This document shows, piece after piece, positions 1 through 64,000 of a stretch of 64,000 nt of DNA (positions within the stretch are counted from its first letter, which is position 1; every line of letters starts with the position of its first letter). A program made the translations under genes and the position numbers. The DNA is from Xanthomonas albilineans (GTDB lineage: Bacteria > Pseudomonadota > Gammaproteobacteria > Xanthomonadales > Xanthomonadaceae): positions 1-64,000 of the forward strand of contig NZ_MDCB01000005.1 in assembly GCF_002939705.1 (NCBI RefSeq), in the 5' to 3' direction. The notes below the pieces were generated by a model. It had not been told where the DNA came from. It saw only the letters and a program-made list of their open reading frames with translations, and searched no databases.

Positions 1-2861
1 CCAGTGCGGTCGGCAGCAATGCCACGGCCGTCGGCGCCTCGGCCACGGCGATTGGCGGCATCGCCACGGTGTACGAATACGACGATCTAGGCAACCTCAT
101 CGGCAGTCATCAGCAAACCACGCAAGCCATGGGCATTAACGCCACGGCGGTCGGTGGCGGTGCGCAGGCGATGAGTCAGTTTTCGACCGCGGTCGGCGCT
201 GGCACCTCGGCGAGCGGCATTCAGAGCACCGCGCTGGGCTTTCAAGCGCAAACCTCCCAGGATGGTGGCACGGCGGTCGGTGGCCGTTCGCAGGTGTCTG
301 CCTATGTGGGCACGGCCATCGGTTACAACACGCGTGCGGCAGGCGATTACGCCGCTGCGGTGGGTTTCGGCGCGCGGGCGACGGCGACCAGTACCGTGGC
401 AATGGGCATGAATGCGCTTGCCAGTGGAACCGATAGCGTGGCGCTGGGTGGCGTGAGTACCGCTGCGGCCAGCGCCGGCAACGGCGTGACGATCACCGCC
501 GCGACCGGCGTCGGTGGGGTTGCGTTGGGCGCGGGCGCTGAGAGTCAGGCCAACTATGCGATTGCGCTTGGCTACAACGCCAATGTGTTTCCCAATCGAC
601 CCGGCAATATCGATTCGGTGGTGATCGGTCACAGCGCCGCATCGTTCGCGCCTTACAGTGTGTCGTTGGGGGGCTATGCACTTGCCACCGGCAACGGCAG
701 CATGGCGCTGGGCGAGAATTCCACCGCCGGCAACGACAACAGCATCGCGCTTGGCGCGCGTTCGGTGACCTCGGACTTTCGAGTCAACGGGACCGCACTC
801 GGGACGGACTCTGCGGCATATGGCGTCGATGCCACTGCGATCGGTGACGGCGCACGGGTCGGTACGTGGCTGGACGATGCGCGCGGCCGTGCGCCGAAAA
901 GTGCGGTGGCGCTGGGGGCGCATTCTTACGCCAGCCGCGACAACAGCGTGTCGATCGGTGATGTTGGTAACGGCCTCACTCGGCAGATCACCAGCGTGGC
1001 CGCCGGCACCGAGGCGACCGATGCGGTGAATGTGGCGCAGTTGAATGTGGTCAAACAAGCCGCTGCCGCAACCGGCCAACAGTTCAAGAGCAATAGCGGC
1101 AGCGATCCGACGAAGGCTGTCGGCAGCGAGGTGGCGGGCAATGATGCGATCGCTGCAGGTGAGGCGACCAAGGCGCACGGCGATGGCGCTTCGGCATTCG
1201 GCAGTGGTGCGCTTGCCGGCGCCCGTTACGCGACCGCTTCCGGCTACAACGCCACTGCCAGCGGGGAGTCCAGCACCGCGCTCGGCGGTGCGCTGTACCA
1301 CACCGATGCGTCTGGTAAGCAGGTGCTCGATGGTGCCACGACCGCCAGCGCCGTCGGTGCGACTGCGCTGGGTGCCGCCGCGACCGCCAGTGGCCTGCGC
1401 AGCTCTGCCATGGGCGTCGGTAGTGTGGCGACTGGGCTTGGTGCTACCGCGTCCGGCGCCGCCAGTTCGGCGACCGGTGCGCGCAGTACCGCCATCGGCC
1501 TGCAAACCAATGCCATCGGCGATAACGGCCTGGCGATGGGGTACAACAGCGTTGTCCGTCGCAGTGATGGTGTGGCGCTCGGCGCCAATGCCGGTGTGTC
1601 GGCGGACAATGCGGTCGCACTCGGTGCCGGTTCGCGTGTGTACCAGGCCGACACCGTGTCGCTGGGCAGTGGCGACGGCCGCGGCGGCCCCGCCACGCGG
1701 CGCATCGTCAACTTGACCGCTGGCAATATCGCGCTAGGCAGTACCGAGGCGATCAATGGTAGCCAGATGTACCAGTCCCTGAGCAGCATGGCGGCGTTCC
1801 TTGGGGGCGGTGCCGCCCTCGGTGCGCAGGGGCTGTTCGTCGCGCCGACTTACGTGATCCAGGGCGCCATCTACCACAATGTCGGCGATGCGCTGACGGC
1901 GTTGGACAGCAAGGTCAGCGATCTCGCTGCCGGCAGTGGCGGTGTCGCCAGCACCGCGCGCAGCGTGAGATTGGCGGCTGCGCACCCGGTTGCTGCGCAG
2001 CAGGCGGCGGTGGTTGCTTCGGCAGCGGTGGCGGTGCCGAGAGCGGTGTTCCCCGCGACGCCGGTATCCGGCAGCCCGCATGCCGCACAGTTCGGTGAGG
2101 CTGTGGCAGTCGATACGGTCGGCGGTGCTGCGATTGGGGCGGCGGCGCGCGCCGTCGACACGACTGGGACGGCGATTGGCGCTAGCGCCTATGCGCGCGG
2201 CCCCAACGACACCGCGATCGGCAGTAATGCGCTGGTCAATGCCGACGGCAGTACAGCGGTCGGCGCCAACAGTCAGATCGCGGCGGTGGCGACCAATGCC
2301 GTGGCGATGGGGGCCGGTGCAAGCGTGAACGCCACTGCGGGGACTGCGTTGGGCCAGGGCGCCACGGTCAATGCGCAGGGCGCGGTGGCGCTCGGGCAGG
2401 GTTCGGTTGCCGACCGTGCGCAGACGGTGTCGGTGGGCAGCGCCGGTAACGAACGTCAGCTTGTCAACGTCGCTGCGGGGACTCAGGCCACGGATGCGGT
2501 CAACAAGAGCCAGCTCGATAACGGTATGGCGAGCGCCAAGTCCTACACCGATGCGCGTTTCGGCACGATGGCCGATAGCTTCGACATGCTGCGCGGCGAC
2601 GTCGATGCACGTTTGCGCGATCAGGACCGTCGCATCGACCGTCAGGGCGCGATGAGCGCGGCCATGCTCAATATGGCCACCAGCGCCGCGGGTATCCGCA
2701 CCCAAAACCGTCTTGGCGCCGGCGTCGGTTTCCAGAACGGTCAATCGGCCTTGTCGGTGGGTTACCAACGCGCGTTCGGCGATCGCGCCACGATGACCAT
2801 CGGTGGCGCGTTCAGTCGCAACGACAGTTCCGTCGGGGTTGGTGCCGGTTTCGGTTGGTGA
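1..2861 (+). CDS. Trimeric autotransporter adhesin, YadA-like (5' end outside window)
   Basis: Surface adhesin of type Vc secretion: trimers cross the outer membrane through a C-terminal beta-barrel and display a head and stalk outside the cell. The reading frame is open back to base 3, so the start lies left of the window; about 952 residues are visible. Most of it is the collagen-binding-type left-handed head repeat, with short units such as AVGSNATAVGA and TALG/AIG steps recurring dozens of times. Three neck/stalk signatures (for example ITSVAAGTEATDAVNVAQL) fall near bases 985-1045, 1700-1760 and 2450-2515. The end carries a short coiled coil and a YadA anchor (about 2540-2858) finishing in ...GAGFGW with a terminal aromatic residue, as expected for outer-membrane insertion. 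Xanthomonas members are often called XadA. Family call is firm; full length and signal peptide cannot be seen. Confidence 0.93.
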   Translation, partial: SAVGSNATAVGASATAIGGIATVYEYDDLGNLIGSHQQTTQAMGINATAVGGGAQAMSQFSTAVGAGTSASGIQSTALGFQAQTSQDGGTAVGGRSQVSAYVGTAIGYNTRAAGDYAAAVGFGARATATSTVAMGMNALASGTDSVALGGVSTAAASAGNGVTITAATGVGGVALGAGAESQANYAIALGYNANVFPNRPGNIDSVVIGHSAASFAPYSVSLGGYALATGNGSMALGENSTAGNDNSIALGARSVTSDFRVNGTALGTDSAAYGVDATAIGDGARVGTWLDDARGRAPKSAVALGAHSYASRDNSVSIGDVGNGLTRQITSVAAGTEATDAVNVAQLNVVKQAAAATGQQFKSNSGSDPTKAVGSEVAGNDAIAAGEATKAHGDGASAFGSGALAGARYATASGYNATASGESSTALGGALYHTDASGKQVLDGATTASAVGATALGAAATASGLRSSAMGVGSVATGLGATASGAASSATGARSTAIGLQTNAIGDNGLAMGYNSVVRRSDGVALGANAGVSADNAVALGAGSRVYQADTVSLGSGDGRGGPATRRIVNLTAGNIALGSTEAINGSQMYQSLSSMAAFLGGGAALGAQGLFVAPTYVIQGAIYHNVGDALTALDSKVSDLAAGSGGVASTARSVRLAAAHPVAAQQAAVVASAAVAVPRAVFPATPVSGSPHAAQFGEAVAVDTVGGAAIGAAARAVDTTGTAIGASAYARGPNDTAIGSNALVNADGSTAVGANSQIAAVATNAVAMGAGASVNATAGTALGQGATVNAQGAVALGQGSVADRAQTVSVGSAGNERQLVNVAAGTQATDAVNKSQLDNGMASAKSYTDARFGTMADSFDMLRGDVDARLRDQDRRIDRQGAMSAAMLNMATSAAGIRTQNRLGAGVGFQNGQSALSVGYQRAFGDRATMTIGGAFSRNDSSVGVGAGFGW

Positions 2862-2866
2862 TCCAC

Positions 2867-2895
2867 CGCGGACGGTGGCATGGCCGCCGTCCGCG
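2867..2895 (+). terminator. Hairpin after the adhesin gene
   Basis: A perfect 9-bp inverted repeat (CGCGGACGG at 2867-2875, CCGTCCGCG at 2887-2895) starts 5 bases after the adhesin stop. It has a partly paired loop and no T-tract, so termination is inferred from position and stem strength. Confidence 0.5.
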
Positions 2896-3018
2896 ACGCA
2901 GTGGCTCGAAAGTGCAGACCACGGAACCTTGGCGTGGCCGGGCCAACGGATTCGGAACAAAGCAGTGCCAAGGCCGCAATTGTCGCCTGGTCCACGTAAC
3001 TTTGAAGGGGATTCCATC

Positions 3019-4908
3019 GTGATCGACAAGCAACATCTTCGTATCAATGTCATCGCCGCCGCCATGCTGGCCATGTCGCTGGGGGCGTCGGGTGCGTTCG
3101 CGGCGGCGGCTGTATCGGCGTTGCCGGTCGAGCAGCCGAGAACGCTCCCGCCTGCCGATGCGGTGACCTCCAACCGCATTCTGGTGCGCTACAAGGCGGG
3201 TACCTCCGCAGTCTTCGATCGCTCCGCCAAGCTGTCGGCGGTGCAGGCTGCGGTGTCCCGTGCCAGCAACGGCAAAGGCAACGGCAACGGCATTGCACGC
3301 GCGGTCGCGCCCAGCGTGCATGCCGAGTATGTGCGCACCCTGGGCATCGGCGCCGATGTGATCCGCCTGTCCGGCAAACTGAGCAAGGCCGACGTCGATA
3401 AGGTGGTCGCGGAAATCGCCTCCGACCCGTCGGTGCAATACGCCCAGATCGATACCATGTTCCATCTCTTGGATCTGCCGCAGGCACAGGCACAGTTCGT
3501 GCCCAACGACCCGCTGTACGCCAAGTATCAGTGGCACTTCAGCGACCCTACCGGCGGCATCAATGCGCCTGCCGCGTGGCAGCTGTCCAAGGGCGATGGC
3601 GTGGTGGTCGCGGTGCTGGATACCGGCATTCTGCCGAACCATCCGGATGTCGCGGTGAACCTGTTGCCAGGCTACGATTTCATTACCAATGCGGCGGTCT
3701 CGCGGCGTCAGACCGACGAACGCGTCCCTGGTGCGCTGGACTACGGCGACTGGATCGAGGACGATAACGTGTGTTATTTCGGCTCCTCGGCCGAGTCCAG
3801 CTCATGGCACGGCAGCCACGTCGCCGCTACCATCGCCGAGGCGACGAATAACGGCATCGGAATGGCGGGCGGCGCGCCGAACGTCACTTTGTTGCCTGTG
3901 CGGGTGGCTGGTAAGTGCGGTGCCCAATTGTCCGATATTGCCGACGCGATCACCTGGGCCTCGGGCGGCACCGTTGTTGGCGTGCCTGCCAATGCCAATC
4001 CAGCCGAGGTCATCAACATAAGCCTGGGTGGCGGTAGCTCCTGCGATCAAGTCACTCAGGATGCGATCAACGGCGCGGTGGCACGCGGCACCACGGTGGT
4101 GGTAGCGGCTGGCAACAGCTCGGCCGATGCCAGCAATATCAGTCCTGCTGGTTGCGCGCATGTGATTGCAGTCGGCGCCACCCGAATCACTGGCGGTATG
4201 ACCGACTACACCAACTACGGTCCGGCCGTGGATCTGTCCGCTCCGGGCGGCGGCGGCTCCATCGATGGCAAACCGGGCGGCTACATCTGGCAGAACGGCT
4301 ATACCGGCGCGACCACGCCGACTTCCGGCACATACACCTACAAGGGCATGGCCGGCACCTCGATGGCCTCGCCGCACGTGACTGCGGTCGCGGCGCTGGT
4401 GCAGAGCGCAGTGATTGCGGCCGGCAAGCCGCCGTTGAGTCCGTCTGCGCTGGAGAACCTGCTCAAGCAGACCGCGCGCCCGTTCCCGGAGTCGATCCCT
4501 TCCGGCACGCCGATCGGCACCGGGATTGTCGATGCCAAGGCAGCACTGGACAGAACGCTGCAAAAACCCTGCGATCCGCAGACCCAAAAATGTAAGCTCC
4601 CGGCGATTGCACTGACCAGGAACGTGCCGTTCACCGGCCTGGCCGGCGCGGGGGGGAACGAGGTGTTGTACAGCTTCGATGCCCAAGCCGGCTCGGTGCT
4701 GAGTTTCCTCACCTACGCTGGCAGCGGCAATGTGTCGTTGTATGTGAGCTTCGGCAAGGAGCCGGGTCCCAGCAACGCCGACGCCAAATCGACCCGCCCA
4801 GGCAACAACGAGACCGTGCGTTTCACGACGCCTAAGACGGGTACCTACTACGTCAAGTTGGTTGGAGAGACCAACTACAACGGTGTCAACTTGGTCGCGC
4901 GTCAATAA
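3019..4908 (+). CDS. Exported subtilisin-like (S8) serine protease with C-terminal PPC domain
   Basis: Extracellular serine endopeptidase of the subtilisin family, 629 residues from the chosen GTG. That start has a GAAGGGG ribosome site at 3004-3010 and gives a proper signal peptide (hydrophobic core about residues 9-28, then AFAAAA). An upstream in-frame ATG at 2803 would overlap the adhesin gene and bury the signal. An N-terminal propeptide-like region (about 45-150) precedes the S8 domain. The triad is visible: Asp201 in VLDTG, His264 in HGSHVA and Ser448 in GTSMASPH. The last ~100 residues form a pre-peptidase C-terminal (PPC) domain, usually removed after secretion. Related Xanthomonas proteases are type II secretion substrates, and the xps operon begins 235 bp downstream; that this enzyme uses it is inference. 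Confidence 0.93.
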   Translation: MIDKQHLRINVIAAAMLAMSLGASGAFAAAAVSALPVEQPRTLPPADAVTSNRILVRYKAGTSAVFDRSAKLSAVQAAVSRASNGKGNGNGIARAVAPSVHAEYVRTLGIGADVIRLSGKLSKADVDKVVAEIASDPSVQYAQIDTMFHLLDLPQAQAQFVPNDPLYAKYQWHFSDPTGGINAPAAWQLSKGDGVVVAVLDTGILPNHPDVAVNLLPGYDFITNAAVSRRQTDERVPGALDYGDWIEDDNVCYFGSSAESSSWHGSHVAATIAEATNNGIGMAGGAPNVTLLPVRVAGKCGAQLSDIADAITWASGGTVVGVPANANPAEVINISLGGGSSCDQVTQDAINGAVARGTTVVVAAGNSSADASNISPAGCAHVIAVGATRITGGMTDYTNYGPAVDLSAPGGGGSIDGKPGGYIWQNGYTGATTPTSGTYTYKGMAGTSMASPHVTAVAALVQSAVIAAGKPPLSPSALENLLKQTARPFPESIPSGTPIGTGIVDAKAALDRTLQKPCDPQTQKCKLPAIALTRNVPFTGLAGAGGNEVLYSFDAQAGSVLSFLTYAGSGNVSLYVSFGKEPGPSNADAKSTRPGNNETVRFTTPKTGTYYVKLVGETNYNGVNLVARQ

Positions 4909-4942
4909 ATCCATTCGGCGTAGGAGGCGTCGGGTGTTCCCG

Positions 4943-4968
4943 GGAAACCCGGCTTCGGCCGGGTTTCC
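4943..4968 (+). terminator. Strong hairpin terminator after the S8 protease
   Basis: A perfect 11-bp stem (GGAAACCCGGC at 4943-4953, GCCGGGTTTCC at 4958-4968) closes on a stable TTCG tetraloop, 35 bases past the protease stop. It separates the protease unit from the xps operon. Confidence 0.8.
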
Positions 4969-5086
4969 TGCGTTTGCGGCCCATGCTGTGGGCATGTGAT
5001 ATGTCTGGCGTGTCGCCGCGATGACGTTCGGTGCGCCAATCTAGCTCCCGCATGCCGCAGTAGACAGCGGCTGCCATTGGTACGTG

Positions 5087-5119
5087 GTTCGGCGTTGGCT
5101 CATGCCGAACTGCTAAAGT
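5087..5119 (+). promoter_or_regulatory. Inverted repeat and possible -10 upstream of the xps operon
   Basis: A perfect 7-bp inverted repeat (GTTCGGC at 5087-5093, GCCGAAC at 5104-5110, 10-base spacer) lies immediately before a -10-like TAAAGT at 5114-5119, 25-30 bases upstream of the xpsE start. It covers where a -35 element would be, so it could be an activator or repressor site. No convincing -35 hexamer is visible. Confidence 0.4.
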
Positions 5120-5143
5120 GGACTGTCATCTGGGAGAGATTGC

Positions 5144-6874
5144 GTGAACGCGCTCGTGAAGGACATTGCTGTCGACGGCGATACGCCCGAAGCCCGCATC
5201 GTTGCGGCCTTGCTGGCCAAGGGCCGGCTCAAGGAAAGCGATTTGGCACGTGCGCGCCAGTTGCAGCGCGAAGCCGGTGGCGACCTGCTGTCGCTGTTAG
5301 CGCGGCTGGGCTTGGTGTCCGAGCGCGATCATGCCGAGGTCAGTGCCGAAGTGTTGGGCCTGCCGTTGCTCGACGCCAAGCAGCTGCCGGCCACCGCGCC
5401 GGAGACCCAATCCGAGGCGCAGCTGCTGTCGCTGCGCTTCCTCAAACAGTTCCACGTCTGTCCGCTGGGCGAGCGCGATGGCGCATTGGAGTTGTGGATG
5501 GCCGATCCGCACACCGCATACGCCGCCGACGCTGTTGGCCTGGCCACTGGCATGCGGGTGTTGCCACGGGTGGGGCTGCGCTCGGAGATCGACGACCTGA
5601 TCGAACGCTGGTTCGGCCAGGGCCGCAGCGCGATGGGCGCGATCGTGGAGACCGCCGACGGCGACAGCGTCGCCACCGACGACATCGAGCACTTGCGCGA
5701 TCTGGCTTCCGAAGCGCCGGTGATCCGGCTGGTGAACCTGGTGATTCAGCGCGCGGTGGAGTTGCGCGCCTCGGATATCCACATCGAGCCGTTCGAGAGC
5801 CGGCTGAAGGTGCGTTACCGCGTGGATGGCGTGCTGATCGACGGCGAAAGCCCACCGGCCAATCTGACCGCGGCGGTGATCAGCCGGGTCAAGATCATGG
5901 CCAAGCTCAACATCGCTGAACGCCGTCTGCCGCAGGATGGTCGCATCATGCTGCGCGTGCAGGGCAAGGAACTGGATCTGCGCGTGAGCACCGTGCCGAC
6001 CGCGCATGGCGAAAGCGTGGTGATGCGCCTGCTCGACCGCGAGACGGTGGTGTTCGACTTCCACCGGCTCGGTTTCACCGATGCGTTCCTGCCGCAGTTC
6101 CGCAAAGTGCTGGAACAGCCGCACGGCATCCTGCTGGTCACCGGCCCGACCGGCTCGGGCAAGACCACCACGTTGTACACCGCCTTGAGCCAGCTCAACA
6201 CCGCCGACGTCAAGATCATCACTGTCGAAGATCCGGTCGAGTACCAGATCGAGGGCATCAACCAGATTCAGGCCAAGCCGCAGATCGGCCTGGATTTCTC
6301 GCACGCCTTACGCAGCATCGTGCGCCAGGACCCGGACATCATCATGATCGGCGAAATGCGCGACCTGGAAACCGCACGTATCGCGATCCAGTCCGCGCTC
6401 ACCGGCCATTTGGTGCTGTCCACCCTGCACACCAACAACGCCTCCGGCGGCATTACCCGCCTGCTGGACATGGGCGTGGAGGATTACCTGCTCACCTCCA
6501 CAATCAATGGTATCCTCGCCCAGCGTCTGGTGCGGCGGCTGGAGCCGACCCATGCCGAACGCTATGCGGCCTCGCAGGAGGAAATCGAGCGATTCGAACT
6601 GCGCCGGTTGCAGCCGGAGGGCGAGATCTTCCTGTACCGCCCTAGACCTTCGGCGATTGCGCCGACCGGATACGTCGGTCGGACCACCATCATGGAGTTC
6701 CTGGTGATGAACGATGCGCTGCGCCGTGCGGTGATGCGCCACGCCGGCATGGGCGAGATCGAGCAACTGGCGCGCGAGGCCGGTATGCGGACCATGTACG
6801 AGGACGGCCTGGCCAAGGCGCTCAGCGGCCAGACCACGATCGAGGAAGTGCTGCGCGTGACGGAGGAAACTTGA
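5144..6874 (+). CDS. xpsE: Type II secretion ATPase XpsE (GspE)
   Basis: Cytoplasmic hexameric ATPase that powers pseudopilus assembly for type II secretion. 576 residues from a GTG with a GGGAGA ribosome site at 5132-5137. An N-terminal T2SSE/MshEN-type domain (about 15-160) precedes the GspE core. Walker A GPTGSGKT is at residues 334-341 (Lys340). The Asp box (TVEDPVEYQ), Walker B (DPDIIMIGEMRD) and His box (TLHTNNA) follow in order. The tetracysteine zinc-binding insert present in many GspE proteins is absent: the corresponding stretch (about 460-520) has no cysteine. First gene of an eleven-gene plus-strand operon in the Xanthomonas order. Confidence 0.97.
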   Translation: MNALVKDIAVDGDTPEARIVAALLAKGRLKESDLARARQLQREAGGDLLSLLARLGLVSERDHAEVSAEVLGLPLLDAKQLPATAPETQSEAQLLSLRFLKQFHVCPLGERDGALELWMADPHTAYAADAVGLATGMRVLPRVGLRSEIDDLIERWFGQGRSAMGAIVETADGDSVATDDIEHLRDLASEAPVIRLVNLVIQRAVELRASDIHIEPFESRLKVRYRVDGVLIDGESPPANLTAAVISRVKIMAKLNIAERRLPQDGRIMLRVQGKELDLRVSTVPTAHGESVVMRLLDRETVVFDFHRLGFTDAFLPQFRKVLEQPHGILLVTGPTGSGKTTTLYTALSQLNTADVKIITVEDPVEYQIEGINQIQAKPQIGLDFSHALRSIVRQDPDIIMIGEMRDLETARIAIQSALTGHLVLSTLHTNNASGGITRLLDMGVEDYLLTSTINGILAQRLVRRLEPTHAERYAASQEEIERFELRRLQPEGEIFLYRPRPSAIAPTGYVGRTTIMEFLVMNDALRRAVMRHAGMGEIEQLAREAGMRTMYEDGLAKALSGQTTIEEVLRVTEET

Positions 6875-6998
6875 TGCGCGCGGTGCGTCGCGCAAGAGCG
6901 CAAACGCGCCTGGTCCCGTCCCTGTGGTGCAAGTTTGCGGTGATGGTCCATGGCGTCCTGCCCGTGTCCCCACTCTCGACGCCCGAGTTCCGTTGCTG

Positions 6999-8216
6999 AT
7001 GCCTCCTCTGTACCGTTACAAAGCCCTCGATTCGCGCGGCGAGATTCTGGAAGGGCAGATGGACGCCGCCAGCGAAGCGGAGGTGGCGCTGCGTCTGCAG
7101 GAACAGGGGCATATGCCGATACAGGCCAAGCTCGCCACCGAGGGCGGCGGCACTTCGCTGCGCGGCCTATTTCGCACCAAACCGTTCGACGGCGCCGCGC
7201 TGGTGCAGTTCACACAGCAATTGGCGACCCTCCTCGGCGCTGGTCAGCCGCTGGATCGCGCGTTGTCGATCCTGTTGGAGTTGCCCGAGGACGAACGCTC
7301 CAAACGTACCATCGGCGACATTCGCGACGCCGTGCGCGGCGGCGCGCCGCTGTCCACCGCGCTGGAACGGCAACATGGCTTGTTCTCGCGCTTGTACATC
7401 AATATGGTGCGGGCGGGCGAGGCGGGCGGTAGCCTGCACGATACCCTGCAACGTCTGGCCGAATACCTGGAACGCAGCCGCGAATTGCGCGGCCGGGTGA
7501 TCAATGCGCTGATCTATCCGGCGATCTTGGTCAGCGTGGTCGGCTGTGCTCTGTTGTTCCTGCTCGGCTATGTGGTGCCGCAGTTCGCGCAGATGTACGA
7601 GAGCCTGGATGTCGCCTTGCCGTGGTTTACCCAGGCGGTGCTGAGCGTGGGCCTGTTCGTGCGCGATTGGTGGATCGTGCTGTTGGTGGTGCCCGCGCTG
7701 ACCGTGTTGGTGGTGGACCGCAAACGTCGCGATCCGGCGTTCCGGGCCAGCTTCGATGCCTGGTTACTCGGACAACGCTTCGTCGGCGCACTGATCGCAC
7801 GCCTGGAGACAGCACGGCTGACCCGTACCCTGGGTACTCTGCTGCGCAATGGCGTGCCGCTGCTGGCGGCATTGGGCATCTCGCGCAACGTGTTGTCGAA
7901 CTTGGCGTTGATCGAGGATGTCAGTACCGCGGCCGATGACGTGAAGAATGGCCACGGTTTGTCGGCGTCGTTGTCCAAGGGCAAGCGCTTCCCGCGGCTG
8001 GCACTGCAGATGATTCAGGTGGGCGAGGAGTCCGGCGCCCTCGACATCATGCTGCTCAAGACCGCCGATACCTTCGAACAGGAGACCGCGCAGGCGATCG
8101 ATCGCCTGCTTGCGGCCATGGTCCCGGCGATCACCCTGGTGTTGGCCTCGGTGGTCGGTCTGGTGATCATCTCCGTCCTCGTGCCTCTCTACGACCTGAC
8201 CAATGCAATCGGGTGA
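6999..8216 (+). CDS. xpsF: Type II secretion inner-membrane platform protein XpsF (GspF)
   Basis: Polytopic inner-membrane core of the type II secretion assembly platform, which couples the XpsE ATPase to pseudopilin assembly. From ATG 6999 it is 405 residues, the usual GspF length; an earlier in-frame start at 6924 would add an atypical tail. Two repeated cytoplasmic GspF domains (about 70-190 and 275-395) contain the characteristic MVRAGEAGG and MIQVGEESG motifs. Membrane segments lie near 170-195, 213-240 and 372-400. It follows xpsE by 124 bases. Confidence 0.96.
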   Translation: MPPLYRYKALDSRGEILEGQMDAASEAEVALRLQEQGHMPIQAKLATEGGGTSLRGLFRTKPFDGAALVQFTQQLATLLGAGQPLDRALSILLELPEDERSKRTIGDIRDAVRGGAPLSTALERQHGLFSRLYINMVRAGEAGGSLHDTLQRLAEYLERSRELRGRVINALIYPAILVSVVGCALLFLLGYVVPQFAQMYESLDVALPWFTQAVLSVGLFVRDWWIVLLVVPALTVLVVDRKRRDPAFRASFDAWLLGQRFVGALIARLETARLTRTLGTLLRNGVPLLAALGISRNVLSNLALIEDVSTAADDVKNGHGLSASLSKGKRFPRLALQMIQVGEESGALDIMLLKTADTFEQETAQAIDRLLAAMVPAITLVLASVVGLVIISVLVPLYDLTNAIG

Positions 8217-8516
8217 GGCATCACGCACGTTCCATGGCGCATATGACACTGTTCACGCCGGCCAAGTCCGGTGCTGTATCGCGATCACGGAGTGTGACGC
8301 TGGCCCATTCCCGAGGGGAACCTTCGGCTGCCTGCCCTGTCACACTTCATGCGGGAGTTTGCATGCAGATTTCCGCGTTTCGTGCGTAGACGGCGGCGGT
8401 GCCGTGCGCTCCCCGCGGGCCGTAGGCGTGAAGTGCAACCGCACGCTCCGCGCACGGCCGCTGTCGTTTTCACCGCGTTTGGCTACATAGGTTTTCCACC
8501 GCAAGGACCCGAGGCA

Positions 8517-8951
8517 ATGCGAAATCTCCGCTCCATCACCCGTTCCCCCTCCGCCGCGCGACAGTCCGGTATGAGTCTGCTGGAAATCATCATCGTCATC
8601 GTGCTGATCGGCGCGGTGCTGACTCTGGTTGGCAGCCGCGTGCTCGGTGGTGCCGATCGCGGCAAGGCCAATCTGGCCAAGTCGCAGATCCAGACCCTGG
8701 CCGGCAAAATCGACAACTACCAGTTGGATACCGGCAAGCTGCCATCCAAGCTCGACGATCTGGTCACCGCGCCAGGCGGTGTCAATGGCTGGCTGGGTCC
8801 GTATGCCAAACCTGCCGAACTCAACGACCCATGGGGCCATCCGATCGAATACAAGGTGCCCGGCGACGGTCGTCCGTTCGATCTGATCAGCCTGGGCAAG
8901 GATGGTCAGCCCGGCGGCAGTAGCTACGACGCGGATATCAAGTACGAGTGA
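8517..8951 (+). CDS. xpsG: Major pseudopilin XpsG (GspG)
   Basis: Major pseudopilin that forms the type II secretion piston. 144 residues from ATG 8517; a longer in-frame ORF from 8349 would extend the leader implausibly. The type III signal is clear: the prepilin peptidase site SG|MSLLE places Gly18 at -1, Met19 at +1 and the conserved Glu at +5 (Glu23), followed by the hydrophobic helix. The rest matches GspG, including the GPY and DPWG(H)P calcium-loop region and the GGSSYDADIKYE ending. It is separated from xpsF by 300 bases (8217-8516), the longest gap in the operon, in which I see no gene and no clear promoter. Confidence 0.96.
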   Translation: MRNLRSITRSPSAARQSGMSLLEIIIVIVLIGAVLTLVGSRVLGGADRGKANLAKSQIQTLAGKIDNYQLDTGKLPSKLDDLVTAPGGVNGWLGPYAKPAELNDPWGHPIEYKVPGDGRPFDLISLGKDGQPGGSSYDADIKYE

Positions 8952-8960
8952 TCCGACGCC

Positions 8961-9479
8961 GTGATTCAGGCCCTTGCCGGCGGTCTGCGCTCGGGCGCGC
9001 GGGAGCGCGTCGCGGTGCCATGTGCGCGCATGCGCGGCGTGTCGCTGCTGGAGATGTTGCTGGTGATCGGTCTGATCGCGATGGCTGCGGTTCTGGCCGC
9101 GTCGGTCTTGAGTGGCGGTATCGATGGGATGCGTTTGCGCTCGGCGGCCAAGGAAATCGCTGCGCAGTTGCGCTATACGCGTGCACAGGCCATCGCCACC
9201 GGACAGCCACAGCGGTTTCTGATCGATCCGCAGATGCACACCTGGCAGGCGCCCAATGGCCGTCACGGCGAAATCCCGCCGTCGCTGACGGTGCGTTTCA
9301 GCGGTGCGCGTCAGGCGCAGCAGCGCGAAGGCCAAGGTGCCATCGCGTTCTTCGAAGACGGCGCCGCCACGGGCGGACGCATCGAACTGCAAGCGCGGCA
9401 GACACTTTGGCGTATCGATGTGAGCTGGCTCACCGGCGCGGTCAAGGTGGGGCGGCCGCCGCAGCAGGATCGGCCATGA
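8961..9479 (+). CDS. xpsH: Minor pseudopilin XpsH (GspH)
   Basis: Minor pseudopilin of the type II secretion tip/pseudopilus. 172 residues from GTG 8961. The prepilin site is MRG|VSLLEML with Glu at +5 (about residue 31), then a long hydrophobic helix and a small beta-rich GspH domain. The start is uncertain: the ribosome site before 8961 is weak and in-frame alternatives exist nearer the cleavage site, but the ATG at 9030 would leave only a three-residue leader. Its stop overlaps the xpsI start by 4 bases (ATGA), implying translational coupling. Confidence 0.92.
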   Translation: MIQALAGGLRSGARERVAVPCARMRGVSLLEMLLVIGLIAMAAVLAASVLSGGIDGMRLRSAAKEIAAQLRYTRAQAIATGQPQRFLIDPQMHTWQAPNGRHGEIPPSLTVRFSGARQAQQREGQGAIAFFEDGAATGGRIELQARQTLWRIDVSWLTGAVKVGRPPQQDRP

Positions 9480-9892
9480 GACGGCAACGCGGCTACACCC
9501 TGATCGAGGTGATTGTGGCGTTTGCGCTGTTGGCCTTGGCGCTGACCTTGTTGCTGGGGTCGCTGTCCGGCGCGGCGCGCCAGGTACAGCGAGCCGACCA
9601 GCTCAGTCGCGCCACGCTGTATGCGCAGTCGCTGCTGGCCGCGCAGGGAGTGGAGCAGCCCCTGCAGCCCGGCCACACCCAGGGCGACTTCGAGCAAGGC
9701 CGCTTTCACTGGACGCTGGACGTGGCGCCCTATGTCGATCCACGGCGCCCTCCGGATGCGGCCGTGGCGCTGGGCGCTCCCACGTTGTTGCAACTGGATT
9801 TGCAGGTGCGTTGGGGCGATGCGTCGGCGCAGGTGCTGCACTGGCAGACGTTGCGTCTGGTCAATCCGCAGGCCGCGGGGATCCCGCTATGA
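9476..9892 (+). CDS. xpsI: Minor pseudopilin XpsI (GspI)
   Basis: Minor pseudopilin that, in characterised systems, nucleates the I-J-K tip complex. 138 residues. Very short leader MRRQRG|YTLIEV with Gly6 at -1 and Glu11 at +5, then a hydrophobic helix containing FALLALALTLLLG. Overlaps xpsH upstream and xpsJ downstream by 4 bases each (ATGA), so the three are probably translated together. Confidence 0.93.
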   Translation: MRRQRGYTLIEVIVAFALLALALTLLLGSLSGAARQVQRADQLSRATLYAQSLLAAQGVEQPLQPGHTQGDFEQGRFHWTLDVAPYVDPRRPPDAAVALGAPTLLQLDLQVRWGDASAQVLHWQTLRLVNPQAAGIPL

Positions 9893-10542
9893 CCTCTGCG
9901 CCCCGTCGCGCCGCTGCCGGTGGCTTCACACTGATCGAAGTATTGCTTGCCACGGTGTTGCTGGTCGGCGGCCTCACCCTTGCGTTTGCCACTTTGCGCT
10001 CGGCGACCGCCATTAGTGGCCGTGGCGAGGCGATCGCTGGGCGCAGCGAGCAGATACGTGCGGTGGAGGGCTTCCTGCGTCAGCGTCTGAGCGGTGCCAA
10101 GCCGATGGTCATGAACATCGATCCGCAGACGTTGCAGCAGGTGCGATTCGTCGGTGAGCCACAGCGGATGCAGTTCGTGGCCGATCTGCCCAGCTATCTT
10201 GGCCGTGGCGGTCCCTATCTGCACGACCTGCAAGTGAGTGGCGAGGGCGACCATCGGCAATTGGCTATCGCCTTGGTGCAGGTACAGGCTGGCAAGCAGT
10301 TGCCGGAATCCACCCCGCGTCCGCCCGAGCCGTTGGCCGAGGATCTGCGCGAGGTGCGCTTCCGTTATCGCGGCATCGATCCCGAGCGCGGCACGATCGG
10401 ATCCTGGCAGGAGCGCTGGACGCGTATCGACACGCTGCCGCTACTGGTTTCGATCGAATTGCGTGGCGGCGACGGCACCGTGTGGCCACCGTTGGTGGTC
10501 GCGCTGCGCCAGGCTGGTGGCATGGCGGGGGGGCACCAATGA
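9889..10542 (+). CDS. xpsJ: Minor pseudopilin XpsJ (GspJ)
   Basis: Minor pseudopilin, tip-complex partner of XpsI and XpsK. 217 residues. The leader ends GG|FTLIEV with Gly12 at -1 and Glu17 at +5; the soluble part is the larger beta-rich GspJ domain with the RFRYRGID...WQERW region. The ATG at 9889 overlaps the xpsI stop (ATGA), which fixes the start; a longer ORF beginning at 9811 lies within xpsI. It overlaps xpsK by 4 bases. Confidence 0.94.
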
Positions 10543-11396
10543 AGCCGGTATCGGAGCGGAGCCGCGGGGCGGCGCTGGTGCTGGTGCTGTGGTTGATCGC
10601 GTTGCTCACTGCGCTGATCGGCGCGTTTGCACTCACCGCGCGCACCGAAGGTCTGGAAGGCAAGGTGCTGGGCGACGGTGCGCAAGCGCAGGAGCGCGCC
10701 CGCGCCGGACTGGAGTACGGGCTGACCCGGCTCGCCAGTACCGCGACGCAGCCGGGCTGGCGTGTCGATGGGCGCCGTTATCGCTGGCAATACGCCGACG
10801 CCACCGTGGATCTGCGGCTGACCGACGAGAGCGGCAAGGTCGACGTGAACAAGGCCGATGCGTCGTTGCTTGCCGCACTGATCCGCGCGGTTGGCGAAGA
10901 CCCGCAGCGTGCCCAGCGCATCGCCGGAGCGATCGTGGACTGGCGCGATCCGGATAATCTCAGTCAGCCCGGCGGTGGTGCCGAGGATCCGGACTATGCC
11001 GCCGCGGGCCTGCCCTATGGTGCGAAGGATGCGCCGTTCGAGAGTCTGGACGAACTGCAACTGGTGCTGGGCATGGACCCAGCGCTGTACGCCAAGCTAT
11101 TGCCCAATGTCACGCTATATAGCGGAATTCTGCGCCCGGCCCCGGAGTTCGCGCCGGCCCCGGTGCTCACTGCGCTGGGCATGGATGCGCAACAGGTGCT
11201 CGCGCAGCGCGAGCGTAACGACCAGACACCAGGCATTGGGGCGTCCGGGCGCGGCACCTACAGCGTCGAAAGTCGGGCGCGTTTGGAGAACGGGCGCGAG
11301 GCGGTTCTACGCGCAATCGTGCGATTGGGCTCGTCGCCGCTACCTGGCTCCGCCTACACTGTGCTGCGATGGGAAGAAGGATCGACAGTGCGATGA
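10539..11396 (+). CDS. xpsK: Minor pseudopilin XpsK (GspK)
   Basis: Largest minor pseudopilin, thought to cap the pseudopilus tip. 285 residues. The N-terminus [17 protein letters not shown] has the GspK form of the signal, lacking the +5 Glu found in the other pseudopilins. Helix-hairpin/SAM-like regions typical of GspK include [15 protein letters not shown] and [11 protein letters not shown]. The start codon overlaps the xpsJ stop (ATGA) and its own stop overlaps the xpsL ATG (ATGA at 11393-11396). Confidence 0.95.
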
Positions 11397-12517
11397 AGGT
11401 GTGGCGCGACACGATGGGAAAAATTGGCTTGCGCCTCGCCCCCGGTGCCGGTGGCCTGTTGGCCTGGTGGCAGCGCTCGCTGATGGCGTGGCTGCCGCCG
11501 CGCTGGCAGCTGCAACTGGGCTGGTCGCAGGCGCGGTTGTTGCTATGGCGCCAGGACGATCAACTGATGTTGGCGCGGCAGGTCGACGCCGAGTTGGGTC
11601 AGGCGCTGGCCTTGCCGTGGCCGCTGCTGCCCGACGAACTGGATGCGGTGTTGGGGCCGCGGCTGGCCGCACTGCCGCGGGTATGGCTGCTGCCGGCGGC
11701 ATCAGCGTTGCAACGTCGGTTGCGGCTGCCGGTTGCGGCTGCCCAACATCTGCACGAGGTGGTTAAGTTCGAGATCGACCGGCAGACCCCGTTCCAGCCC
11801 GACCAGGTGATCTACGACGTGCGCGCCGACGGTCACCGCGACGATGCCCAGCTCGATGCCGAACTGGTGGTGGCTCCGCGCTCGGTTCTGGAAGATCTGC
11901 AGGTCGCTGCTGGTGCGTTGCGTCCGACCCTGGCCGGCATCGATGTGGCCGATGCCGTTGGGGTGCCGCTGGGGGTCAATCTGCTGCCGTTGGAACAGCG
12001 CTATCGTCGTGCCGATCCGATGCGGCGCTGGAACGCGATTCTGGCCGTCGTCGCGTTGTTGGCGTTGTGTGCGGCTGGCTGGCAACTGCTCGATAACCGC
12101 CGCGATGCACTGCAACAGCTACGCATGCAGGTGGATAGTAGCGCGCAGCGCGCCCGCGCGGTCGCCGCGCAGCGCCAGCAATTGGTCGATCTGGTCGAAG
12201 GCGCAGCGTTTTTCGATCAACTGCGCGCCGAGCACCCGACGGCAGTGGAAGTCTGGAACGAATTGAGCAAGCGCCTTCCCGAGGGTACGTATCTGGAAAA
12301 ATTCTCGATCGAGGGGGACCAGTTGCAACTGATTGGCCTCAGCAGCGAAGCGTCCTCGCTGGTTGGTCGGCTGGAAGGCTCGCCGTTGTGGCACGCGCCC
12401 TCCCTGACCGGCGTACTGCAGTCCGATCCGGGCAGCCACCGTGACCGCTTCACCCTCACCGCCACATTGGTGGGGAGCAAGCACAAGGAGGCCGCCGATG
12501 CCGGTGCAGGTCGATAA
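11393..12517 (+). CDS. xpsL: Type II secretion protein XpsL (GspL)
   Basis: Bitopic inner-membrane protein that recruits the XpsE ATPase to the platform and pairs with XpsM. 374 residues from ATG 11393, chosen because it overlaps the xpsK stop; in-frame ATGs at 11369 and 11414 are alternatives. The N-terminal ~200 residues form the actin-like cytoplasmic domain ([19 protein letters not shown]; PilM-like). A single membrane helix (about 215-235, [17 protein letters not shown]) follows, then a periplasmic ferredoxin-like domain. Also resembles PilN-type fusions, as expected for GspL. Confidence 0.93.
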
Positions 12518-13301
12518 GCGCGATCGCTGGCTGGCGCTGGGGCTGCTGCTGGCGGTGCTGGTGATCAGTTATCTGGCGCTGGTGCATCCATGGTGGAGCG
12601 TGCCGATGCATGAGGTCGAGGTGCAGATCCAGGACCTGCGCCAGCGCGAGTTGCGCGTGCGTATGCAACTGCAACAGGCGCCGGAAGTGACGCAACGGCT
12701 CCATCAGGCAGAGCGCGAACTGGCGACGCGTCCAGGTTTTTTGCGCGAGGCCTCGGCCGAGTTGGCTTCGGCGGGCCTGGTGCAGCGCCTGGAGAGCGCA
12801 GTGGCCACGGCGAGCCCGGGGAACCGCAGTTGCGCGATCAGTAATCGCTCGCCATTGGCTGCCGACAACCGCCGCGACCGTTTCACTCGCGTCGCGGTGC
12901 AGGTGCGGCTGCGCTGCGGCACTCCGGAATTAGCGGCGGTGCTGCACGCACTGGAAAGCGGGACGCCGGCGCTGTTTATCGATAATCTCAACGTGATGGC
13001 GCAGCGCTACCAGCTGTCGCTGAGCGAAAGCGGTAACGGTCTGGATGTGGCGTTCGAGTTGGCTGGCTACCTGCGGCCGAATGCCATGCCGGCATCGACG
13101 GATGCATCGGCGGCGGCTGCGCCGCAGGCGACTGCTGAGCCGGTGATGGATGTCGATACCCCGGCTGGCGATGGGGCGGGCGAACTTGTGCCGACTCCAG
13201 CGCCCGCGCCTGCGGTACCCGTATCACCGGCTTTAGCGCCTACACCACACACACCACCCAAGCAGTTACCGCACCAGTCGGTGGACCGTCATGCGGGTTG
13301 A
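12498..13301 (+). CDS. xpsM: Type II secretion protein XpsM (GspM)
   Basis: Inner-membrane platform protein that forms a complex with XpsL. 267 residues from ATG 12498 with an AAGGAG ribosome site at 12485-12490. A short cytoplasmic N-terminus, one membrane helix (about 12-28, ALGLLLAVLVISYLALV), a coiled-coil stretch (about 40-75) and a periplasmic ferredoxin-like domain. The last ~70 residues are Ala/Pro-rich and probably disordered. Overlaps xpsN by 11 bases. Confidence 0.92.
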   Translation: MPVQVDKRDRWLALGLLLAVLVISYLALVHPWWSVPMHEVEVQIQDLRQRELRVRMQLQQAPEVTQRLHQAERELATRPGFLREASAELASAGLVQRLESAVATASPGNRSCAISNRSPLAADNRRDRFTRVAVQVRLRCGTPELAAVLHALESGTPALFIDNLNVMAQRYQLSLSESGNGLDVAFELAGYLRPNAMPASTDASAAAAPQATAEPVMDVDTPAGDGAGELVPTPAPAPAVPVSPALAPTPHTPPKQLPHQSVDRHAG

Positions 13302-14043
13302 GGCGATGGGACTGCGCACCATATGGCTGGGAACCCTGGCACTGTGGGGGCTGCTGATCTGGGTACTGGGCCTGGCGGGTCTCGGCGAGCGCATCGCGCC
13401 GCTACCCGACGACCCGGCCATGGTTCCGAGCCTGCCCACCTTGCCCAAGGCGGCACCGGATCGGCTTGCCGATTTATCGCACTACGGCGAGATCGCCGCG
13501 CGCCCGGTGTTCGCCGAGGACCGCCGACCGCATCCATTTTTCCTCACTGCCGACAACGGTCAGACAGCCGCGCCGACGGTGCGCTTGACCGGGGTGCTGC
13601 TCACGGATGACTTCAAGATGGCCACGCTGACCACCGAGCATGGCGAATCGCTGCGCTTACAGGAAGGTCACGATCCGGTGCAGGGCTGGCGGCTGCTGTC
13701 GCTGGAGCCGCGTCGGGCGGTGATCAGCGGCGGTGGCGGCACCCAGACCCTGGAGTTGAAGGTGTTCGACGGCAAGGGCGGGCAGCCGCCGACCGTACTC
13801 GGCCACGGTGCCCGCGCACCGGTTGCGCAGCCTGGTGTGTCGAATGTGCAGCCCAACACCGTCCCCGCGCCGCACCTGCCGTCCCCGCCAGGCTCCCCCC
13901 CGGTGCAAGCCACGCCGTCCCCGCCTGCGGCGTCTTCGGGGCCATCATCCGAGCAGTTGCAGGCGATCCGTGAACGGATCGAAGCCCGCCGCCGGCAATT
14001 GCAACAACAGAGCCAGACCCCCCCCTCCGGCCAGAACCCTTGA
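13291..14043 (+). CDS. xpsN: Type II secretion protein XpsN (GspC/N-like)
   Basis: Bitopic inner-membrane protein that, in X. campestris, links XpsL/XpsM to the secretin XpsD, doing the job GspC does elsewhere. 250 residues: an N-terminal membrane helix (about 9-30), a periplasmic homology-region-like domain (about 60-160, with ARPVFAEDRRP and VRLTGVLLTDD), then a Pro-rich linker and a basic coiled C-terminus (ERIEARRRQLQQQ). No separate gspC is present in the operon, consistent with XpsN taking that role. Stops at 14043, 11 bases before the xpsD ATG. Confidence 0.9.
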   Translation: MRVEAMGLRTIWLGTLALWGLLIWVLGLAGLGERIAPLPDDPAMVPSLPTLPKAAPDRLADLSHYGEIAARPVFAEDRRPHPFFLTADNGQTAAPTVRLTGVLLTDDFKMATLTTEHGESLRLQEGHDPVQGWRLLSLEPRRAVISGGGGTQTLELKVFDGKGGQPPTVLGHGARAPVAQPGVSNVQPNTVPAPHLPSPPGSPPVQATPSPPAASSGPSSEQLQAIRERIEARRRQLQQQSQTPPSGQNP

Positions 14044-14054
14044 AGAGTGATCGC

Positions 14055-16373
14055 ATGACGCCGCGCCTGTTTTCCTTGTTTCTCGCGATCGGCCTGGTGG
14101 CCGGCTGCGCAACCACTCCCTCGCCCGACGTCCGCCGTGGCGCCGCGATCAATTCCAATGTCGGTCAAGCTGGCAGCTCGCAGTCTGTTGCAGCGGGCGG
14201 CAAGGCCGATCCCGATGCGTTCCCTGCGCGGGCGACGCCGGTGATCCATCACGGTAGCGGCAGCATGATCAACTCCGCGGCTGCCTCCGCGCCGGCGCCG
14301 TCGCTGGCCAATGCCAGAAGCGGTAGCGCCACGTTCAACTTCGAGGGCGAATCGCTGCAGGCGGTGGTCAAGGCGATTCTCGGCGACATGCTCGGGCAGA
14401 ACTATGTGATCGCGCCGGGCGTGCAGGGGACGGTGACCCTGGCGACCCCCAAGCCGGTCTCGCCGGCACAGGCGTTGAATCTGTTGGAAATGGTGCTGGG
14501 CTGGAACAACGCCCGTATGGTCTACAGCGGCGGTCGCTACAACATCGTTCCCGCCGATCAGGCGCTGGCCGGCACGGTCGCGCCGAGCAGCGCCTCGCCT
14601 GCCAGTGCGCGCGGTTTCGAGGTGCGGGTGGTGCCGCTGAAGTTCATCTCCGCCAGTGAGATGAAGAAGGTGCTGGAACCCTACGCGCGTCCGAATGCGA
14701 TCGTCGGGATCGACAACGCGCGCAATGTCATCACCCTGGGCGGTACCCGCGTCGAGCTGGAAAATTACCTGCGCACTGTGCAGATCTTCGATGTGGACTG
14801 GCTGTCGGGGATGTCGGTGGGTGTGTTTCCGATCCAGTTCGGTAAGGCGGATAAGGTTGCCTCGGACCTGGAGAAGGTGTTCGGCGAGAATAGCAAGACG
14901 CCCAGTGCCGGCATGTTCCGTTTCATGCCGCTGGAGAATGTCAATGCGGTGTTGGTGATCACCCCGCAGGCGCGCTATCTGGACCAGATCCAGGAATGGC
15001 TGGATCGTATCGACAGTGCAGGCGGCGGTGCACGGCTGTTCTCTTACGAACTCAAATACATCAAGGCCAGAGATTTGGCCGAGCGTTTGTCCGAGGTGTT
15101 TGGTGGGGGCGGCAGCAATCGCGGCGATCCCAATGTTTCGTTGATGCCCGGCATGCAGATGAACCAGTTGAACGGCGGCGGCAGTTTTGGCGGTAGCGAC
15201 CTCAGCATGAGCGGCGGTAACAGCAGCTTCGGCGGCGGGAATCTGGGTGGCAGCGGGAGCGATATCAATTCCTTGGGCGGCGGTGGTTCCTCCAGTGGCA
15301 TCGGCAGCGGCGGCGGGCTGGGGAATGGCGGCCTGCAACTGTCGCCGCGCACCGCCGGCAACGGCAGCGTGACTCTGGAAGTGCAGGGCGACAAGGTCGG
15401 CGTCGCGGCGGTGGAGGAAACCAATACCCTGCTGGTGCGTTCCACACCGCAGGCTTGGCGTTCCATTCGCGACGTGGTCGAGAAGCTCGACGTGATGCCG
15501 ATGCAGGTGCACATCGAAGCGCAGGTGGCCGAGGTCAGCCTGACCGGCGATTTGCAGTATGGGGTCAATTGGTTCTTCGAAAATTCGGTCAACGCGTCCA
15601 CCGATGGGAGCGCGGCGAATGGGACGGGGATTGGTCGTGGTGCGGGTCTGCCCAGCGCCGCCGGTCGCAAGATATGGGGCGACATCGCCGGCAAAATCGG
15701 CAGTGATGGCGTGGGTTGGACTTTCCTCGGCAGAAACGCCGCGGCGGTGATCACCGCGCTGGACAAGGTCACCAACCTCAAGCTGCTGCAGACGCCGTCG
15801 GTGTTCGTGCGCAACAATGCCGAAGCCACGCTCAATGTGGGCACGCGCATCCCGATTAACTCCACCTCGATCAATACCGGGATCGGCATCGATTCCAGTT
15901 ATTCGTCGGTGCAGTACATCGATACCGGTGTGATTCTCAAGGTGCGTCCGCGAGTCACCAAGGACGGGATGGTGTTCTTGGATATCGTGCAGGAAGTGAG
16001 CACGCCTAGCGCGCGGCCGGCCGCATGTACCGCCGGCACGACCAATGTGGTCAACACTTCGGCCTGCAACGTGGACATCAATACGCGCCGGGTCAAGACC
16101 GAAGCGGCGGTGCAAAGTGGCGATACCATCATGCTGGCTGGCCTGATCAACGACAGCACAGTGGATAGCAGTCTCGGCGTGCCGTTCCTCAGCAAGATGC
16201 CGGTGATCGGTGCGCTGTTCGGACAGAAGACCCAGCAGAAAAACCGCAACGAAGTGATCGTGCTGTTGACCCCGACGATCGTGCGCGACCCGCAGGAAGC
16301 GCGCAATCTCACCGACGAGTACGGGCAAAAATTCAAGGCCATGCAGCCGCTCCCGGCGCCCGGCAAAAAGTAA
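14055..16373 (+). CDS. xpsD: Type II secretion outer-membrane secretin XpsD (GspD)
   Basis: Outer-membrane secretin channel through which folded exoproteins leave. 772 residues from ATG 14055 (AAGAG at 14043-14047); an in-frame TTG at 14040 is possible but would weaken the signal. The lipobox LVAG|C puts the lipidated Cys at residue 18, so this secretin is itself a lipoprotein. N0-N3 domains run from about 95 to 520. The N3 region holds a Gly/Ser/Asn-rich low-complexity loop (about 350-430). The C-terminal secretin domain (about 560-760) includes VPFLSKMPVIGALF and LLTPTIVRDP. No pilotin gene is visible nearby. Confidence 0.96.
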   Translation: MTPRLFSLFLAIGLVAGCATTPSPDVRRGAAINSNVGQAGSSQSVAAGGKADPDAFPARATPVIHHGSGSMINSAAASAPAPSLANARSGSATFNFEGESLQAVVKAILGDMLGQNYVIAPGVQGTVTLATPKPVSPAQALNLLEMVLGWNNARMVYSGGRYNIVPADQALAGTVAPSSASPASARGFEVRVVPLKFISASEMKKVLEPYARPNAIVGIDNARNVITLGGTRVELENYLRTVQIFDVDWLSGMSVGVFPIQFGKADKVASDLEKVFGENSKTPSAGMFRFMPLENVNAVLVITPQARYLDQIQEWLDRIDSAGGGARLFSYELKYIKARDLAERLSEVFGGGGSNRGDPNVSLMPGMQMNQLNGGGSFGGSDLSMSGGNSSFGGGNLGGSGSDINSLGGGGSSSGIGSGGGLGNGGLQLSPRTAGNGSVTLEVQGDKVGVAAVEETNTLLVRSTPQAWRSIRDVVEKLDVMPMQVHIEAQVAEVSLTGDLQYGVNWFFENSVNASTDGSAANGTGIGRGAGLPSAAGRKIWGDIAGKIGSDGVGWTFLGRNAAAVITALDKVTNLKLLQTPSVFVRNNAEATLNVGTRIPINSTSINTGIGIDSSYSSVQYIDTGVILKVRPRVTKDGMVFLDIVQEVSTPSARPAACTAGTTNVVNTSACNVDINTRRVKTEAAVQSGDTIMLAGLINDSTVDSSLGVPFLSKMPVIGALFGQKTQQKNRNEVIVLLTPTIVRDPQEARNLTDEYGQKFKAMQPLPAPGKK

Positions 16374-16379
16374 GCGCAG

Positions 16380-17213
16380 GTGAGCCTGCCCATCGTGTTG
16401 GTGCCGGTCGGTGTCGACGATGTTGCGCTGGATGCCTGCCTGGGAGCGCTGGAGGCGAATACGCCGGCGGGCACCCGGGTATGGCTGGCCGACGATGCGC
16501 AGGCCGGGCCGCGTGGTGTCCGGGTGATCGAGGCGTGGCTGGCGCGCACGCGCCTGCAGGCTGACTACACCCGGCGTGCGTGCATGCTCGGTGAGGTGGC
16601 GCATCTGGACGAGATGTTGCGCGCTTGTGCCGACGCCGATGTGGCGGTGCTGGCGGCCGATGCGCAGCCGCTGCCGGGGTGGTTGCAGCACTTGAGCGCG
16701 TGCCTGGCGCGCGATGCCGCCATTGCCAGTGGCACGCCGTGGAGCAATGCCGGCGAGACGTGTGCGTGGCCGCGCTTGGGCGAGATCAATCCGTTGCCCG
16801 AGGATCCCGAACGCCTGGCTCGCGCTTGCGCGGCATTGCCGCCGCTACATCCGGAGTTGCCAGCGGCGGTGTGCCATGCGGTCGTCTTGCGCGGCGCGGC
16901 GCGGCAGCGCGTCGGTGGATTGGACGCCAGCAGTTACGGTTCTTGGTATGCGGCGCTGATCGATCTGTCCCTGCGCATGGCAGGACTCGGCTGGCGCAAT
17001 GTGCTGTGCGAGACGGCGCACGTCGCGCGGCGTGCCGAAGGTTGCGCCGCCGATGGCGACATGGAGGCATTGGCGACGCGTTGGCCGGCCTGGCATGCGC
17101 GCCTGGCCGGATTCCTGATGCACGATCCGTTGCGCGCCTGCCGCGATGCACTGCGGCGTGGGTACGACACCCTGTCGCCGCTGGATCCGCAAGGGATGCT
17201 GTTCGATGTCTAG
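16380..17213 (+). CDS. Glycosyltransferase-like protein (divergent GT2)
   Basis: 277-residue protein starting at GTG 16380, six bases after xpsD. The N-terminal ~120 residues look like a GT-A fold of family 2 (PIVLVPVGVDDVALDACLGALE, then a segment where an acidic metal-binding motif is expected, ADVAVLAADAQPLPGWLQHL), but I see no clean DXD. A later GGLD...YGSWYAALIDLSLRMAGLGWRN segment resembles the acceptor region of GT2 enzymes. It overlaps the next GT2 gene by 8 bases, so the two are probably co-translated. Substrate unknown; it may be a partner of the next enzyme or have lost metal binding. Confidence 0.7.
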   Translation: MSLPIVLVPVGVDDVALDACLGALEANTPAGTRVWLADDAQAGPRGVRVIEAWLARTRLQADYTRRACMLGEVAHLDEMLRACADADVAVLAADAQPLPGWLQHLSACLARDAAIASGTPWSNAGETCAWPRLGEINPLPEDPERLARACAALPPLHPELPAAVCHAVVLRGAARQRVGGLDASSYGSWYAALIDLSLRMAGLGWRNVLCETAHVARRAEGCAADGDMEALATRWPAWHARLAGFLMHDPLRACRDALRRGYDTLSPLDPQGMLFDV

Positions 17214-18060
17214 CCTGCGCGAACAACCCATCGCGGTGGTGGTGGTGACTTACGAGAGCGGCAGTACCATCGATGCGTGCCTGCAGCGGCTGCGCGCCGC
17301 CGCCGAAGTGGGGCAGATCCGGGTCGTCGACAACGCTTCGCGCGACGACACCCTGGAGTTGGTGCAGCGTCATGCACTGGAGGATTCGCGGGTACGCTTC
17401 GTCGCCAATCCAGATAACCCAGGATTCGCCACTGCATGCAACCAGGGGGCTGAAGCCAGCGATGCGCCGTGGCTGGCGTTCGTCAATCCCGACCTGCTGG
17501 TCGAGCCGGAGACGTTGGCGTTGCTGCGGGCGCGGGCGGTTGCGCTCGGCGAGGCATTGCTGGGGGTGGAGCAAGTCGACACGCAGGGCAATGTCGATGC
17601 GGCGGTGCGCCGTCGCGATCCGGATTTTGCGGCGATGTTGCGGCATCCGCTGTCCGGTGCACGGCTGGCGTTGTTGGCCGATCCAACGCAGCCGGTACAG
17701 CGTGTGCCGGCGCTGTCTGGCGCACTGATGGTGCTGCCGCGCACGTTGTTCGTGCGCATCGGCGGATGGGATGCAGGTTATCGCCTGCATGCCGAGGATC
17801 TGGACCTATGCCGGCGCGCACGCGAGGCCGGGGCGACGGTGGCGGTGGTCAACACCTTGCGCGTGTTGCATGTGCGTGGTGTTTCCGGCCGCAAGCGACC
17901 GTGGTTCGTCGAATGGCACAAGCATCGTGGCTTGTGGCGCTACTTCCGCAAGTTCGAGGCGCCGACGCGCACCTGGCCGGTGCGCGTGGCGGTGTGGCTG
18001 GCGATCTGGCTGCATGCCTGGGTGACCTTCGCCCGGCTGTGCTGGCGCCGTCGCGGCTGA
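17206..18060 (+). CDS. Glycosyltransferase family 2 (rhamnosyltransferase-like)
   Basis: 284 residues from ATG 17206. A standard GT2 fold: AVVVVTYESG at the start, the nucleotide-sugar binding VVDNASRDDT, the N-P-D-N-P-G-F motif typical of WbbL-type rhamnosyltransferases, and an acidic metal motif in FVNPDLLVEP. The acceptor-side GGWDAGYRLHAEDLDLCRRAREAG contains the ED base motif. C-terminal basic/aromatic helix may associate with the membrane. Likely adds a sugar to a polysaccharide or lipopolysaccharide; substrate not predictable. Overlaps the upstream GT-like gene. Confidence 0.88.
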   Translation: MSSLREQPIAVVVVTYESGSTIDACLQRLRAAAEVGQIRVVDNASRDDTLELVQRHALEDSRVRFVANPDNPGFATACNQGAEASDAPWLAFVNPDLLVEPETLALLRARAVALGEALLGVEQVDTQGNVDAAVRRRDPDFAAMLRHPLSGARLALLADPTQPVQRVPALSGALMVLPRTLFVRIGGWDAGYRLHAEDLDLCRRAREAGATVAVVNTLRVLHVRGVSGRKRPWFVEWHKHRGLWRYFRKFEAPTRTWPVRVAVWLAIWLHAWVTFARLCWRRRG

Positions 18061-18291
18061 CGCGGCGGCGACTGTTGAAGTAGGCGCGTATCGCGGCGCA
18101 GGCCGTAAGTGGAGAGTGGACGCCAGCGTCGGCGAACGGCATTTCCGTAGCGGCGACAGCGGTCGGCGTGTCGATGCAACAGGCCACCGCCGCGTCATGG
18201 CAAGGCGCCGTCAGCACTCCATCCGGACGCCGCCAGCAGATGCTCCGGCACGGACCCGCAGCGCGCTCTCCTGCAGCGGTCGCGTCGCGGC

Positions 18292-19578
18292 TTACGCGAA
18301 AGCGTGGCTGTTGCGCATCACCGTCAGCACATCGTGGCAGGCGCCCATGGTGTGGTAGTCGGTCTTGCCGGCGGGGCTCTTCTCGTCGCTATAACTGCGG
18401 TTGTCGCGGCTGAGGATGCGGAACCAAGCCCCATAGCGGTGGTCGACGAGATGCGTCCAGGAGTACGCCCACAATTTTTCGTAGGTGGCGCGATAAGCCG
18501 TATCGCCGGTGGCGGCGAGTAGCCGCGCGGCGGCGGCGATGGCTTCGGCCTGTACCCAGAAGTATTTGTCGTCATCGCAGAAATAGGTCGGGGCCTTTGC
18601 CACGTCGGGCACGCCAACCACCGGCGCGTTTGCGCTGCCGGAAGCGAAACCGTAGACGATGCCACCGTGTTGTGCGTCCCAGCCGTGCGTGAGCGCGGTA
18701 TCGAACAGGTGCCTTGCGGTCGGCAGCAGCCACGCCGGCGCGCCGTTTGAGGATGCTTGCAAGTGGCCGTGCAGCAGCACCAGCAGCTTCGACCACTCCA
18801 CTTGATGGCCGGGCTGGAAGCCCCACGGTCGAAACAGATGTTTGGGATTGTCGCGGTTATAGTCCCAGTCAACTTGCCAATTGGTGTCGTAGTGCTCCCA
18901 CACCAAGCCGCCGGCCAGTGCTGCCTGCCGGCGGGTGATGTGGTCGGCGAGCAGCAGCGCGCGTTGCAGGTAGCGTGTGTCGGCGCTGGCCTCGTAGGCC
19001 GCGATCAGCGCCTCGCACAGGTGCATGTTGGCGTTCTGGCCGCGATAGCTGGAGAAGACCCATTCCGGCGTCGCTTCGTCGCGATATAGGCCGGCTGCGG
19101 CATCCCAGTAGCGCGTTTCCAGCAGTCGCCAGGTTTCTTCCATCCACGCATCGGTGTCGAGGCCGGCCTTCTTCGCGGTGGCGTACGCCAGCAGCACGAA
19201 AGCCGCGCCGTAAGCGTGCTGGGTGCGGTCCTCGGGGACGCCGTCGCGCAGGGTCCACACGTAGCCGCCGCTGGCGGCGTCGCGATGGGTGTCGCGCAGG
19301 TAACGTAGGCCATGGCGCGCGGCGTCCAGGTACTCGGCGGCCAGCGGCGAGTCGGCGAATTCCTTGGCCGCCATCGCGTAGTTGAAGACGAAGCGGGTGC
19401 TGCTGACCAGATGGCGATGGCCGGCGTCGTACACGCTGCCGTCATCGCGGAAGTAGTGAAAGAAACCACCGTTCGGATCGATTGCACGCGGGTGGTAAAA
19501 AGCCATGGTGTCGGCGATGTGCGCGCGCAGCACGGTGGCGTCGGCGAAGTTGGGCAACGGCGTGGAGGGCAGATTCAT
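18292..19578 (-). CDS. AGE-family sugar epimerase/isomerase
   Basis: N-acylglucosamine 2-epimerase superfamily (alpha6/alpha6 barrel), 428 residues. Members act on free sugars: GlcNAc 2-epimerase, cellobiose 2-epimerase or mannose isomerase. The start chosen (19578, MNLPSTPLPNF) avoids a low-complexity extension from 19653. Family landmarks: GGFFHYFRDDG, RFVFNYAMA, the repeated active-site His/Glu/Arg segments (FRPWGFQPGHQVEWSKLLVLL and YFWVQAEAIAAAARL) and the terminal KTDYHTMGACHDVL. Sits 92 bp downstream of an FHS sugar permease on the same strand, so it probably interconverts the imported sugar, perhaps mannose to fructose. Exact substrate is inference. Confidence 0.88.
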   Translation of the reverse strand: MNLPSTPLPNFADATVLRAHIADTMAFYHPRAIDPNGGFFHYFRDDGSVYDAGHRHLVSSTRFVFNYAMAAKEFADSPLAAEYLDAARHGLRYLRDTHRDAASGGYVWTLRDGVPEDRTQHAYGAAFVLLAYATAKKAGLDTDAWMEETWRLLETRYWDAAAGLYRDEATPEWVFSSYRGQNANMHLCEALIAAYEASADTRYLQRALLLADHITRRQAALAGGLVWEHYDTNWQVDWDYNRDNPKHLFRPWGFQPGHQVEWSKLLVLLHGHLQASSNGAPAWLLPTARHLFDTALTHGWDAQHGGIVYGFASGSANAPVVGVPDVAKAPTYFCDDDKYFWVQAEAIAAAARLLAATGDTAYRATYEKLWAYSWTHLVDHRYGAWFRILSRDNRSYSDEKSPAGKTDYHTMGACHDVLTVMRNSHAFA

Positions 19579-19670
19579 GGGGGCGCTGGCAAACAGGGTC
19601 GGAGGAGGGGGAAGCCACAGGCTGCACGACGGTGGCGGTCGCGCCGCCGTCATGGCTGGCGTGGATCAGA

Positions 19671-20999
19671 TCAGTGCATGACGCGGTTGATGGACGCGGC
19701 GCCGGGAACGGTCGCCGACAAGGTGGCCGATAGTCGCGAGCCGCGCACGCCGTACCAGAGGATGTAGGTGTAGCACAGCAGTGGGATCACGAAGGCATGC
19801 TGGATACCCACCGCGTCGGCTAGCGCACCCTGCGCCAGCGGTATGATGGCGCCGCCGACGATGCTCATGATCAGCAGGCTGGAAGCCGTGCTGGTCATCA
19901 GCCCCAGGCGCTCGATCGCCACGGTGAAGATGGTCGGGAACATGATCGAGTTGAACAGGCCGATTGCGATCACGCTCCACATTGCTACATGGCCAGTGCT
20001 GAGCATGCTGGTGACGAGCAGTAGCGAGGCGATGCCGGCGAATAACGCGAGCAGCTTGCGTGCCGGGATCACCTGCAGCAGCGCCGCGCCGGCGAAGCGC
20101 CCGACCATCGCCCCGCCCCAGTAGAGTGACAGATAGCGGCTGGCGACGGCTTCGCTGAGACCGCCAGTGGTCGGGCCGGAGATGTAGTTGATCAGGAAAC
20201 TGCCGATCGACACTTCCGCACCGACGTACATGAAGATCGCCACTACCCCCCAGGTCAAATGCCAGTGGTTGAGCACGTCGACGTATTCTTTCACCGTCTG
20301 CGTCACGCTGCGTCGTGTGCCGGTGCTGGCGGCATTGCCTTCTTCGCGCAGCGACGGAAGACGCATCACCAGCACGAACACCGCCAGCACCACCAAGCCA
20401 GCAGCGAGCATCAGATAGGGGAACTGCACCGAACGCGCCTGCTCGATGTGGTAGGCCGACAATTGCGCCGGCGTCATCGCCGCCAGCTGATCGGCGCCGA
20501 GCACCGTGCCGGCCAGAATCAGCGGGCCGATCAACCACGGGAATACGGTGGTGCCCAGCGAGTTCAGCGCCTGCGCGAAGTTGAGCCGGCTCGGGGCTTT
20601 TTCCGCTACGCCAAGCAAGCTGATGTATGGATTGGCCGCGACCTGCAACAGGGTGATGCCGCTGGCGAGCACGAACAACGCGGTCAGGAACAGCGGGTAC
20701 GACGGCAGTCGCGCGGCCGGGAAGAACATCAGCGCGCCGATCGCCGCCACCATCAGGCCAATGACGATACTGGCCTTGTAGCCGACCCGTGACACCACCG
20801 CGCCAGATGGCAGCGACATCAGAAAATACGCGCCGAAGAAGGTGAACTGGATCAACATCGACTGCGCGTAGTTCATCTGAAACACGGCTTTCAGATGCGG
20901 GATCAACACGTCGTTGAGGCTGGTCAGACCGCCCCAGGTGAAGAAGATCATGCTGACCACCGCGATGGCGGCGGTGTTGGACAGCGGGCGGGAATTCAT
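19671..20999 (-). CDS. FHS-family sugar/H+ symporter (FucP-like MFS permease)
   Basis: Inner-membrane major facilitator permease of the fucose/glucose-galactose FHS family, 442 residues, about 12 membrane segments. It begins MNSRPLSNTAAIAVVSMIFFTWGG, with the FHS features FFTWGGLTSLNDVLIPHLK, SLPSGAVVSRVGYK, the LLQVAANPY motif and MFPTIFTVAIERLG. The start at 20999 has a GGAG site 7 bases upstream; the open frame continues to 22016 but overlaps glgB and is not coding. First gene of a pair with the AGE-family enzyme. Probable substrate is a hexose such as fucose, mannose or glucose. Confidence 0.92.
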   Translation of the reverse strand: MNSRPLSNTAAIAVVSMIFFTWGGLTSLNDVLIPHLKAVFQMNYAQSMLIQFTFFGAYFLMSLPSGAVVSRVGYKASIVIGLMVAAIGALMFFPAARLPSYPLFLTALFVLASGITLLQVAANPYISLLGVAEKAPSRLNFAQALNSLGTTVFPWLIGPLILAGTVLGADQLAAMTPAQLSAYHIEQARSVQFPYLMLAAGLVVLAVFVLVMRLPSLREEGNAASTGTRRSVTQTVKEYVDVLNHWHLTWGVVAIFMYVGAEVSIGSFLINYISGPTTGGLSEAVASRYLSLYWGGAMVGRFAGAALLQVIPARKLLALFAGIASLLLVTSMLSTGHVAMWSVIAIGLFNSIMFPTIFTVAIERLGLMTSTASSLLIMSIVGGAIIPLAQGALADAVGIQHAFVIPLLCYTYILWYGVRGSRLSATLSATVPGAASINRVMH

Positions 21000-21589
21000 A
21001 CAGCGACTCCGGGAACAGGCAAGAAGGCGGCCCGGCGACCGGCGCGCAGATACAGCCGGGCAGGCACGGCGGTCAGTGCAGGCAGGGCCAGCGCGTCCAA
21101 CACCCAGCGCGCGTCCTGTACACCAAGCGCGGCGGTAGTGTTGGACAGGGTGGCGTGGTGGTCGGTGGGAGACAGCGCCACGACGGTTGGAAGGGTTCAA
21201 AAGGTCGCATATCCTGCGCCGTCGTGACCCTTCGCGCATTTTGCAGTGCAGCAAAGTCCTGGCCGTCGTCGGTGCGGTCGGTATCCGGCGGTGTCGCCGT
21301 CCCCACGCGCATGCGCTGGTGAAGCTGTGTGGCGCCCCCTTTTGCATCGCCTGAATGCGCTGGGCGCGAGGTCGGCGGGAGCCAGTGCGTCGTCGCGCCA
21401 GTGTGTGGTGACGATCACGGTATCTGGAAGGGCCTGCGCGCGTAACGCCGTATGGGTGACGCTCATCTTCTGTGTATGCGCGCCATGATCTGCGCAGCCG
21501 TTGCCAACGGGACAATGGTGGATCATGTGGCTGCGACAACCGTGTACGCATACTCGAACGCTTTCCTACACGCCCCAGGAGTCGATTCG
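21000..21589. other. 590-bp divergent gap between the permease and glgB
   Basis: No confident gene. It should hold divergent promoters. One minus-strand reading frame of 61 codons (GTG at 21181, stop at 20996-20998) ends with its TGA overlapping the permease ATG (ATGA). It could be a leader peptide, the end of a decayed gene, or chance in high-GC DNA. No regulator gene or clear LacI-type operator was seen here. Confidence 0.4.
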
Positions 21590-23776
21590 ATGAGCGATGC
21601 CGTGCACGTCTGGGACGAGGCGACGCAACACGCCTTCGCCACCGCTCAGCACCGCGATCCGTTCGCCGTGTTGGGCGCGCATTGTCTCGGCGACGCGCAC
21701 GTGCTGCGTAGCTATCTGCCCGGAGCCGAAGCGGTGATCGCCATGTTCGAGGACGGCCGCGATGTGCCGTTGCAGGAGGGGCCGGAAGCTGGCTTCTTCC
21801 ATGCGCGTTTGTCGCACGCTGGTCACTACCGCTTGCGCATCCGTTGGCCCGGTGGCGAGCAGGAGACGGCCGACGCCTACGCGTTCGGCCCGCAACTGAG
21901 CGATTTCGACCTGCATCTGATTGGCGAGGGACGCCATCTGCATCTGGCCGATGTGCTCGGTGCGAACGTGGTGGAAGTGGGAAGCGTGCGTGGTACCCGC
22001 TTTGCGGTGTGGGCACCGAACGCCTCGCGCGTGGCGGTGATTGGTGATTTCAACGGTTGGGATGCGCGCCGCCACCCGATGCGCTTGCGTCACCAGGTCG
22101 GCGTATGGGAACTGTTCGTGCCCGACGTCGGCCCAGGCACGCATTACAAATACGCCTTGCGCGGCCCAGATGGCGAAGCATTGCCTGCGAAGGCCGACCC
22201 GGTTGCGCGGCGCGCCGAATGGGCGCCTGGCACCGCTTCCATCGTCGCCGACCCAACGCCGTTCCAGTGGCATGACGACGCATGGATGGCGGCGCGCGCG
22301 CGCCGCCACGGCCCGCAGGCACCGATCAGCGTCTACGAAGTGCACGCCGGTGCGTGGATGCACGACGACGACGGCCACATACTCGACTGGGATGGCTTGG
22401 CCACACGGCTGATTCCTTATGTCGCCGAGATGGGGTTCACCCACATCGAACTGATGCCGATTGCCGAGTATCCGTTCGGCGGCTCTTGGGGCTACCAGCC
22501 GCTGGGGCTGTTCGCGCCAACGGCGCGCTTTGGCACACCGGAGGGCTTGGCGCGTTTCGTCGATCGCTGCCACCGTGAGGACATCGGCGTCATCATCGAC
22601 TGGGTGCCCGCGCATTTCCCCACCGACGCGCATGGCCTAGCGCACTTCGACGGCACCGCACTGTACGAGCACGCCGACCCGCGCGAAGGCTTCCATCGCG
22701 ACTGGAATACCCTGATCTACAACCACGGACGCTGCGAAGTGTCCGGTTTCCTCATTGCCAGTGCGCTGGAATTCTTGCAGCGCTACCACATCGACGGCCT
22801 GCGTGTGGATGCCGTGGCTTCCATGCTCTACCGCGACTACAGCCGCAATGCCGGCGAGTGGGTGCCCAACCATCATGGTGGCCGCGAGAACTACGAGAGC
22901 ATCGCCTTCCTGCGTCGGCTCAACCAGGTGGTGGCCGAGCATGCGCCCGGTGCCATCACTATCGCCGAAGAATCCACCGCCTGGCCCGGCGTCACCGCCG
23001 ACCGCGCCCACGGTGGCCTGGGCTTCGACTACAAATGGAACATGGGCTGGATGCACGATAGCTTGCAGTACATCGCGCGTGATCCGATCTACCGTGGTCA
23101 CCACCACGACGAACTGCGTTTCAGCATGGTTTACGCCTATTCCGAGCGCTTCATGCTGCCGATCTCCCACGACGAAGTGGTCCACGGCAAACGCTCCCTG
23201 CTCGGGCGCATGCCGGGCGACGACTGGCAGCGCTTCGCCAACCTGCGCGCCTATCTCGGCTTCATGTACACCCACCCGGGGCGCAAATTGTTGTTCATGG
23301 GCTGCGAACTGGCCCAGCCCACGGAATGGAACCACGACGCTGCCTTACCCTGGCACCTGCGCGACGACCCGCGCCATCGCGGCATCCAGTACCTAGTGCG
23401 CGACCTCAACCGGCTCTATGTCGAGCATCCCGCGCTGCACGTCTGCGACGACGTCCCCGAAGGCTTTGCCTGGGTCATTGGCGATGACGCCAGCAACAGC
23501 GTATTTGCCTACCTGCGTCAGGCGCACGACGGCGACGCCCCAGTGCTGGTGGTGGTCAACTTCACCCCAGAGGTACGCCATGGCTATCGCATCGGCGTCC
23601 CGTGTGCCGGCCGCTGGCGCGAATGGCTCAACTCCGATAGCGCCATCTATGGCGGTAGCAACGTCGGCAATGGTGGCGATGTTTGTAGCGAGGCGCTCGG
23701 CGTTCACGGTCACCCCGTCTCCCTGGTTCTGACCGTGCCGCCGCTGGCGGTGTTGGTGTTGGGGTATGCGGATTGA
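21590..23776 (+). CDS. glgB: 1,4-alpha-glucan branching enzyme GlgB
   Basis: GH13 enzyme that introduces alpha-1,6 branches into glycogen, 728 residues, the usual GlgB length. Start ATG 21590 has an AGGAG site at 21577-21581; the longer frame from 21452 is not needed. Order: N-terminal carbohydrate-binding N1/CBM48 domains (about 15-220, including the [24 protein letters not shown] signature), the catalytic barrel, then an all-beta C-terminal domain. Catalytic residues: Asp407 nucleophile (LRVDAV), Glu460 acid/base (IAEEST) and Asp528 (SHDEVVHGK). It stands alone, about 9 kb from the other glycogen/trehalose genes. Confidence 0.96.
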
Positions 23777-24088
23777 GGCGAGGTTGTGCTGGGTCGGACT
23801 AAGGCGGACGAACCTGAGGCGGTTGGGTGTCGGCTGGGAAGATGGATGGTTGTCGCAGCGCCCGTCCTGTCGTGCCTTGCTGCGTTCGATTGGTCGAGGC
23901 ACGCCCGCACACGTGGACGCATGCATCAGGCCTTGCGCACGGCCACTTCCGCTGGCGTTTGACGCGCGGGCAGACAGCGCCCCGTCGTGGACGTTAAACT
24001 CACCCTCGCCTCGGTGCCTTGCGCCGCGTGGATGCCAGAGGCGCCAAGCCGGCAGCCAACGCATCGCCTGCATGTTCCGGATGTTTCC

Positions 24089-24164
24089 GGGCCTATAGCT
24101 CAACGGTTAGAGCAGAGGACTCATAATCCTTTGGTTCCAGGTTCGAATCCTGGTGGGCCCACCA
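24089..24164 (+). tRNA. tRNA with CAT anticodon (probably tRNA-Ile2, possibly Met)
   Basis: A full 76-nt cloverleaf: acceptor GGGCCTA pairs with TGGGCCC, D-stem GCTC/GAGC, anticodon stem GAGGA/TCCTT, T-stem CCAGG/CCTGG and an encoded CCA. The anticodon loop is CTCATAA, giving CAT. CAT tRNAs are initiator Met, elongator Met or Ile2 (C34 modified to lysidine). Pairs C4-G69 and C5-G68, known TilS identity elements in E. coli, favour Ile2. The anticodon stem lacks the GGG/CCC pairs of initiator tRNA. Confidence 0.92.
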
Positions 24165-24342
24165 AACGCATGAAAATGCAGTTGGATACTGTATGTATTT
24201 GAGAAAGTTGAATTTTAGGGTGGTGCGTCACCAGGCATTGGAGTTGCCAGTATCCTTGATCAGGTAATTCTCGGAAACTTGCTCGGCCATCTGTAGCGAG
24301 CCACTCCAGTTATTCCACCTCCAGTTCACCATCAGGATATCT

Positions 24343-25242
24343 ATGCAAGGCAGCCTCTCTCAAATCGTCGCATTGGTGCTTGAGGGGAACGCCGCTCTTC
24401 GCGGCATCGCTTCGACTGGACTGCATCAGCACCATAGTACCCTGTCGTTTTGTGAGTACGTGCACTTCGTAGAATTGACCATGAAGTCGGCCGGCTGGTC
24501 CGAGAGACGTGTTGCCGACGACCCCGCAGCATGGTTTGATTACCTGAAAGCACACGGCTTCACGGCGTTGCGGATGACGTACAGCCCATCGGGTGACCCC
24601 CGCCTCGCGGAAAGAGGCGTCACCGACCGCATGCTTGTGGGATTTGTTGGTGGCGGTGGAAGTTGGAAGATCCAAGCCAACAAATCTGACTCGTCAGATT
24701 ACTGGGAAGTGCGCTGGGTCGTGGGCGACCGGCAGCGCGAAGATCAGAAAGTCTGGCAAGTCACCTACGGACGGACCGCTATTAACGATCCCCTTGGCGA
24801 GGTCGAGCAGCCTAATCTGCGTGCTTTGCACGTAGAGTTTCGCGACATTCTTGAGCAGATCCGCAGCTTTGCCGCCAAGCATGGCCTGGATAGTTTTGAA
24901 AACTGCTTCGTAAGAGCGCTCGAGGATCTTACAGCCGAGAAATCGTGGAACGGATTCCACAAGGAACTGCTCAACCCTTCCCTGCTCACACTCGATGCCC
25001 TCCAACTGCTGTCTGCCGCCCAGTCATCATGGGTCTTCGGTGGCATGGGCTCGTGGAATGACCTGGGTTTTGAAGGCGACGAACAGCAAACTTACGAACG
25101 CTTGTCCGAAGCGCTCTACAAAATTGCCAACTGGGCGATCGTGGCAGCGACAAACAGCTCGGTTGGCAGTTCTGTCACCGTTGCCGCGCAGAGCAGCAGC
25201 AACGCACTTCCCAAACAGAAGTGGTGGCGACTCTTCAGCTGA
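24343..25242 (+). CDS. Uncharacterised 299-residue protein beside the tRNA
   Basis: Not recognised. 299 residues from ATG 24343, predicted soluble, no signal peptide or membrane helix. The N-terminal half (about 25-150) is mixed alpha/beta and rich in Trp and aromatics (SWKIQANKSD, SDYWEVRWVVGDR, VWQVTYGR). The second half is mostly helical (LRALHVEFRDILEQIRSFAAKHGLD, LEDLTAEKSWNGFH). A Ser/Ala linker leads to a basic KQKWWRLFS tail. Base composition is visibly less GC-rich than the neighbours, with codons such as ATT, TTT and AAA. With its place just after a tRNA 3' end this suggests acquired DNA, but no integrase or duplicated tRNA end is present. A stand-alone accessory or effector gene is possible; function unknown. 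Confidence 0.7.
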   Translation: MQGSLSQIVALVLEGNAALRGIASTGLHQHHSTLSFCEYVHFVELTMKSAGWSERRVADDPAAWFDYLKAHGFTALRMTYSPSGDPRLAERGVTDRMLVGFVGGGGSWKIQANKSDSSDYWEVRWVVGDRQREDQKVWQVTYGRTAINDPLGEVEQPNLRALHVEFRDILEQIRSFAAKHGLDSFENCFVRALEDLTAEKSWNGFHKELLNPSLLTLDALQLLSAAQSSWVFGGMGSWNDLGFEGDEQQTYERLSEALYKIANWAIVAATNSSVGSSVTVAAQSSSNALPKQKWWRLFS

Positions 25243-25537
25243 CTTAGTGCGTCGCCGGTGCCCCCTACGCATCCACGTGTGCACCTGTTGGTGCTGCCGT
25301 TGTCGTCCACGCCATTGATCGGGCCATTGCCACCGGATTCGTTGCCTCTGGAGGGCGTCACCCAGGTAAACACGTTGCCTGCGAGGCATGAGGATTGAAT
25401 CTGCTGAGTTAGATGTGTTGTTTCTTCATGCTATCTACGCAGTTCGCCGAGGTAAGCATTTGGCGCTGAGCAACCTAGGCGGTTGAGTTAGTGCGTCCAG
25501 GATCTTTGGATAAGCCCGCATCTGGCGCCGTCACACC
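25243..25537. other. Intergenic stretch after the uncharacterised gene
   Basis: About 295 bases with no supported gene. It is lower in GC than the flanking core genes, like the gene before it. It probably marks the right side of the acquired segment; I see no direct repeat of the tRNA end. Confidence 0.35.
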
Positions 25538-26182
25538 TCAACCAACAGCCAATGCCCGTGAGCCGAGGATGATCATGCGCAGCATCGCGGTGATCTGCCG
25601 GATCAGTTGCGGGTCTTTCTCCGGTGGCAGGTCCATTGCCGTTGCGCCCATCGCGAAGACCAGCCGGGTGATCGCTTTGGAAACCAGCGCCGGCTCGTGC
25701 AGCGGTGCGCCCTCCTGCGCAGCCAGGCGGATCAAGTCCACGCGCAGTTCGTCTTCGAAATAATTCAATTCGCGATCCACCGCCCGCTTGAAAGCGTCCG
25801 AGCCGACCGTGCCTTCGCGCAGCAGGACGTGCAGCAGCTTGTCGTCGGCACGTAACTGCTCCATGAACGTCTCCACGGAGCTGAGGATGATGCTGCGGCG
25901 GTTGCCAGCGGCGCGCTGCCGGGCTTGGCCGATGATGGTGCGCAGCGAACTGCCGGCCAGGTCGATCAGCGCCACCGCCAGTTCGTCCATGTCGCGGAAC
26001 TGGCGGTAGAAGCTGTTCGGCGCGATGCCGGCCTCGCGGGTGACCTCGCGCAGGCTCAACGTGGACACGCTGCGGTGCGGTCCGATCAGCTTCAGCGCCG
26101 CCGCCAGCAGGTCTTCGCGCGAGATCGCACCCTTGCGCGCGGGTAGCGCGTCCTCGGGCTGGGGCAGGGGGGGCGAGGTCAT
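25538..26182 (-). CDS. FabR/DesT-type TetR-family repressor of unsaturated fatty acid genes
   Basis: 214-residue TetR regulator. The helix-turn-helix (about 39-62, STLSLREVTREAGIAPNSFYRQFRD) and the following DELAVALIDLAGSSLR are close to E. coli FabR and P. aeruginosa DesT, which sense saturated versus unsaturated acyl-CoA/ACP and repress desaturation or unsaturated synthesis genes. Start 26182 (MTSPPLPQPE) is chosen because longer in-frame starts would read through the divergent operator region. It is divergent from a DesC-like reductase and a DesB-like desaturase, the same arrangement as desT-desCB in Pseudomonas. Confidence 0.92.
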   Translation of the reverse strand: MTSPPLPQPEDALPARKGAISREDLLAAALKLIGPHRSVSTLSLREVTREAGIAPNSFYRQFRDMDELAVALIDLAGSSLRTIIGQARQRAAGNRRSIILSSVETFMEQLRADDKLLHVLLREGTVGSDAFKRAVDRELNYFEDELRVDLIRLAAQEGAPLHEPALVSKAITRLVFAMGATAMDLPPEKDPQLIRQITAMLRMIILGSRALAVG

Positions 26183-26229
26183 GGACTGGGCCGGAGCAGG
26201 CAATGAGCGATCATAGCGCCTTTGCTGAA

Positions 26230-26268
26230 TATACAACTGTATAGACATTTGTCTCTGTGTCTGTATAG
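26230..26268. promoter_or_regulatory. Putative FabR/DesT-type operator between the repressor and the desaturase operon
   Basis: A perfect 14-nt palindrome TATACA-AC-TGTATA at 26230-26243 abuts a second one, AGACA-TT-TGTCT, at 26243-26254. CTGTATAG occurs at 26237-26244 and again at 26261-26268. The TACA-NN-TGTA core resembles the FabR-type half-site. This is the only AT-rich stretch here, so the promoters probably overlap it. Confidence 0.6.
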
Positions 26269-26276
26269 TGGATGCC

Positions 26277-27353
26277 ATGAATGCCGTCCGTCGTCCCGCC
26301 AAGCTCCGTCCCGCCATCAGCGCGTTGCACGCTTGGGTGCGGCCGGATGTCTTCGATTTCTGGTCCACACGCCTGCATCCGTTGTGGACTTGGCAGCGTC
26401 CACGTGCGCGCTTGCTGCAGCGCGAGGCTGCCAGCAGCGACGCGGTGACCCTGGTGTTGCAACCCAACCGTCACTGGCGTGGGCTGCGCGCCGGTCAGCA
26501 TGTGGAACTGGGCGTGGAGATTGATGGGCGTCGGTTGTTACGCAGTTACAGCCCCACGCGATTGCCGGACGGGCGCCTGGCGATCACGGTCAAGGTGATC
26601 GACGGTGGCCGTGTCAGCCAATATCTGGCCAGTACGGCGCGGATCGGCGAGGTGTTCGAGCTTGGCCAGGCTTTCGGCGAGATGGTGCTGCCGGCCGCGC
26701 CGCAGGGGCACTGGTTGCTGCTGGCGGCTGGTAGCGGCATCACCCCGATGCGTGCGCTGTTGCGGCAGTTGGCGGCGGACGGGATGCCTGCCGATGTCGA
26801 CTTGATTTATTGGGCGCGCCGCCACGACCAAGTGTGCTTCCGCGACGAACTGCAGGCGCTGGCCGCCGCGCATCCGCGCTTTCGCCTGCAACTGGCGATC
26901 ACCGGCGAGGGCGATTCTCCCGCGCCGCGGGTGGATGCGCTGCCGCTGGACCATCTGCACGGCCTGGAACAGGCACAGGTGCTGGCCTGCGGCCCGGGAG
27001 GTTTCGTGCAGGCGGCGCGTGCACGTCTACAGCCGCATGTCGCGCGCTTCCAGGCCGAGGCGTTCAGCCCGCCGCCGGCGCTGGACGACACCGAGCAGGG
27101 CACGGTCGCGGTGACCCTGGCGCGCAGCGGCCGTGTGCTGCAACTGCCGCGCGGGCAATCGTTGCTCAGCGCGCTGGAAGCCGAGGGCCTGCGGCCCAAG
27201 CATGGCTGCCGCATGGGGATCTGTAACAGCTGCGCCTGCGGCAAGCAGTCCGGTGCGACCCGCGACCTGCTCAGCGGCGTCCACACCACCGAACCCGGTT
27301 CGCTGAAGCTGTGCATCAACAGCGCCAGCAGCGACCTGATCTTGGACCTTTGA
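26277..27353 (+). CDS. Ferredoxin reductase partner of the acyl desaturase (DesC-like)
   Basis: Electron-transfer flavoprotein, 358 residues from ATG 26277 (a GTG at 26268 lies inside the operator repeat). FAD-binding domain (about 45-140; RSYSPTR is the flavin motif), NAD-binding domain (about 145-250; AAGSGITPMRALL and CGPGGF), then a plant-type 2Fe-2S domain. The cluster ligands are Cys311, Cys316 and Cys319 (C-x4-C-x2-C) and Cys346. It would take electrons from NAD(P)H to the desaturase encoded 11 bases downstream. Confidence 0.92.
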   Translation: MNAVRRPAKLRPAISALHAWVRPDVFDFWSTRLHPLWTWQRPRARLLQREAASSDAVTLVLQPNRHWRGLRAGQHVELGVEIDGRRLLRSYSPTRLPDGRLAITVKVIDGGRVSQYLASTARIGEVFELGQAFGEMVLPAAPQGHWLLLAAGSGITPMRALLRQLAADGMPADVDLIYWARRHDQVCFRDELQALAAAHPRFRLQLAITGEGDSPAPRVDALPLDHLHGLEQAQVLACGPGGFVQAARARLQPHVARFQAEAFSPPPALDDTEQGTVAVTLARSGRVLQLPRGQSLLSALEAEGLRPKHGCRMGICNSCACGKQSGATRDLLSGVHTTEPGSLKLCINSASSDLILDL

Positions 27354-27364
27354 AGGACTTTTCC

Positions 27365-28489
27365 ATGGCGACTCCCCGCAACCGCGCACTGACTCCGGCC
27401 GAATTGCAAGCGTTCGGCGATGAACTGGACGCGCTGCGTACGCGCACACTCGCCGACTTGGGTGCGCGCGATGCGCGCTACATCCGTCGCATCGTCGCGG
27501 CGGTGCGCTACACCGGTCTGGCGGGACGCGCGTTGCTGTTCCTGGGCGCGTTCGTGCACAGTGTTTTGCTGCCGGCGTGGATCGCTGGTGTGCTGTTGCT
27601 CACTTTGTCCAAGATCTTGGAGAACATGGAGCTGGGCCACAACGTCATGCACGGCCAGTACGACTGGATGGGCGATGCGCAGTTGAACGGCAATACCTAC
27701 GAATGGGACATCGTCGCCACTGGCGAGAACTGGCGTAAGACGCACAATTTCAAGCACCACACCTACACCAACGTGCGCGGCATGGACGATGACATCGGCT
27801 ACGGCCTGTTGCGCATCTTCCCCGAGCAGCGCTGGCGTCCGTTCTACCTGGCGCAGCCATTCATCGCGGTGGTATTCGCGGTGCTGTTCGAATGGGGCGT
27901 GGCGATCCAAGACCTGCGTCTGGGCCGCTGGTTCGCGGGCAAGATGAAGCCCGGTCAGTTGCGCCGTGCGTTCGCTCCGGTCGGGCGCAAGATGGGGCGG
28001 CAGATCATCAAGGACTACGTGGTGTTTCCGGCGCTGGCCGGCCCGTTCTTCCTGCCGGTGTTGCTGGGGAACTTGGTCGCCAACGTGTTGCGCAGCATCT
28101 GGACGTTCGTGATCATTTTCTGCGGTCACTTCACCGCCGAAGTCGAGACGTTTTCCAAGGACTCGATCAAAAACGAGTCGCGTGGTCACTGGTATCTGCG
28201 CCAGTTGCGTGGTTCGTCCAATCTGGCAGGCGGCAAGTTGCTGAATCTGCTCTCGGGCAATCTGAGCCATCAGATCGAGCACCATTTCTACCCTGATGTG
28301 CCGGCCAACCGCTATGCGTCGCTGGCGCTGGAGGTGCGCAAGATCTGTGCGCGTTACGGTCAGCACTACAACACCGGGTCGCTGCCGCGGCAGTTCGGCC
28401 AGGTAATGTGGCGGATCGTGCGGCATGCCTTCCCCAGCCGGCCACGGCCGGCGCGTGCCTTGCGGGTCGAGGTGCAACAAGCCGGTTGA
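27365..28489 (+). CDS. Membrane acyl-lipid/acyl-CoA fatty acid desaturase (DesB-like)
   Basis: Integral-membrane diiron desaturase that introduces a double bond into acyl chains. 374 residues. The three histidine boxes are complete: HNVMH (92-96), HNFKHH (127-132) and HQIEHH (302-307, followed by FYP). Hydrophobic stretches near 55-85, 160-180 and 220-255 form the membrane part. An 11-base gap from the reductase indicates an operon. With the divergent FabR/DesT-type repressor it makes an oxygen-dependent route for tuning membrane unsaturation. Confidence 0.94.
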   Translation: MATPRNRALTPAELQAFGDELDALRTRTLADLGARDARYIRRIVAAVRYTGLAGRALLFLGAFVHSVLLPAWIAGVLLLTLSKILENMELGHNVMHGQYDWMGDAQLNGNTYEWDIVATGENWRKTHNFKHHTYTNVRGMDDDIGYGLLRIFPEQRWRPFYLAQPFIAVVFAVLFEWGVAIQDLRLGRWFAGKMKPGQLRRAFAPVGRKMGRQIIKDYVVFPALAGPFFLPVLLGNLVANVLRSIWTFVIIFCGHFTAEVETFSKDSIKNESRGHWYLRQLRGSSNLAGGKLLNLLSGNLSHQIEHHFYPDVPANRYASLALEVRKICARYGQHYNTGSLPRQFGQVMWRIVRHAFPSRPRPARALRVEVQQAG

Positions 28490-28495
28490 GTACAC

Positions 28496-28521
28496 GCACG
28501 GCGCCGCAACACGTGCCGTGC
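28496..28521 (+). terminator. Hairpin after the desaturase
   Basis: Inverted repeat GCACGGC (28496-28502) and GCCGTGC (28515-28521), starting 7 bases after the desaturase stop. No T-tract; a probable terminator by position. Confidence 0.4.
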
Positions 28522-28843
28522 CGTTGGTGCCCGCAGCGATCATGACGTTGCGCGCATGCCCAGCGCATCCTCATGATCACGACCGCAAGTGCGGTGCTGA
28601 TCGCGGCGAAAACCGACGCCGAACTAGACCCGACCAACCTCATGGCCGTCGTCCAGTCAACCAGGGCGCTGCATGTACTGTCTGAGCACATGGCACAACA
28701 GATGCGTGTTCGTGCCGTCGAAGCAGGCTGACACGAGCACTGAGAACGAGGTGTAACACTGCGTGATGCGTGCCGCGCATGGCCGTGGTTTCGCCCCGCA
28801 GGTACGATCGGCTTCGTCGCTTCGTCTCGTGCAAAGGTCGGCC
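28522..28843. other. Gap upstream of the NtrB-like kinase
   Basis: About 320 bases before the kinase start. No supported gene. A promoter for the two-component operon is expected in the last ~100 bases, but no clear -10/-35 pair was recognised. Confidence 0.35.
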
Positions 28844-30280
28844 ATGCCCCGTTCGCTGCTGCGCCAACTCCTGTTGATCTGGATCGTCATCGTCGCCGCC
28901 TGCGTGGGCATGGCGGTGGTGCTGGTCGGGCTGTATCGGCACAGCGAGGGCGTGCGCGCGCAGCGGGCGCAAGCGCAGTTGCAGGAGGTCTGCGCACACA
29001 TGGTCCAGCGCTACAACGGCGCCAGCGTCGCCGCGCACGGCAGCGATGGCACCGGCCTGGCGGCGGTGGTGACCCAATTGGTTCTGGCCGATGCCGCCGG
29101 CGTTGAAGGCGGCATCTGGAACCGTCAGCACGGCTTCCTGGCTTATGCCTACCCGACCTATGATGGCAGCGAGCACAAAACCGACGTGCCCGTGGCCGAA
29201 CGCGCGGTGATCGTCGCCACCGCACAGCGCGGCGTCGATGCGCACCAGGCGGTGACATACCGGCGCGACGGGCAGCGCGAGACCTTGCTGATCGCCGCGT
29301 GTCCGCTGGATCGCCATGCCGTGGCCTGGACCATGACCCGGGTCGCTTCCAGCGATGCTGCGGCCAGTCTACCGCTGGCGTTGGGCATGGCGCTGATTCT
29401 GGCCTTGGTGGTGGGGTCGGCGCTGGCCCTGGGCTGGGTGGTGCGGCGCTGGAGCCAGCGCCTGCGGCGTATCCAGCAGGCGCTGGCGACGCCGGCCGAA
29501 ATCCCCGTCATCCCCGCGACCGGCGCACCGGAACTGGACCGGCTCGGCGCGGCGGTCACCGACTACGCACAGCGTAGTGCGCAGGCGTTGGCGCAGACGC
29601 GCCGGCTCGGCGAGGAACTGTCGCGGCACGAGCGGCTGGTCGCGCTCGGGCGCATGACCGCGACCGTGGCGCACGAGATCCGCAACCCGATCGCGACCTT
29701 GCGTCTGGCGTTGGAGAACCAGATCGCAGCGGGCGGGGATGCATTCGACGATGCCCAGGCGCAACTGATGCTGACGCAGATCCAGCGCCTGGACGGAGTG
29801 GTCGAAAGTCTGCTTGGCATGGTCCAGCCGATCCGCTTGCAGCAGCACACGGTGGAACTGCGGGCTTGGCTGCAGGCGTTGCTGGACCCGGCCGAATGGG
29901 ACGCGCAAGTGCCGCTGATTGCACTGCATCTGGACGCGGCACCAGCGCAGTGGAGGCTGGATCCACTGCAGGCTGCGCGTGCCTTGCATAATTTGTTGCG
30001 CAACGCATTGCAGCACGCCGCGCCAGGCACCGAGGTGACCCTGGCCGCGCATGCCGACGCGGACCTGCTCCGATTGAGCGTGTGCAACCGCGGCGAACCG
30101 GTTCTCGCGCCGGTCGCCGCACACTTGTTCGAGCCATTCGCCAGCGGTCGCAGCGATGGCAATGGCCTGGGCCTGGCATTGGTGCGCGAAATCGCCCGCG
30201 CACATGGTGGCGAGGCGCGCTACACGCACCACGACGGCATCACCACCTTCACCCTGGAGTTGCCATGGCGCGCATCTTGA
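28844..30280 (+). CDS. Sensor histidine kinase of an NtrB/NtrC-like pair
   Basis: Inner-membrane sensor kinase, 478 residues from ATG 28844 (AAAGG at 28833-28837). Membrane helices about 9-30 and 182-205 enclose a ~150-residue periplasmic sensor domain. A HAMP-like linker, then HisKA with the phosphorylated His277 in VAHEIRNP, and a HATPase domain (NLLRNALQHA as N box, DGNGLGLALVREI as G2 box). It resembles GHKL kinases that partner sigma-54 activators. It overlaps the response regulator gene by 16 bases. The stimulus is unknown. Confidence 0.93.
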   Translation: MPRSLLRQLLLIWIVIVAACVGMAVVLVGLYRHSEGVRAQRAQAQLQEVCAHMVQRYNGASVAAHGSDGTGLAAVVTQLVLADAAGVEGGIWNRQHGFLAYAYPTYDGSEHKTDVPVAERAVIVATAQRGVDAHQAVTYRRDGQRETLLIAACPLDRHAVAWTMTRVASSDAAASLPLALGMALILALVVGSALALGWVVRRWSQRLRRIQQALATPAEIPVIPATGAPELDRLGAAVTDYAQRSAQALAQTRRLGEELSRHERLVALGRMTATVAHEIRNPIATLRLALENQIAAGGDAFDDAQAQLMLTQIQRLDGVVESLLGMVQPIRLQQHTVELRAWLQALLDPAEWDAQVPLIALHLDAAPAQWRLDPLQAARALHNLLRNALQHAAPGTEVTLAAHADADLLRLSVCNRGEPVLAPVAAHLFEPFASGRSDGNGLGLALVREIARAHGGEARYTHHDGITTFTLELPWRAS

Positions 30281-31602
30281 TCATCGACGACGACCAGGCG
30301 TTTCTCGCCACGCTGCAGGCCACGTTGCGCTCGTTCGGTCACGAGGCGATTGCGCTGGCCGATCCACAGGCAGGGCTGCTACGGTTGGGCGAGGGCGATA
30401 TCGATCTGGTCTTCGTCGATTTCCGTATGCCGGGGATGGATGGCATCGCGCTGATGCGCGCGCGCCAGAACGATGTGCGTGCCGCGTGCGTGCCGTTGGT
30501 GATGCTCACCGCCCATGCGTCCAGCGGCAATACCATCGAAGCGATGAAACTCGGCGCGTTCGATCATCTGGTCAAGCCAGTTGGCCGTGCCGACATCGCG
30601 GCGGTGGTCGAACGCGCACTGCTCAGTCGTGCCGAGCAGGCCGCGACATCCGTGCCGGCGACGCCTGCCGAGGACGACGATGCACTGCTCGGTCACAGCG
30701 CGGCGATGCGCACCGTGCATAAGCGTATCGGCCTGGCTGCGGCCTCCGATCTGCCGGTGTTGATCAGCGGCGAGACTGGCACGGGCAAAGAGTTGGTGGC
30801 GCGCGCCTTGCATCGTGCCAGCGCCCGCGCCGGGCAGCCCTTCGTTGCGGTCAACTGCGCGGCCATTCCCAGCGAACTGATGGAGAGCGAGCTGTTCGGT
30901 TACCGCAAGGGGGCGTTCTCCGGCGCGGTCGCCGACCGCAGCGGCCTGATTCGCGATGCCGATGGTGGCACGTTGTTCCTCGACGAGATCGGCGACATGC
31001 CATTGCCGATGCAGGCCAAACTGCTGCGCTTTCTGCAGGAGGGCGAGGTGTCGCCGCTGGGCGGGCGCGGTGCGCAGAAAGTGGACGTGCGCGTGATCGC
31101 CGCAACGCACCGCGATCTGGCCCAGGCGGTGGAGAAGGGGGGCTTCCGTGGCGATCTGCGCTACCGGCTCAACGTGGTGCCGATCGAATTGCCGCCGCTG
31201 CGCGAGCGCGGCGACGATATCCTGCTGCTGGCGCAACACTTTCTGGAGACTGGCGCGACCAGTGTGCAGACGTTATCGGCCACGGCGCAGGCACGGCTGC
31301 GCGTCTATCCCTGGCCGGGCAACGTGCGCGAATTGCGTAACGCCATGCAGCGTTGCCAGGTGCTGGTGCGCGCGCCGGTGATCGAAGCGCACGATCTGGA
31401 CGAACTGCTGGCCGAGCCGAACGATGCGGCGGCTGTCGACACCGATGCGATGACCCTGCCGCAGGCGATTGCGCAACTGGAGCGACGCATGATCCAAGCG
31501 GCGCTGGCGCACACCCACGGCAATCGCGCCGAGGCCGCGCGCCGGCTCGGCATCCATCGTCAGTTGCTGTACCGCAAGCTCGACGAATACGGCCTGCAGT
31601 GA
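30265..31602 (+). CDS. Sigma-54-dependent response regulator (NtrC family)
   Basis: 445-residue activator: receiver domain (about 1-120, phosphoacceptor Asp52 in [12 protein letters not shown]), AAA+ sigma-54 interaction domain (about 145-375, Walker A GETGTGKE at 169-176) and a C-terminal Fis-type helix-turn-helix (about 400-442, [21 protein letters not shown]). The sigma-54 contact loop is GAFSGA (216-221) rather than the usual GAFTGA. The start overlaps the kinase gene. The next gene has a sigma-54 promoter between, so it is the obvious target. Confidence 0.95.
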
Positions 31603-31650
31603 GTGTCCGCTGCGTGTGGTACTGGGTGAAAAGGTGTCCGCAAAACGGAC
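31603..31650. promoter_or_regulatory. Candidate upstream activator sites for the NtrC-like regulator
   Basis: The octamer GTGTCCGC occurs at 31603-31610 and again at 31634-31641. That is 31 bp apart, three helical turns, so both lie on one DNA face. The second is part of an inverted repeat GTCCG-CAAAA-CGGAC (31636-31650). They lie about 100-150 bp upstream of the predicted sigma-54 start site, the usual enhancer distance. Confidence 0.5.
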
Positions 31651-31707
31651 GGAAGTGGATGGAATGCAGACGCCGCGATCCCCGGAGTTCTATTGTATTT
31701 TCTTTTA

Positions 31708-31720
31708 AATCAAATATTTG
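31708..31720 (+). promoter_or_regulatory. IHF-consensus site
   Basis: The 13 bases from 31708 match the IHF consensus WATCAANNNNTTR at every fixed position, in an AT-rich island (31690-31720) within very GC-rich DNA. It lies between the candidate activator sites and the -24/-12 promoter, where IHF commonly bends DNA for sigma-54 activation, though it is close to the -24 element. Confidence 0.55.
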
Positions 31721-31725
31721 GAGGT

Positions 31726-31741
31726 TGGCACGGTGCCTGCT
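31726..31741 (+). promoter_or_regulatory. Sigma-54 (-24/-12) promoter
   Basis: TGGCACG-GTGC-CTGCT fits the sigma-54 consensus TGGCACG-N4-TTGCW with one mismatch. The invariant GG (31727-31728) and GC (31739-31740) have exactly 10 bases between them. Transcription would start near 31752, about 37 bases before the next start codon. Confidence 0.75.
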
Positions 31742-31788
31742 CTATTTCCACTGCAAGCGGCACTCCCTGCCGCTGTGGAGAACCTCTC

Positions 31789-32541
31789 ATGATCCGTCGT
31801 AGCGCACTCGCTCTGTCCCTGGTTTTTGTTGCCACCACTGCCGCCGCGCAGGTGTATCCGCCGCCCGCACCGCCGCCTGTCCCGCCCGCACCGCTGGGAG
31901 CCGACGCGCCCGTCGCCGCCACGCAGGTGCAGGTGGACGGTACCGTCGAACGCTTCATGATCAACCCGAATGGCGATGTCGATGGGATGTGGTTGATGGA
32001 CGGTACCCAGGTCAACTTCCCGCCGCATCTGTCGGCCGACCTGCAAGCGGCGGTGCGCCGTGGCGATGCGGTGTCGGTGCAGGGCTATCGTCTGGGCAGC
32101 CTGCCGGTGTTGCAGGCGAGCACGATTACCGCGCGCCGCAGCGGTAAGCAGGTGGTGGACCGCCCGCCGAACCCGATGACGCCGCCGCCCGCGCCTCCAG
32201 CGCCGCCGTCGCTCACTCCGCTGCAGGCCGATGGCCGTATCGAACGGTTGATCTACGGGCCGCGTGGCGAAACCGCTGGCGTGCTGCTCAGCGACGGCAC
32301 GGTGGTGCGAATGCCGCCTCCGGCTGCGTTGCAATACAGCGAACTGCTGCGTACTGGCGCGCGTCTGAGTGTCAGCGGCTTCGGTGTGATCACCAATGTG
32401 GGGCGTGCGGTGGAAGCGACGCAAGTGGGCCGCGACCGCGCCTCGCAGCAGGGGGTGTTCATGCATTCCGTCCCGGCCCCGCTGCCGGCAGTGCAGGGAC
32501 AGCCTGGCGTTCCGGCCGTGCCGCCGCCGGCTTCGCGCTGA
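31789..32541 (+). CDS. Exported protein with two tandem OB-like repeats
   Basis: 250 residues from ATG 31789 with GGAG at 31777-31780. A signal peptide (about 1-20, ending AAAQ) leads to a Pro-rich linker, then two homologous ~65-residue repeats (49-113 and 148-212) separated by another Pro-rich linker. Both repeats share the pattern (V/A)DG.(V/I)ER, G.....L.DGT.V..PP, and a closing segment with (V/L)SV.G. This beta-rich pattern resembles small OB-fold periplasmic proteins. No catalytic motif. Its position behind a sigma-54 promoter and an NtrC-like regulator implies stimulus-dependent expression. Function unknown; a periplasmic binding or stress protein is one possibility. Confidence 0.8.
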   Translation: MIRRSALALSLVFVATTAAAQVYPPPAPPPVPPAPLGADAPVAATQVQVDGTVERFMINPNGDVDGMWLMDGTQVNFPPHLSADLQAAVRRGDAVSVQGYRLGSLPVLQASTITARRSGKQVVDRPPNPMTPPPAPPAPPSLTPLQADGRIERLIYGPRGETAGVLLSDGTVVRMPPPAALQYSELLRTGARLSVSGFGVITNVGRAVEATQVGRDRASQQGVFMHSVPAPLPAVQGQPGVPAVPPPASR

Positions 32542-32561
32542 TCGGTTGCCTCTCGCCACGT

Positions 32562-32587
32562 CGTGCCCGCCGCATGCGGCGGGCACG
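32562..32587 (+). terminator. Strong hairpin after the exported repeat protein
   Basis: A perfect 12-bp inverted repeat (CGTGCCCGCCGC at 32562-32573, GCGGCGGGCACG at 32576-32587) with a 2-base centre, 20 bases after the stop. It separates this gene from the convergent glgX. Confidence 0.65.
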
Positions 32588-32748
32588 TTCGCCGGCCTAA
32601 TGACGTCGCTTTTGCAAGGTGCGCTGCTGACGTCACCGCATACACCCGCGATTCTGGTCACCAGCCTGTTGCAGCATCAGCAGGCGCGGCTGCAATGGAT
32701 GCAGGCGATGGCGTGAGTCGATAACGCAATGTTGCGCGTGCCGTTGCG

Positions 32749-34917
32749 TCAGCCTGTTGCTGGTGCATCGGCGTTTTGATGATGCGCGGCGGCCAACGTG
32801 CTGTCGCGTTCGGCGGCCATCAGGGTCAGCGAGCGGCCAATGCCATGCCACTGCGCGCCGCCTGGCAGGCCATGTTCGCCGCTGCGCTCGGCGGTATCGA
32901 TCAGCACCCGCCAGTGTTCGCCTTTCACCAGCGGCAGGGTAAACACCATGTCCTCGGCCGCGCTATTGAGGATCATCAACAAGGTCACGTTCGCGGCCGC
33001 CCGGCGCAGGCCGCTGGAGGGCGCGCGACCGTCCAGGCGCATCATCAGTGCGCGCGCGTGCGGGTCGTGCCAGGCGGTTTCGGTCATCTCCTCGCCGTCC
33101 GGTGCCAGCCAGGTCACGTCCTTGATGCCCAGTTCTTCGTCGTAGACACCGTCGAAGAAGCGGGCGCGATGCAGTAGCGGGTAGTGCGCGCGCAAGTGGG
33201 TCAGGCGCGAGACGAAGCGGCACAGGTGGCGGGCGCGCTCGCCGCCCTCCCAGTGCAGCCAGTTCAGTTCGCTGTCATGGCAATAGCTGTTGTTGTTGCC
33301 GCCCTTGCTGTGCCCGAATTCGTCGCCGGCCAGCAGCATGGGCGTGCCTTGCGACAGCAGCACGGTGGCCAGCATGTTGCGCATCTGGCGCAGGCGTAGT
33401 GCGTTGATCTGCGCGTCGTCGGTTTCGCCTTCCACGCCGTGGTTGGCGCAGAGGTTGTTGTTCGATCCGTCGCGGTTGTCTTCGCCGTTGGCATGATTGT
33501 GTTTGTCCGCGTAGCTGACCAGGTCGTGCAGGGTGAAGCCGTCGTGGGCGGTGACGAAGTTGACCGAGGCGGTGGGGCGGCGGCCGCGGTGGTTGAACAC
33601 GTCGGCCGAGCCGGTCAGGCGCGTGGCCAGTTCCGCAAGTTGGCCGGCGTCGCCACGCCAGAACGCGCGCACGGTGTCGCGGAATTTGTCGTTCCATTCC
33701 GACCAGCCCGGTGGGAAGCCACCGACCTGGTAGCCGCCTGGGCCCACGTCCCACGGTTCGGCGATCAGCTTGACCTGACTCAGCAGCGGATCCTGGCGAC
33801 AGGCGTCGAGGAAACCGCCCTTGGGGTCGAAGCCGTGGTGTTCGCGACCCAGGATCGTGGCCAGGTCGAAGCGGAACCCGTCCACATGCATCTCCGACAC
33901 CCAGTAACGCAGCGAATCGTTGACCATGCGCAGTGCGCCGGCATTGGTCAGATCGAAGGTGTTGCCGGTGCCGGTATCGTTGATGTAGAAGCGGCGGTTC
34001 TCGGCCAGGCGGTAGTAGCTGGCGTTGTCGATGCCCTTGAACGAGAGCGTTGGCCCCAGTTCGTTGCCTTCGGCGGTGTGGTTGTAGACCACGTCCAAGA
34101 TCACCTCCAGCCCAGCGTGGTGCAGGCGCGCCACCATCTGTTTGAATTCGGACACGGTGCGCGTGGCCATGTAGCGCGGATGCGGCGCGAAGAAGCCGAT
34201 GGTGTTGTAGCCCCAGTAATTGCGCAGGTTCTGTTTGAGTAGGTGTTCGTCGTCGACGAAGGCGTGTATCGGCATCAGCTCCACCGCGGTCATGCCCAGC
34301 CGTTTGATGTGTTCCACCACCTCGTCCACTTTCAATCCGGAGAAGGTGCCGCGCCAGGCTTCTGGCACCGCGGGGTGGCGCATGGTGGTGCCGCGCAGGT
34401 GGGTTTCGTAGATGACGGTGCTGTCCCACGGTGTTTGCGGATGTTGATCCTTGCCCCAGGTAAAGGCCGGATCGATCACCGCGCACTTGGGCATGTAGGC
34501 GGCGCTGTCGCGACGGTCGAAACTCAGGTCGGCATCCTTGTGGCCGATGACGTAGCCGAACAGCGCCGGCGCCCATTTCAATTCGCCGACGAGTTGTTTG
34601 GCGTAGGGATCGAGCAGCAGTTTGTTGGGGTTGAAGCGGTGGCCAGCATCGGGCGCGTAGGCGCCATGCACGCGGTAGCCGTAGAGCTGGCCGGGGCGTG
34701 CATCGGGCAGGTAGCCGTGCCAGATCTCGTCGGTGTATTCCGGCAGTACGATGCGTTCGATCTCGCGACCGCGGTCGTCGAACAGGCACAGTTCGACCTT
34801 GCTGGCGTGGGCGGAGTACAGCGCGAAATTGACCCCCAGCCCGTCCCAGGTGGCGCCCAGTGGATAGGGTCTGCCTTCGCGGATGCGCGAACGACGGATG
34901 AGCTTGCGCATAGGCAT
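32749..34917 (-). CDS. glgX: Glycogen debranching enzyme GlgX
   Basis: GH13 isoamylase-type enzyme that hydrolyses alpha-1,6 branches of limit dextrins, 722 residues. N-terminal CBM48 (about 10-100, LGATWDGLGVNFALYSAHASKVELCLFD), then the barrel with HVDGFRFDLATILGR (nucleophile Asp), LIAEPWDVG (acid/base Glu) and TAHDGFTL (third acid), then a C-terminal beta domain. The DGSNNNLCANHG stretch and GGNNNSYC are typical of GlgX/TreX. Last gene of the minus-strand glycogen/trehalose operon, 12 bases after the DUF2934 gene. It frees linear maltodextrin for TreY/TreZ and MalQ. Confidence 0.95.
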   Translation of the reverse strand: MPMRKLIRRSRIREGRPYPLGATWDGLGVNFALYSAHASKVELCLFDDRGREIERIVLPEYTDEIWHGYLPDARPGQLYGYRVHGAYAPDAGHRFNPNKLLLDPYAKQLVGELKWAPALFGYVIGHKDADLSFDRRDSAAYMPKCAVIDPAFTWGKDQHPQTPWDSTVIYETHLRGTTMRHPAVPEAWRGTFSGLKVDEVVEHIKRLGMTAVELMPIHAFVDDEHLLKQNLRNYWGYNTIGFFAPHPRYMATRTVSEFKQMVARLHHAGLEVILDVVYNHTAEGNELGPTLSFKGIDNASYYRLAENRRFYINDTGTGNTFDLTNAGALRMVNDSLRYWVSEMHVDGFRFDLATILGREHHGFDPKGGFLDACRQDPLLSQVKLIAEPWDVGPGGYQVGGFPPGWSEWNDKFRDTVRAFWRGDAGQLAELATRLTGSADVFNHRGRRPTASVNFVTAHDGFTLHDLVSYADKHNHANGEDNRDGSNNNLCANHGVEGETDDAQINALRLRQMRNMLATVLLSQGTPMLLAGDEFGHSKGGNNNSYCHDSELNWLHWEGGERARHLCRFVSRLTHLRAHYPLLHRARFFDGVYDEELGIKDVTWLAPDGEEMTETAWHDPHARALMMRLDGRAPSSGLRRAAANVTLLMILNSAAEDMVFTLPLVKGEHWRVLIDTAERSGEHGLPGGAQWHGIGRSLTLMAAERDSTLAAAHHQNADAPATG

Positions 34918-34929
34918 GCGGAAAAATCC

Positions 34930-35127
34930 TTACGAAGAAGCAGTGCCGTCGTCGGTGGGCGGCGGCGGTGGGTGAGCGTCCGCGTCGGCTTCGGCAGCGG
35001 CTTCCGCGTCCACCAGGCGTTCGGCCATCGCCCAGTGGCGGGCGGCGTGGCCGTCGGGTCGGCCTTCGGCCTCCCAGATTTCATGGGCGAGTTGGCGGAT
35101 GCGGCGCTGGCGTGTTTCTGCGTCCAT
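34930..35127 (-). CDS. Small DUF2934 protein
   Basis: 65 residues. The first ~40 (RIRQLAHEIWEAEGRPDGHAARHW) match the DUF2934 pattern: a short helix pair with a conserved W.AEGRPDG..HW core. The tail is Ala/Asp/Pro-rich and disordered. It sits between treY (14 bases) and glgX (12 bases) on the same strand, so it is surely co-expressed. DUF2934 has no assigned function that I know of; its position suggests a regulatory or scaffolding role in alpha-glucan/trehalose metabolism, which is inference. Confidence 0.85.
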   Translation of the reverse strand: MDAETRQRRIRQLAHEIWEAEGRPDGHAARHWAMAERLVDAEAAAEADADAHPPPPPTDDGTASS

Positions 35128-35141
35128 GGCGTTCTTGCGGA

Positions 35142-37769
35142 TCAGGGGAAGGTGGCCAGCACGGCCAGTGGGAAATCGGCGAACAGCGTCGACGCCGGTG
35201 TGGCGTTTGATGCTGCGACGGTGGTTGCGGTCAGCACGGCGCGATACTGTGCCGTTGGCAGTGTCAGCAAGGTGTCACGCCAGTCCAGTCGCGGTTGCAG
35301 CGGTGCGGCTGGATCCAGCGCCTGTGCGCTTGCGGTTAGGCGCGGCACCACGACGACCAGGCTGTTGCCTGCGTGTTCGCGGACGAAACCGAGCACGTGT
35401 TCGGCGCGCGCGCCGCGCGCCTGCAACGGGCGATAGCTGCCTTGTGCGAACAACACGGGATGCGCGCGCCGTAGTTGCAGCAGGTGTGCGATCAACCAGG
35501 CTTTGATGTGTCCGCTGTGCCAGTCGCGCAACAGCACCGAAGGCGCGGTCGTATCGCGTAACCAGGCGTGACGCAGCGGGTAATCCACCGGGCGACGGTT
35601 GTCCGGATCCACCAGCGATAGATCCCAGCCTTCGCTGCCTTGGTACAGGTCGGGGACGCCGGGTAATGTCAGGCGCAGCGTGGTCTGCACCAGGCTGTTG
35701 AGTGCGCCTGCCGGGGCCAGCGCCGCTGCCGTCTGCGCTAGCGCATCGCGCAGCGCAGCGCCAGCGGGGTGCAACAACGTGGTGTCGAGCAGGGCACGCG
35801 CGTCGTGTTCGTAGGCCTGGTCCGGCCAGGTCCAGTAGGTGCGCAGCTTGGCCTCGCGCGCGGCCTTGCATTGCCATGCGCCGATGCGTTCGGCGTAGGC
35901 GCGCAGGCCATCGGGATCGTCGACCGCCAATTCCAGCGGCCAGGCCGCGACCAGCATCTGCCACAGCATCAGCAGGTCGCCGGGCGAGGGGGCGGTGGGA
36001 CTGACTGGCAACAGGTTCGCCGAGAGTGTCTGGAATCGCGCGACTTGCGCTTCCCACCACGGCGCTTGGCTGCTGAGCACGGCCAGGCGCATGCGCAGGT
36101 CTTCGCCGCGCTTGTGGTCGTGGGTGGCGGTGGCCAGCAGCGCGCGCGGATGCTGCTGCGCGCGTGCGGCATTGCCGGCATGGAAGTGGGCTGGCGCCAG
36201 TGCGAACAGCGCCGGATCGCTGCCGACCTCGTTGCGCGAGAGCAGCACGCCATGCCGGTAGAACGCGGTGTCTTCGACCGACTTGGCGTTGAGCGGGGCC
36301 GACAACTGCTCGATGCGCTGGCGCAGCATGCGACGCAACGCCACGTGGGTCTTGTCGCTGCCGTGGTTTTCGCGGCTCCAGCGCTCGATTGCGTCGATCG
36401 CCGCGCAGAGCTGCGGCTCGCCGTCGGCGTCGGCGCGTGCGCGTAGCGCCGCCTGTGCCAGGCGTGCCGCCTCGGTCTTGTCCAGACCGTCGGCGCCGGC
36501 ATAGGTGCGATAGACGGTGAAGTGCCGCAGTATTGCGGCCAGACCGCGCGCCAGCATCTGCGAGCTGAATTCTTGGGTGAGCGGATCCAGTCGCGCGGCG
36601 GCGGTCAGCGCCTGCACCGCACGCATAAATTCGGTTTGCAGCGATCCTTGCAGAATCTCCTCGCGCGCGGTGCGTTGCTCTTGGTCGAAATCGCCGCTGC
36701 GTCCGCTCCAACGCCGCCACAGCGCGGTCAGCGGCGCTGCGCCAGCGGGATCGTGTAATACACCGGCGATCTGGTCCATGGCGTCGTAGCCAGTGCCGCC
36801 GTCGCACGGCCAGTCGGTGCGCAGACGTTCGTGCGGGGCCAAGATCTTTTCCAGATACAGCGCGATGCCGCCGGCGCCGACGCCACGCTGGCGTCCGGCG
36901 CGATCCAGTTGCGCGCGCAGCCGTTGCACGTAGCCGGTGGGGTCGGCGAGTCCATCGACGTGGTCCACGCGGACCCCGTCCAGGTGGCCCTCGGCGACCA
37001 GCCGCAAGGGCAGTGCGTGGACGGCGGCGAATACCTCCTGCCGCTCCACGCGCAGCGCTGCCAGCGAGGTGATGTCGAAGAAGCGGCGGTAGTTGAGCAT
37101 GTCGTTGCCGACCCGCCACCAGGCCAGGCGGTAGCATTGACGTTCGAGTAGGCGGTGCAGTGCGTCCTCGCCCGTCTGCGCGGCAGCGTTGAGCTGTGCC
37201 GCCCAGACTTGGCGCGTGGCGGGCGATGCCTGGGCGATCGCGCCTTCCAGGCGGATCGGGAAACGTTGATCGTGGTGCTCCACGCGCACGTTGCCGTCCT
37301 CGGTCACACCCAGTTGTAGTGCGCCCTCGCGCAGTGCTTGCGCGTAGGGGCGGTCCAGAACGGGCAACCATAGCTTGCCGTCGCGTCCGGGCGCGCGCCA
37401 GTCGATGTCGAACCAGTTGGCATGGCGGCTGCGCCGGCCGTGGCTGAGGACGTCCCACCACCACGGGTTGTTCGGATGGGTGGCCATGTGGTTGGGCACG
37501 ATGTCCAGGATCAGGCCCATGGCATGCGCGCGGACTTGTTCGGACAGGTGTCGTAGCGCCGGCTCGCCGCCCAATTCGGGGTTGACCTGGCGCGGATCGG
37601 TCACGTCGTAGCCGTGGGTCGAGCCGGGCACGGCGGTGCCGATCGGCGACAGATACAGGTGGCTGATGCCTAGGCCGGCGTAGTAAGGCACCTGCGTGGC
37701 CGCATCGTGGAGGGTGAAACCAGCATGCAGTTGCAGGCGGGCAGTCGCGCGCAGCGGGATCATGCACAT
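35142..37769 (-). CDS. treY: Maltooligosyl trehalose synthase TreY
   Basis: GH13 intramolecular transglucosylase that converts the reducing end of maltodextrin into an alpha,alpha-1,1 (trehalosyl) linkage. 875 residues. N-terminal barrel with GISHLYLSPIGTAVPGSTHGYDVTDP, LDIVPNHMA and LDGVRVDHVDGLADP (nucleophile Asp region), a long helical insert characteristic of TreY, and the late KSVEDTAFYRHG and TATHDHKRGEDLR motifs. The start (37769, or an ATG at 37763 forming an ATGA overlap) overlaps the malQ stop, indicating coupled translation. Works with TreZ, encoded two genes upstream. Confidence 0.95.
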   Translation of the reverse strand: MCMIPLRATARLQLHAGFTLHDAATQVPYYAGLGISHLYLSPIGTAVPGSTHGYDVTDPRQVNPELGGEPALRHLSEQVRAHAMGLILDIVPNHMATHPNNPWWWDVLSHGRRSRHANWFDIDWRAPGRDGKLWLPVLDRPYAQALREGALQLGVTEDGNVRVEHHDQRFPIRLEGAIAQASPATRQVWAAQLNAAAQTGEDALHRLLERQCYRLAWWRVGNDMLNYRRFFDITSLAALRVERQEVFAAVHALPLRLVAEGHLDGVRVDHVDGLADPTGYVQRLRAQLDRAGRQRGVGAGGIALYLEKILAPHERLRTDWPCDGGTGYDAMDQIAGVLHDPAGAAPLTALWRRWSGRSGDFDQEQRTAREEILQGSLQTEFMRAVQALTAAARLDPLTQEFSSQMLARGLAAILRHFTVYRTYAGADGLDKTEAARLAQAALRARADADGEPQLCAAIDAIERWSRENHGSDKTHVALRRMLRQRIEQLSAPLNAKSVEDTAFYRHGVLLSRNEVGSDPALFALAPAHFHAGNAARAQQHPRALLATATHDHKRGEDLRMRLAVLSSQAPWWEAQVARFQTLSANLLPVSPTAPSPGDLLMLWQMLVAAWPLELAVDDPDGLRAYAERIGAWQCKAAREAKLRTYWTWPDQAYEHDARALLDTTLLHPAGAALRDALAQTAAALAPAGALNSLVQTTLRLTLPGVPDLYQGSEGWDLSLVDPDNRRPVDYPLRHAWLRDTTAPSVLLRDWHSGHIKAWLIAHLLQLRRAHPVLFAQGSYRPLQARGARAEHVLGFVREHAGNSLVVVVPRLTASAQALDPAAPLQPRLDWRDTLLTLPTAQYRAVLTATTVAASNATPASTLFADFPLAVLATFP

Positions 37770-39736
37770 GCGTCGGTGGTTGGCGCGTCAGTGGTGGTGA
37801 CGGATGTGTGGCTGCGTGTCTGCGCGAAGGCATCCAGGCGCGTCGCCAGCGTTGCCTCCGTGGTGTCCGCGTCGGGGGATTGCAGGCGTCGACGCCAGTT
37901 CGGATGGCCGTCGACGGTGCCGGGCAGGTTGGGTTGCTGGTCCAGGCCGAGTGCGTCCTCGGCGGGCAACAGCGCCAGCGGCGAAGGTGTGGCACCGACG
38001 AAGCACAGTGCCATCTGTTCCGCGTCGATGGGCGGTCCCGGCGGCAGTGCGGCGGCACAGGCGCGTTCCATCTGTGCCACATCCGCATGCCGTGTCAGAT
38101 GGTCGATGCGTTGCTGGGTGGCATTGCACAACTGCAGGCGTGCGCGCCAGTCGATGTCCTTGCCTTGGCACCAGCCGCGTAGGGTCGGCAGATCGTGGGT
38201 GGTGGTGGTGGCGATGGCGTCGTGGCGCCACTGCATCGGTGGAAGAAAGGCGCCGTTTTTGTCGCGAGTGAACAGCAGTACGTCGATGCCCATCACGCCG
38301 CGTTGGGACAGCTCTGTGCGGATGCCGTCCGGCACCACGCCCAGGTCTTCGCCGATCACGATGGCGCGGTGCCGCCACGATTCCAACGCCAGCAGGCGCA
38401 GCAGGTCGTGCAGTGGATAGCGCAGATACACGCCGTCGGTGGAGGACGTGCCACTTGGGATCACCCACAGTCGCAGCAGGCCCAGAATATGGTCGATACG
38501 TACGCCGCCACGGTCGCGCAGCACCGCGCGCAACAATGCGATGAAGGGCGCATAGCCGCTGGCACGCAGTGCGTTCGGCGCATAGCCGCTGATGCCCCAG
38601 GCCTGGCCGTCGCGGTTGAACGCATCCGGCGGCGCGCCCAGTTCCAGGCCATGTAGCACCGCCTGTGGCCAGGCTGCCGCTTCGGCACCGTGTGGGTCGA
38701 AGCCCACCGCCAGGTCGGCGATCAGGCCGATGCCCATGCCGGCCGCCCGCGCCTGCCGCTGCACGCTGGCCCAACTGCGTGCGGCCAGCCACTGCGCGAA
38801 GCGATGCAGGGCCGGATCGGTATCGCCGAAGGCGTGCGCGGCGAAGATGGCGTATTCGCGCAGCGCGGTTCCGCCATCGCGCTCGAAGTTCGCCAGGTCC
38901 GCGTGCAGTGCGGCGTCGGCGTGGCCGAAATCGGCATGCAACTGACGCAACCAGCGCCATTTTGCTGTGGCCGAGGCGGGCCAGTCGATCAGCGAGCGTG
39001 CCTGTGCCGCGGCGAAGCTCTGCGTCAGCCCGGCCGTTTCTATGGCGCGCTGCGTGGCGAGCGTGCCGAGGACGTGCGCCGGTGCGGCTTGCAGTGGGTC
39101 GAGGAAACGGCGGTCGCTGGGGGAATACGGGCTGTAGTGGGTGCCGACCGGAGCCGCCGCGTGGACCGGGCTGAGGGCGATGGCATCGCCACCGGCCGCG
39201 GCGATGCGTGTGACCCAGGTGGCCACGCCGTCTGCATCGCCAATGCCGGCGTCGTGCGCACCTTGTGTCGAATAGACCTGTAGCGATAGCCCCCAACGCC
39301 GCGGGTCGTGGATGCCGACTGCGTCGGCGACGCTGTAGCAGCGCGGCGGCGCCACCGCCACGGTGGTGCGGCGTTCGCCATGCAGTAGGGTCCAGTAGCC
39401 GGGCGCGGCGGGTGCGGCGAGGCGACCATGTGCATCGAAATGGCCTTCCAGGTGCAAGCCGTCTTCGCGTTCCAGTCGGTACGCCGTGCCGGGTGTAGCG
39501 CCGATGTCGAGCGCCGCGTCCGGGTCTGTGGTCAGTAATGGCGGTGTGGCGGTATCAGCCTGTAGTCGGCGCAGACTGTCGCGGCAGGTGGTGTTGTCGC
39601 GTGCGTCCAGGCCCAGCGTGTTCAGTACCAGGCGTAGTGTGTCTGCGCCGACCGTGCGCGGGATGTCGCTGGCATCGATCCAGTTCACCAGCAGGCCGGC
39701 AGTGCTGGCCAGGGTATGCAGTGCGGCGTCGGTCAT
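37760..39736 (-). CDS. malQ: 4-alpha-glucanotransferase MalQ (amylomaltase)
   Basis: GH77 disproportionating enzyme that transfers maltodextrin segments, 658 residues from ATG 39736 (a longer in-frame start at 40021 adds an Arg-rich non-conserved tail overlapping treZ). Landmarks: WGLSLQVYSTQGAHDAGIGD near the N-terminal third, GVRIDHILGLLRLWVIP (nucleophile Asp), VIGEDLGVVPDGIR (acid/base Glu) and TTTHDLPTLRGWC. It has an N-terminal extension domain like other long bacterial MalQs. Lies between treZ and treY in the operon. Confidence 0.94.
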   Translation of the reverse strand: MTDAALHTLASTAGLLVNWIDASDIPRTVGADTLRLVLNTLGLDARDNTTCRDSLRRLQADTATPPLLTTDPDAALDIGATPGTAYRLEREDGLHLEGHFDAHGRLAAPAAPGYWTLLHGERRTTVAVAPPRCYSVADAVGIHDPRRWGLSLQVYSTQGAHDAGIGDADGVATWVTRIAAAGGDAIALSPVHAAAPVGTHYSPYSPSDRRFLDPLQAAPAHVLGTLATQRAIETAGLTQSFAAAQARSLIDWPASATAKWRWLRQLHADFGHADAALHADLANFERDGGTALREYAIFAAHAFGDTDPALHRFAQWLAARSWASVQRQARAAGMGIGLIADLAVGFDPHGAEAAAWPQAVLHGLELGAPPDAFNRDGQAWGISGYAPNALRASGYAPFIALLRAVLRDRGGVRIDHILGLLRLWVIPSGTSSTDGVYLRYPLHDLLRLLALESWRHRAIVIGEDLGVVPDGIRTELSQRGVMGIDVLLFTRDKNGAFLPPMQWRHDAIATTTTHDLPTLRGWCQGKDIDWRARLQLCNATQQRIDHLTRHADVAQMERACAAALPPGPPIDAEQMALCFVGATPSPLALLPAEDALGLDQQPNLPGTVDGHPNWRRRLQSPDADTTEATLATRLDAFAQTRSHTSVTTTDAPTTDACA

Positions 39737-39896
39737 GGGGACGGGCCGGCTGCATCGAGATGGAAAGCGCACCGCATCTTCGCTGTCGCCGGTGGTGCGT
39801 GTGATCGCAGAGCGTATGCGTGAGCGTAGGGGGAAGCGGAGCACCAGCGGGGTGTCGTCGGCCACACGGACGCGATCGCGTCGCGACAGCCTGCGC

Positions 39897-41690
39897 TCAC
39901 GATGCGCTGCCGCAGCGGTAGTGTGCGACGAAGGCGGCCGGTGGCAGGGACGCCGGGTTTTCCCCGGTGTTTTCCCGGTGTACAGCGATGCCGGGCAGGT
40001 CCAGCGGCACCGGCGTGTCACCGAAGTTGACCGCGACGTGCCATTCGTCCCTGCCCATGCGCCAGCCGGCGGTAACCGCCTTCGGCCCGAGCACGCGCGC
40101 GCCTAGCGAACGTGCCTGGGTCAGTGCAGGCAGCAGGTACTGACGACGCAATGCCAGCACGGCCACGAACCAGTCGCACCAGCGCACACCGTCGCCGTGG
40201 GTGGTGTCGCCGATGTCGGCGATGGAGGTTTGGAACGTACTTGGCGCATTCGGGTCGGGAATGCGCGCGCGCTGCTGTGGGTCGGCGAATGCGGCAAATT
40301 GCGCGAACTCGCGGCGTCGGCCTTCGCGTACGGCCTCGTCCAGCGGTGGCGGGAAATCGGTGAAAAACAGGAATGGTGCGCGGCAGCCCCAGGGTTCGCC
40401 CATGAAGAACAGCGGGATCATCGGGGTCAGGGCAGTCAGCGCCAGCGCTGAGCGCAGTGTCGGTTCGGTGACCTGGGTGATGAGCCTGTCGCCATAGGCG
40501 CGGTTGCCGATCTGATCGTGGTTCTGCGCGAAAATCACGCATTTGTGCGGTGGCAACTGGCTGCTGGGCTCGCCGCGGGGATGGCCGCGATGATCGGCCT
40601 GGCCCTGGTAGGCGAAGCCTTCGCCGAGTACCCGCGCCAGGTGTTGCGCCGGGGCATCGGCAAAGCCGGCGTAGTAACCCTCGTGTTCGCCGGTCAGCAG
40701 CACGTGTAGGCTGTTGTGGAAGTCGTCGTCCCACTGTGCGCTATAGCCGCGCATCAGCAAGCTGGTTTGGTTTGCTTCGTTCTCCAAGACCAGGTGTACG
40801 TGACGTCCATCCTCCACGCTGGCCATGATTGCCTCGCGCAGCGTATCCAGAAAGGCGTTGGGCTTGATGGCGTGGACCGCGTCCAGGCGTAAGCCGTCGA
40901 AGCGATATTCGTGCAGCCACATCAGCGCGTTGTCGATGAAATAGCGCTGTACTTGTGGCAGGCGGAAGTCGATCGCTGCGCCCCATGGCGTCGGTGCATC
41001 GGCACGGAAGAAGGTCGATGCGTACTGTCCCAAGTAGTTACCATCCGGCCCGAAATGGTTATAGACCACGTCCAGGAACACGCTCAGACCCAGGCCGTGG
41101 GCCTCGTCGATCAGTGCCTTGAGTTCGTCCGGATGGCCGTAGGCCGACGCCGGCGCGTATGGCAGCACGCCGTCGTAGCCCCAGTTGCGGCGGCCGGGAA
41201 ATGCGCTCAGCGGCATCAGCTCGATCGCGGTCACGCCGAACGCTGCCAGCGTAGGCAATTGCGCACGTAATCCGGCATAGCCGCCGCAGGTGCCGACGTG
41301 CAGTTCGTAGAACACCGTTTCCGCCCAGGGCCGGCCTTGCCAGTCGTGGTGCCGCCAGCGATAGCCATCGGTGGCCAGCACGGCGCTGGCGCCGTGTACG
41401 CCGTCGGGCTGCCAGCGCGAGGCCGGGTCCGGTACCGGCGCATGGCCATCGACCGCATAGCGGTAGCGGGTGCCGTGCGGGCATGCCACCGTGGCAGCGA
41501 AATAGCCGTCGCCGACGGCGCTTAGCGCCTGCCGCCGGTCATCGTCGAAGACAAGTTCCACACCTGTGGCGTCCGGTGCCCATAGCGCGAAGACAACCTC
41601 GCCCTCGGTGCTCGGCCAGGCGCCGCAACGCGGCGCAGCGCTGTTCGTACTGGCGTTATCGGTTGATGCGAGCATCGTTGCCATGTTCAT
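39897..41690 (-). CDS. treZ: Maltooligosyl trehalose trehalohydrolase TreZ
   Basis: GH13 enzyme that releases trehalose from the TreY product, 597 residues. CBM48-like N-terminus (about 20-110, VVFALWAPDATGVELVFDD), then the barrel: YELHVGT, VFLDVVYNHFGPDGNYL, FDGLRLDAVHAI (nucleophile Asp), LVLENEANQT (acid/base Glu) and FAQNHDQIGNRAYGDRL, followed by FFMGEPWG, all characteristic of TreZ. 97 bases downstream of glgA and 160 bases upstream of malQ, same strand. Confidence 0.95.
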   Translation of the reverse strand: MNMATMLASTDNASTNSAAPRCGAWPSTEGEVVFALWAPDATGVELVFDDDRRQALSAVGDGYFAATVACPHGTRYRYAVDGHAPVPDPASRWQPDGVHGASAVLATDGYRWRHHDWQGRPWAETVFYELHVGTCGGYAGLRAQLPTLAAFGVTAIELMPLSAFPGRRNWGYDGVLPYAPASAYGHPDELKALIDEAHGLGLSVFLDVVYNHFGPDGNYLGQYASTFFRADAPTPWGAAIDFRLPQVQRYFIDNALMWLHEYRFDGLRLDAVHAIKPNAFLDTLREAIMASVEDGRHVHLVLENEANQTSLLMRGYSAQWDDDFHNSLHVLLTGEHEGYYAGFADAPAQHLARVLGEGFAYQGQADHRGHPRGEPSSQLPPHKCVIFAQNHDQIGNRAYGDRLITQVTEPTLRSALALTALTPMIPLFFMGEPWGCRAPFLFFTDFPPPLDEAVREGRRREFAQFAAFADPQQRARIPDPNAPSTFQTSIADIGDTTHGDGVRWCDWFVAVLALRRQYLLPALTQARSLGARVLGPKAVTAGWRMGRDEWHVAVNFGDTPVPLDLPGIAVHRENTGENPASLPPAAFVAHYRCGSAS

Positions 41691-41787
41691 TCGCCGTACG
41701 CTTGTCGTGCAAGACGAGGGTTATCCAGTTGCATGTGTGTCGTCACATGCGATTTCGCAACAGGGAGCCCGGCCTGTTCGCATTCGC

Positions 41788-43392
41788 TCATACGCTGGCC
41801 GTTGCTATCGACGCGGTGCCGGTTGTCGTGGCTGCCACTGGCGCGGCGGTACGCTCGTACAGCGCCATGTACTTGCGCCCGGCCAACTCCCAGCCGCTGG
41901 GGCGTAGCATCGCCGCGCGCCGCATCGCTTGCAGCAGGCCCGGCAGACGGAAGGTGCGGAATACACGCTGCAGGCAGCGGCCCAGGCCGTCGGCGGATGG
42001 CTCTTCGAACAGGAAACCGGTCACCCCATCGTCCACCGTGTCGATCAGGCCGCCGGTGGCGTGCGCGATCGGCAGGCTGCCGAAGCGCTGAGCGTACATC
42101 TGGCTGAGTCCACAAGGCTCGAAGCGCGAGGGCATCAGCAGGAAGTCCGAGCCGGCGAACATGCGCCGCGCTAGTTGCTCTTCGAAGCCGATGTACGCGC
42201 CGACATGGCCGGGGTAGTGATGCGCCAGCGCCGCCACCGCCGCTTCGATTTGCGGCTCCCCGCCGCCGATGATCACGATCTGCCCGCCAGCGGCGACGAT
42301 CTGCGGCGCGACCTCGCAGATCAGATCCAGGCCCTTTTGGTGGACCAGCCGCGATACCACCGCGAACAGTGGGCCCTCGCTGTTGAGCAGGCCGAATGCG
42401 TGGCGCACCTGCGCGGCGTTCTCGTACTTGCCCTGGAACTGGCCGATGCCGAAATGGGTTTGCAGGTGCGTGTCCGTGCGTGGATCCCAGCTCGCGTCGA
42501 TGCCGTTGACGATGCCGCTGAGGCGGCCGCTGGCGGCGTGCCGTGCCAGCAAGGCGTCCAGGCCGCAGCCCTGCGCCGGGCTGGTGATCTGCGCTGCGTA
42601 GCTGACGCTGACGGTGTTGACATGGTGGGCGTGGACGATGCCGGCGCGCAGGAACGACATCTGCCCGTAGAACTCCATATCCTGCAAACCTTCATTGGGA
42701 ATGCCCAGCGCCGCCGCCTTCGCATACGGGAACAAGCCCTGGTAGGCGAGGTTGTGGATGGTCAGCAGGCATGGGGTATGTCCGCCGGACCAGCGCACGT
42801 AGGCGGCAGCCAGTGCGCATGGCCAGTCGTTGAGATGCAGCAGGTCCGGGGTCCAGTCCAGTCCGGCGCGGTCGCCCGCGATTTGTGCGGCCGCATACGA
42901 CAGGGTGGCGAAGCGCAGTGCATTGTCGTCCCAGTCGCGGCCCTGGCTGCAGACGTAGGGCGATCCCTGGCGCTCGAAGAGTGCCGGGCACAGCAGGACA
43001 TAGACGCACAGTCCATCCGGCTGCTCGATGCGACCAAGTGCGCAGGCCGGCAATGCCGCATGCGCAGCGACCCGGCCCACAATTTCCAGCGGACCGGTCT
43101 TGCGCAGTACCGCTGGGTAACCGGGGATCAAGACGCGGATGTCGCAACTGCAGTGCAGCGCACGCGGCAGTGCCGCGGCAACGTCGCCGAGTCCGCCGGC
43201 CTTGATGAAGTCGGCCATCTCGGAGGTGACGAACAGGCTGGCGCGGCGTAGTGTCGACTGTAACTTGACAGTTAGCTCGGCGCTGCGCACGAAGCGGCCG
43301 CGCGTATCACGGTGACGATGGCGCCGTACAGGTAGCACGGGGTGGCTATCGCGTTGTCTGTCGGAAAGATCGGTAGTGATGCGGGGAGACAT
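41788..43392 (-). CDS. glgA: Glycogen synthase GlgA
   Basis: GT5 ADP-glucose starch/glycogen synthase, 534 residues. The ADP-glucose-binding loop is KAGGLGDV (usually KTGGLADV), with DLLHLNDWPCAL, TIHNLAYQG, NGIDASWDPRTD, SRLVHQKGLDL, MPSRFEPCGLSQ and GGLIDTV in the expected order. About 50 residues precede the usual GlgA N-terminus (SLFVTSEMADFIKAGG). I see no good start codon nearer it, so the extension may be real or the start misjudged. First gene of the glgA-treZ-malQ-treY-DUF2934-glgX operon. It builds the glucan that the following genes cut into trehalose. Confidence 0.94.
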   Translation of the reverse strand: MSPRITTDLSDRQRDSHPVLPVRRHRHRDTRGRFVRSAELTVKLQSTLRRASLFVTSEMADFIKAGGLGDVAAALPRALHCSCDIRVLIPGYPAVLRKTGPLEIVGRVAAHAALPACALGRIEQPDGLCVYVLLCPALFERQGSPYVCSQGRDWDDNALRFATLSYAAAQIAGDRAGLDWTPDLLHLNDWPCALAAAYVRWSGGHTPCLLTIHNLAYQGLFPYAKAAALGIPNEGLQDMEFYGQMSFLRAGIVHAHHVNTVSVSYAAQITSPAQGCGLDALLARHAASGRLSGIVNGIDASWDPRTDTHLQTHFGIGQFQGKYENAAQVRHAFGLLNSEGPLFAVVSRLVHQKGLDLICEVAPQIVAAGGQIVIIGGGEPQIEAAVAALAHHYPGHVGAYIGFEEQLARRMFAGSDFLLMPSRFEPCGLSQMYAQRFGSLPIAHATGGLIDTVDDGVTGFLFEEPSADGLGRCLQRVFRTFRLPGLLQAMRRAAMLRPSGWELAGRKYMALYERTAAPVAATTTGTASIATASV

Positions 43393-43849
43393 GGCGATTC
43401 CGTCGGAGCATTGGGGGGACGGTCACACGTAAAGCAACAGCAGTTGCGAGTCCTCGCGGACGCGCGACGTGGCCATGGGATAAGGGCGATGCGCTTGCTA
43501 GTATCGAAGCAATTTGACGCTGTTCGATTAAACTACGATTCACGCAATAAAAGGTGCGTGAAGTGCCGCCTTGTCTACATTGGTAAGCGGGTGACGGTAG
43601 AACATAAAGCCGTTGGCATGCAGTCGCATGCGCAACATGGGTGCCAATGAATCGTTTAATTTCGCTGTGCGGGGAGGATGGTGCGCCAGTGCGCAATCGT
43701 TGCTGTGCGCGGTGCCATTTCTGGGATGCTGGTGCGTATTCGCGAGATGGTGCGAGTTACAGTGCATTTACGACTGGAATTGAACGGTTTTGTTCTTGCG
43801 GGAAAATCCAGTATGCGATTCGATGATGCACGGGCGTAGGTTGCCGGGG
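43393..43849. other. 457-bp gap between glgA and the single-domain response regulator
   Basis: No supported gene on either strand. It carries the promoter region for the glgA-led operon (leftward) and the 3' end of the response regulator unit. Bases 43500-43560 are clearly AT-richer and contain an 8+8 inverted repeat. Confidence 0.4.
43539..43562. promoter_or_regulatory. Perfect inverted repeat upstream of glgA
   Basis: Arms TTCACGCA (43539-43546) and TGCGTGAA (43555-43562), 8-base AT-rich spacer, about 150 bases upstream of the glgA start in an AT-richer region. No T-run on either strand, so an operator fits better than a terminator. Confidence 0.45.
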
Positions 43850-44227
43850 CTAGAGGGTTCCACTTTGCAAGCGATGTAGTGCGGCGAGCAGTTCGCTGCG
43901 GCGGTATGGTTTGGGCAGGAAGCAGGTCTGCGTTGGTAGATTGCCTGCCTCGGGGGTGTGCAAGCCCGAGGTAAGCAGGACGGGGAGGGCAATCCCTTTG
44001 CGCCGGAGCTGGCGGACCATGCCGAGGCCGTCGCAACGGGGCATCTGCACGTCGCTGAAGATCAGATCCACGTCCGGGTGCCGCGCCAGCTTCTCCATAG
44101 CTTCGTTCGCTGTGCTTGCCGCCAGCACGCGGTATCCATCGGCAGCCAGCATGTCGGCGGCTAGTTCTCTTATGGTTTGATCGTCTTCAACCAAAAGAAT
44201 TGTGGCCAGGGCGCCTGTCGTGCGCAT
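43850..44227 (-). CDS. Single-domain response regulator (CheY-like)
   Basis: 125 residues, a receiver domain only. Acidic pocket VEDD (about 13-16), phosphoacceptor Asp59 in IFSDVQMP, Thr/Ser at the switch position (LLTSG) and Lys106 in FLPKPYR. No output domain. It is divergent from a PAS histidine kinase with a 117-bp gap holding an inverted repeat, so it is probably that kinase's partner. The FixL/hybrid-kinase style of the receiver (LVEDDQTIRELAADMLAADGYRV) is typical of such pairs. Target unknown. Confidence 0.9.
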   Translation of the reverse strand: MRTTGALATILLVEDDQTIRELAADMLAADGYRVLAASTANEAMEKLARHPDVDLIFSDVQMPRCDGLGMVRQLRRKGIALPVLLTSGLHTPEAGNLPTQTCFLPKPYRRSELLAALHRLQSGTL

Positions 44228-44259
44228 AATGCTGTCACCACCGAATACTGGGTGGACGC

Positions 44260-44282
44260 AGCTTCACGGTTTTCCAGTGAAG
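44260..44282. promoter_or_regulatory. Inverted repeat in the divergent kinase/regulator promoter region
   Basis: Perfect arms GCTTCAC (44260-44266) and GTGAAGC (44276-44282) with a 9-base spacer. It sits midway between the two divergent start codons and could control both. Confidence 0.4.
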
Positions 44283-44344
44283 CGCTGGTGATGCTGGGGC
44301 AATCCCGATATTCTCGATTTCACTAAATTACTGCGAGATGCAGC

Positions 44345-45643
44345 TTGTCCACTCACGCCCGCTATCGGCAGATCGTCGAACTCTCGCACGATTGCATCAA
44401 AGAAGTCGGTCGCGATGGCATCGTGCGTTCGATCAATACGCACGGGTTGACCTTGCTTGGGGTATCGGAGCCCAAGAGCATCGTCGGGCGCCTCTGGGTG
44501 GGGCTGTGGCCAGAAGATATGCAGCCGCTCGCCGATGCCGCCTTTGCTGCGGCCTTACGCAACGAGCAGAACGAATTCTGGGCGCAACGCCCATCTCAGG
44601 ATGGGCGGCAACGGTGGTGGCATGTGATGGTCAGTCCGCTGGCCAATGCGTCGGCACTGGTCGAAAGCGTGTTGGTGATCAGTCGCGATGTCACCCCGCA
44701 GCGTCAAATCGAGCAGGCGCTGCGCACCCTCGGCGACCTGACGCTGGGGCGCGCGGAGGACGGGGCGGAGACAGAGGCGGTGGTGCAGGCCGAGGCTGCG
44801 GCGCTTGGACGGCATTGGCAGGCGCAGCATTCGCAATTGCGTGGGCAACTGGATATCGCCTTGGCGGCGCAGCGCGTTGCCGAGCGCGCCATGGCCCAGG
44901 CACAGAAGGGCGAGGCGGTCGGACAGATGCTCGCCGGCGTCGTTCACGACTTCAACAACATGCTGCAGACCGCGATGACCTCGGTGAGTATGGTCGCCGA
45001 CCAACCGCAGCGTCTGCAGCCGGATCAGCGCAGGTTGCTGGGCATCGCCGGCGATGCGCTGCAGCATGGTGCGCGGATGACCCGGCGCCTGCTCGGCTTC
45101 GCGCGGGCGCATCCGGTCAAGCCAGAGTGGTTGGACCTGTGCGATCTTGTCGTGCAGATGCAGCCGCTGCTGGCACAGGCACTGGGCAGCGAGATGCGGC
45201 TGCAGATGGATACATCCGCCAGTCCCGCGACCACCTATGCCGACCGCAATTCGGTCGAACAGGCGGTGATGAATCTGGCCCTGAATGCGCGCGATGCCTG
45301 CCGCCCGGGCGACGTGGTCTGGATCCGTTGCGGTACGCTGGAAGTGCCGCCTTTGCGCGCGGTGGCGATGCGCCAACCCGGTACGTACGTCACCCTGGTG
45401 GTTAGCGATCAGGGCGAGGGGATGTCGGAAGAGACCAAGTCGCGCCTGTTCGAGGCGTATTTCACCACCAAGCCGGAAGGGAAGGGGACAGGGCTGGGGT
45501 TGGCCCAGGTCTATGGCTTGGTGCGTCAGGCCGGTGGGTTTGTTGATGTCGATTCCGAATTGGGCCGCGGCACCACGATCACGCTGGCCTTCCCGTTGGT
45601 GCCTCGGCCGCTTGGCGATAGCGCTGATTCCAACGTTTCTTAG
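44345..45643 (+). CDS. PAS-domain sensor histidine kinase (cytoplasmic)
   Basis: 432 residues starting at TTG 44345; the PAS domain begins within ten residues (YRQIVELSHDCIKEVGRDG), so a much later start would damage it. PAS (about 5-120), a coiled linker (about 130-190), HisKA with His201 in VVHDFNNML, and HATPase_c (N box NLALNARDAC, G1 DQGEGM, G2 GKGTGLGLAQVYG). No membrane segment, so a cytoplasmic signal such as redox or a ligand is likely. The HDFNN form of the H box is typical of kinases paired with a separate or fused receiver, here the divergent single-domain regulator. Confidence 0.92.
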   Translation: MSTHARYRQIVELSHDCIKEVGRDGIVRSINTHGLTLLGVSEPKSIVGRLWVGLWPEDMQPLADAAFAAALRNEQNEFWAQRPSQDGRQRWWHVMVSPLANASALVESVLVISRDVTPQRQIEQALRTLGDLTLGRAEDGAETEAVVQAEAAALGRHWQAQHSQLRGQLDIALAAQRVAERAMAQAQKGEAVGQMLAGVVHDFNNMLQTAMTSVSMVADQPQRLQPDQRRLLGIAGDALQHGARMTRRLLGFARAHPVKPEWLDLCDLVVQMQPLLAQALGSEMRLQMDTSASPATTYADRNSVEQAVMNLALNARDACRPGDVVWIRCGTLEVPPLRAVAMRQPGTYVTLVVSDQGEGMSEETKSRLFEAYFTTKPEGKGTGLGLAQVYGLVRQAGGFVDVDSELGRGTTITLAFPLVPRPLGDSADSNVS

Positions 45644-45982
45644 CAGGTGTAGGTGTTCGCCCGTGCTGGTGGTGGCTGTCCCGTGTCTGGCCCGAACCCG
45701 GGCGGGGCTCGTGTCCTGGGGAGATCTTATGGTCCGTTGAAGGCTGGCATGCCTGAATGGATCTGGCGCCTGGGGCCGCCGCAACGCCTGTAACAGCCTT
45801 CGTGAGCATACTATCTAGGCTTTACAGTGGCACTGGTGTGCCTGCCGACAGGAGCGAGCGAACGTGGTATCGAGTGGCGAACATAATAAGGTTCGTGCGG
45901 CTGTGACGTTAAACGTCGCGATGTCCGTGCGCACACAGCCCCAATACTGGCGCGGCTGTGTCCAAAGCCATCGGTGGATGGC
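45644..45982. promoter_or_regulatory. Regulatory gap upstream of opgH
   Basis: 339 bases with no gene. Two inverted repeats lie 90-110 bases upstream of the opgH start: CGAAC (45878-45882) with GTTCG (45891-45895), spanning a -10-like CATAAT, and the 13-nt palindrome GACGTT-A-AACGTC (45905-45917). Confidence 0.4.
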
Positions 45983-47914
45983 ATGAGCACTGTCGCCCCG
46001 TCCCGGCCCATGCCCTCAGCAGTGTTCCTCGATGCCGGTCATGCCGTGTTGCCGCCGGAGGCACCGCTAGCAATGCCGCTGCAGTCGCTGAGCGAAGGCA
46101 AGCTGCTCAATCGACGTCTACCCAGTACGCCAATGGGCATCGCTTGGCGACGTTTCTATGTCTTCGGCACCACCGCAGCGATGACCGCCTATGCCAGCAT
46201 GCTGATCGGCAAGGTCCTGCTGATCGGCGGAGTCAGCGTGCTCGAAGGCTGTCTGATGGTGTTGTTCGTTCCGCTGTTCGCCTGGATTGCGTTGTCCTTT
46301 GTCAGTGCGCTGGCCGGGTTCTTTACCATGGTGTTCGGCCATGGCCGCAAGCTCGGCATCGACCCGGATGCGCCGCTGCCCAGCGTGCACTGCCGCACCG
46401 CCTTGTTGATGCCTACTTACAACGAGGATCCGCATCGGCTGATGGCCGGCTTGCAGGCGATCTACGAGTCGGTGCAGGCCACGGGGCAACTCGAGCGCTT
46501 CGATTTCTTCATCCTCAGCGACACCACGCGTCCCGCCATCGGCGCAGAGGAAGAAGTCGTCTACGCCGAACTGCTTGAGCGTGTCGGTGGCCAGGGCCGG
46601 TTGTTCTACCGCCGTCGTGCCAGCAACACCGGGCGCAAGGCTGGCAATATCGCCGACTGGGTACGCCGTTTCGGCGGCGCTTATCCGCAGATGTTGATCC
46701 TTGACGCGGATAGTCTGATGACCGGCGATAGCATCGTGCGCCTGGCAGCGGGGATGGAAGCCAATCCGGATGTCGGCCTGATCCAGACGCTGCCGGAAGT
46801 GGTCAATGGCAATACCCTGTTTGCTCGCATGCAGCAGTTTGGCGGCCGTGTCTATGGTCCGGTGATCGCTTTCGGTGTCGCCTGGTGGCACGGTGCGGAG
46901 AGTAACTACTGGGGCCACAATGCGATGATCCGTACCGAGGCATTTGCCGCGCACGCTGGCCTGCCGGTGCTACCTGGACGCAAGCCGTTCTGCGGTCATG
47001 TGCTCAGCCACGATTTCGTCGAGGCAGCGTTGATGCGTCGTGACGGTTGGGCAATGCACATGGTGCCGTATCTGCAGGGCAGCTACGAGGAAGGTCCGCC
47101 GACGTTGACCGATTTGCTGGTACGCGACCGTCGTTGGTGCCAGGGCAACTTGCAGCACTCCAAGGTAGTGACCGCGCGCGGTCTGCACTGGGTCAGTCGG
47201 ATGCACATGCTGGTCGGTATCGGACATTACTTCACCGCGCCGATGTGGGGCATGCTGATGTTGATCGGCATCGCCATCCCGCTGCAGAACGGCGGCATCG
47301 ATCTAGTCGCTTCGGTGCTGGCGCCGTTTTCGCCTGCACGCTACTGGCACCAGCAGGATTCCAGCCGGATGTTCTGGGTGTTCGCGGTGACCATGTTCGT
47401 GCTGTTGGCGCCCAAGATGCTGGGTTATCTGGCGATGGTGTTCAAGTCTGAGAAGCGACGCGGGTGCGGCGGCGCATTGCGTGCGCTGTTGAGCATGTTG
47501 CTGGAGACGCTGTTGGCTGCGTTGATGGCGCCGGTGGTGATGTACATACAGTCGCGCGGTGTTGCCGAGGTGCTGGCCGGCAAGGATTCCGGTTGGGATG
47601 TGCAGCAACGCGACGACGGCCGTCTGTCCTGGCGGGCACTGTTGCGCGGCTACGGCGGGCTGAGCGCGTTTGGGCTGTTGATGGGCGGCATGGCTTATGC
47701 GGTCTCGCCGTCACTAGCCGCGTGGATGGCGCCAGTGGTGATCGGCATGGCGCTTGCCGTACCGGTGGTGGCGATCAGTTCCTCGCGCGCGGTTGGCCTG
47801 TGGTTGCGCAAGTTGCACATTTTCGCCATTCCAGAAGAATCCCAGCCACCGGCGGTGTTGTTGCGCGCGGCAGAGTTGCGCCGGGAGGCCGCCGCGCGGT
47901 GCGTCGAGGCGTGA
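45983..47914 (+). CDS. opgH: Osmoregulated periplasmic glucan glucosyltransferase OpgH
   Basis: Inner-membrane GT2 enzyme that makes and exports the beta-1,2-glucan backbone of osmoregulated periplasmic glucans; the Xanthomonas/Pseudomonas homologue is also called HrpM and is needed for virulence. 643 residues from ATG 45983 (GTG 45974 also in frame). Membrane helices near 55-115 and several after 395 surround a cytoplasmic GT domain: [30 protein letters not shown] (about 240) and the product-binding [12 protein letters not shown] (about 383). No opgG lies next to it here. Confidence 0.95.
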
Positions 47915-47952
47915 GCCGGGCATAATGCCTAGCGTCACGATAGGGAGCTAAC

Positions 47953-48618
47953 ATGCTGGAGACAGTGGAACACGAAACCGGTGCCGCGCCACGCTGGACC
48001 GTTCTTTGGCTGCATGGGCTGGGGGCGGATGGTCACGACTTCGCACCATTGGTGCCGCAACTGGTCCGGCCGGGTTGGCCTTCGTTGCGCTTCGTGTTCC
48101 CGCACGCGCCGATGCGCGCGGTGACCATCAACAACGGCGTGCGTATGCGTGCCTGGTACGACATTGTCAGCATGGACTTTGCTCACCGCGCCGACAGCAG
48201 CGGGGTCGCGGCCTCGGTCGCCCAGGTTGAGGAACTGATCGCGCGCGAGCATGCCCGTGGTGTTCCTGCCGAACGCTTGCTATTGGCCGGTTTCTCCCAG
48301 GGTGGGGCGATCACCCTGGCGGCCGGGTTGCGTAGGCAACAGCCGTTGGCGGGCCTGATCGGTCTGTCGACTTATCTGCCGGAACTTGCCGAGGTGGCCC
48401 GCTGGCATGCCCCGACGGCGCTGTCGCAGCCGCTGTTCATGGCCCATGGGCAGAGCGATCCGGTGATCCCGCAGGTCTATGCCGAGCAGACCGCGCAGGC
48501 GCTGCGGGCGCTCGGCATGCCGGTGCAGTGGCAGCGTTATCCGATGGCGCATCAGGTCTGCCCCGAGGAGGTCGCCGATCTTGGCGATTGGATGGCGGCG
48601 CGTTTCGCTGCCGTCTGA
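47953..48618 (+). CDS. Carboxylesterase/phospholipase-type alpha/beta hydrolase
   Basis: 221-residue cytoplasmic esterase of the acyl-protein thioesterase/carboxylesterase family. Catalytic triad Ser115 in GFSQGG, Asp169 in GQSDPVI and His200 in PMAHQVC; N-terminal LWLHGLGADGHDF forms the oxyanion region. A good AGGGAG ribosome site lies 8 bases upstream. 38 bases after opgH, so possibly read through from it. Similar genes sit next to algR-like genes in relatives. Confidence 0.93.
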   Translation: MLETVEHETGAAPRWTVLWLHGLGADGHDFAPLVPQLVRPGWPSLRFVFPHAPMRAVTINNGVRMRAWYDIVSMDFAHRADSSGVAASVAQVEELIAREHARGVPAERLLLAGFSQGGAITLAAGLRRQQPLAGLIGLSTYLPELAEVARWHAPTALSQPLFMAHGQSDPVIPQVYAEQTAQALRALGMPVQWQRYPMAHQVCPEEVADLGDWMAARFAAV

Positions 48619-48721
48619 GCCCAGGCTGGTGCTGGCGGGGTCGCTTGCCGCCGATGGCAGGTATCAAGGGCGCCCGTTACTATGCATCCAGCGCGCACGC
48701 CAGCCGACCGAGGACACGCAG

Positions 48722-49447
48722 GTGAAAGTGCTGATCGCCGACGACGAACCCCTGGCCCGCGAGCGTCTGCGTGTCCTGTTGACCGAGCACCCCAGTGTCG
48801 AGGTGGTGGCTGAGGCCGGCAGCGGTTTGGAGACCTTGCATGCCTGCGATCGGTTGCGCCCAGATCTGGTGTTACTGGATATTGCGATGCCCGGTCTCGA
48901 TGGCCTGGAGGCCGCTCGCTACCTTGCTGCGTTCGAGCCCCGGCCGGCGGTGGTATTTTGCACGGCTTACGACGCGCATGCCTTGTCCGCGTTCGAAGCG
49001 GCGGCGATCGACTATCTGATGAAGCCGGTGCGTGCCGAGCGTCTGGCGGCGGCATTGCAGCGTGCCCGCATGTTCGTGGCTGGGCGTGCCGACAGCGCGG
49101 CTGTGCCGATGCAGCGTCGTACCCAGCTGTGCGCGCGTTTGCGCGGCATTCTGCGCCTGATTCCGCTCGATACCATCCACTATTTCCAGGCCGAGGAGAA
49201 GTACGTGGTGGTCCACCATGCGGGGGGCGAAGATTTGATCGAGGAATCGCTGCGCTCGCTGGAGGAGGAGTTTGCCGAGCGCTTCGTTCGCATCCATCGC
49301 AACTGTTTGGTTGCGCGCCAGGAACTGGTCGAACTGCGCCGTCTTGGCGATGGACAGGTACAGGCGGTGCTGCGCCATGGCAAGCAGCCGTTGGAAGTGA
49401 GCAGGCGTTGCGTGGCGCAGTTGCGGCAGGAGATCCGTCAGCGCTGA
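48722..49447 (+). CDS. algR: LytTR response regulator, AlgR-like
   Basis: 241 residues from GTG 48722 (GAGG at 48711-48714). Receiver domain (about 1-118, Asp53 in [11 protein letters not shown], Lys in LMKPVR) and a C-terminal LytTR DNA-binding domain (about 135-238, [15 protein letters not shown]...[12 protein letters not shown]). It matches AlgR of Pseudomonas, which controls twitching and exopolysaccharide genes; in Xanthomonads such regulators influence virulence. It precedes hemC as in Pseudomonas, but no sensor kinase gene lies next to it (the esterase is upstream). Confidence 0.92.
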
Positions 49448-49505
49448 AGGTGCCGCATTCCCATTGCGGCAGCGGCGGAAGACGACTTTCCGTGATAATG
49501 CGTGG

Positions 49506-50414
49506 ATGAAGATCCTGCGTATTGCCACCCGCAAGAGTCCGCTCGCCCTTTGGCAGAGCGAATATGTCGCCGCCTGCCTGCGGCGCGCGCACCCGCAACT
49601 GGAGGTGCTGCTGGTGCCGATGAGTACGCGCGGCGACGAAGTGTTGGACCGCTCGTTGGCGGCGATCGGTGGCAAAGGACTGTTTCTGAAGGAACTGGAG
49701 CTGGCGATGCTGCGCGGCGACGCCGATTGCGCGGTGCATTCGCTCAAGGATGTGCCGATGGAATTGGAGCGACCGTTCGTGCTGTCGGCGATCTTGCCAC
49801 GTGCCGATTCGGCCGATGCGCTGATTTCCAACCTGTACGCGGCATTGGATGCGCTGCCGCTCGGTGCCCGTGTAGGGACCTCGTCGTTGCGTCGGCAGGC
49901 GCAACTGCGTGCGCGGCGTCCTGATCTGCAGCTGTTGGACCTGCGAGGTAACGTCAACACGCGTCTGGCCAAGCTGGACAATGGTGATTACGACGCGATC
50001 GTACTGGCTTGTGCTGGCCTGCAACGGCTGGGCCTGGAACGTCGCATCACTCAGCGGCTGCAGGCGCCGGACTGGCTGCCGGCCCCGGCGCAGGGGGCAA
50101 TCGCGGTGGAATGCCGCCAGGACATGGCGGCAGCATGCGCGTTGTTCGCCGTGTTGGACGATGTTGCGACGCGTACCTGCGTGGAGGCCGAGCGGGCGAT
50201 GAACCGCGCGCTGCACGGCAGTTGTCACGTTCCGGTCGCTGCCTTCGCCCAGTGGCGCGGCGAGGATCTGTTGCTGCAGGGACTGGTCGGTGACGTTGCC
50301 GACGGGCGCCTGGTGCGCGCGCAGATACAGCGCAGCGCGCAGGATCCACAGGCGCTAGGTCAGGCCGTGGCCGATGCCCTGCTAGCTGCCGGCGCTGGCG
50401 CATTGCTCGCATAG
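49506..50414 (+). CDS. hemC: Hydroxymethylbilane synthase (porphobilinogen deaminase)
   Basis: Tetrapyrrole enzyme that joins four porphobilinogens into hydroxymethylbilane, on the way to heme. 302 residues from ATG 49506. N-terminal [32 protein letters not shown] (active site), [13 protein letters not shown], and the dipyrromethane cofactor Cys240 in [10 protein letters not shown]. 58 bases after algR. hemD is not next; the following gene is on the other strand. Confidence 0.97.
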
Positions 50415-50504
50415 ACCGGGCGACTTGCCCCGGAGGTTCTGCTGCCCGCGCTAGCAGGCACCCGTCCGTGGCCGTCTAGGGCAGGGTGGTGCCGAATCTT
50501 GGGT

Positions 50505-51290
50505 TTATTTGAACTTGTACACCACGTTCATCGTGGCCAGCGTGTCGGTCTTCTTCTTTCCGCCACTGACGACGCTGTTGTAACGCGCTTGCCAAGCGGC
50601 TTTGAGCGCCAGCCGCTCGTTCATGCTCACCGAGATGCCCAGGTCGTCCTGAGCGAAGGTGTCGTAGGCGCCCGATTCGACCAGTAGGGTGTTGCTCAGT
50701 TCGGTGTTGTGGGTCAGTCCATACTTGAAATCAACCAGACCGCGGCCGATCAGCCCGGTTTCGGTGCGGTCCTGCGCCACGTCGTGGGCGCGGCGTACGC
50801 CGGGGCCGATCTGTACATCGATGCTCTTGTGGTCGCCGTCCATGATCCGCGTGCCGTAGCCGATACCGATCGTGCCCAGCCGGTCGTAGGTGGCGAAGTC
50901 GTCGCGTTCGTAGCGCAGGTTGGCTGTCAACTGACGGTGCTCGCCGAGTTGCAACGCGCTGCCAGCGCTGCCGGTGTAGCGGTTGGAGGTGGTCTGGCGC
51001 AAGCGTGTGATCGTGCCGTCCGCGTTGGTGTTGGTGTAATCGGCGCTGGCGCGTAACGCGAACAAGTCCAGGCTGTGGATCCAGTCGCCATCCACGTATT
51101 GACCTTTGAACCTGCCGTTGATGCTCTCGTTGGAGCTATTACCATGCGAGGACGCGATACCCAGTTCGCCAGAACCGCTCCAAGGCGAGCTGGCCGGATC
51201 CGTGGGGGCAGCCGTGTCGGCGGCCCATGCCGGAGACGCGCTCAGCAGCAATGAGGCGATGGTGGATGCGATGGGGGCGCGGCGGGACAT
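50505..51290 (-). CDS. DUF481 outer-membrane protein (YdiY-like)
   Basis: 261 residues. A signal peptide (about 1-23, ending AWA|AD) precedes a DUF481 beta-barrel: regularly alternating strands such as GELGIASSHGNSSNESINGRF, LTANLRYERDDF and KAAWQARYNSV, closing with VVYKFK. Start 51290 has a GGAG ribosome site 9 bases upstream; the longer frame to 51470 has no signal. Predicted outer-membrane protein of unknown role. Convergent with hemC, divergent from the WYL regulator. Confidence 0.85.
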   Translation of the reverse strand: MSRRAPIASTIASLLLSASPAWAADTAAPTDPASSPWSGSGELGIASSHGNSSNESINGRFKGQYVDGDWIHSLDLFALRASADYTNTNADGTITRLRQTTSNRYTGSAGSALQLGEHRQLTANLRYERDDFATYDRLGTIGIGYGTRIMDGDHKSIDVQIGPGVRRAHDVAQDRTETGLIGRGLVDFKYGLTHNTELSNTLLVESGAYDTFAQDDLGISVSMNERLALKAAWQARYNSVVSGGKKKTDTLATMNVVYKFK

Positions 51291-51337
51291 GAGTTTTTCT
51301 CCGGAGGGGGGCGGGACGCAGCCTTCGGCTAACGAGT

Positions 51338-51351
51338 TGAAAACGATTTCA
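51338..51351. promoter_or_regulatory. LacI-family/CRE-type operator-like sequence
   Basis: TGAAAACGATTTCA at 51338-51351 fits the TGWAANCGNTNWCA pattern at every fixed position, with the central CG typical of LacI-family operators. It lies 48 bases upstream of the DUF481 start and 118 bases upstream of the divergent WYL gene. Confidence 0.4.
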
Positions 51352-51468
51352 TCATACCGGATCCACATGACACCCTGGTCATGCGCTGCATTGCCGGTTT
51401 GGTCGCTGGCGGCGCCAGGCTGCGCTGCAGCGGGCGTTTTCGGCCTCGGACTCAGACATAATTGTGCC

Positions 51469-52440
51469 ATGGACCGCTACGAACGTATCAATGCACTGCA
51501 CCGCCAGCTCAAGTCCGCGCGCTACCCGGTGACGGTGGCGCGGCTGCAGGACGAACTGGGCTGTTCCCGCGCCACTGTTTACCGCGATCTGGCGTTCCTA
51601 CGCGATGCGCTGATGGCACCGGTCGAAGGCGATGGCGAAGCGGGTTTCCGCTACGAATCCGCCGAGAGCGACCGTTTCGAACTGCCCGGGCTTTGGCTGA
51701 GTTCCGAGGAGCTGCATGCGCTGCTGGCCTCGCAACAGTTGCTGGCGCGTACTGGTGGCGGAGTGTTGTCCTCGGTGCTGGCGCCGTTGCAGCAACGTAT
51801 CGAGAGCCTGCTCGCCGCGCAGGCTGGGGTGACCCAGTGGCCGGTGGAGCGGGTGCGGGTGATTCCGCATCGCGGTCGTAAGCTCGACGAGGCCAGTTTC
51901 CGCACTGTCGCCTCGGCGGTGCTGGAGCGTAAGCGGCTGTCGTTCGATTACCGCGCGCGTTCCACCGACGAATCGACCAAGCGGACCGTCTCGCCGCAGC
52001 GCATCACCCACTACCGCGACAACTGGTACCTGGATGCTTGGGATCACGGTCGCGATGCGGTGCGTAGTTTCGCGGTGGACCGCATCAATCATGCGCGGTT
52101 GCTCGATCAGCCGGCACAGGACGTCGCCGATGCCGAACTGGATTCTCAGCTTTCATCTAGCTATGGGATTTTCTCCGGTGCGCCCAAGGGGTGGGCCACG
52201 ATCGTGTTCAGTCCCAAGGCGGCGCGTTGGGTCGCCGACGAGCACTGGCACTCCAAGCAACAAGGGCGATTTTTGCCCGATGGCCGCTACGAACTGAAAG
52301 TACCGTACAGCGTCTCGCGCGAGTTGTTGATGGATGTGCTGCACTATGGTTCCGACGCCGAGATCGTCGAGCCGCGCTCGCTGCGCGAGCAGGCCAAGGC
52401 GCTTCTCGCACTGGCATTGAGCAATTACAGCGAGGATTGA
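51469..52440 (+). CDS. WYL-domain transcriptional regulator (YafY-like)
   Basis: 323 residues from ATG 51469; the long frame from 51106 overlaps the divergent gene. N-terminal HTH_11 (about 5-60, DRYERINALHRQLK...LQDELGCSRATVYRDLAFLRDAL), a central WYL domain (about 140-225, with RKRLSFDYRARSTDE, VSPQRITHYRDNWYLDAWDH and VRSFAVDRI) and a C-terminal WCX region. WYL regulators respond to small ligands or nucleotides; some control DNA-damage or phage-defence genes. No defence genes are adjacent, and a local target such as the divergent DUF481 gene is possible. Confidence 0.9.
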   Translation: MDRYERINALHRQLKSARYPVTVARLQDELGCSRATVYRDLAFLRDALMAPVEGDGEAGFRYESAESDRFELPGLWLSSEELHALLASQQLLARTGGGVLSSVLAPLQQRIESLLAAQAGVTQWPVERVRVIPHRGRKLDEASFRTVASAVLERKRLSFDYRARSTDESTKRTVSPQRITHYRDNWYLDAWDHGRDAVRSFAVDRINHARLLDQPAQDVADAELDSQLSSSYGIFSGAPKGWATIVFSPKAARWVADEHWHSKQQGRFLPDGRYELKVPYSVSRELLMDVLHYGSDAEIVEPRSLREQAKALLALALSNYSED

Positions 52441-52473
52441 GCTGGCCAGCGTCGGTGGCCGCGCCCTGTTGGG

Positions 52474-52905
52474 CTATTCCGGCAGGGCGTCTGCTACGGT
52501 GCTACTGCTGAGGATGTTGCCGATGTTGCGCTCGATGCAGTCAACCAGTGCATGCACATGCACGGCGATCTCTTCGCCGAGCGGAGTCAGGGTGTACTCC
52601 ACATGCGGCGGTACCACTGGGTAGGCGGTGCGCTGCACGAATGCGTCCGCTTCCAGCGCATGCAAGGTCTGTGACAGCATCTTTTCGCTGACTCCCTCCA
52701 GGCTGCGGCGGAGGTCGCCGAAGCGGTGCGTGCCCTTGCGCAGCCCTACCAACACCAGCACGCCCCAGCGGCTGGTCACGTGGCTCAGTACCGCGCGGGA
52801 GGGGCAGTTTTGCGCGAACACCTGGCCGCGTAGCATCGCCGTTTGGGCAGAGGATCCGGCTGGGTTGTCGATGGATTCGGAAAGTATGCTGGCCAAGTGG
52901 TGCAC
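52474..52905 (-). CDS. HxlR-family winged-helix regulator
   Basis: 143 residues. The HxlR core (about 33-125) has CPSRAVLSHVTSRWGVLVLVGL, then GTHRFGDLRRSLEGVSEKMLSQTLHALEADAFVQR, the MarR/HxlR wing. Cys34 is at the position of the redox-sensitive cysteine in HypR/YodB-type members, so thiol or quinone sensing is possible. Convergent with the WYL gene; same strand as the lipocalin upstream. Its target is not identified. Confidence 0.9.
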   Translation of the reverse strand: MHHLASILSESIDNPAGSSAQTAMLRGQVFAQNCPSRAVLSHVTSRWGVLVLVGLRKGTHRFGDLRRSLEGVSEKMLSQTLHALEADAFVQRTAYPVVPPHVEYTLTPLGEEIAVHVHALVDCIERNIGNILSSSTVADALPE

Positions 52906-52994
52906 CTGTCTGTGGGGGAGGGCACCCCGATCATACGAGCAGCGCCGGGGAATTCGCTGAGCGCCAGGTGATCGATCGGCGAGTGCTGGGCCGT

Positions 52995-53582
52995 TCAGGG
53001 CTTTTCCGGGACCTCGAAGCCAAGCCGGCCGACCTGTTCGCGGCGTTGCGCGATGCGCAGGAGCTTGTCGGTGTTGATGCCGTATTTGTGGTCCATTTTG
53101 TCGACCAATTCGCGGTACTGCTTGTGGCTCATGTCTGGACTGCGCGCGAACACCCAGGCCAGATCGCGTCCGGGATAGTCGATTAGCGCCCAGGAATAGT
53201 CTGGCGCCACTTCCAGAATTCGGTATTTGGTGGGCAACACGGCGAAGAACCAGGTGGTCCAGCGGCGGTTACCGGTCCCTGCGTTAACCGTGGCGCGAGA
53301 GGTGATTTCCTTGAGCGGTTCGTCGAAGCCCTTACGGTACTGGTAGCGCACGGCGATCTTGCCATTGTCCTTGAGCGTGTACTCGTCGCTGCTGGCGACA
53401 TGGCCGCGTTCGGCGAAATACGGGATATGCGCGATCACGTACCAGCGGCCCATGAAACGCTGCAGGTCGATGGGCGGTCGCGCCGCTTCCTGCTCCGGGC
53501 CTGGCGACTTCGCCCGCACTGTCGACGCAGGGGCGAGGATGCCGAGCAGCAACACGGAGGCAAACAGAGGAAGCAGGCGCAT
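52995..53582 (-). CDS. blc: Bacterial lipocalin (Blc-like), soluble form
   Basis: 195 residues from ATG 53582. Signal peptide about 1-24 ending TVRA|KSPG; no lipobox cysteine, so unlike E. coli Blc it should be a soluble periplasmic protein. The lipocalin motifs follow: GRWYVIAHIPYFAERG, RYQYRKG, the ALIDYPGRDLAWVFARSP region and the terminal helix. Bacterial lipocalins bind fatty acids or lysophospholipids and help with membrane damage. The 89-bp gap to the HxlR gene could allow shared transcription. Confidence 0.9.
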   Translation of the reverse strand: MRLLPLFASVLLLGILAPASTVRAKSPGPEQEAARPPIDLQRFMGRWYVIAHIPYFAERGHVASSDEYTLKDNGKIAVRYQYRKGFDEPLKEITSRATVNAGTGNRRWTTWFFAVLPTKYRILEVAPDYSWALIDYPGRDLAWVFARSPDMSHKQYRELVDKMDHKYGINTDKLLRIAQRREQVGRLGFEVPEKP

Positions 53583-53707
53583 GGGGAGTTCCGAGAGGTA
53601 GGGTCGAGCGTAACGAATTTTGCGCTTACAGCGTGTCAATGGTACGTCGCAGTCCTTGAGATGTGGCAGCGGCACGCTGCGCGCCTTGTCCCTCCGGAGT
53701 CACCGTC

Positions 53708-53998
53708 ATGCCGAATATTCCCGTGTCACGTTTTGTTCATGTCCCGCATCCGGGCCTGTGTCGCTTGCTGAAGCAGGTGACGCTGGTCGGACTGGCGATG
53801 GTTGTGGTGTGGCCCGCCGCGCGCGGAGACAGCGCATGGCTGGGCTGGTGGCCGCTGTGGTTGCTGGGGATGCCACTGAGCGCCTGGTGGGCGTTGCACC
53901 GCTTCCCGATGTCGCTGCGGCCGCTGCTGGCCTGGGTGCGGGCCCGGCCGCGGACACAGGCCCGGTGGCGGGTGCGACAGCCTCCCAGCGTGGCCTGA
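53708..53998 (+). CDS. Small membrane protein of unknown function
   Basis: 96 residues from ATG 53708. About two hydrophobic segments (residues about 17-35 and 42-62: VTLVGLAMVVVWPAARG and LGWWPLWLLGMPLSAWWALH, Trp-rich), then a basic tail (RARPRTQARWRVRQ). No known domain recognised. Coding is supported by the membrane pattern and isolated position, less so by a ribosome site (weak). It ends 67 bases before the next gene. Confidence 0.6.
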   Translation: MPNIPVSRFVHVPHPGLCRLLKQVTLVGLAMVVVWPAARGDSAWLGWWPLWLLGMPLSAWWALHRFPMSLRPLLAWVRARPRTQARWRVRQPPSVA

Positions 53999-54065
53999 CC
54001 TTCGGCAGGGGAAGGCCGAAATGACGCATGATACGGTGCGGGGCCCTTCTCCAGGATCTATCGCC

Positions 54066-56177
54066 ATGTCGTCTCTCGCGCAGGCTTGCTTGCTCGTCGC
54101 TTTGCTCACGGCCGGCTCCGTTGCCGCCAAGGAACCCGCAATGCCCCAAGATCCCTATGCTTGGCTCGAAGACGTCACCGGCGCCAAGGCGCTGGACTGG
54201 GTCAAGACGCAGAACGCCAAGGCTGAGGCGCGGCTCGCCGACACACCGGCGTTCAAGGCCAGGGAAGCCGGTATCCGCGAGGTGATGGATTCCGATGCCA
54301 AGATCCCGTGGGTGAATAAGATCGGTCCTTACTACTACAACCTGTGGAAGGATCGCGAGCACACGCGTGGCCTGTGGCGACGCACCACCCTGGAGGAGTA
54401 CCGCAAGCCCGAGCCGAAGTGGGAGACGGTGCTGGACCTGGACGCGTTGAACAAAGCCGAAGGCGAGAACTGGGTGTGGCATGGCGCCGATTGCCTGCGC
54501 CCGCAGTATCGCCGCTGCTTGATCGCGCTGTCGCGCGGCGGCGCCGATGCCGACGTCACCCGTGAGTTTGACCTGAGCACCAAACAGTGGGTCAAGGGTG
54601 GCTTCTTCCGATCCGAGTCCAAGGGCCACCTGGGCTGGATCGATGCCGACACGGTCTACGTGAGCACCGACTTCGGTCCCGGGTCGATGACCACGTCCGG
54701 CTATCCGCGCATCGTCAAACAGTGGAAGCGCGGTACCCCGATGCAGAGCGCGACGCTGGTGTACGAGGGCAAGCCGCAGGATATGCAAATCCTCGCGATG
54801 CACGACGACACCCCCGGTTACGAGCGCGATTTCGTATCCCGCGTATTGGCCTTTTACAACAGCGAACGGTATCTGCGCGATCCCCATGCCGGCGGCCGTC
54901 TACGCAAGATCGATGTGCCCAATTCGGCCAACAAAAATGTGTACCGGCAATGGTTGACCGTGCAATTGCGCGATCCGTGGACCGTGGATGGCACCACGTA
55001 TCCCGCCGGAGCCTTGCTGGTGACCAAATTCGACGACTTCATGGCGGGTAAGCGTGCGTTCCAAGTGTTGTTCGCGCCGACCAAGACGACGTCGCTGGAG
55101 TCCTTCGCCTGGACCAAGTCGCGGCTGGTGCTGAATGTTCTCGACGACGTCAAGAGCCGGTTGTGGGTGCTGACCCCGGGCGAGGGCGAGTGGGCGCGGG
55201 CGCCGTTTCCGGTGAGCAATATGGCGTTCGGCAGCATTTTTGCCGAAACGGTCGATGCTGACGAAAACGATCAGGTCTGGCTGACTGTCACCGACTTCCT
55301 CACCCCGACCACGCTGATGCTGGCCGATGTGCAGCGCGGTCCGCAGAGCATCGAGAAGCTCAAAGCAACGCCGAGCTTCTTCGATGCGTCCAAGGACGAA
55401 GTCGAGCAGTATTTCGCGGTGTCCAAGGATGGTACCAAGGTGCCGTATTTCCTGATCCGGCCGAAGCAGTTCAAGCGCGATGGCAGTCATCCGACCCTGT
55501 TGTATGGCTATGGTGGCTTCGAGATCTCGATGACGCCGGGCTACTCGGGCAGCTTGGGCCGCGCCTGGCTCGATCAGGGCGGCGTGTATGCCTTGGCCAA
55601 CATCCGTGGGGGGGGCGAATATGGCCCGGGCTGGCATCAGGCCGCGTTGAAGCAGAACCGGCATAAGGCTTATGAAGATATGGCGGCGGTCGCGCAGGAT
55701 CTGATCGCGCGCAAGATCACCTCGGCCAAGCACTTGGGGGTGGAAGGCGGCAGCAACGGCGGGCTGATGGCTGGCAACATGCTGGTGCAGTACCCGCAGT
55801 TGTTCGGCGCGGTGGTTGTGCAGGTGCCGTTGCTGGACATGAAGCGCTATAGCCACCTGCTGGCTGGCGCTTCGTGGATGGCCGAGTACGGCAATCCGGA
55901 CACCGACGATTGGAAATTCATTCGGACCTTCTCGCCTTATCACCTGTTCGATCCCAAGAAGGCCTATCCTCCAGTGATTTTCCTTACCTCCACCCGCGAC
56001 GACCGGGTGCATCCGGGGCACGCGCGCAAGATGGCGGCGAAGATGCTCGATGCCGGCAAGGACGTGACCTTCTACGAGAACATCGAAGGCGGCCACGGCG
56101 GCGCGGCCAATAACGCGCAGCAAGCGCACATGCAGGCGCTGGCTTACAGTTTCCTATGGGAGCATCTTGCCAAGTGA
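54066..56177 (+). CDS. Exported prolyl oligopeptidase (S9A)
   Basis: 703 residues from ATG 54066, which begins a clear signal peptide (MSSLAQACLLVALLTAGSVAA|KE); the frame from 54021 adds non-hydrophobic residues. N-terminal beta-propeller (about 70-430), then the catalytic alpha/beta domain: Ser563 in GGSNGG, Asp645/646 in TRDDRVHP and His677 in GGHGG. Cleaves short peptides after proline. A periplasmic location differs from the cytosolic animal enzyme. A second S9A enzyme lies 1.5 kb downstream. Confidence 0.93.
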   Translation: MSSLAQACLLVALLTAGSVAAKEPAMPQDPYAWLEDVTGAKALDWVKTQNAKAEARLADTPAFKAREAGIREVMDSDAKIPWVNKIGPYYYNLWKDREHTRGLWRRTTLEEYRKPEPKWETVLDLDALNKAEGENWVWHGADCLRPQYRRCLIALSRGGADADVTREFDLSTKQWVKGGFFRSESKGHLGWIDADTVYVSTDFGPGSMTTSGYPRIVKQWKRGTPMQSATLVYEGKPQDMQILAMHDDTPGYERDFVSRVLAFYNSERYLRDPHAGGRLRKIDVPNSANKNVYRQWLTVQLRDPWTVDGTTYPAGALLVTKFDDFMAGKRAFQVLFAPTKTTSLESFAWTKSRLVLNVLDDVKSRLWVLTPGEGEWARAPFPVSNMAFGSIFAETVDADENDQVWLTVTDFLTPTTLMLADVQRGPQSIEKLKATPSFFDASKDEVEQYFAVSKDGTKVPYFLIRPKQFKRDGSHPTLLYGYGGFEISMTPGYSGSLGRAWLDQGGVYALANIRGGGEYGPGWHQAALKQNRHKAYEDMAAVAQDLIARKITSAKHLGVEGGSNGGLMAGNMLVQYPQLFGAVVVQVPLLDMKRYSHLLAGASWMAEYGNPDTDDWKFIRTFSPYHLFDPKKAYPPVIFLTSTRDDRVHPGHARKMAAKMLDAGKDVTFYENIEGGHGGAANNAQQAHMQALAYSFLWEHLAK

Positions 56178-56316
56178 GAGCGTCGTGGTCCGCTGCCTGC
56201 AAGGCCGCGGACCAGCGGTTGTGTCGTTTGGCAGTTAAGTCAGCCGGCACAGCCGCGCGAACGCAGCGTCCTGCAGCGTCTGGGCCGTGGCCGAGACGCC
56301 GATGCAGTGCGGCGTC

Positions 56317-57528
56317 TCAGCGCTCCCAACGCGCCAGTCCGCGCGCAATCCGCGCAACCGCCTCCTGCAGCCGCGGCAGGCTTTGCGTGTAGGCGATGCG
56401 CACGTGCTGGTGCGCGCGGTGATGGCCGAAATCCACCCCGGGGGTGAGCGCCACATGCTGGGTTTCCAGGAAGTGCGTGCAGAGCGCTTGTGCGTCGTCG
56501 GTGAACGCGCCAACGTCGGCATACAGATAGAACGCACCCTGCGGCTCGACATCGATGCGGAAGCCGAGTGCCCGTAACGCTGGTAGCAGGTAATCGCGGC
56601 GCCGTGCGAATTCGGCGCGGCGCGCTTCCAGGATCTGTAACGTATCGGGATGAAAACACGTCAGCGCCGCCTGCTGGGCAATGCTGGAAGCACTGATGTA
56701 CAAGTGCTGTGCCAGCTTTTCCAGTGCCGGTACCGCCGCGCGTGGTGCCACCAGCCAACCCAGGCGCCAGCCGGTCATGCCGAAATACTTGGAGAAACTG
56801 TTGAGCACGTAGGCGTCGTCGTCGACCTCCAGCACGCTGGGCGCGTCGATGCCGTAACTCAGGCCGTGGTAGATCTCGTCCACGACAAAGTGGCCGCCGC
56901 GTGCGCGCAGCGCCAGCGCCAGCGCTGCCAACTCGGCACGCGTGAGCAGCGTGCCGGTCGGGTTGGCCGGCGAGGCCACCAGCGCACCGACGCACGCGGC
57001 GTTCCAGTGCCGTTCCAGTAATGCGGGCGTCAGTTGGTAGCCGCTGTCCGGTCCGGTCGGGACCAACTGCGCGTTGCCTTCGACCAGGCGCAAAAAGTTC
57101 CGGTTGCAGGGATAGCACGGGTCGGCCATCAGCCAGTGTTTGCCAGGATCCACCAGCAGTGCGCTGGCCAGCAGCAGCGCACCGGAACCACCGGGGGTGA
57201 TCAGGATTCGTGCCGGGTCCAGGTCGATGTCGTGGCGTTGTTGGTAGAAATCTGCCAGTGCCTGTCGTAAGGCCGGTAATCCCCGTGCGGCGGTGTAACG
57301 GGTGTGGCCGGCGGCGAGCGCCGTTTGACCGGCGGCGACGATCGGCGCGGCGGTGGTGAAATCCGGCTCGCCGATTTCCAGATGGATCACATCGTGGCCA
57401 GCGTGTTCCAGTTCGTTGGCGCGCGCCAGCAGTGCCATCACGTGGAACGGTTCGATCTCGCGGCTGCGCTGGCTGTATTCCGGTCCAGTCGGGGGCGCCG
57501 CAGGGGTGTCGCCGGACAAACAGGTCAT
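56317..57528 (-). CDS. Pyridoxal-phosphate aminotransferase (class I/II)
   Basis: 403 residues. Fold type I aminotransferase: EIGEPDF, TPGGSGALLLASALLVDPG, DPCYPCNRNF, SPANPTGTLL, DEIYHGL, and the PLP Lys247 in SFSKYFGMTGWRLGW. Closest to the aspartate/alanine-type subfamily, but the substrate is not determined by motifs. Opposite in strand to, and between, two prolyl oligopeptidases; no operon partner is evident. Confidence 0.9.
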   Translation of the reverse strand: MTCLSGDTPAAPPTGPEYSQRSREIEPFHVMALLARANELEHAGHDVIHLEIGEPDFTTAAPIVAAGQTALAAGHTRYTAARGLPALRQALADFYQQRHDIDLDPARILITPGGSGALLLASALLVDPGKHWLMADPCYPCNRNFLRLVEGNAQLVPTGPDSGYQLTPALLERHWNAACVGALVASPANPTGTLLTRAELAALALALRARGGHFVVDEIYHGLSYGIDAPSVLEVDDDAYVLNSFSKYFGMTGWRLGWLVAPRAAVPALEKLAQHLYISASSIAQQAALTCFHPDTLQILEARRAEFARRRDYLLPALRALGFRIDVEPQGAFYLYADVGAFTDDAQALCTHFLETQHVALTPGVDFGHHRAHQHVRIAYTQSLPRLQEAVARIARGLARWER

Positions 57529-57685
57529 GGCGGCGATGGTAGCTGATGGTGAAGGGGCCGGAAATACTCATCGCGTGTATTGCCAGAATGCGGTGTTGTG
57601 GGGAGACTCGACCGACATTGCACGGTGACGTCTCTCCCTTGTCGGGCGCAGTCCCATTGCGTTTCACTAACCGGAACCCCATCAC

Positions 57686-59806
57686 ATGCCGTATCGCCCT
57701 TTGCTAGCGTGCCTGCTCTTGCTCATGACCACTTCTTTCGCTTCCGCCACCGATGTCACACCGCCGCGCCCAGCCAAGCATCCGCATGCGGTCAAGGCGC
57801 CGTTCGGCGCGGTGCGCCAGGACCCCTATTACTGGCTGCGCGACGACACCCGCAAAAATCCGAAGATGTTGGCCTATCTCAACGCCGAGAACGCCTATGC
57901 CGACCATGTGCTGAAGCCGCTCAAACCGCTAGAGGACACGCTGTACACCGAGATCGTCGGTCGCATCAAGCAGGACGACAGTAGCGTGCCGTATCGCGAG
58001 CGTGGCTACTGGTATTACAGTCGCTACGAAAGTGGTAAGGATTATTCGATTCATGCGCGGCGCAAGGGCAGCATGGACGCGCCGGAGCAAGTTCTGCTCG
58101 ACGTCAATGCGATGGCTGCGGGGAAGGGATATTTCAACGTGGGCGATGCGGTGGTCAGCCAAGACAACCGCCTGCTGGCCTGGACCGAAGACGAAGTTGG
58201 TCGTCGCCAGTATGTCGTGCGTTTCAAGAACCTGGATACGGGCGAGGTGTATGCCGACCGCATTCCGAGTGTGTCGCCGGAGGTGGTCTGGGCCGACGAC
58301 AACAAGACTCTGTTCTACGTCGAGAACGACCCGGAAACCTTGCTCAGCGTGCGGGTCAAGAAGCATGTGGTGGGTACGCCGGCGACCCAGGACACACTGG
58401 TCTACGAGGAAAAGGACGATAGCTTCTATCTGAGCCTGGAGCGTACCCGCGACGACAAGTACATCGTCATCAGTATGGGAAGCACCGTGTCTTCCGAGCA
58501 GCGCTACGCGTCTGCCGCCGACCCGCAACACTTCGCGGTGCTGGCTCCGCGCGAGCGCGATGTCGAATACTTCGCTGACCATTTCGACGGACGCTGGGTG
58601 ATCCGCACCAACTGGAAGGCCAAGAACTACACGCTGATGACCGCGCCCGATGGTGCGAGCGCACGCGCGCAATGGCAGCCCTGGCTGCATTACGACGAAA
58701 ACGTGTTCATCGAGGGGTTTGCCTTGTTCGATGGTTTCACTGCCATTGCCGAGCGCTCCGATGGCTTGGAGCGGATTCGCCTGCACTTCGTCGACGGCAA
58801 AGAGGAATACGTCAAGGTCGACGAGCCGGCGTATTCGATGGGGCTGTCGATCAATTCCGAACCCAACACGCCATGGTTGCGTTACAGCTACACCTCGTTG
58901 ACTACGCCGGCCACGACGTATGAACTCAATACCCGCACCGGCGAACGCAAACTGCTCAAGCAGCAGCCGGTGATCGGTTACGACGCCAGCAAATACCAGA
59001 CCGAACGTCTGTGGGTCACTGCGCGCGACGGGGTCAAGGTGCCGGTGTCGCTGGTCTACAAAAAGGGCTTCAAAAAGGACGGTCGCGCGGCGTTGTACCA
59101 GTACGCCTACGGCAGCTACGGCTTGTCCACCGATCCGAGCTTCAATCTGCCGGTGGTCAGTCTGCTCGATCGCGGTGTGGTCTATGCCATCGCCCACATC
59201 CGCGGTGGCCAGGAAATGGGGCGCCGCTGGTACGACCAAGGCAAGTTGTTGCATAAGAAAAATACCTTCAACGATTTCATCGACGTGACCCGCGCGCTGG
59301 TACGGCAGGGCTATGCGGCGCCGGACCGTGTCGCCGCCGCCGGCGGCAGCGCGGGTGGTCTGTTGATGGGCGCGGTGGCGAACATGGCGCCGCAGGACTA
59401 CCGCGTGCTGGTGGCGCAGGTGCCGTTCGTCGATGTGGTCACCACCATGCTCGATCCGAGCATCCCGCTGACCACCAACGAATACGACGAGTGGGGCAAC
59501 CCCGAGCAGAAGACCTATTACGATTACATGCTCAGCTACTCGCCCTACGACAACGTCAAGCGCCAGGCCTATCCGGCGATGTACGTCGGCACCGGCTTGT
59601 GGGACTCGCAGGTGCAGTACTGGGAACCTGCCAAGTGGGTGGCCAAGCTGCGCGAGGACGATACCGGCACCCGGCCGATCGTATTCCGGGTCAATATGGA
59701 GGCCGGCCACGGCGGCAAGTCCGGACGGTTCCGCCGCTATCGCGAGTTGGCCGAGTCCTACGCGTTCGTGCTCGATCAGTTGGGGGTGGAACACGTCGCG
59801 AAGTGA
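57686..59806 (+). CDS. ptrB: Exported oligopeptidase B (S9A)
   Basis: 706 residues. Signal peptide (about 1-22, ASA|TDVT) then the S9A propeller and hydrolase domain. Catalytic Ser555 in GGSAGG, Asp640 in GLWDSQVQYWEP and His675 in EAGHGGKSG. The APFGAVRQDPYYWLRDD N-terminus and MGRRWYDQGKLLHKKNTFNDFID region are typical of oligopeptidase B, which cuts after Arg/Lys in short peptides. Most oligopeptidase B enzymes are cytoplasmic; the signal here predicts periplasmic action. Confidence 0.93.
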   Translation: MPYRPLLACLLLLMTTSFASATDVTPPRPAKHPHAVKAPFGAVRQDPYYWLRDDTRKNPKMLAYLNAENAYADHVLKPLKPLEDTLYTEIVGRIKQDDSSVPYRERGYWYYSRYESGKDYSIHARRKGSMDAPEQVLLDVNAMAAGKGYFNVGDAVVSQDNRLLAWTEDEVGRRQYVVRFKNLDTGEVYADRIPSVSPEVVWADDNKTLFYVENDPETLLSVRVKKHVVGTPATQDTLVYEEKDDSFYLSLERTRDDKYIVISMGSTVSSEQRYASAADPQHFAVLAPRERDVEYFADHFDGRWVIRTNWKAKNYTLMTAPDGASARAQWQPWLHYDENVFIEGFALFDGFTAIAERSDGLERIRLHFVDGKEEYVKVDEPAYSMGLSINSEPNTPWLRYSYTSLTTPATTYELNTRTGERKLLKQQPVIGYDASKYQTERLWVTARDGVKVPVSLVYKKGFKKDGRAALYQYAYGSYGLSTDPSFNLPVVSLLDRGVVYAIAHIRGGQEMGRRWYDQGKLLHKKNTFNDFIDVTRALVRQGYAAPDRVAAAGGSAGGLLMGAVANMAPQDYRVLVAQVPFVDVVTTMLDPSIPLTTNEYDEWGNPEQKTYYDYMLSYSPYDNVKRQAYPAMYVGTGLWDSQVQYWEPAKWVAKLREDDTGTRPIVFRVNMEAGHGGKSGRFRRYRELAESYAFVLDQLGVEHVAK

Positions 59807-60011
59807 TGCGTGCGCGCCACTGGGAGTCCAGATGGCCTGGAGGCTGTGGCGTCGCGCATCTGGATGGCGGCGCTGACAATGGCGCTGTGCATGCGGCGAC
59901 TGCTGTGGTACCAGCAGTCGCCGCACGATGGACTGTGGCGTGGTCGCTCCCGCGCGCGAGGTGGAAGAGGTGGCAAAGCCAGATTCATGCCGGTGTGGCT
60001 ATACTCGGCAC

Positions 60012-60251
60012 ATGAGCACCCCGTCCTCTTATTCGATCCGTATCGTCCTGGCCGCTGCCGTGCTGTTCGCGCTGACCGGATGCGGCAACAAGGGGCCGCT
60101 GGTGATGCCGCAGAAACCGGTACCGGTGGAGGTCGCGCCGGCCAGCACGCCCGAGGCAACGCCGCCGGCCAGCTCCGATCCCGCCACCCCGTCCACGCCG
60201 ACCGACGGTCAACCGTCGCAACCGACTACCCCCGCCGATGGAAAAGGGTGA
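60012..60251 (+). CDS. lptM: LPS-assembly lipoprotein LptM (LppL-like)
   Basis: 79-residue lipoprotein. Lipobox ALTG|C with Cys24 lipidated, followed at once by the family motif CGNKGPL; the rest is Pro/Ser/Thr-rich. LptM stabilises the LptD-LptE translocon of lipopolysaccharide and sits before dapF in many gammaproteobacteria, as here. Its stop overlaps the dapF start by 14 bases. A -10-like TATACT lies at 60000-60005, only 6 bases before the ATG, so if used the transcript would be nearly leaderless. Confidence 0.92.
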
Positions 60252-61098
60252 GACCAGTCGCGGCGCGCGCCTGCGCTTCACCAAGATGCAGGGTGCGGGC
60301 AATGATTTCGTGGTGCTCGATTTGCGCGATGGCAGTTCCCCGCCGGATGCCGCGTTGGCGGTGCGTCTGGCCGATCGCCACTTCGGTATCGGCTGCGACC
60401 AAATCCTGACGATCGAGCCCGCGCGCAATGCGGCGGCACTGGCCAGCTATCGCATCTGGAACACCGATGGCAGCGCCGCTGGGCAGTGCGGTAATGGTGC
60501 GCGTTGCGTCGCCGCGTGGCTGGTGCGCGATGGCAGCGCCAGTGGCGATCGTTTCGTCATCGAAAGTCCCGCCGGAGCGCACCGTATCGAACGCTGCGAC
60601 GATGACCAGTTCGCCGTGGCGATGGGAGTGCCACGCTTTGCCCCGGAAGACGTGCCTCTGATCGGTTTTCCGGATGCGCTGGACGAATATCTGCTGCCGA
60701 TGCACGGCGAGAGCGTGCGTTTCGGCGCGGTGTCGATGGGGAATCCGCACGCGGTACTGGAAGTGGGCTTGGTCGATGCCGCGCCCGTCGAACGGCTGGG
60801 TCCGCTGCTGCAGCAGCATGCCTCGTTTCCGGACTCGGTCAATGTCGGTTTCGTGCAAGTGATCGATCGTGATCGCCTGCGCCTGCGCGTGTACGAACGC
60901 GGTGTCGGCGAAACCCTGGCTTGTGGCAGCGGTGCCTGTGCCGCGGCGGCGGTGTTGATGCAACGCGGTCGTGTGGATCGCGATGTGCGCGTGGTCTTGC
61001 CCGGCGGCGAGTTGCGCGTGCAATGGCCGCACGCTGCCGCGCCGCTGGTGATGTCCGGGCCGGCCGCGTTTGTTTTCGATGGAGAGTGGATTCAATGA
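60238..61098 (+). CDS. dapF: Diaminopimelate epimerase
   Basis: 286-residue cytoplasmic enzyme that isomerises LL- to meso-diaminopimelate for lysine and peptidoglycan. The two catalytic cysteines are visible: Cys84 in GQCGNGARC and Cys229 in [26 protein letters not shown] and MGNPHAV complete the DapF pattern. Overlaps lptM (14 bases) and the DUF484 gene (4 bases, ATGA). Confidence 0.97.
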
Positions 61099-61760
61099 GC
61101 GAGAGTCTGGACAAGATCGGTGCGCACGAGGTCGCGGCATGGTTGCGCCGTCATCCGGGCTTTCTGAAGCAGTTTCCCGATCTGGCGCTGACCCTGGTGG
61201 TGCCGCGCGATGATGGCCCGACTGCGTCGTTGGCGAGTTACCAACTGGAAGTGCTGCGCGACAAAAATCGCGAATTGTCGCGACGCCTGGCCGAATTGGC
61301 GGCCAACGCGCAGGTCAACGAACGTCTGGCCGTGCGTACGCATCAGTTGACACTGGCGCTGATGCGGCAAGGCAGCGCCGCCGACAGCGTCCGCGCGATG
61401 GCGGCGTCGTTGCAGGAGGATTTCCACGGCGATCTGGTCAGTATCGTGCTGCTGCAGCCGTTGCCCGGCCTGGAACAGGCGCCTTGGTTGCAGATCGTGG
61501 CGCAGGACGATCCGCGGCTGGCACCGTTTCGCGATTGCCTGAAGGATGGCGAACCGATCTGCGGACGCCTGCAACCGGAAAAACAGGCGTTGCTGTACGC
61601 CGAGCGGATCGATACCGTGCAATCCACCGCATTGTTGCCGCTGCCTGGCCTGGGCCTGATCGCGGTCGGTAGCCGCGATCCCAATCGTTTCTATCCCGGC
61701 ATGGGGACATTGTTCCTACGCATGATGGGCGAGGCGCTGGTGGTGGCGCTGCAGCGATGA
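61095..61760 (+). CDS. DUF484 (GAF-like) protein
   Basis: 221 residues. DUF484 domain: an N-terminal helix ([21 protein letters not shown]), a coiled coil (about 50-90) and a GAF-like domain ending in [22 protein letters not shown]. Conserved between dapF and xerC in many Proteobacteria but function is not established. ATGA overlaps on both sides tie its expression to those genes. Confidence 0.93.
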
Positions 61761-62731
61761 AGGTGGCGGCGACAGACGCCAAACGCGGAAAGCGTGCAAG
61801 CCGCCCTGGCACGGTTGCCGATGCGGCCGTTGGCAATGCGGTGTCTTCCGCGACGTGTCGCGTCTCCGAGTTCCTTGCCTATCTCCGGGTCGAGCGCCGG
61901 ATGTCCGCGCATACCCTGGATGCATACCGCCGCGATCTGGCGGCGCTGACCACGTGGGCGGCGGATAACCTGTTGGGCGATCCGGCATTGCTCGGTGCCG
62001 AACAACTGCGTCAGTTCATCGCCGCCGAGCATCGCCGCGGATTGTCGCCGAAGAGCCTGCAGCGGCGCCTGTCGGCCTGCCGCAGTTTCTATGTCTGGCT
62101 GCTCAAGCACGGTCATATCGAGGCGAGTCCTGCCGCGGCGTTGCGTGCACCGAAGGCGCCGCGCAAATTGCCGCAGGTGCTCGATGCCGACGAGGCGGTG
62201 CGCCTGGTCGAAGTTCCCACCGACGTGCCACTGGGCTTGCGCGATCGTGCCCTGCTGGAATTGTTCTATTCCTCCGGTTTGCGCCTGAGCGAGCTGTGCG
62301 CGTTGCGTTGGCGTGACCTGGATGCCGCCAGCGGCCTGGTCAGCGTGCATGGCAAGGGGGGTAAACAACGCCTGGTGCCGATCGGCTCGCATGCGCGCAA
62401 GGCGCTGTCGGAATGGCGTGCGGAGCACTGCGCCGATGCCGCCGCGCCGGTATTTCCTGGCCGTGGCGGGGTGCCGATCGGCGCGCGCGCGGTGCAGATT
62501 CGGATCAAGCAGTTGGCGGCCCGCCAGGGGCTGTTCAAGCACGTGCATCCGCACATGCTGCGGCACAGTTTTGCCAGCCATATTCTCGAATCCTCCGGTG
62601 ACTTGCGTGGGGTGCAGGAATTACTCGGCCATGCCGATATCGCCACCACGCAGATCTACACCCATCTGGATTTCCAGCACTTGGCCAAGGTCTACGATGC
62701 CGCGCATCCGCGCGCCAAACGCAAGTCCTGA
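61757..62731 (+). CDS. xerC: Tyrosine recombinase XerC
   Basis: Site-specific recombinase that, with XerD, resolves chromosome dimers at dif. 324 residues. N-terminal SAM-like DNA-binding domain (about 35-125) and catalytic domain with Arg176 (SGLRLSEL), Lys in HGKGGKQR, His266/Arg269 (HMLRHSF), His in LGHADIATTQ and the nucleophile Tyr301 (YTHLD). A ~35-residue N-terminal extension is longer than usual. The dapF-DUF484-xerC context identifies it as the housekeeping XerC and not an integrase. Confidence 0.96.
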   Translation: MKVAATDAKRGKRASRPGTVADAAVGNAVSSATCRVSEFLAYLRVERRMSAHTLDAYRRDLAALTTWAADNLLGDPALLGAEQLRQFIAAEHRRGLSPKSLQRRLSACRSFYVWLLKHGHIEASPAAALRAPKAPRKLPQVLDADEAVRLVEVPTDVPLGLRDRALLELFYSSGLRLSELCALRWRDLDAASGLVSVHGKGGKQRLVPIGSHARKALSEWRAEHCADAAAPVFPGRGGVPIGARAVQIRIKQLAARQGLFKHVHPHMLRHSFASHILESSGDLRGVQELLGHADIATTQIYTHLDFQHLAKVYDAAHPRAKRKS

Positions 62732-63071
62732 GCGCTGAGCTTGTGGTATCGCTACCGTGGCGTAAGCGTGTCATGAAGTACGCTGCGATAGTACGCAGCA
62801 GCGCCGCAGCGATGGCATTGTGCAAGGCGGTGGTTGTTGTCGATTCCTTCGCGTTGCTGCGCGACATTGGTGACGGCCTCGCTGTCGCGAGTGTGTGCTC
62901 ATGCGCTACACGATGCGTTGTACGCGCAGTCGTGGCCGAGGGCGTGGCGTGAGCCAGCGTGGGCAGTGTCGTGGAGGCGCATTGCAGCCGCGCGGACATG
63001 CCGACATCGGCTGCAGCGCTTGAACCCGGCGCCGCCCGCCCCCACACCTCAAAAACCCTTTCGGAGGCCGC
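62732..63071. other. 340-bp gap between xerC and hslV
   Basis: No supported gene. The last 60 bases carry a heat-shock-type promoter for hslVU. The earlier part shows nothing recognisable. Confidence 0.4.
63019..63047 (+). promoter_or_regulatory. Heat-shock (sigma-32) promoter of hslVU
   Basis: CTTGAA at 63019-63024, 15-base spacer, then CCCCACAC at 63040-63047, close to the sigma-32 consensus CTTGAA...CCCCATNT. A start near 63055 leaves room for the GGAGG ribosome site (63062-63066) before the hslV ATG. hslVU is a classic heat-shock operon. Confidence 0.6.
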
Positions 63072-63623
63072 ATGGATCCCAGTCAGAATCCTCACGTTTT
63101 CCACGCCACCACGATTCTGTCGGTACGCCGCGACGGCCGTGTCGCCGTCGCTGGCGACGGTCAGGTGACGTTGGGCCATACTGTGATGAAAGGCAATGCG
63201 CGCAAGGTGCGCCGGCTCGGTCGCGACGGCCAGGTGCTGGCCGGTTTCGCCGGCGCGGCCGCCGATGCCTTCACCTTGTTCGAACTGTTCGAGGCCAAGC
63301 TGGAAAAGTACGGCCAACTGACTCGCGCGGCGGTGGAGCTGGCGAAGGACTGGCGCACCGAGCGCCGCTTGGGCAAGCTCGAGGCGTTGCTGGCGGTGGC
63401 CGATCGGGAAACCTCGCTGATCATCGGCGGCACTGGCGATGTGATCGAGCCGGAGGACGGCATCATTGCCATTGGCTCCGGCGGTTCCTATGCCCTGTCG
63501 GCCGCGCGCGCGCTGCTCGGTCATACCAGTCTTGACGCCAGAACTATCGCGGTCGAGGCGTTGAACATCGCCGGCGACATCTGCATCTATACCAACCGCA
63601 ACGTGGTAGTCGAAGAACTGTGA
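63072..63623 (+). CDS. hslV: ATP-dependent protease peptidase subunit HslV (ClpQ)
   Basis: Threonine protease of the HslUV bacterial proteasome-like complex, 183 residues. The catalytic N-terminal Thr is expected at Thr13 of [10 protein letters not shown], giving a 12-residue propeptide ([12 protein letters not shown]) where most HslV loses only Met. Core motifs [41 protein letters not shown] and [19 protein letters not shown] are intact. GGAGG ribosome site at 63062-63066. hslU follows after 175 bases. Confidence 0.96.
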
Positions 63624-63798
63624 GCGGCATGCGCCATCGTGTTTGCCTCGATGCCATCCGATCAGTGCTGTGGCGTGCGCAGCATCCTTGCAACCGCTTC
63701 CTCTTGCATCGATCGGCTGCACGTCGTGCGCGGGGCGTGGTGAGTCGCGTGCGTCGGTCGTCAGTGCCGATAATCCAACGTCATTCGTGAGTATATCC

Positions 63799-64000
63799 AT
63801 GTCGCACAAGATCGAATCCTCCTCCGCCACCATGACCCCGCGCGAGATCGTGCAGGAGTTGGACCGCCACATCGTCGGTCAGCACGACGCCAAGCGCGCG
63901 GTGGCGATCGCGCTGCGCAACCGTTGGCGGCGCATGCAGTTACCCGACGCGATGCGCGATGAAGTGATGCCCAAGAACATCTTGATGATCGGCCCCACCG
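63799..64000 (+). CDS. hslU: HslU ATPase (ClpY), 5' part only
   Basis: Unfoldase/ATPase of HslUV. Only the first 67 codons are in the window: [34 protein letters not shown] is the HslU N-terminus, and it ends at ILMIGPT, just before the Walker A lysine. The rest lies to the right. Same strand as hslV. Confidence 0.95.

What the first reader, a model, noticed from the sequence alone, without database searches (positions are those of the whole stretch)
31603..32541. Local sigma-54 circuit driving a secreted duplicated-domain protein
Directly behind an NtrB/NtrC-like pair lies a near-consensus -24/-12 promoter (31726-31741). A perfect IHF-consensus site precedes it, and two GTGTCCGC octamers sit 31 bp apart (three turns) with an inverted repeat. 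The only gene it can drive nearby is a signal-peptide protein with two OB-like repeats. A complete sensor-regulator-target unit in 3.7 kb with an unknown product is unusual and testable.
Basis: partly seen in the sequence, partly recalled or inferred. Interest (0 to 1): 0.7.

Follow-up and report, generated by a model that had tools for sequence, protein, structure and literature searches.

The report
Dedicated sigma-54 envelope-sensing gene circuit
A membrane sensor and its partner activator appear to switch on, through one precisely spaced and widely conserved control region, an exported protein of unknown function; comparison with distant bacteria indicates that the circuit is real and that the copy here has lost parts most relatives keep, but what it does is still unknown.

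Summary
In the window alone the -24/-12 and the octamer occur about as often as chance predicts. Across relatives the case is strong. Regulator and exported protein occur in the same 17 of 60 genomes, with the sensor beside the regulator in all 17. Related units occur in Alphaproteobacteria and in distant members of the window's class. In 27 of 29 promoters read, a TGTC-N9-GACA palindrome starts 90-93 bp before the -24 element, with a second, often degenerate site 20-23 bp nearer. In one draft genome the target lies on another contig than the regulator yet has the same site and promoter; in another, two genes each have a copy.

Corrections: the activator site is the palindrome at 31635-31651 plus a weak site at 31656-31672, not two octamers 31 bp apart. 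The kinase is not NtrB-like; two cysteines of its extracytoplasmic domain are invariant in 29 of 29 rows. The unit is reduced: 15 of 17 Xanthomonadaceae copies add a cytosolic twin and an MFS transporter. The product matches no Pfam or NCBIfam family; an OB fold could not be tested. Function is inferred.

The parts
28844..30280 (+). Sensor histidine kinase, 478 aa: N-terminal membrane helix, extracytoplasmic domain of about 150 aa with C50 and C153, HisKA and HATPase_c
   Evidence: Pfam HisKA and HATPase_c; topology read from the sequence (inferred); C50 and C153 invariant in 29 of 29 aligned rows
30265..31602 (+). NtrC-type response regulator, 445 aa: receiver, sigma-54 AAA+ (GAFSGA loop at residue 216) and Fis-type HTH; overlaps the kinase gene by 16 bp
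   Evidence: Pfam; motifs; one supported clade with 12 other module regulators, 100/99
31635..31651 (+). Distal activator site TGTCCGCAAAACGGACG, near-palindrome; starts 91 bp before the -24 TGG
   Evidence: Same position (90-93 bp) in 27 of 29 promoters; GTCYGCAAARCGGAC occurs once in the whole own genome
31656..31672 (+). Proximal, degenerate activator site TGGATGGAATGCAGACG (3 of 8 mismatches), 21 bp downstream of the distal one
   Evidence: Same position in relatives; better matches (0-1 mismatch) in L005, L006, L007, L008, L188 and L189
31708..31720 (+). IHF-like site AATCAAATATTTG
   Evidence: Strict match in 14 of 16 Xanthomonadaceae loci at the same position; 0 of 6 other loci examined; seven further promoters not examined
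31726..31740 (+). -24/-12 promoter TGGCACGGTGCCTGC; predicted start near 31752 (inferred)
   Evidence: At most 2 mismatches to consensus in all 16 aligned Xanthomonadaceae loci
31789..32541 (+). Exported protein, 250 aa, with signal-peptide-like start and two homologous domains (residues 49-124 and 147-216), Pro-rich linker and tail
   Evidence: No Pfam or NCBIfam family; repeats confirmed; dN/dS 0.14 against G016
31603..31610 (+). Upstream GTGTCCGC octamer of the finding; considered incidental
   Evidence: 4 to 8 mismatches at that position in 18 of the 19 other loci readable there; octamer at chance frequency in the window

Best explanation
This is a dedicated, largely self-contained sigma-54 two-component circuit. 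A membrane kinase senses an envelope condition through an extracytoplasmic domain with an invariant cysteine pair (a disulfide, redox or metal switch is inferred). It phosphorylates the NtrC-type regulator encoded next to it (inferred from overlapping genes and domain make-up). The regulator binds a TGTC-N9-GACA palindrome and a second site two helical turns nearer the promoter, with the DNA perhaps bent by IHF in Xanthomonas (inferred), and drives sigma-54 RNA polymerase at the -24/-12 promoter (inferred from sequence). The main output is an exported protein with two copies of an unnamed, possibly OB-like domain. In most Xanthomonadaceae relatives and several other bacteria the same gene run continues with a cytosolic twin and an MFS transporter, so the likely job is to bind a ligand on both sides of the inner membrane and move it out, as part of envelope homeostasis (a guess from anatomy). 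The copy in this window has lost the twin and the transporter but keeps sensor, regulator, control region and exported protein, the genes under purifying selection.
For: Regulator and exported protein occur in the same 17 of 60 genomes (the regulator search at E 1e-100 also gave one weaker hit, G059, 45% identity). Sensor, regulator and target together in all 17 (split over two contigs in G004) and in L005, L006, L007, L008, G577 and L188-L192. Distal palindrome at 90-93 bp in 27 of 29 promoters: 24 with at most 1 of 8 mismatches, 3 with 2; control: 0 of 35 promoter-like sites in 74 non-module NtrC-type loci. Target on another contig in draft genome G426 with CGTCTGCAAAGCGGACG 90 bp before TGGCACGCCGGTTGC. 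Two genes in G955 (L192), a CitMHS permease and the target, each with site and promoter. GTCYGCAAARCGGAC occurs exactly once genome-wide in 15 of the 17 module genomes. 13 module regulators form one clade, 100/99, on a tree of 42. dN/dS 0.14, 0.11 and 0.09 for target, regulator and kinase against G016. Two rpoN-type genes in the own genome. MFS in 15 of 17 Xanthomonadaceae module genomes and in L005, L006, L007, G577, L190, L191 and L192.
Against: No transcript or binding data. In the window alone the -24/-12 and the octamer are at chance frequency. L007 has only a 3-mismatch distal site (reached by 37% of shuffles), L008 and L152 are weak alone (6% and 5% of shuffles), and in L188 the site lies at 101 bp. 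Most of the 29 promoters come from close relatives, so they are not independent. Three -12 elements read TTGA, one GTGA and one TTGG, L005 has TGGTAT at -24 and one L192 promoter GGGCAC. G426 is a draft MAG, so contig separation is not proof of distance. Three genomes (G508, G456, G588) have the domain protein but no such kinase. The transport and redox steps are inference only; no fold or ligand is known.
Confidence: 0.8

Rival explanations
1. The control region is real, but the regulator also controls other operons; the exported protein is one of several outputs.
For: In G955 a CitMHS permease has its own copy of site and promoter; in G426 a target lies apart from the regulator. Degenerate sites elsewhere would be missed by an exact pattern.
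Against: GTCYGCAAARCGGAC occurs once in the own genome and once in each of 14 further module genomes; a looser GTCYGCNNNRCGGAC gives three places in the own genome, this one and two others not looked into.
Confidence: 0.3
2. The system is an envelope stress accessory of the ZraPSR type: the exported protein is a periplasmic chaperone or scavenger that also damps the kinase, with no transport role.
For: Same layout of membrane kinase, sigma-54 regulator and periplasmic product; ZraS is the best-scoring NCBIfam model for the kinase and ZraR the third for the regulator, both far under cut-off; the transporter can be lost while the exported protein stays.
Against: The exported protein matches no Pfam or NCBIfam family. 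A cytosolic twin and an MFS transporter accompany it in most Xanthomonadaceae copies.
Confidence: 0.3
3. The copy in this window is a decaying remnant with no remaining role.
For: No twin or transporter was found, and G016 keeps a broken piece of the twin gene; the upstream TPP-enzyme gene of 15 relatives was not found in the window or G016.
Against: All three genes are open and dN/dS against G016 is 0.09-0.14; promoter and distal site are kept.
Confidence: 0.12
4. The motif conservation is inherited background in a recent clade, not a regulatory site.
For: Seventeen of the 29 promoters are from one family and count as few independent cases.
Against: Palindrome and spacing persist in loci whose regulators are 50-58% identical to the window's and at a target away from the regulator. 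In the 16-locus alignment site and promoter are better conserved than the spacer (0.79 and 0.88 against 0.58).
Confidence: 0.04

Closest known systems
ZraPSR (zinc and envelope stress; sigma-54 dependent)
   Same: Membrane kinase, sigma-54 response regulator and a periplasmic product under its control (PMC4987338, passages)
   Different: zraP and zraSR have divergent promoters; here the product gene lies downstream and matches no family, and most Xanthomonadaceae relatives add a cytosolic twin and an MFS transporter
GlrK/GlrR (QseE/QseF; names partly recalled)
   Same: Sigma-54 response regulator; its listed site TGTC(N)10GACA resembles TGTC-N9-GACA (PMC4987338 table row)
   Different: GlrR is listed for the sRNA gene glmY; regulator score 366.3 against a 763 cut-off; site one base longer
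NtrB/NtrC nitrogen regulation
   Same: Regulator domain layout and sigma-54 activation
   Different: Regulator under the NtrC cut-off; kinase far under NtrB's
YgiW/VisP-type periplasmic OB proteins with a two-component system
   Same: Small exported protein tied to a two-component system (search listing only; OB nature of YgiW recalled)
   Different: The exported protein matched no Pfam family; two domains per chain; sigma-54 control

Membership tests
sigma-54 enhancer-binding response regulators | Receiver, AAA+ with GAFTGA-type loop, Fis-type HTH | tested here: met
   Pfam; GAFSGA, a variant said to keep activation in PMC4641369 (passages)
sigma-54 enhancer-binding response regulators | Target with -24/-12 promoter and upstream activator sites | tested here: met
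sigma-54 enhancer-binding response regulators | rpoN-dependent transcription | not testable with these tools
   No transcript data; two rpoN-type genes present
NtrB/NtrC | Scores over the curated equivalog cut-offs | tested here: not met
   442.3 against 558.6 and 62.8 against 240 bits
ZraPSR | Kinase and regulator over the ZraS and ZraR cut-offs | tested here: not met
   131.7 against 479 and 372.4 against 760 bits
ZraPSR | ZraP-type zinc-binding periplasmic protein | tested here: not met
   No NCBIfam hit at E 0.01 and no Pfam family over cut-off for the exported protein
GlrK/GlrR | Regulator over the GlrR cut-off | tested here: not met
   366.3 against 763 bits
OB-fold (BOF-like) proteins | Five-stranded OB barrel | tested here: inconclusive
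   No Pfam family over cut-off; profile search of solved structures best E 0.56, not significant; structure prediction off
IHF-assisted sigma-54 promoters | IHF consensus between activator site and promoter | tested here: inconclusive
   Strict consensus in 14 of 16 Xanthomonadaceae loci and 0 of 6 others; 7 further promoters not examined

The most novel reading that the evidence does not exclude
An undescribed, mobile five-gene sigma-54 envelope system spread across distant Proteobacteria: a cysteine-pair sensor kinase detects a redox or metal state, and twin proteins built from a new duplicated domain, one outside and one inside the inner membrane, bind the same ligand and work with an MFS exporter; the lineage here has pared it down to sensor, regulator and exported twin.
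Probability: 0.25. Interest if true: 0.7.

Novelty: new variant of a known kind. Interest (0 to 1): 0.5.

Why it matters
Many sigma-54 regulators have no known target or signal. Here sensor, regulator, binding site with fixed spacing, promoter and output can be read together and compared across distant groups, so the DNA code of one regulator family can be tested directly. It also gives a context and a regulator to a protein family that matched no Pfam or NCBIfam model, and a natural series from full gene run to reduced unit that shows which parts are kept longest.

Tried and rejected
Two octamers as tandem activator sites: rejected; at the -31 position 18 of the 19 other readable loci have 4 to 8 mismatches and G016 has one. 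NtrB identity: rejected. A second sigma-54 promoter before the kinase (28691, TGGCACAACAGATGC): the same scan showed no such site before the kinase gene in the other loci; taken as chance. The site match in G020: it lies after an efp-like ORF (name recalled), and no module gene or promoter match was found in the 5 kb fetched; taken as chance, as are the 3 matches of the reversed control pattern in 2 genomes. An MFS elsewhere in the own genome: none at E 1e-5 (the tool warns that an empty answer alone shows little). PDB profile searches for the exported protein and the sensor domain: best E 0.56 and 0.42, not significant. Literature: no paper in the library holds the three palindrome strings searched; searches for organism, regulon and module terms showed nothing on this unit in the titles and abstract starts listed. 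These cover only the open-licence library. The desaturase dN/dS came from a frame error of mine and is not used. In one search the automatic -24/-12 pick for L005 was wrong and the L155 stretch ran past the start codon; both were put right. In one search the best distal hit for L006 is a stray one at 99 bp; the 91-bp site is. Promoters of L005 and L192 depart from consensus and were taken as the fitting site in the interval, so choosing them was not blind.

Full report
Where it is. The window is contig C5, bases 1-64000, of a 3.68-Mb genome. No call gives the species name.

What is there. A sensor kinase (28844-30280) overlaps an NtrC-type regulator (30265-31602). After 186 bp comes a 250-aa exported protein (31789-32541), then a convergent ORF that looks like glgX (name recalled). 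The regulator has receiver, sigma-54 AAA+ and Fis-type domains. Its loop reads GAFSGA in all Xanthomonadaceae copies read, and GAFTGA (5) or GSFTGA (1) in the six other copies read; L188-L192 were not read for it. GAFSGA is among the variants said to keep activation (PMC4641369, passages). The exported protein has two homologous domains (hhalign 98.7%, E 2e-16) and no Pfam family over cut-off or NCBIfam hit.

Chance within the window. The -24/-12 pattern with up to one mismatch is found 4 times against 3.5 expected, and the octamer 6 times against 5.9.

Co-occurrence. The exported protein is found in 17 of 60 genomes, own included. The regulator at E 1e-100 is in the same 17 plus one weaker 45% hit in G059. 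The kinase lies beside the regulator in all 17; of the 43 other genomes, five were searched for the sensor domain and had none. In the genus as held, 16 of 20 genomes have the exported protein. Elsewhere it is sparse: 1 of 369 sampled in the class (own only), 9 of 398 sampled in the phylum (own, five of the same class, three others), and 5 of 337 sampled in the class of Bradyrhizobium G428.

Control region. In 16 aligned Xanthomonadaceae loci the -24/-12 core and a palindrome are islands of conservation: 0.88 and 0.79 mean identity against 0.58 for the spacer. Over 29 promoters (17 Xanthomonadaceae; L005, L006, L007, L008, L152 and L155; L188, L189, L190, L191 and two in L192) the distal TGTC-N9-GACA site starts 90-93 bp before the -24 TGG in 27. 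Of these, 24 have at most 1 of 8 mismatches and 3 have 2 (L006, L008, L152). The two exceptions are L007 (3 mismatches at 92) and L188 (0 mismatches, at 101). A second site lies 20-23 bp nearer the promoter, with 0-1 mismatch in L005, L006, L007, L008, L188 and L189 and 2-3 in the rest. As a control, 35 promoter-like sites in 74 other NtrC-type loci gave 0 palindromes with at most 1 mismatch at 88-93 bp. The exact pattern GTCYGCAAARCGGAC occurs once in each of 15 of the 17 module genomes; G006 and G016 differ by one base; the only other match among the 60 genomes is in G020 and looks like chance, since the reversed control pattern also gave 3 matches.

Two natural tests. In draft genome G426 the kinase-regulator pair (L004) is not followed by the target; the target lies on another contig and still carries CGTCTGCAAAGCGGACG 90 bp before TGGCACGCCGGTTGC. 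It is a MAG, so wrong binning cannot be excluded. In G955 (L192) a CitMHS-family permease stands between regulator and target, and each gene has its own site and promoter at 93 and 91 bp. Both are expected if the regulator reads this site, and not if the conservation is only linkage.

The larger unit. In 15 of 17 Xanthomonadaceae module genomes a second domain protein without a hydrophobic start follows, then an MFS transporter (15 of 17). The same order is in L005, L006 and G577. L007 has the MFS but no twin was found. L189 has a second domain protein but no MFS was found in the stretch; L190, L191 and L192 have the MFS; L188 showed neither; L008 ends at the contig edge. For the window genome and G016 neither twin nor MFS was found, apart from a broken piece of the twin in G016 (own genome searched for the MFS). 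A TPP-enzyme gene upstream of the kinase in the 15 others was not found in the window or G016. What remains is under purifying selection against G016: dN/dS 0.14 for the exported protein, 0.11 for the regulator, 0.09 for the kinase.

Ancestry. On a tree of 42 regulators (13 module, 29 of the 74 other loci) the module regulators form one clade (100/99), split into a Xanthomonadaceae side and a side of Alphaproteobacteria with the L004 MAG. L188-L192 came later and are not on the tree. Patchy distribution suggests transfer, but this was not tested.

How it likely works. Shown by sequence: the parts, their conservation, and the spacing of site and promoter. Inferred: phosphorelay between kinase and regulator, binding of the regulator to the palindrome, rpoN dependence, IHF bending (strict consensus in 14 of 16 Xanthomonadaceae loci, 0 of 6 others, 7 further promoters not examined), and the start near 31752. 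The sensor domain has two cysteines (C50, C153) invariant in 29 of 29 aligned rows, two of which are the same genome; this suggests a disulfide or metal switch. The product is probably a ligand binder of the envelope; the twin and transporter in relatives suggest handling of one ligand on both membrane faces. That last step is a guess that fits the anatomy.

Against it. No expression data exist here. Three genomes (G508, G456, G588) have the domain protein without the kinase, so the protein can live outside the circuit. Some promoters outside Xanthomonas depart from the -24/-12 consensus, and single distal sites in L007, L008 and L152 would not stand alone (37%, 6% and 5% of shuffles). The OB fold is untested.

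Compared with the known. It is laid out like ZraPSR (PMC4987338, passages) but fails its membership tests. Its site resembles GlrR's TGTC(N)10GACA, but the regulator is far under the GlrR cut-off. No description of this unit showed in the open-licence library searches (titles and abstract starts).

Verdict. On sequence evidence a real, conserved, dedicated sigma-54 circuit with an unnamed product, of a known general kind in a new arrangement.

Noticed in passing
window 32562-32587: A GC-rich perfect palindrome (CGTGCCCGCCGCATGCGGCGGGCACG) without a T-run follows the exported gene; two relatives looked at have a similar hairpin between the exported gene and its twin (L115, L122), perhaps an RNA processing or attenuation element.
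   Followed up: no
L113 3710-3775: Broken remnant of the cytosolic twin gene in G016, pointing to loss in this lineage; no remnant was recognised by eye in the window.
   Followed up: partly
L156, L157, L158, L193; genomes G508, G456, G588, G1108: Small genomes (2.0-2.5 Mb) with a single domain protein; G508, G456 and G588 lack the kinase. G797 and G1040 have the same coordinates as G456 and G588 and are probably the same genomes.
   Followed up: partly
L192 5722-6885: A CitMHS-family permease with its own copy of activator site and sigma-54-type promoter: a possible second output of the circuit in G955.
   Followed up: partly
window 26268-28489: Ferredoxin-reductase-like and fatty-acid desaturase genes lie upstream of the kinase; in G017 two ORFs of matching size sit upstream with two more ORFs before the kinase, so the window copy may carry a deletion. 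The match was not tested by alignment.
   Followed up: partly
L122 about 8600-9243: A NasT-like ANTAR regulator and a siroheme-synthase-like ORF lie downstream of the MFS in L122 (read from ORF sequences by recall; no family search).
   Followed up: no
own genome G000:C5:215453 and 225130: Two further matches to the looser pattern GTCYGCNNNRCGGAC; their surroundings were not looked at.
   Followed up: no
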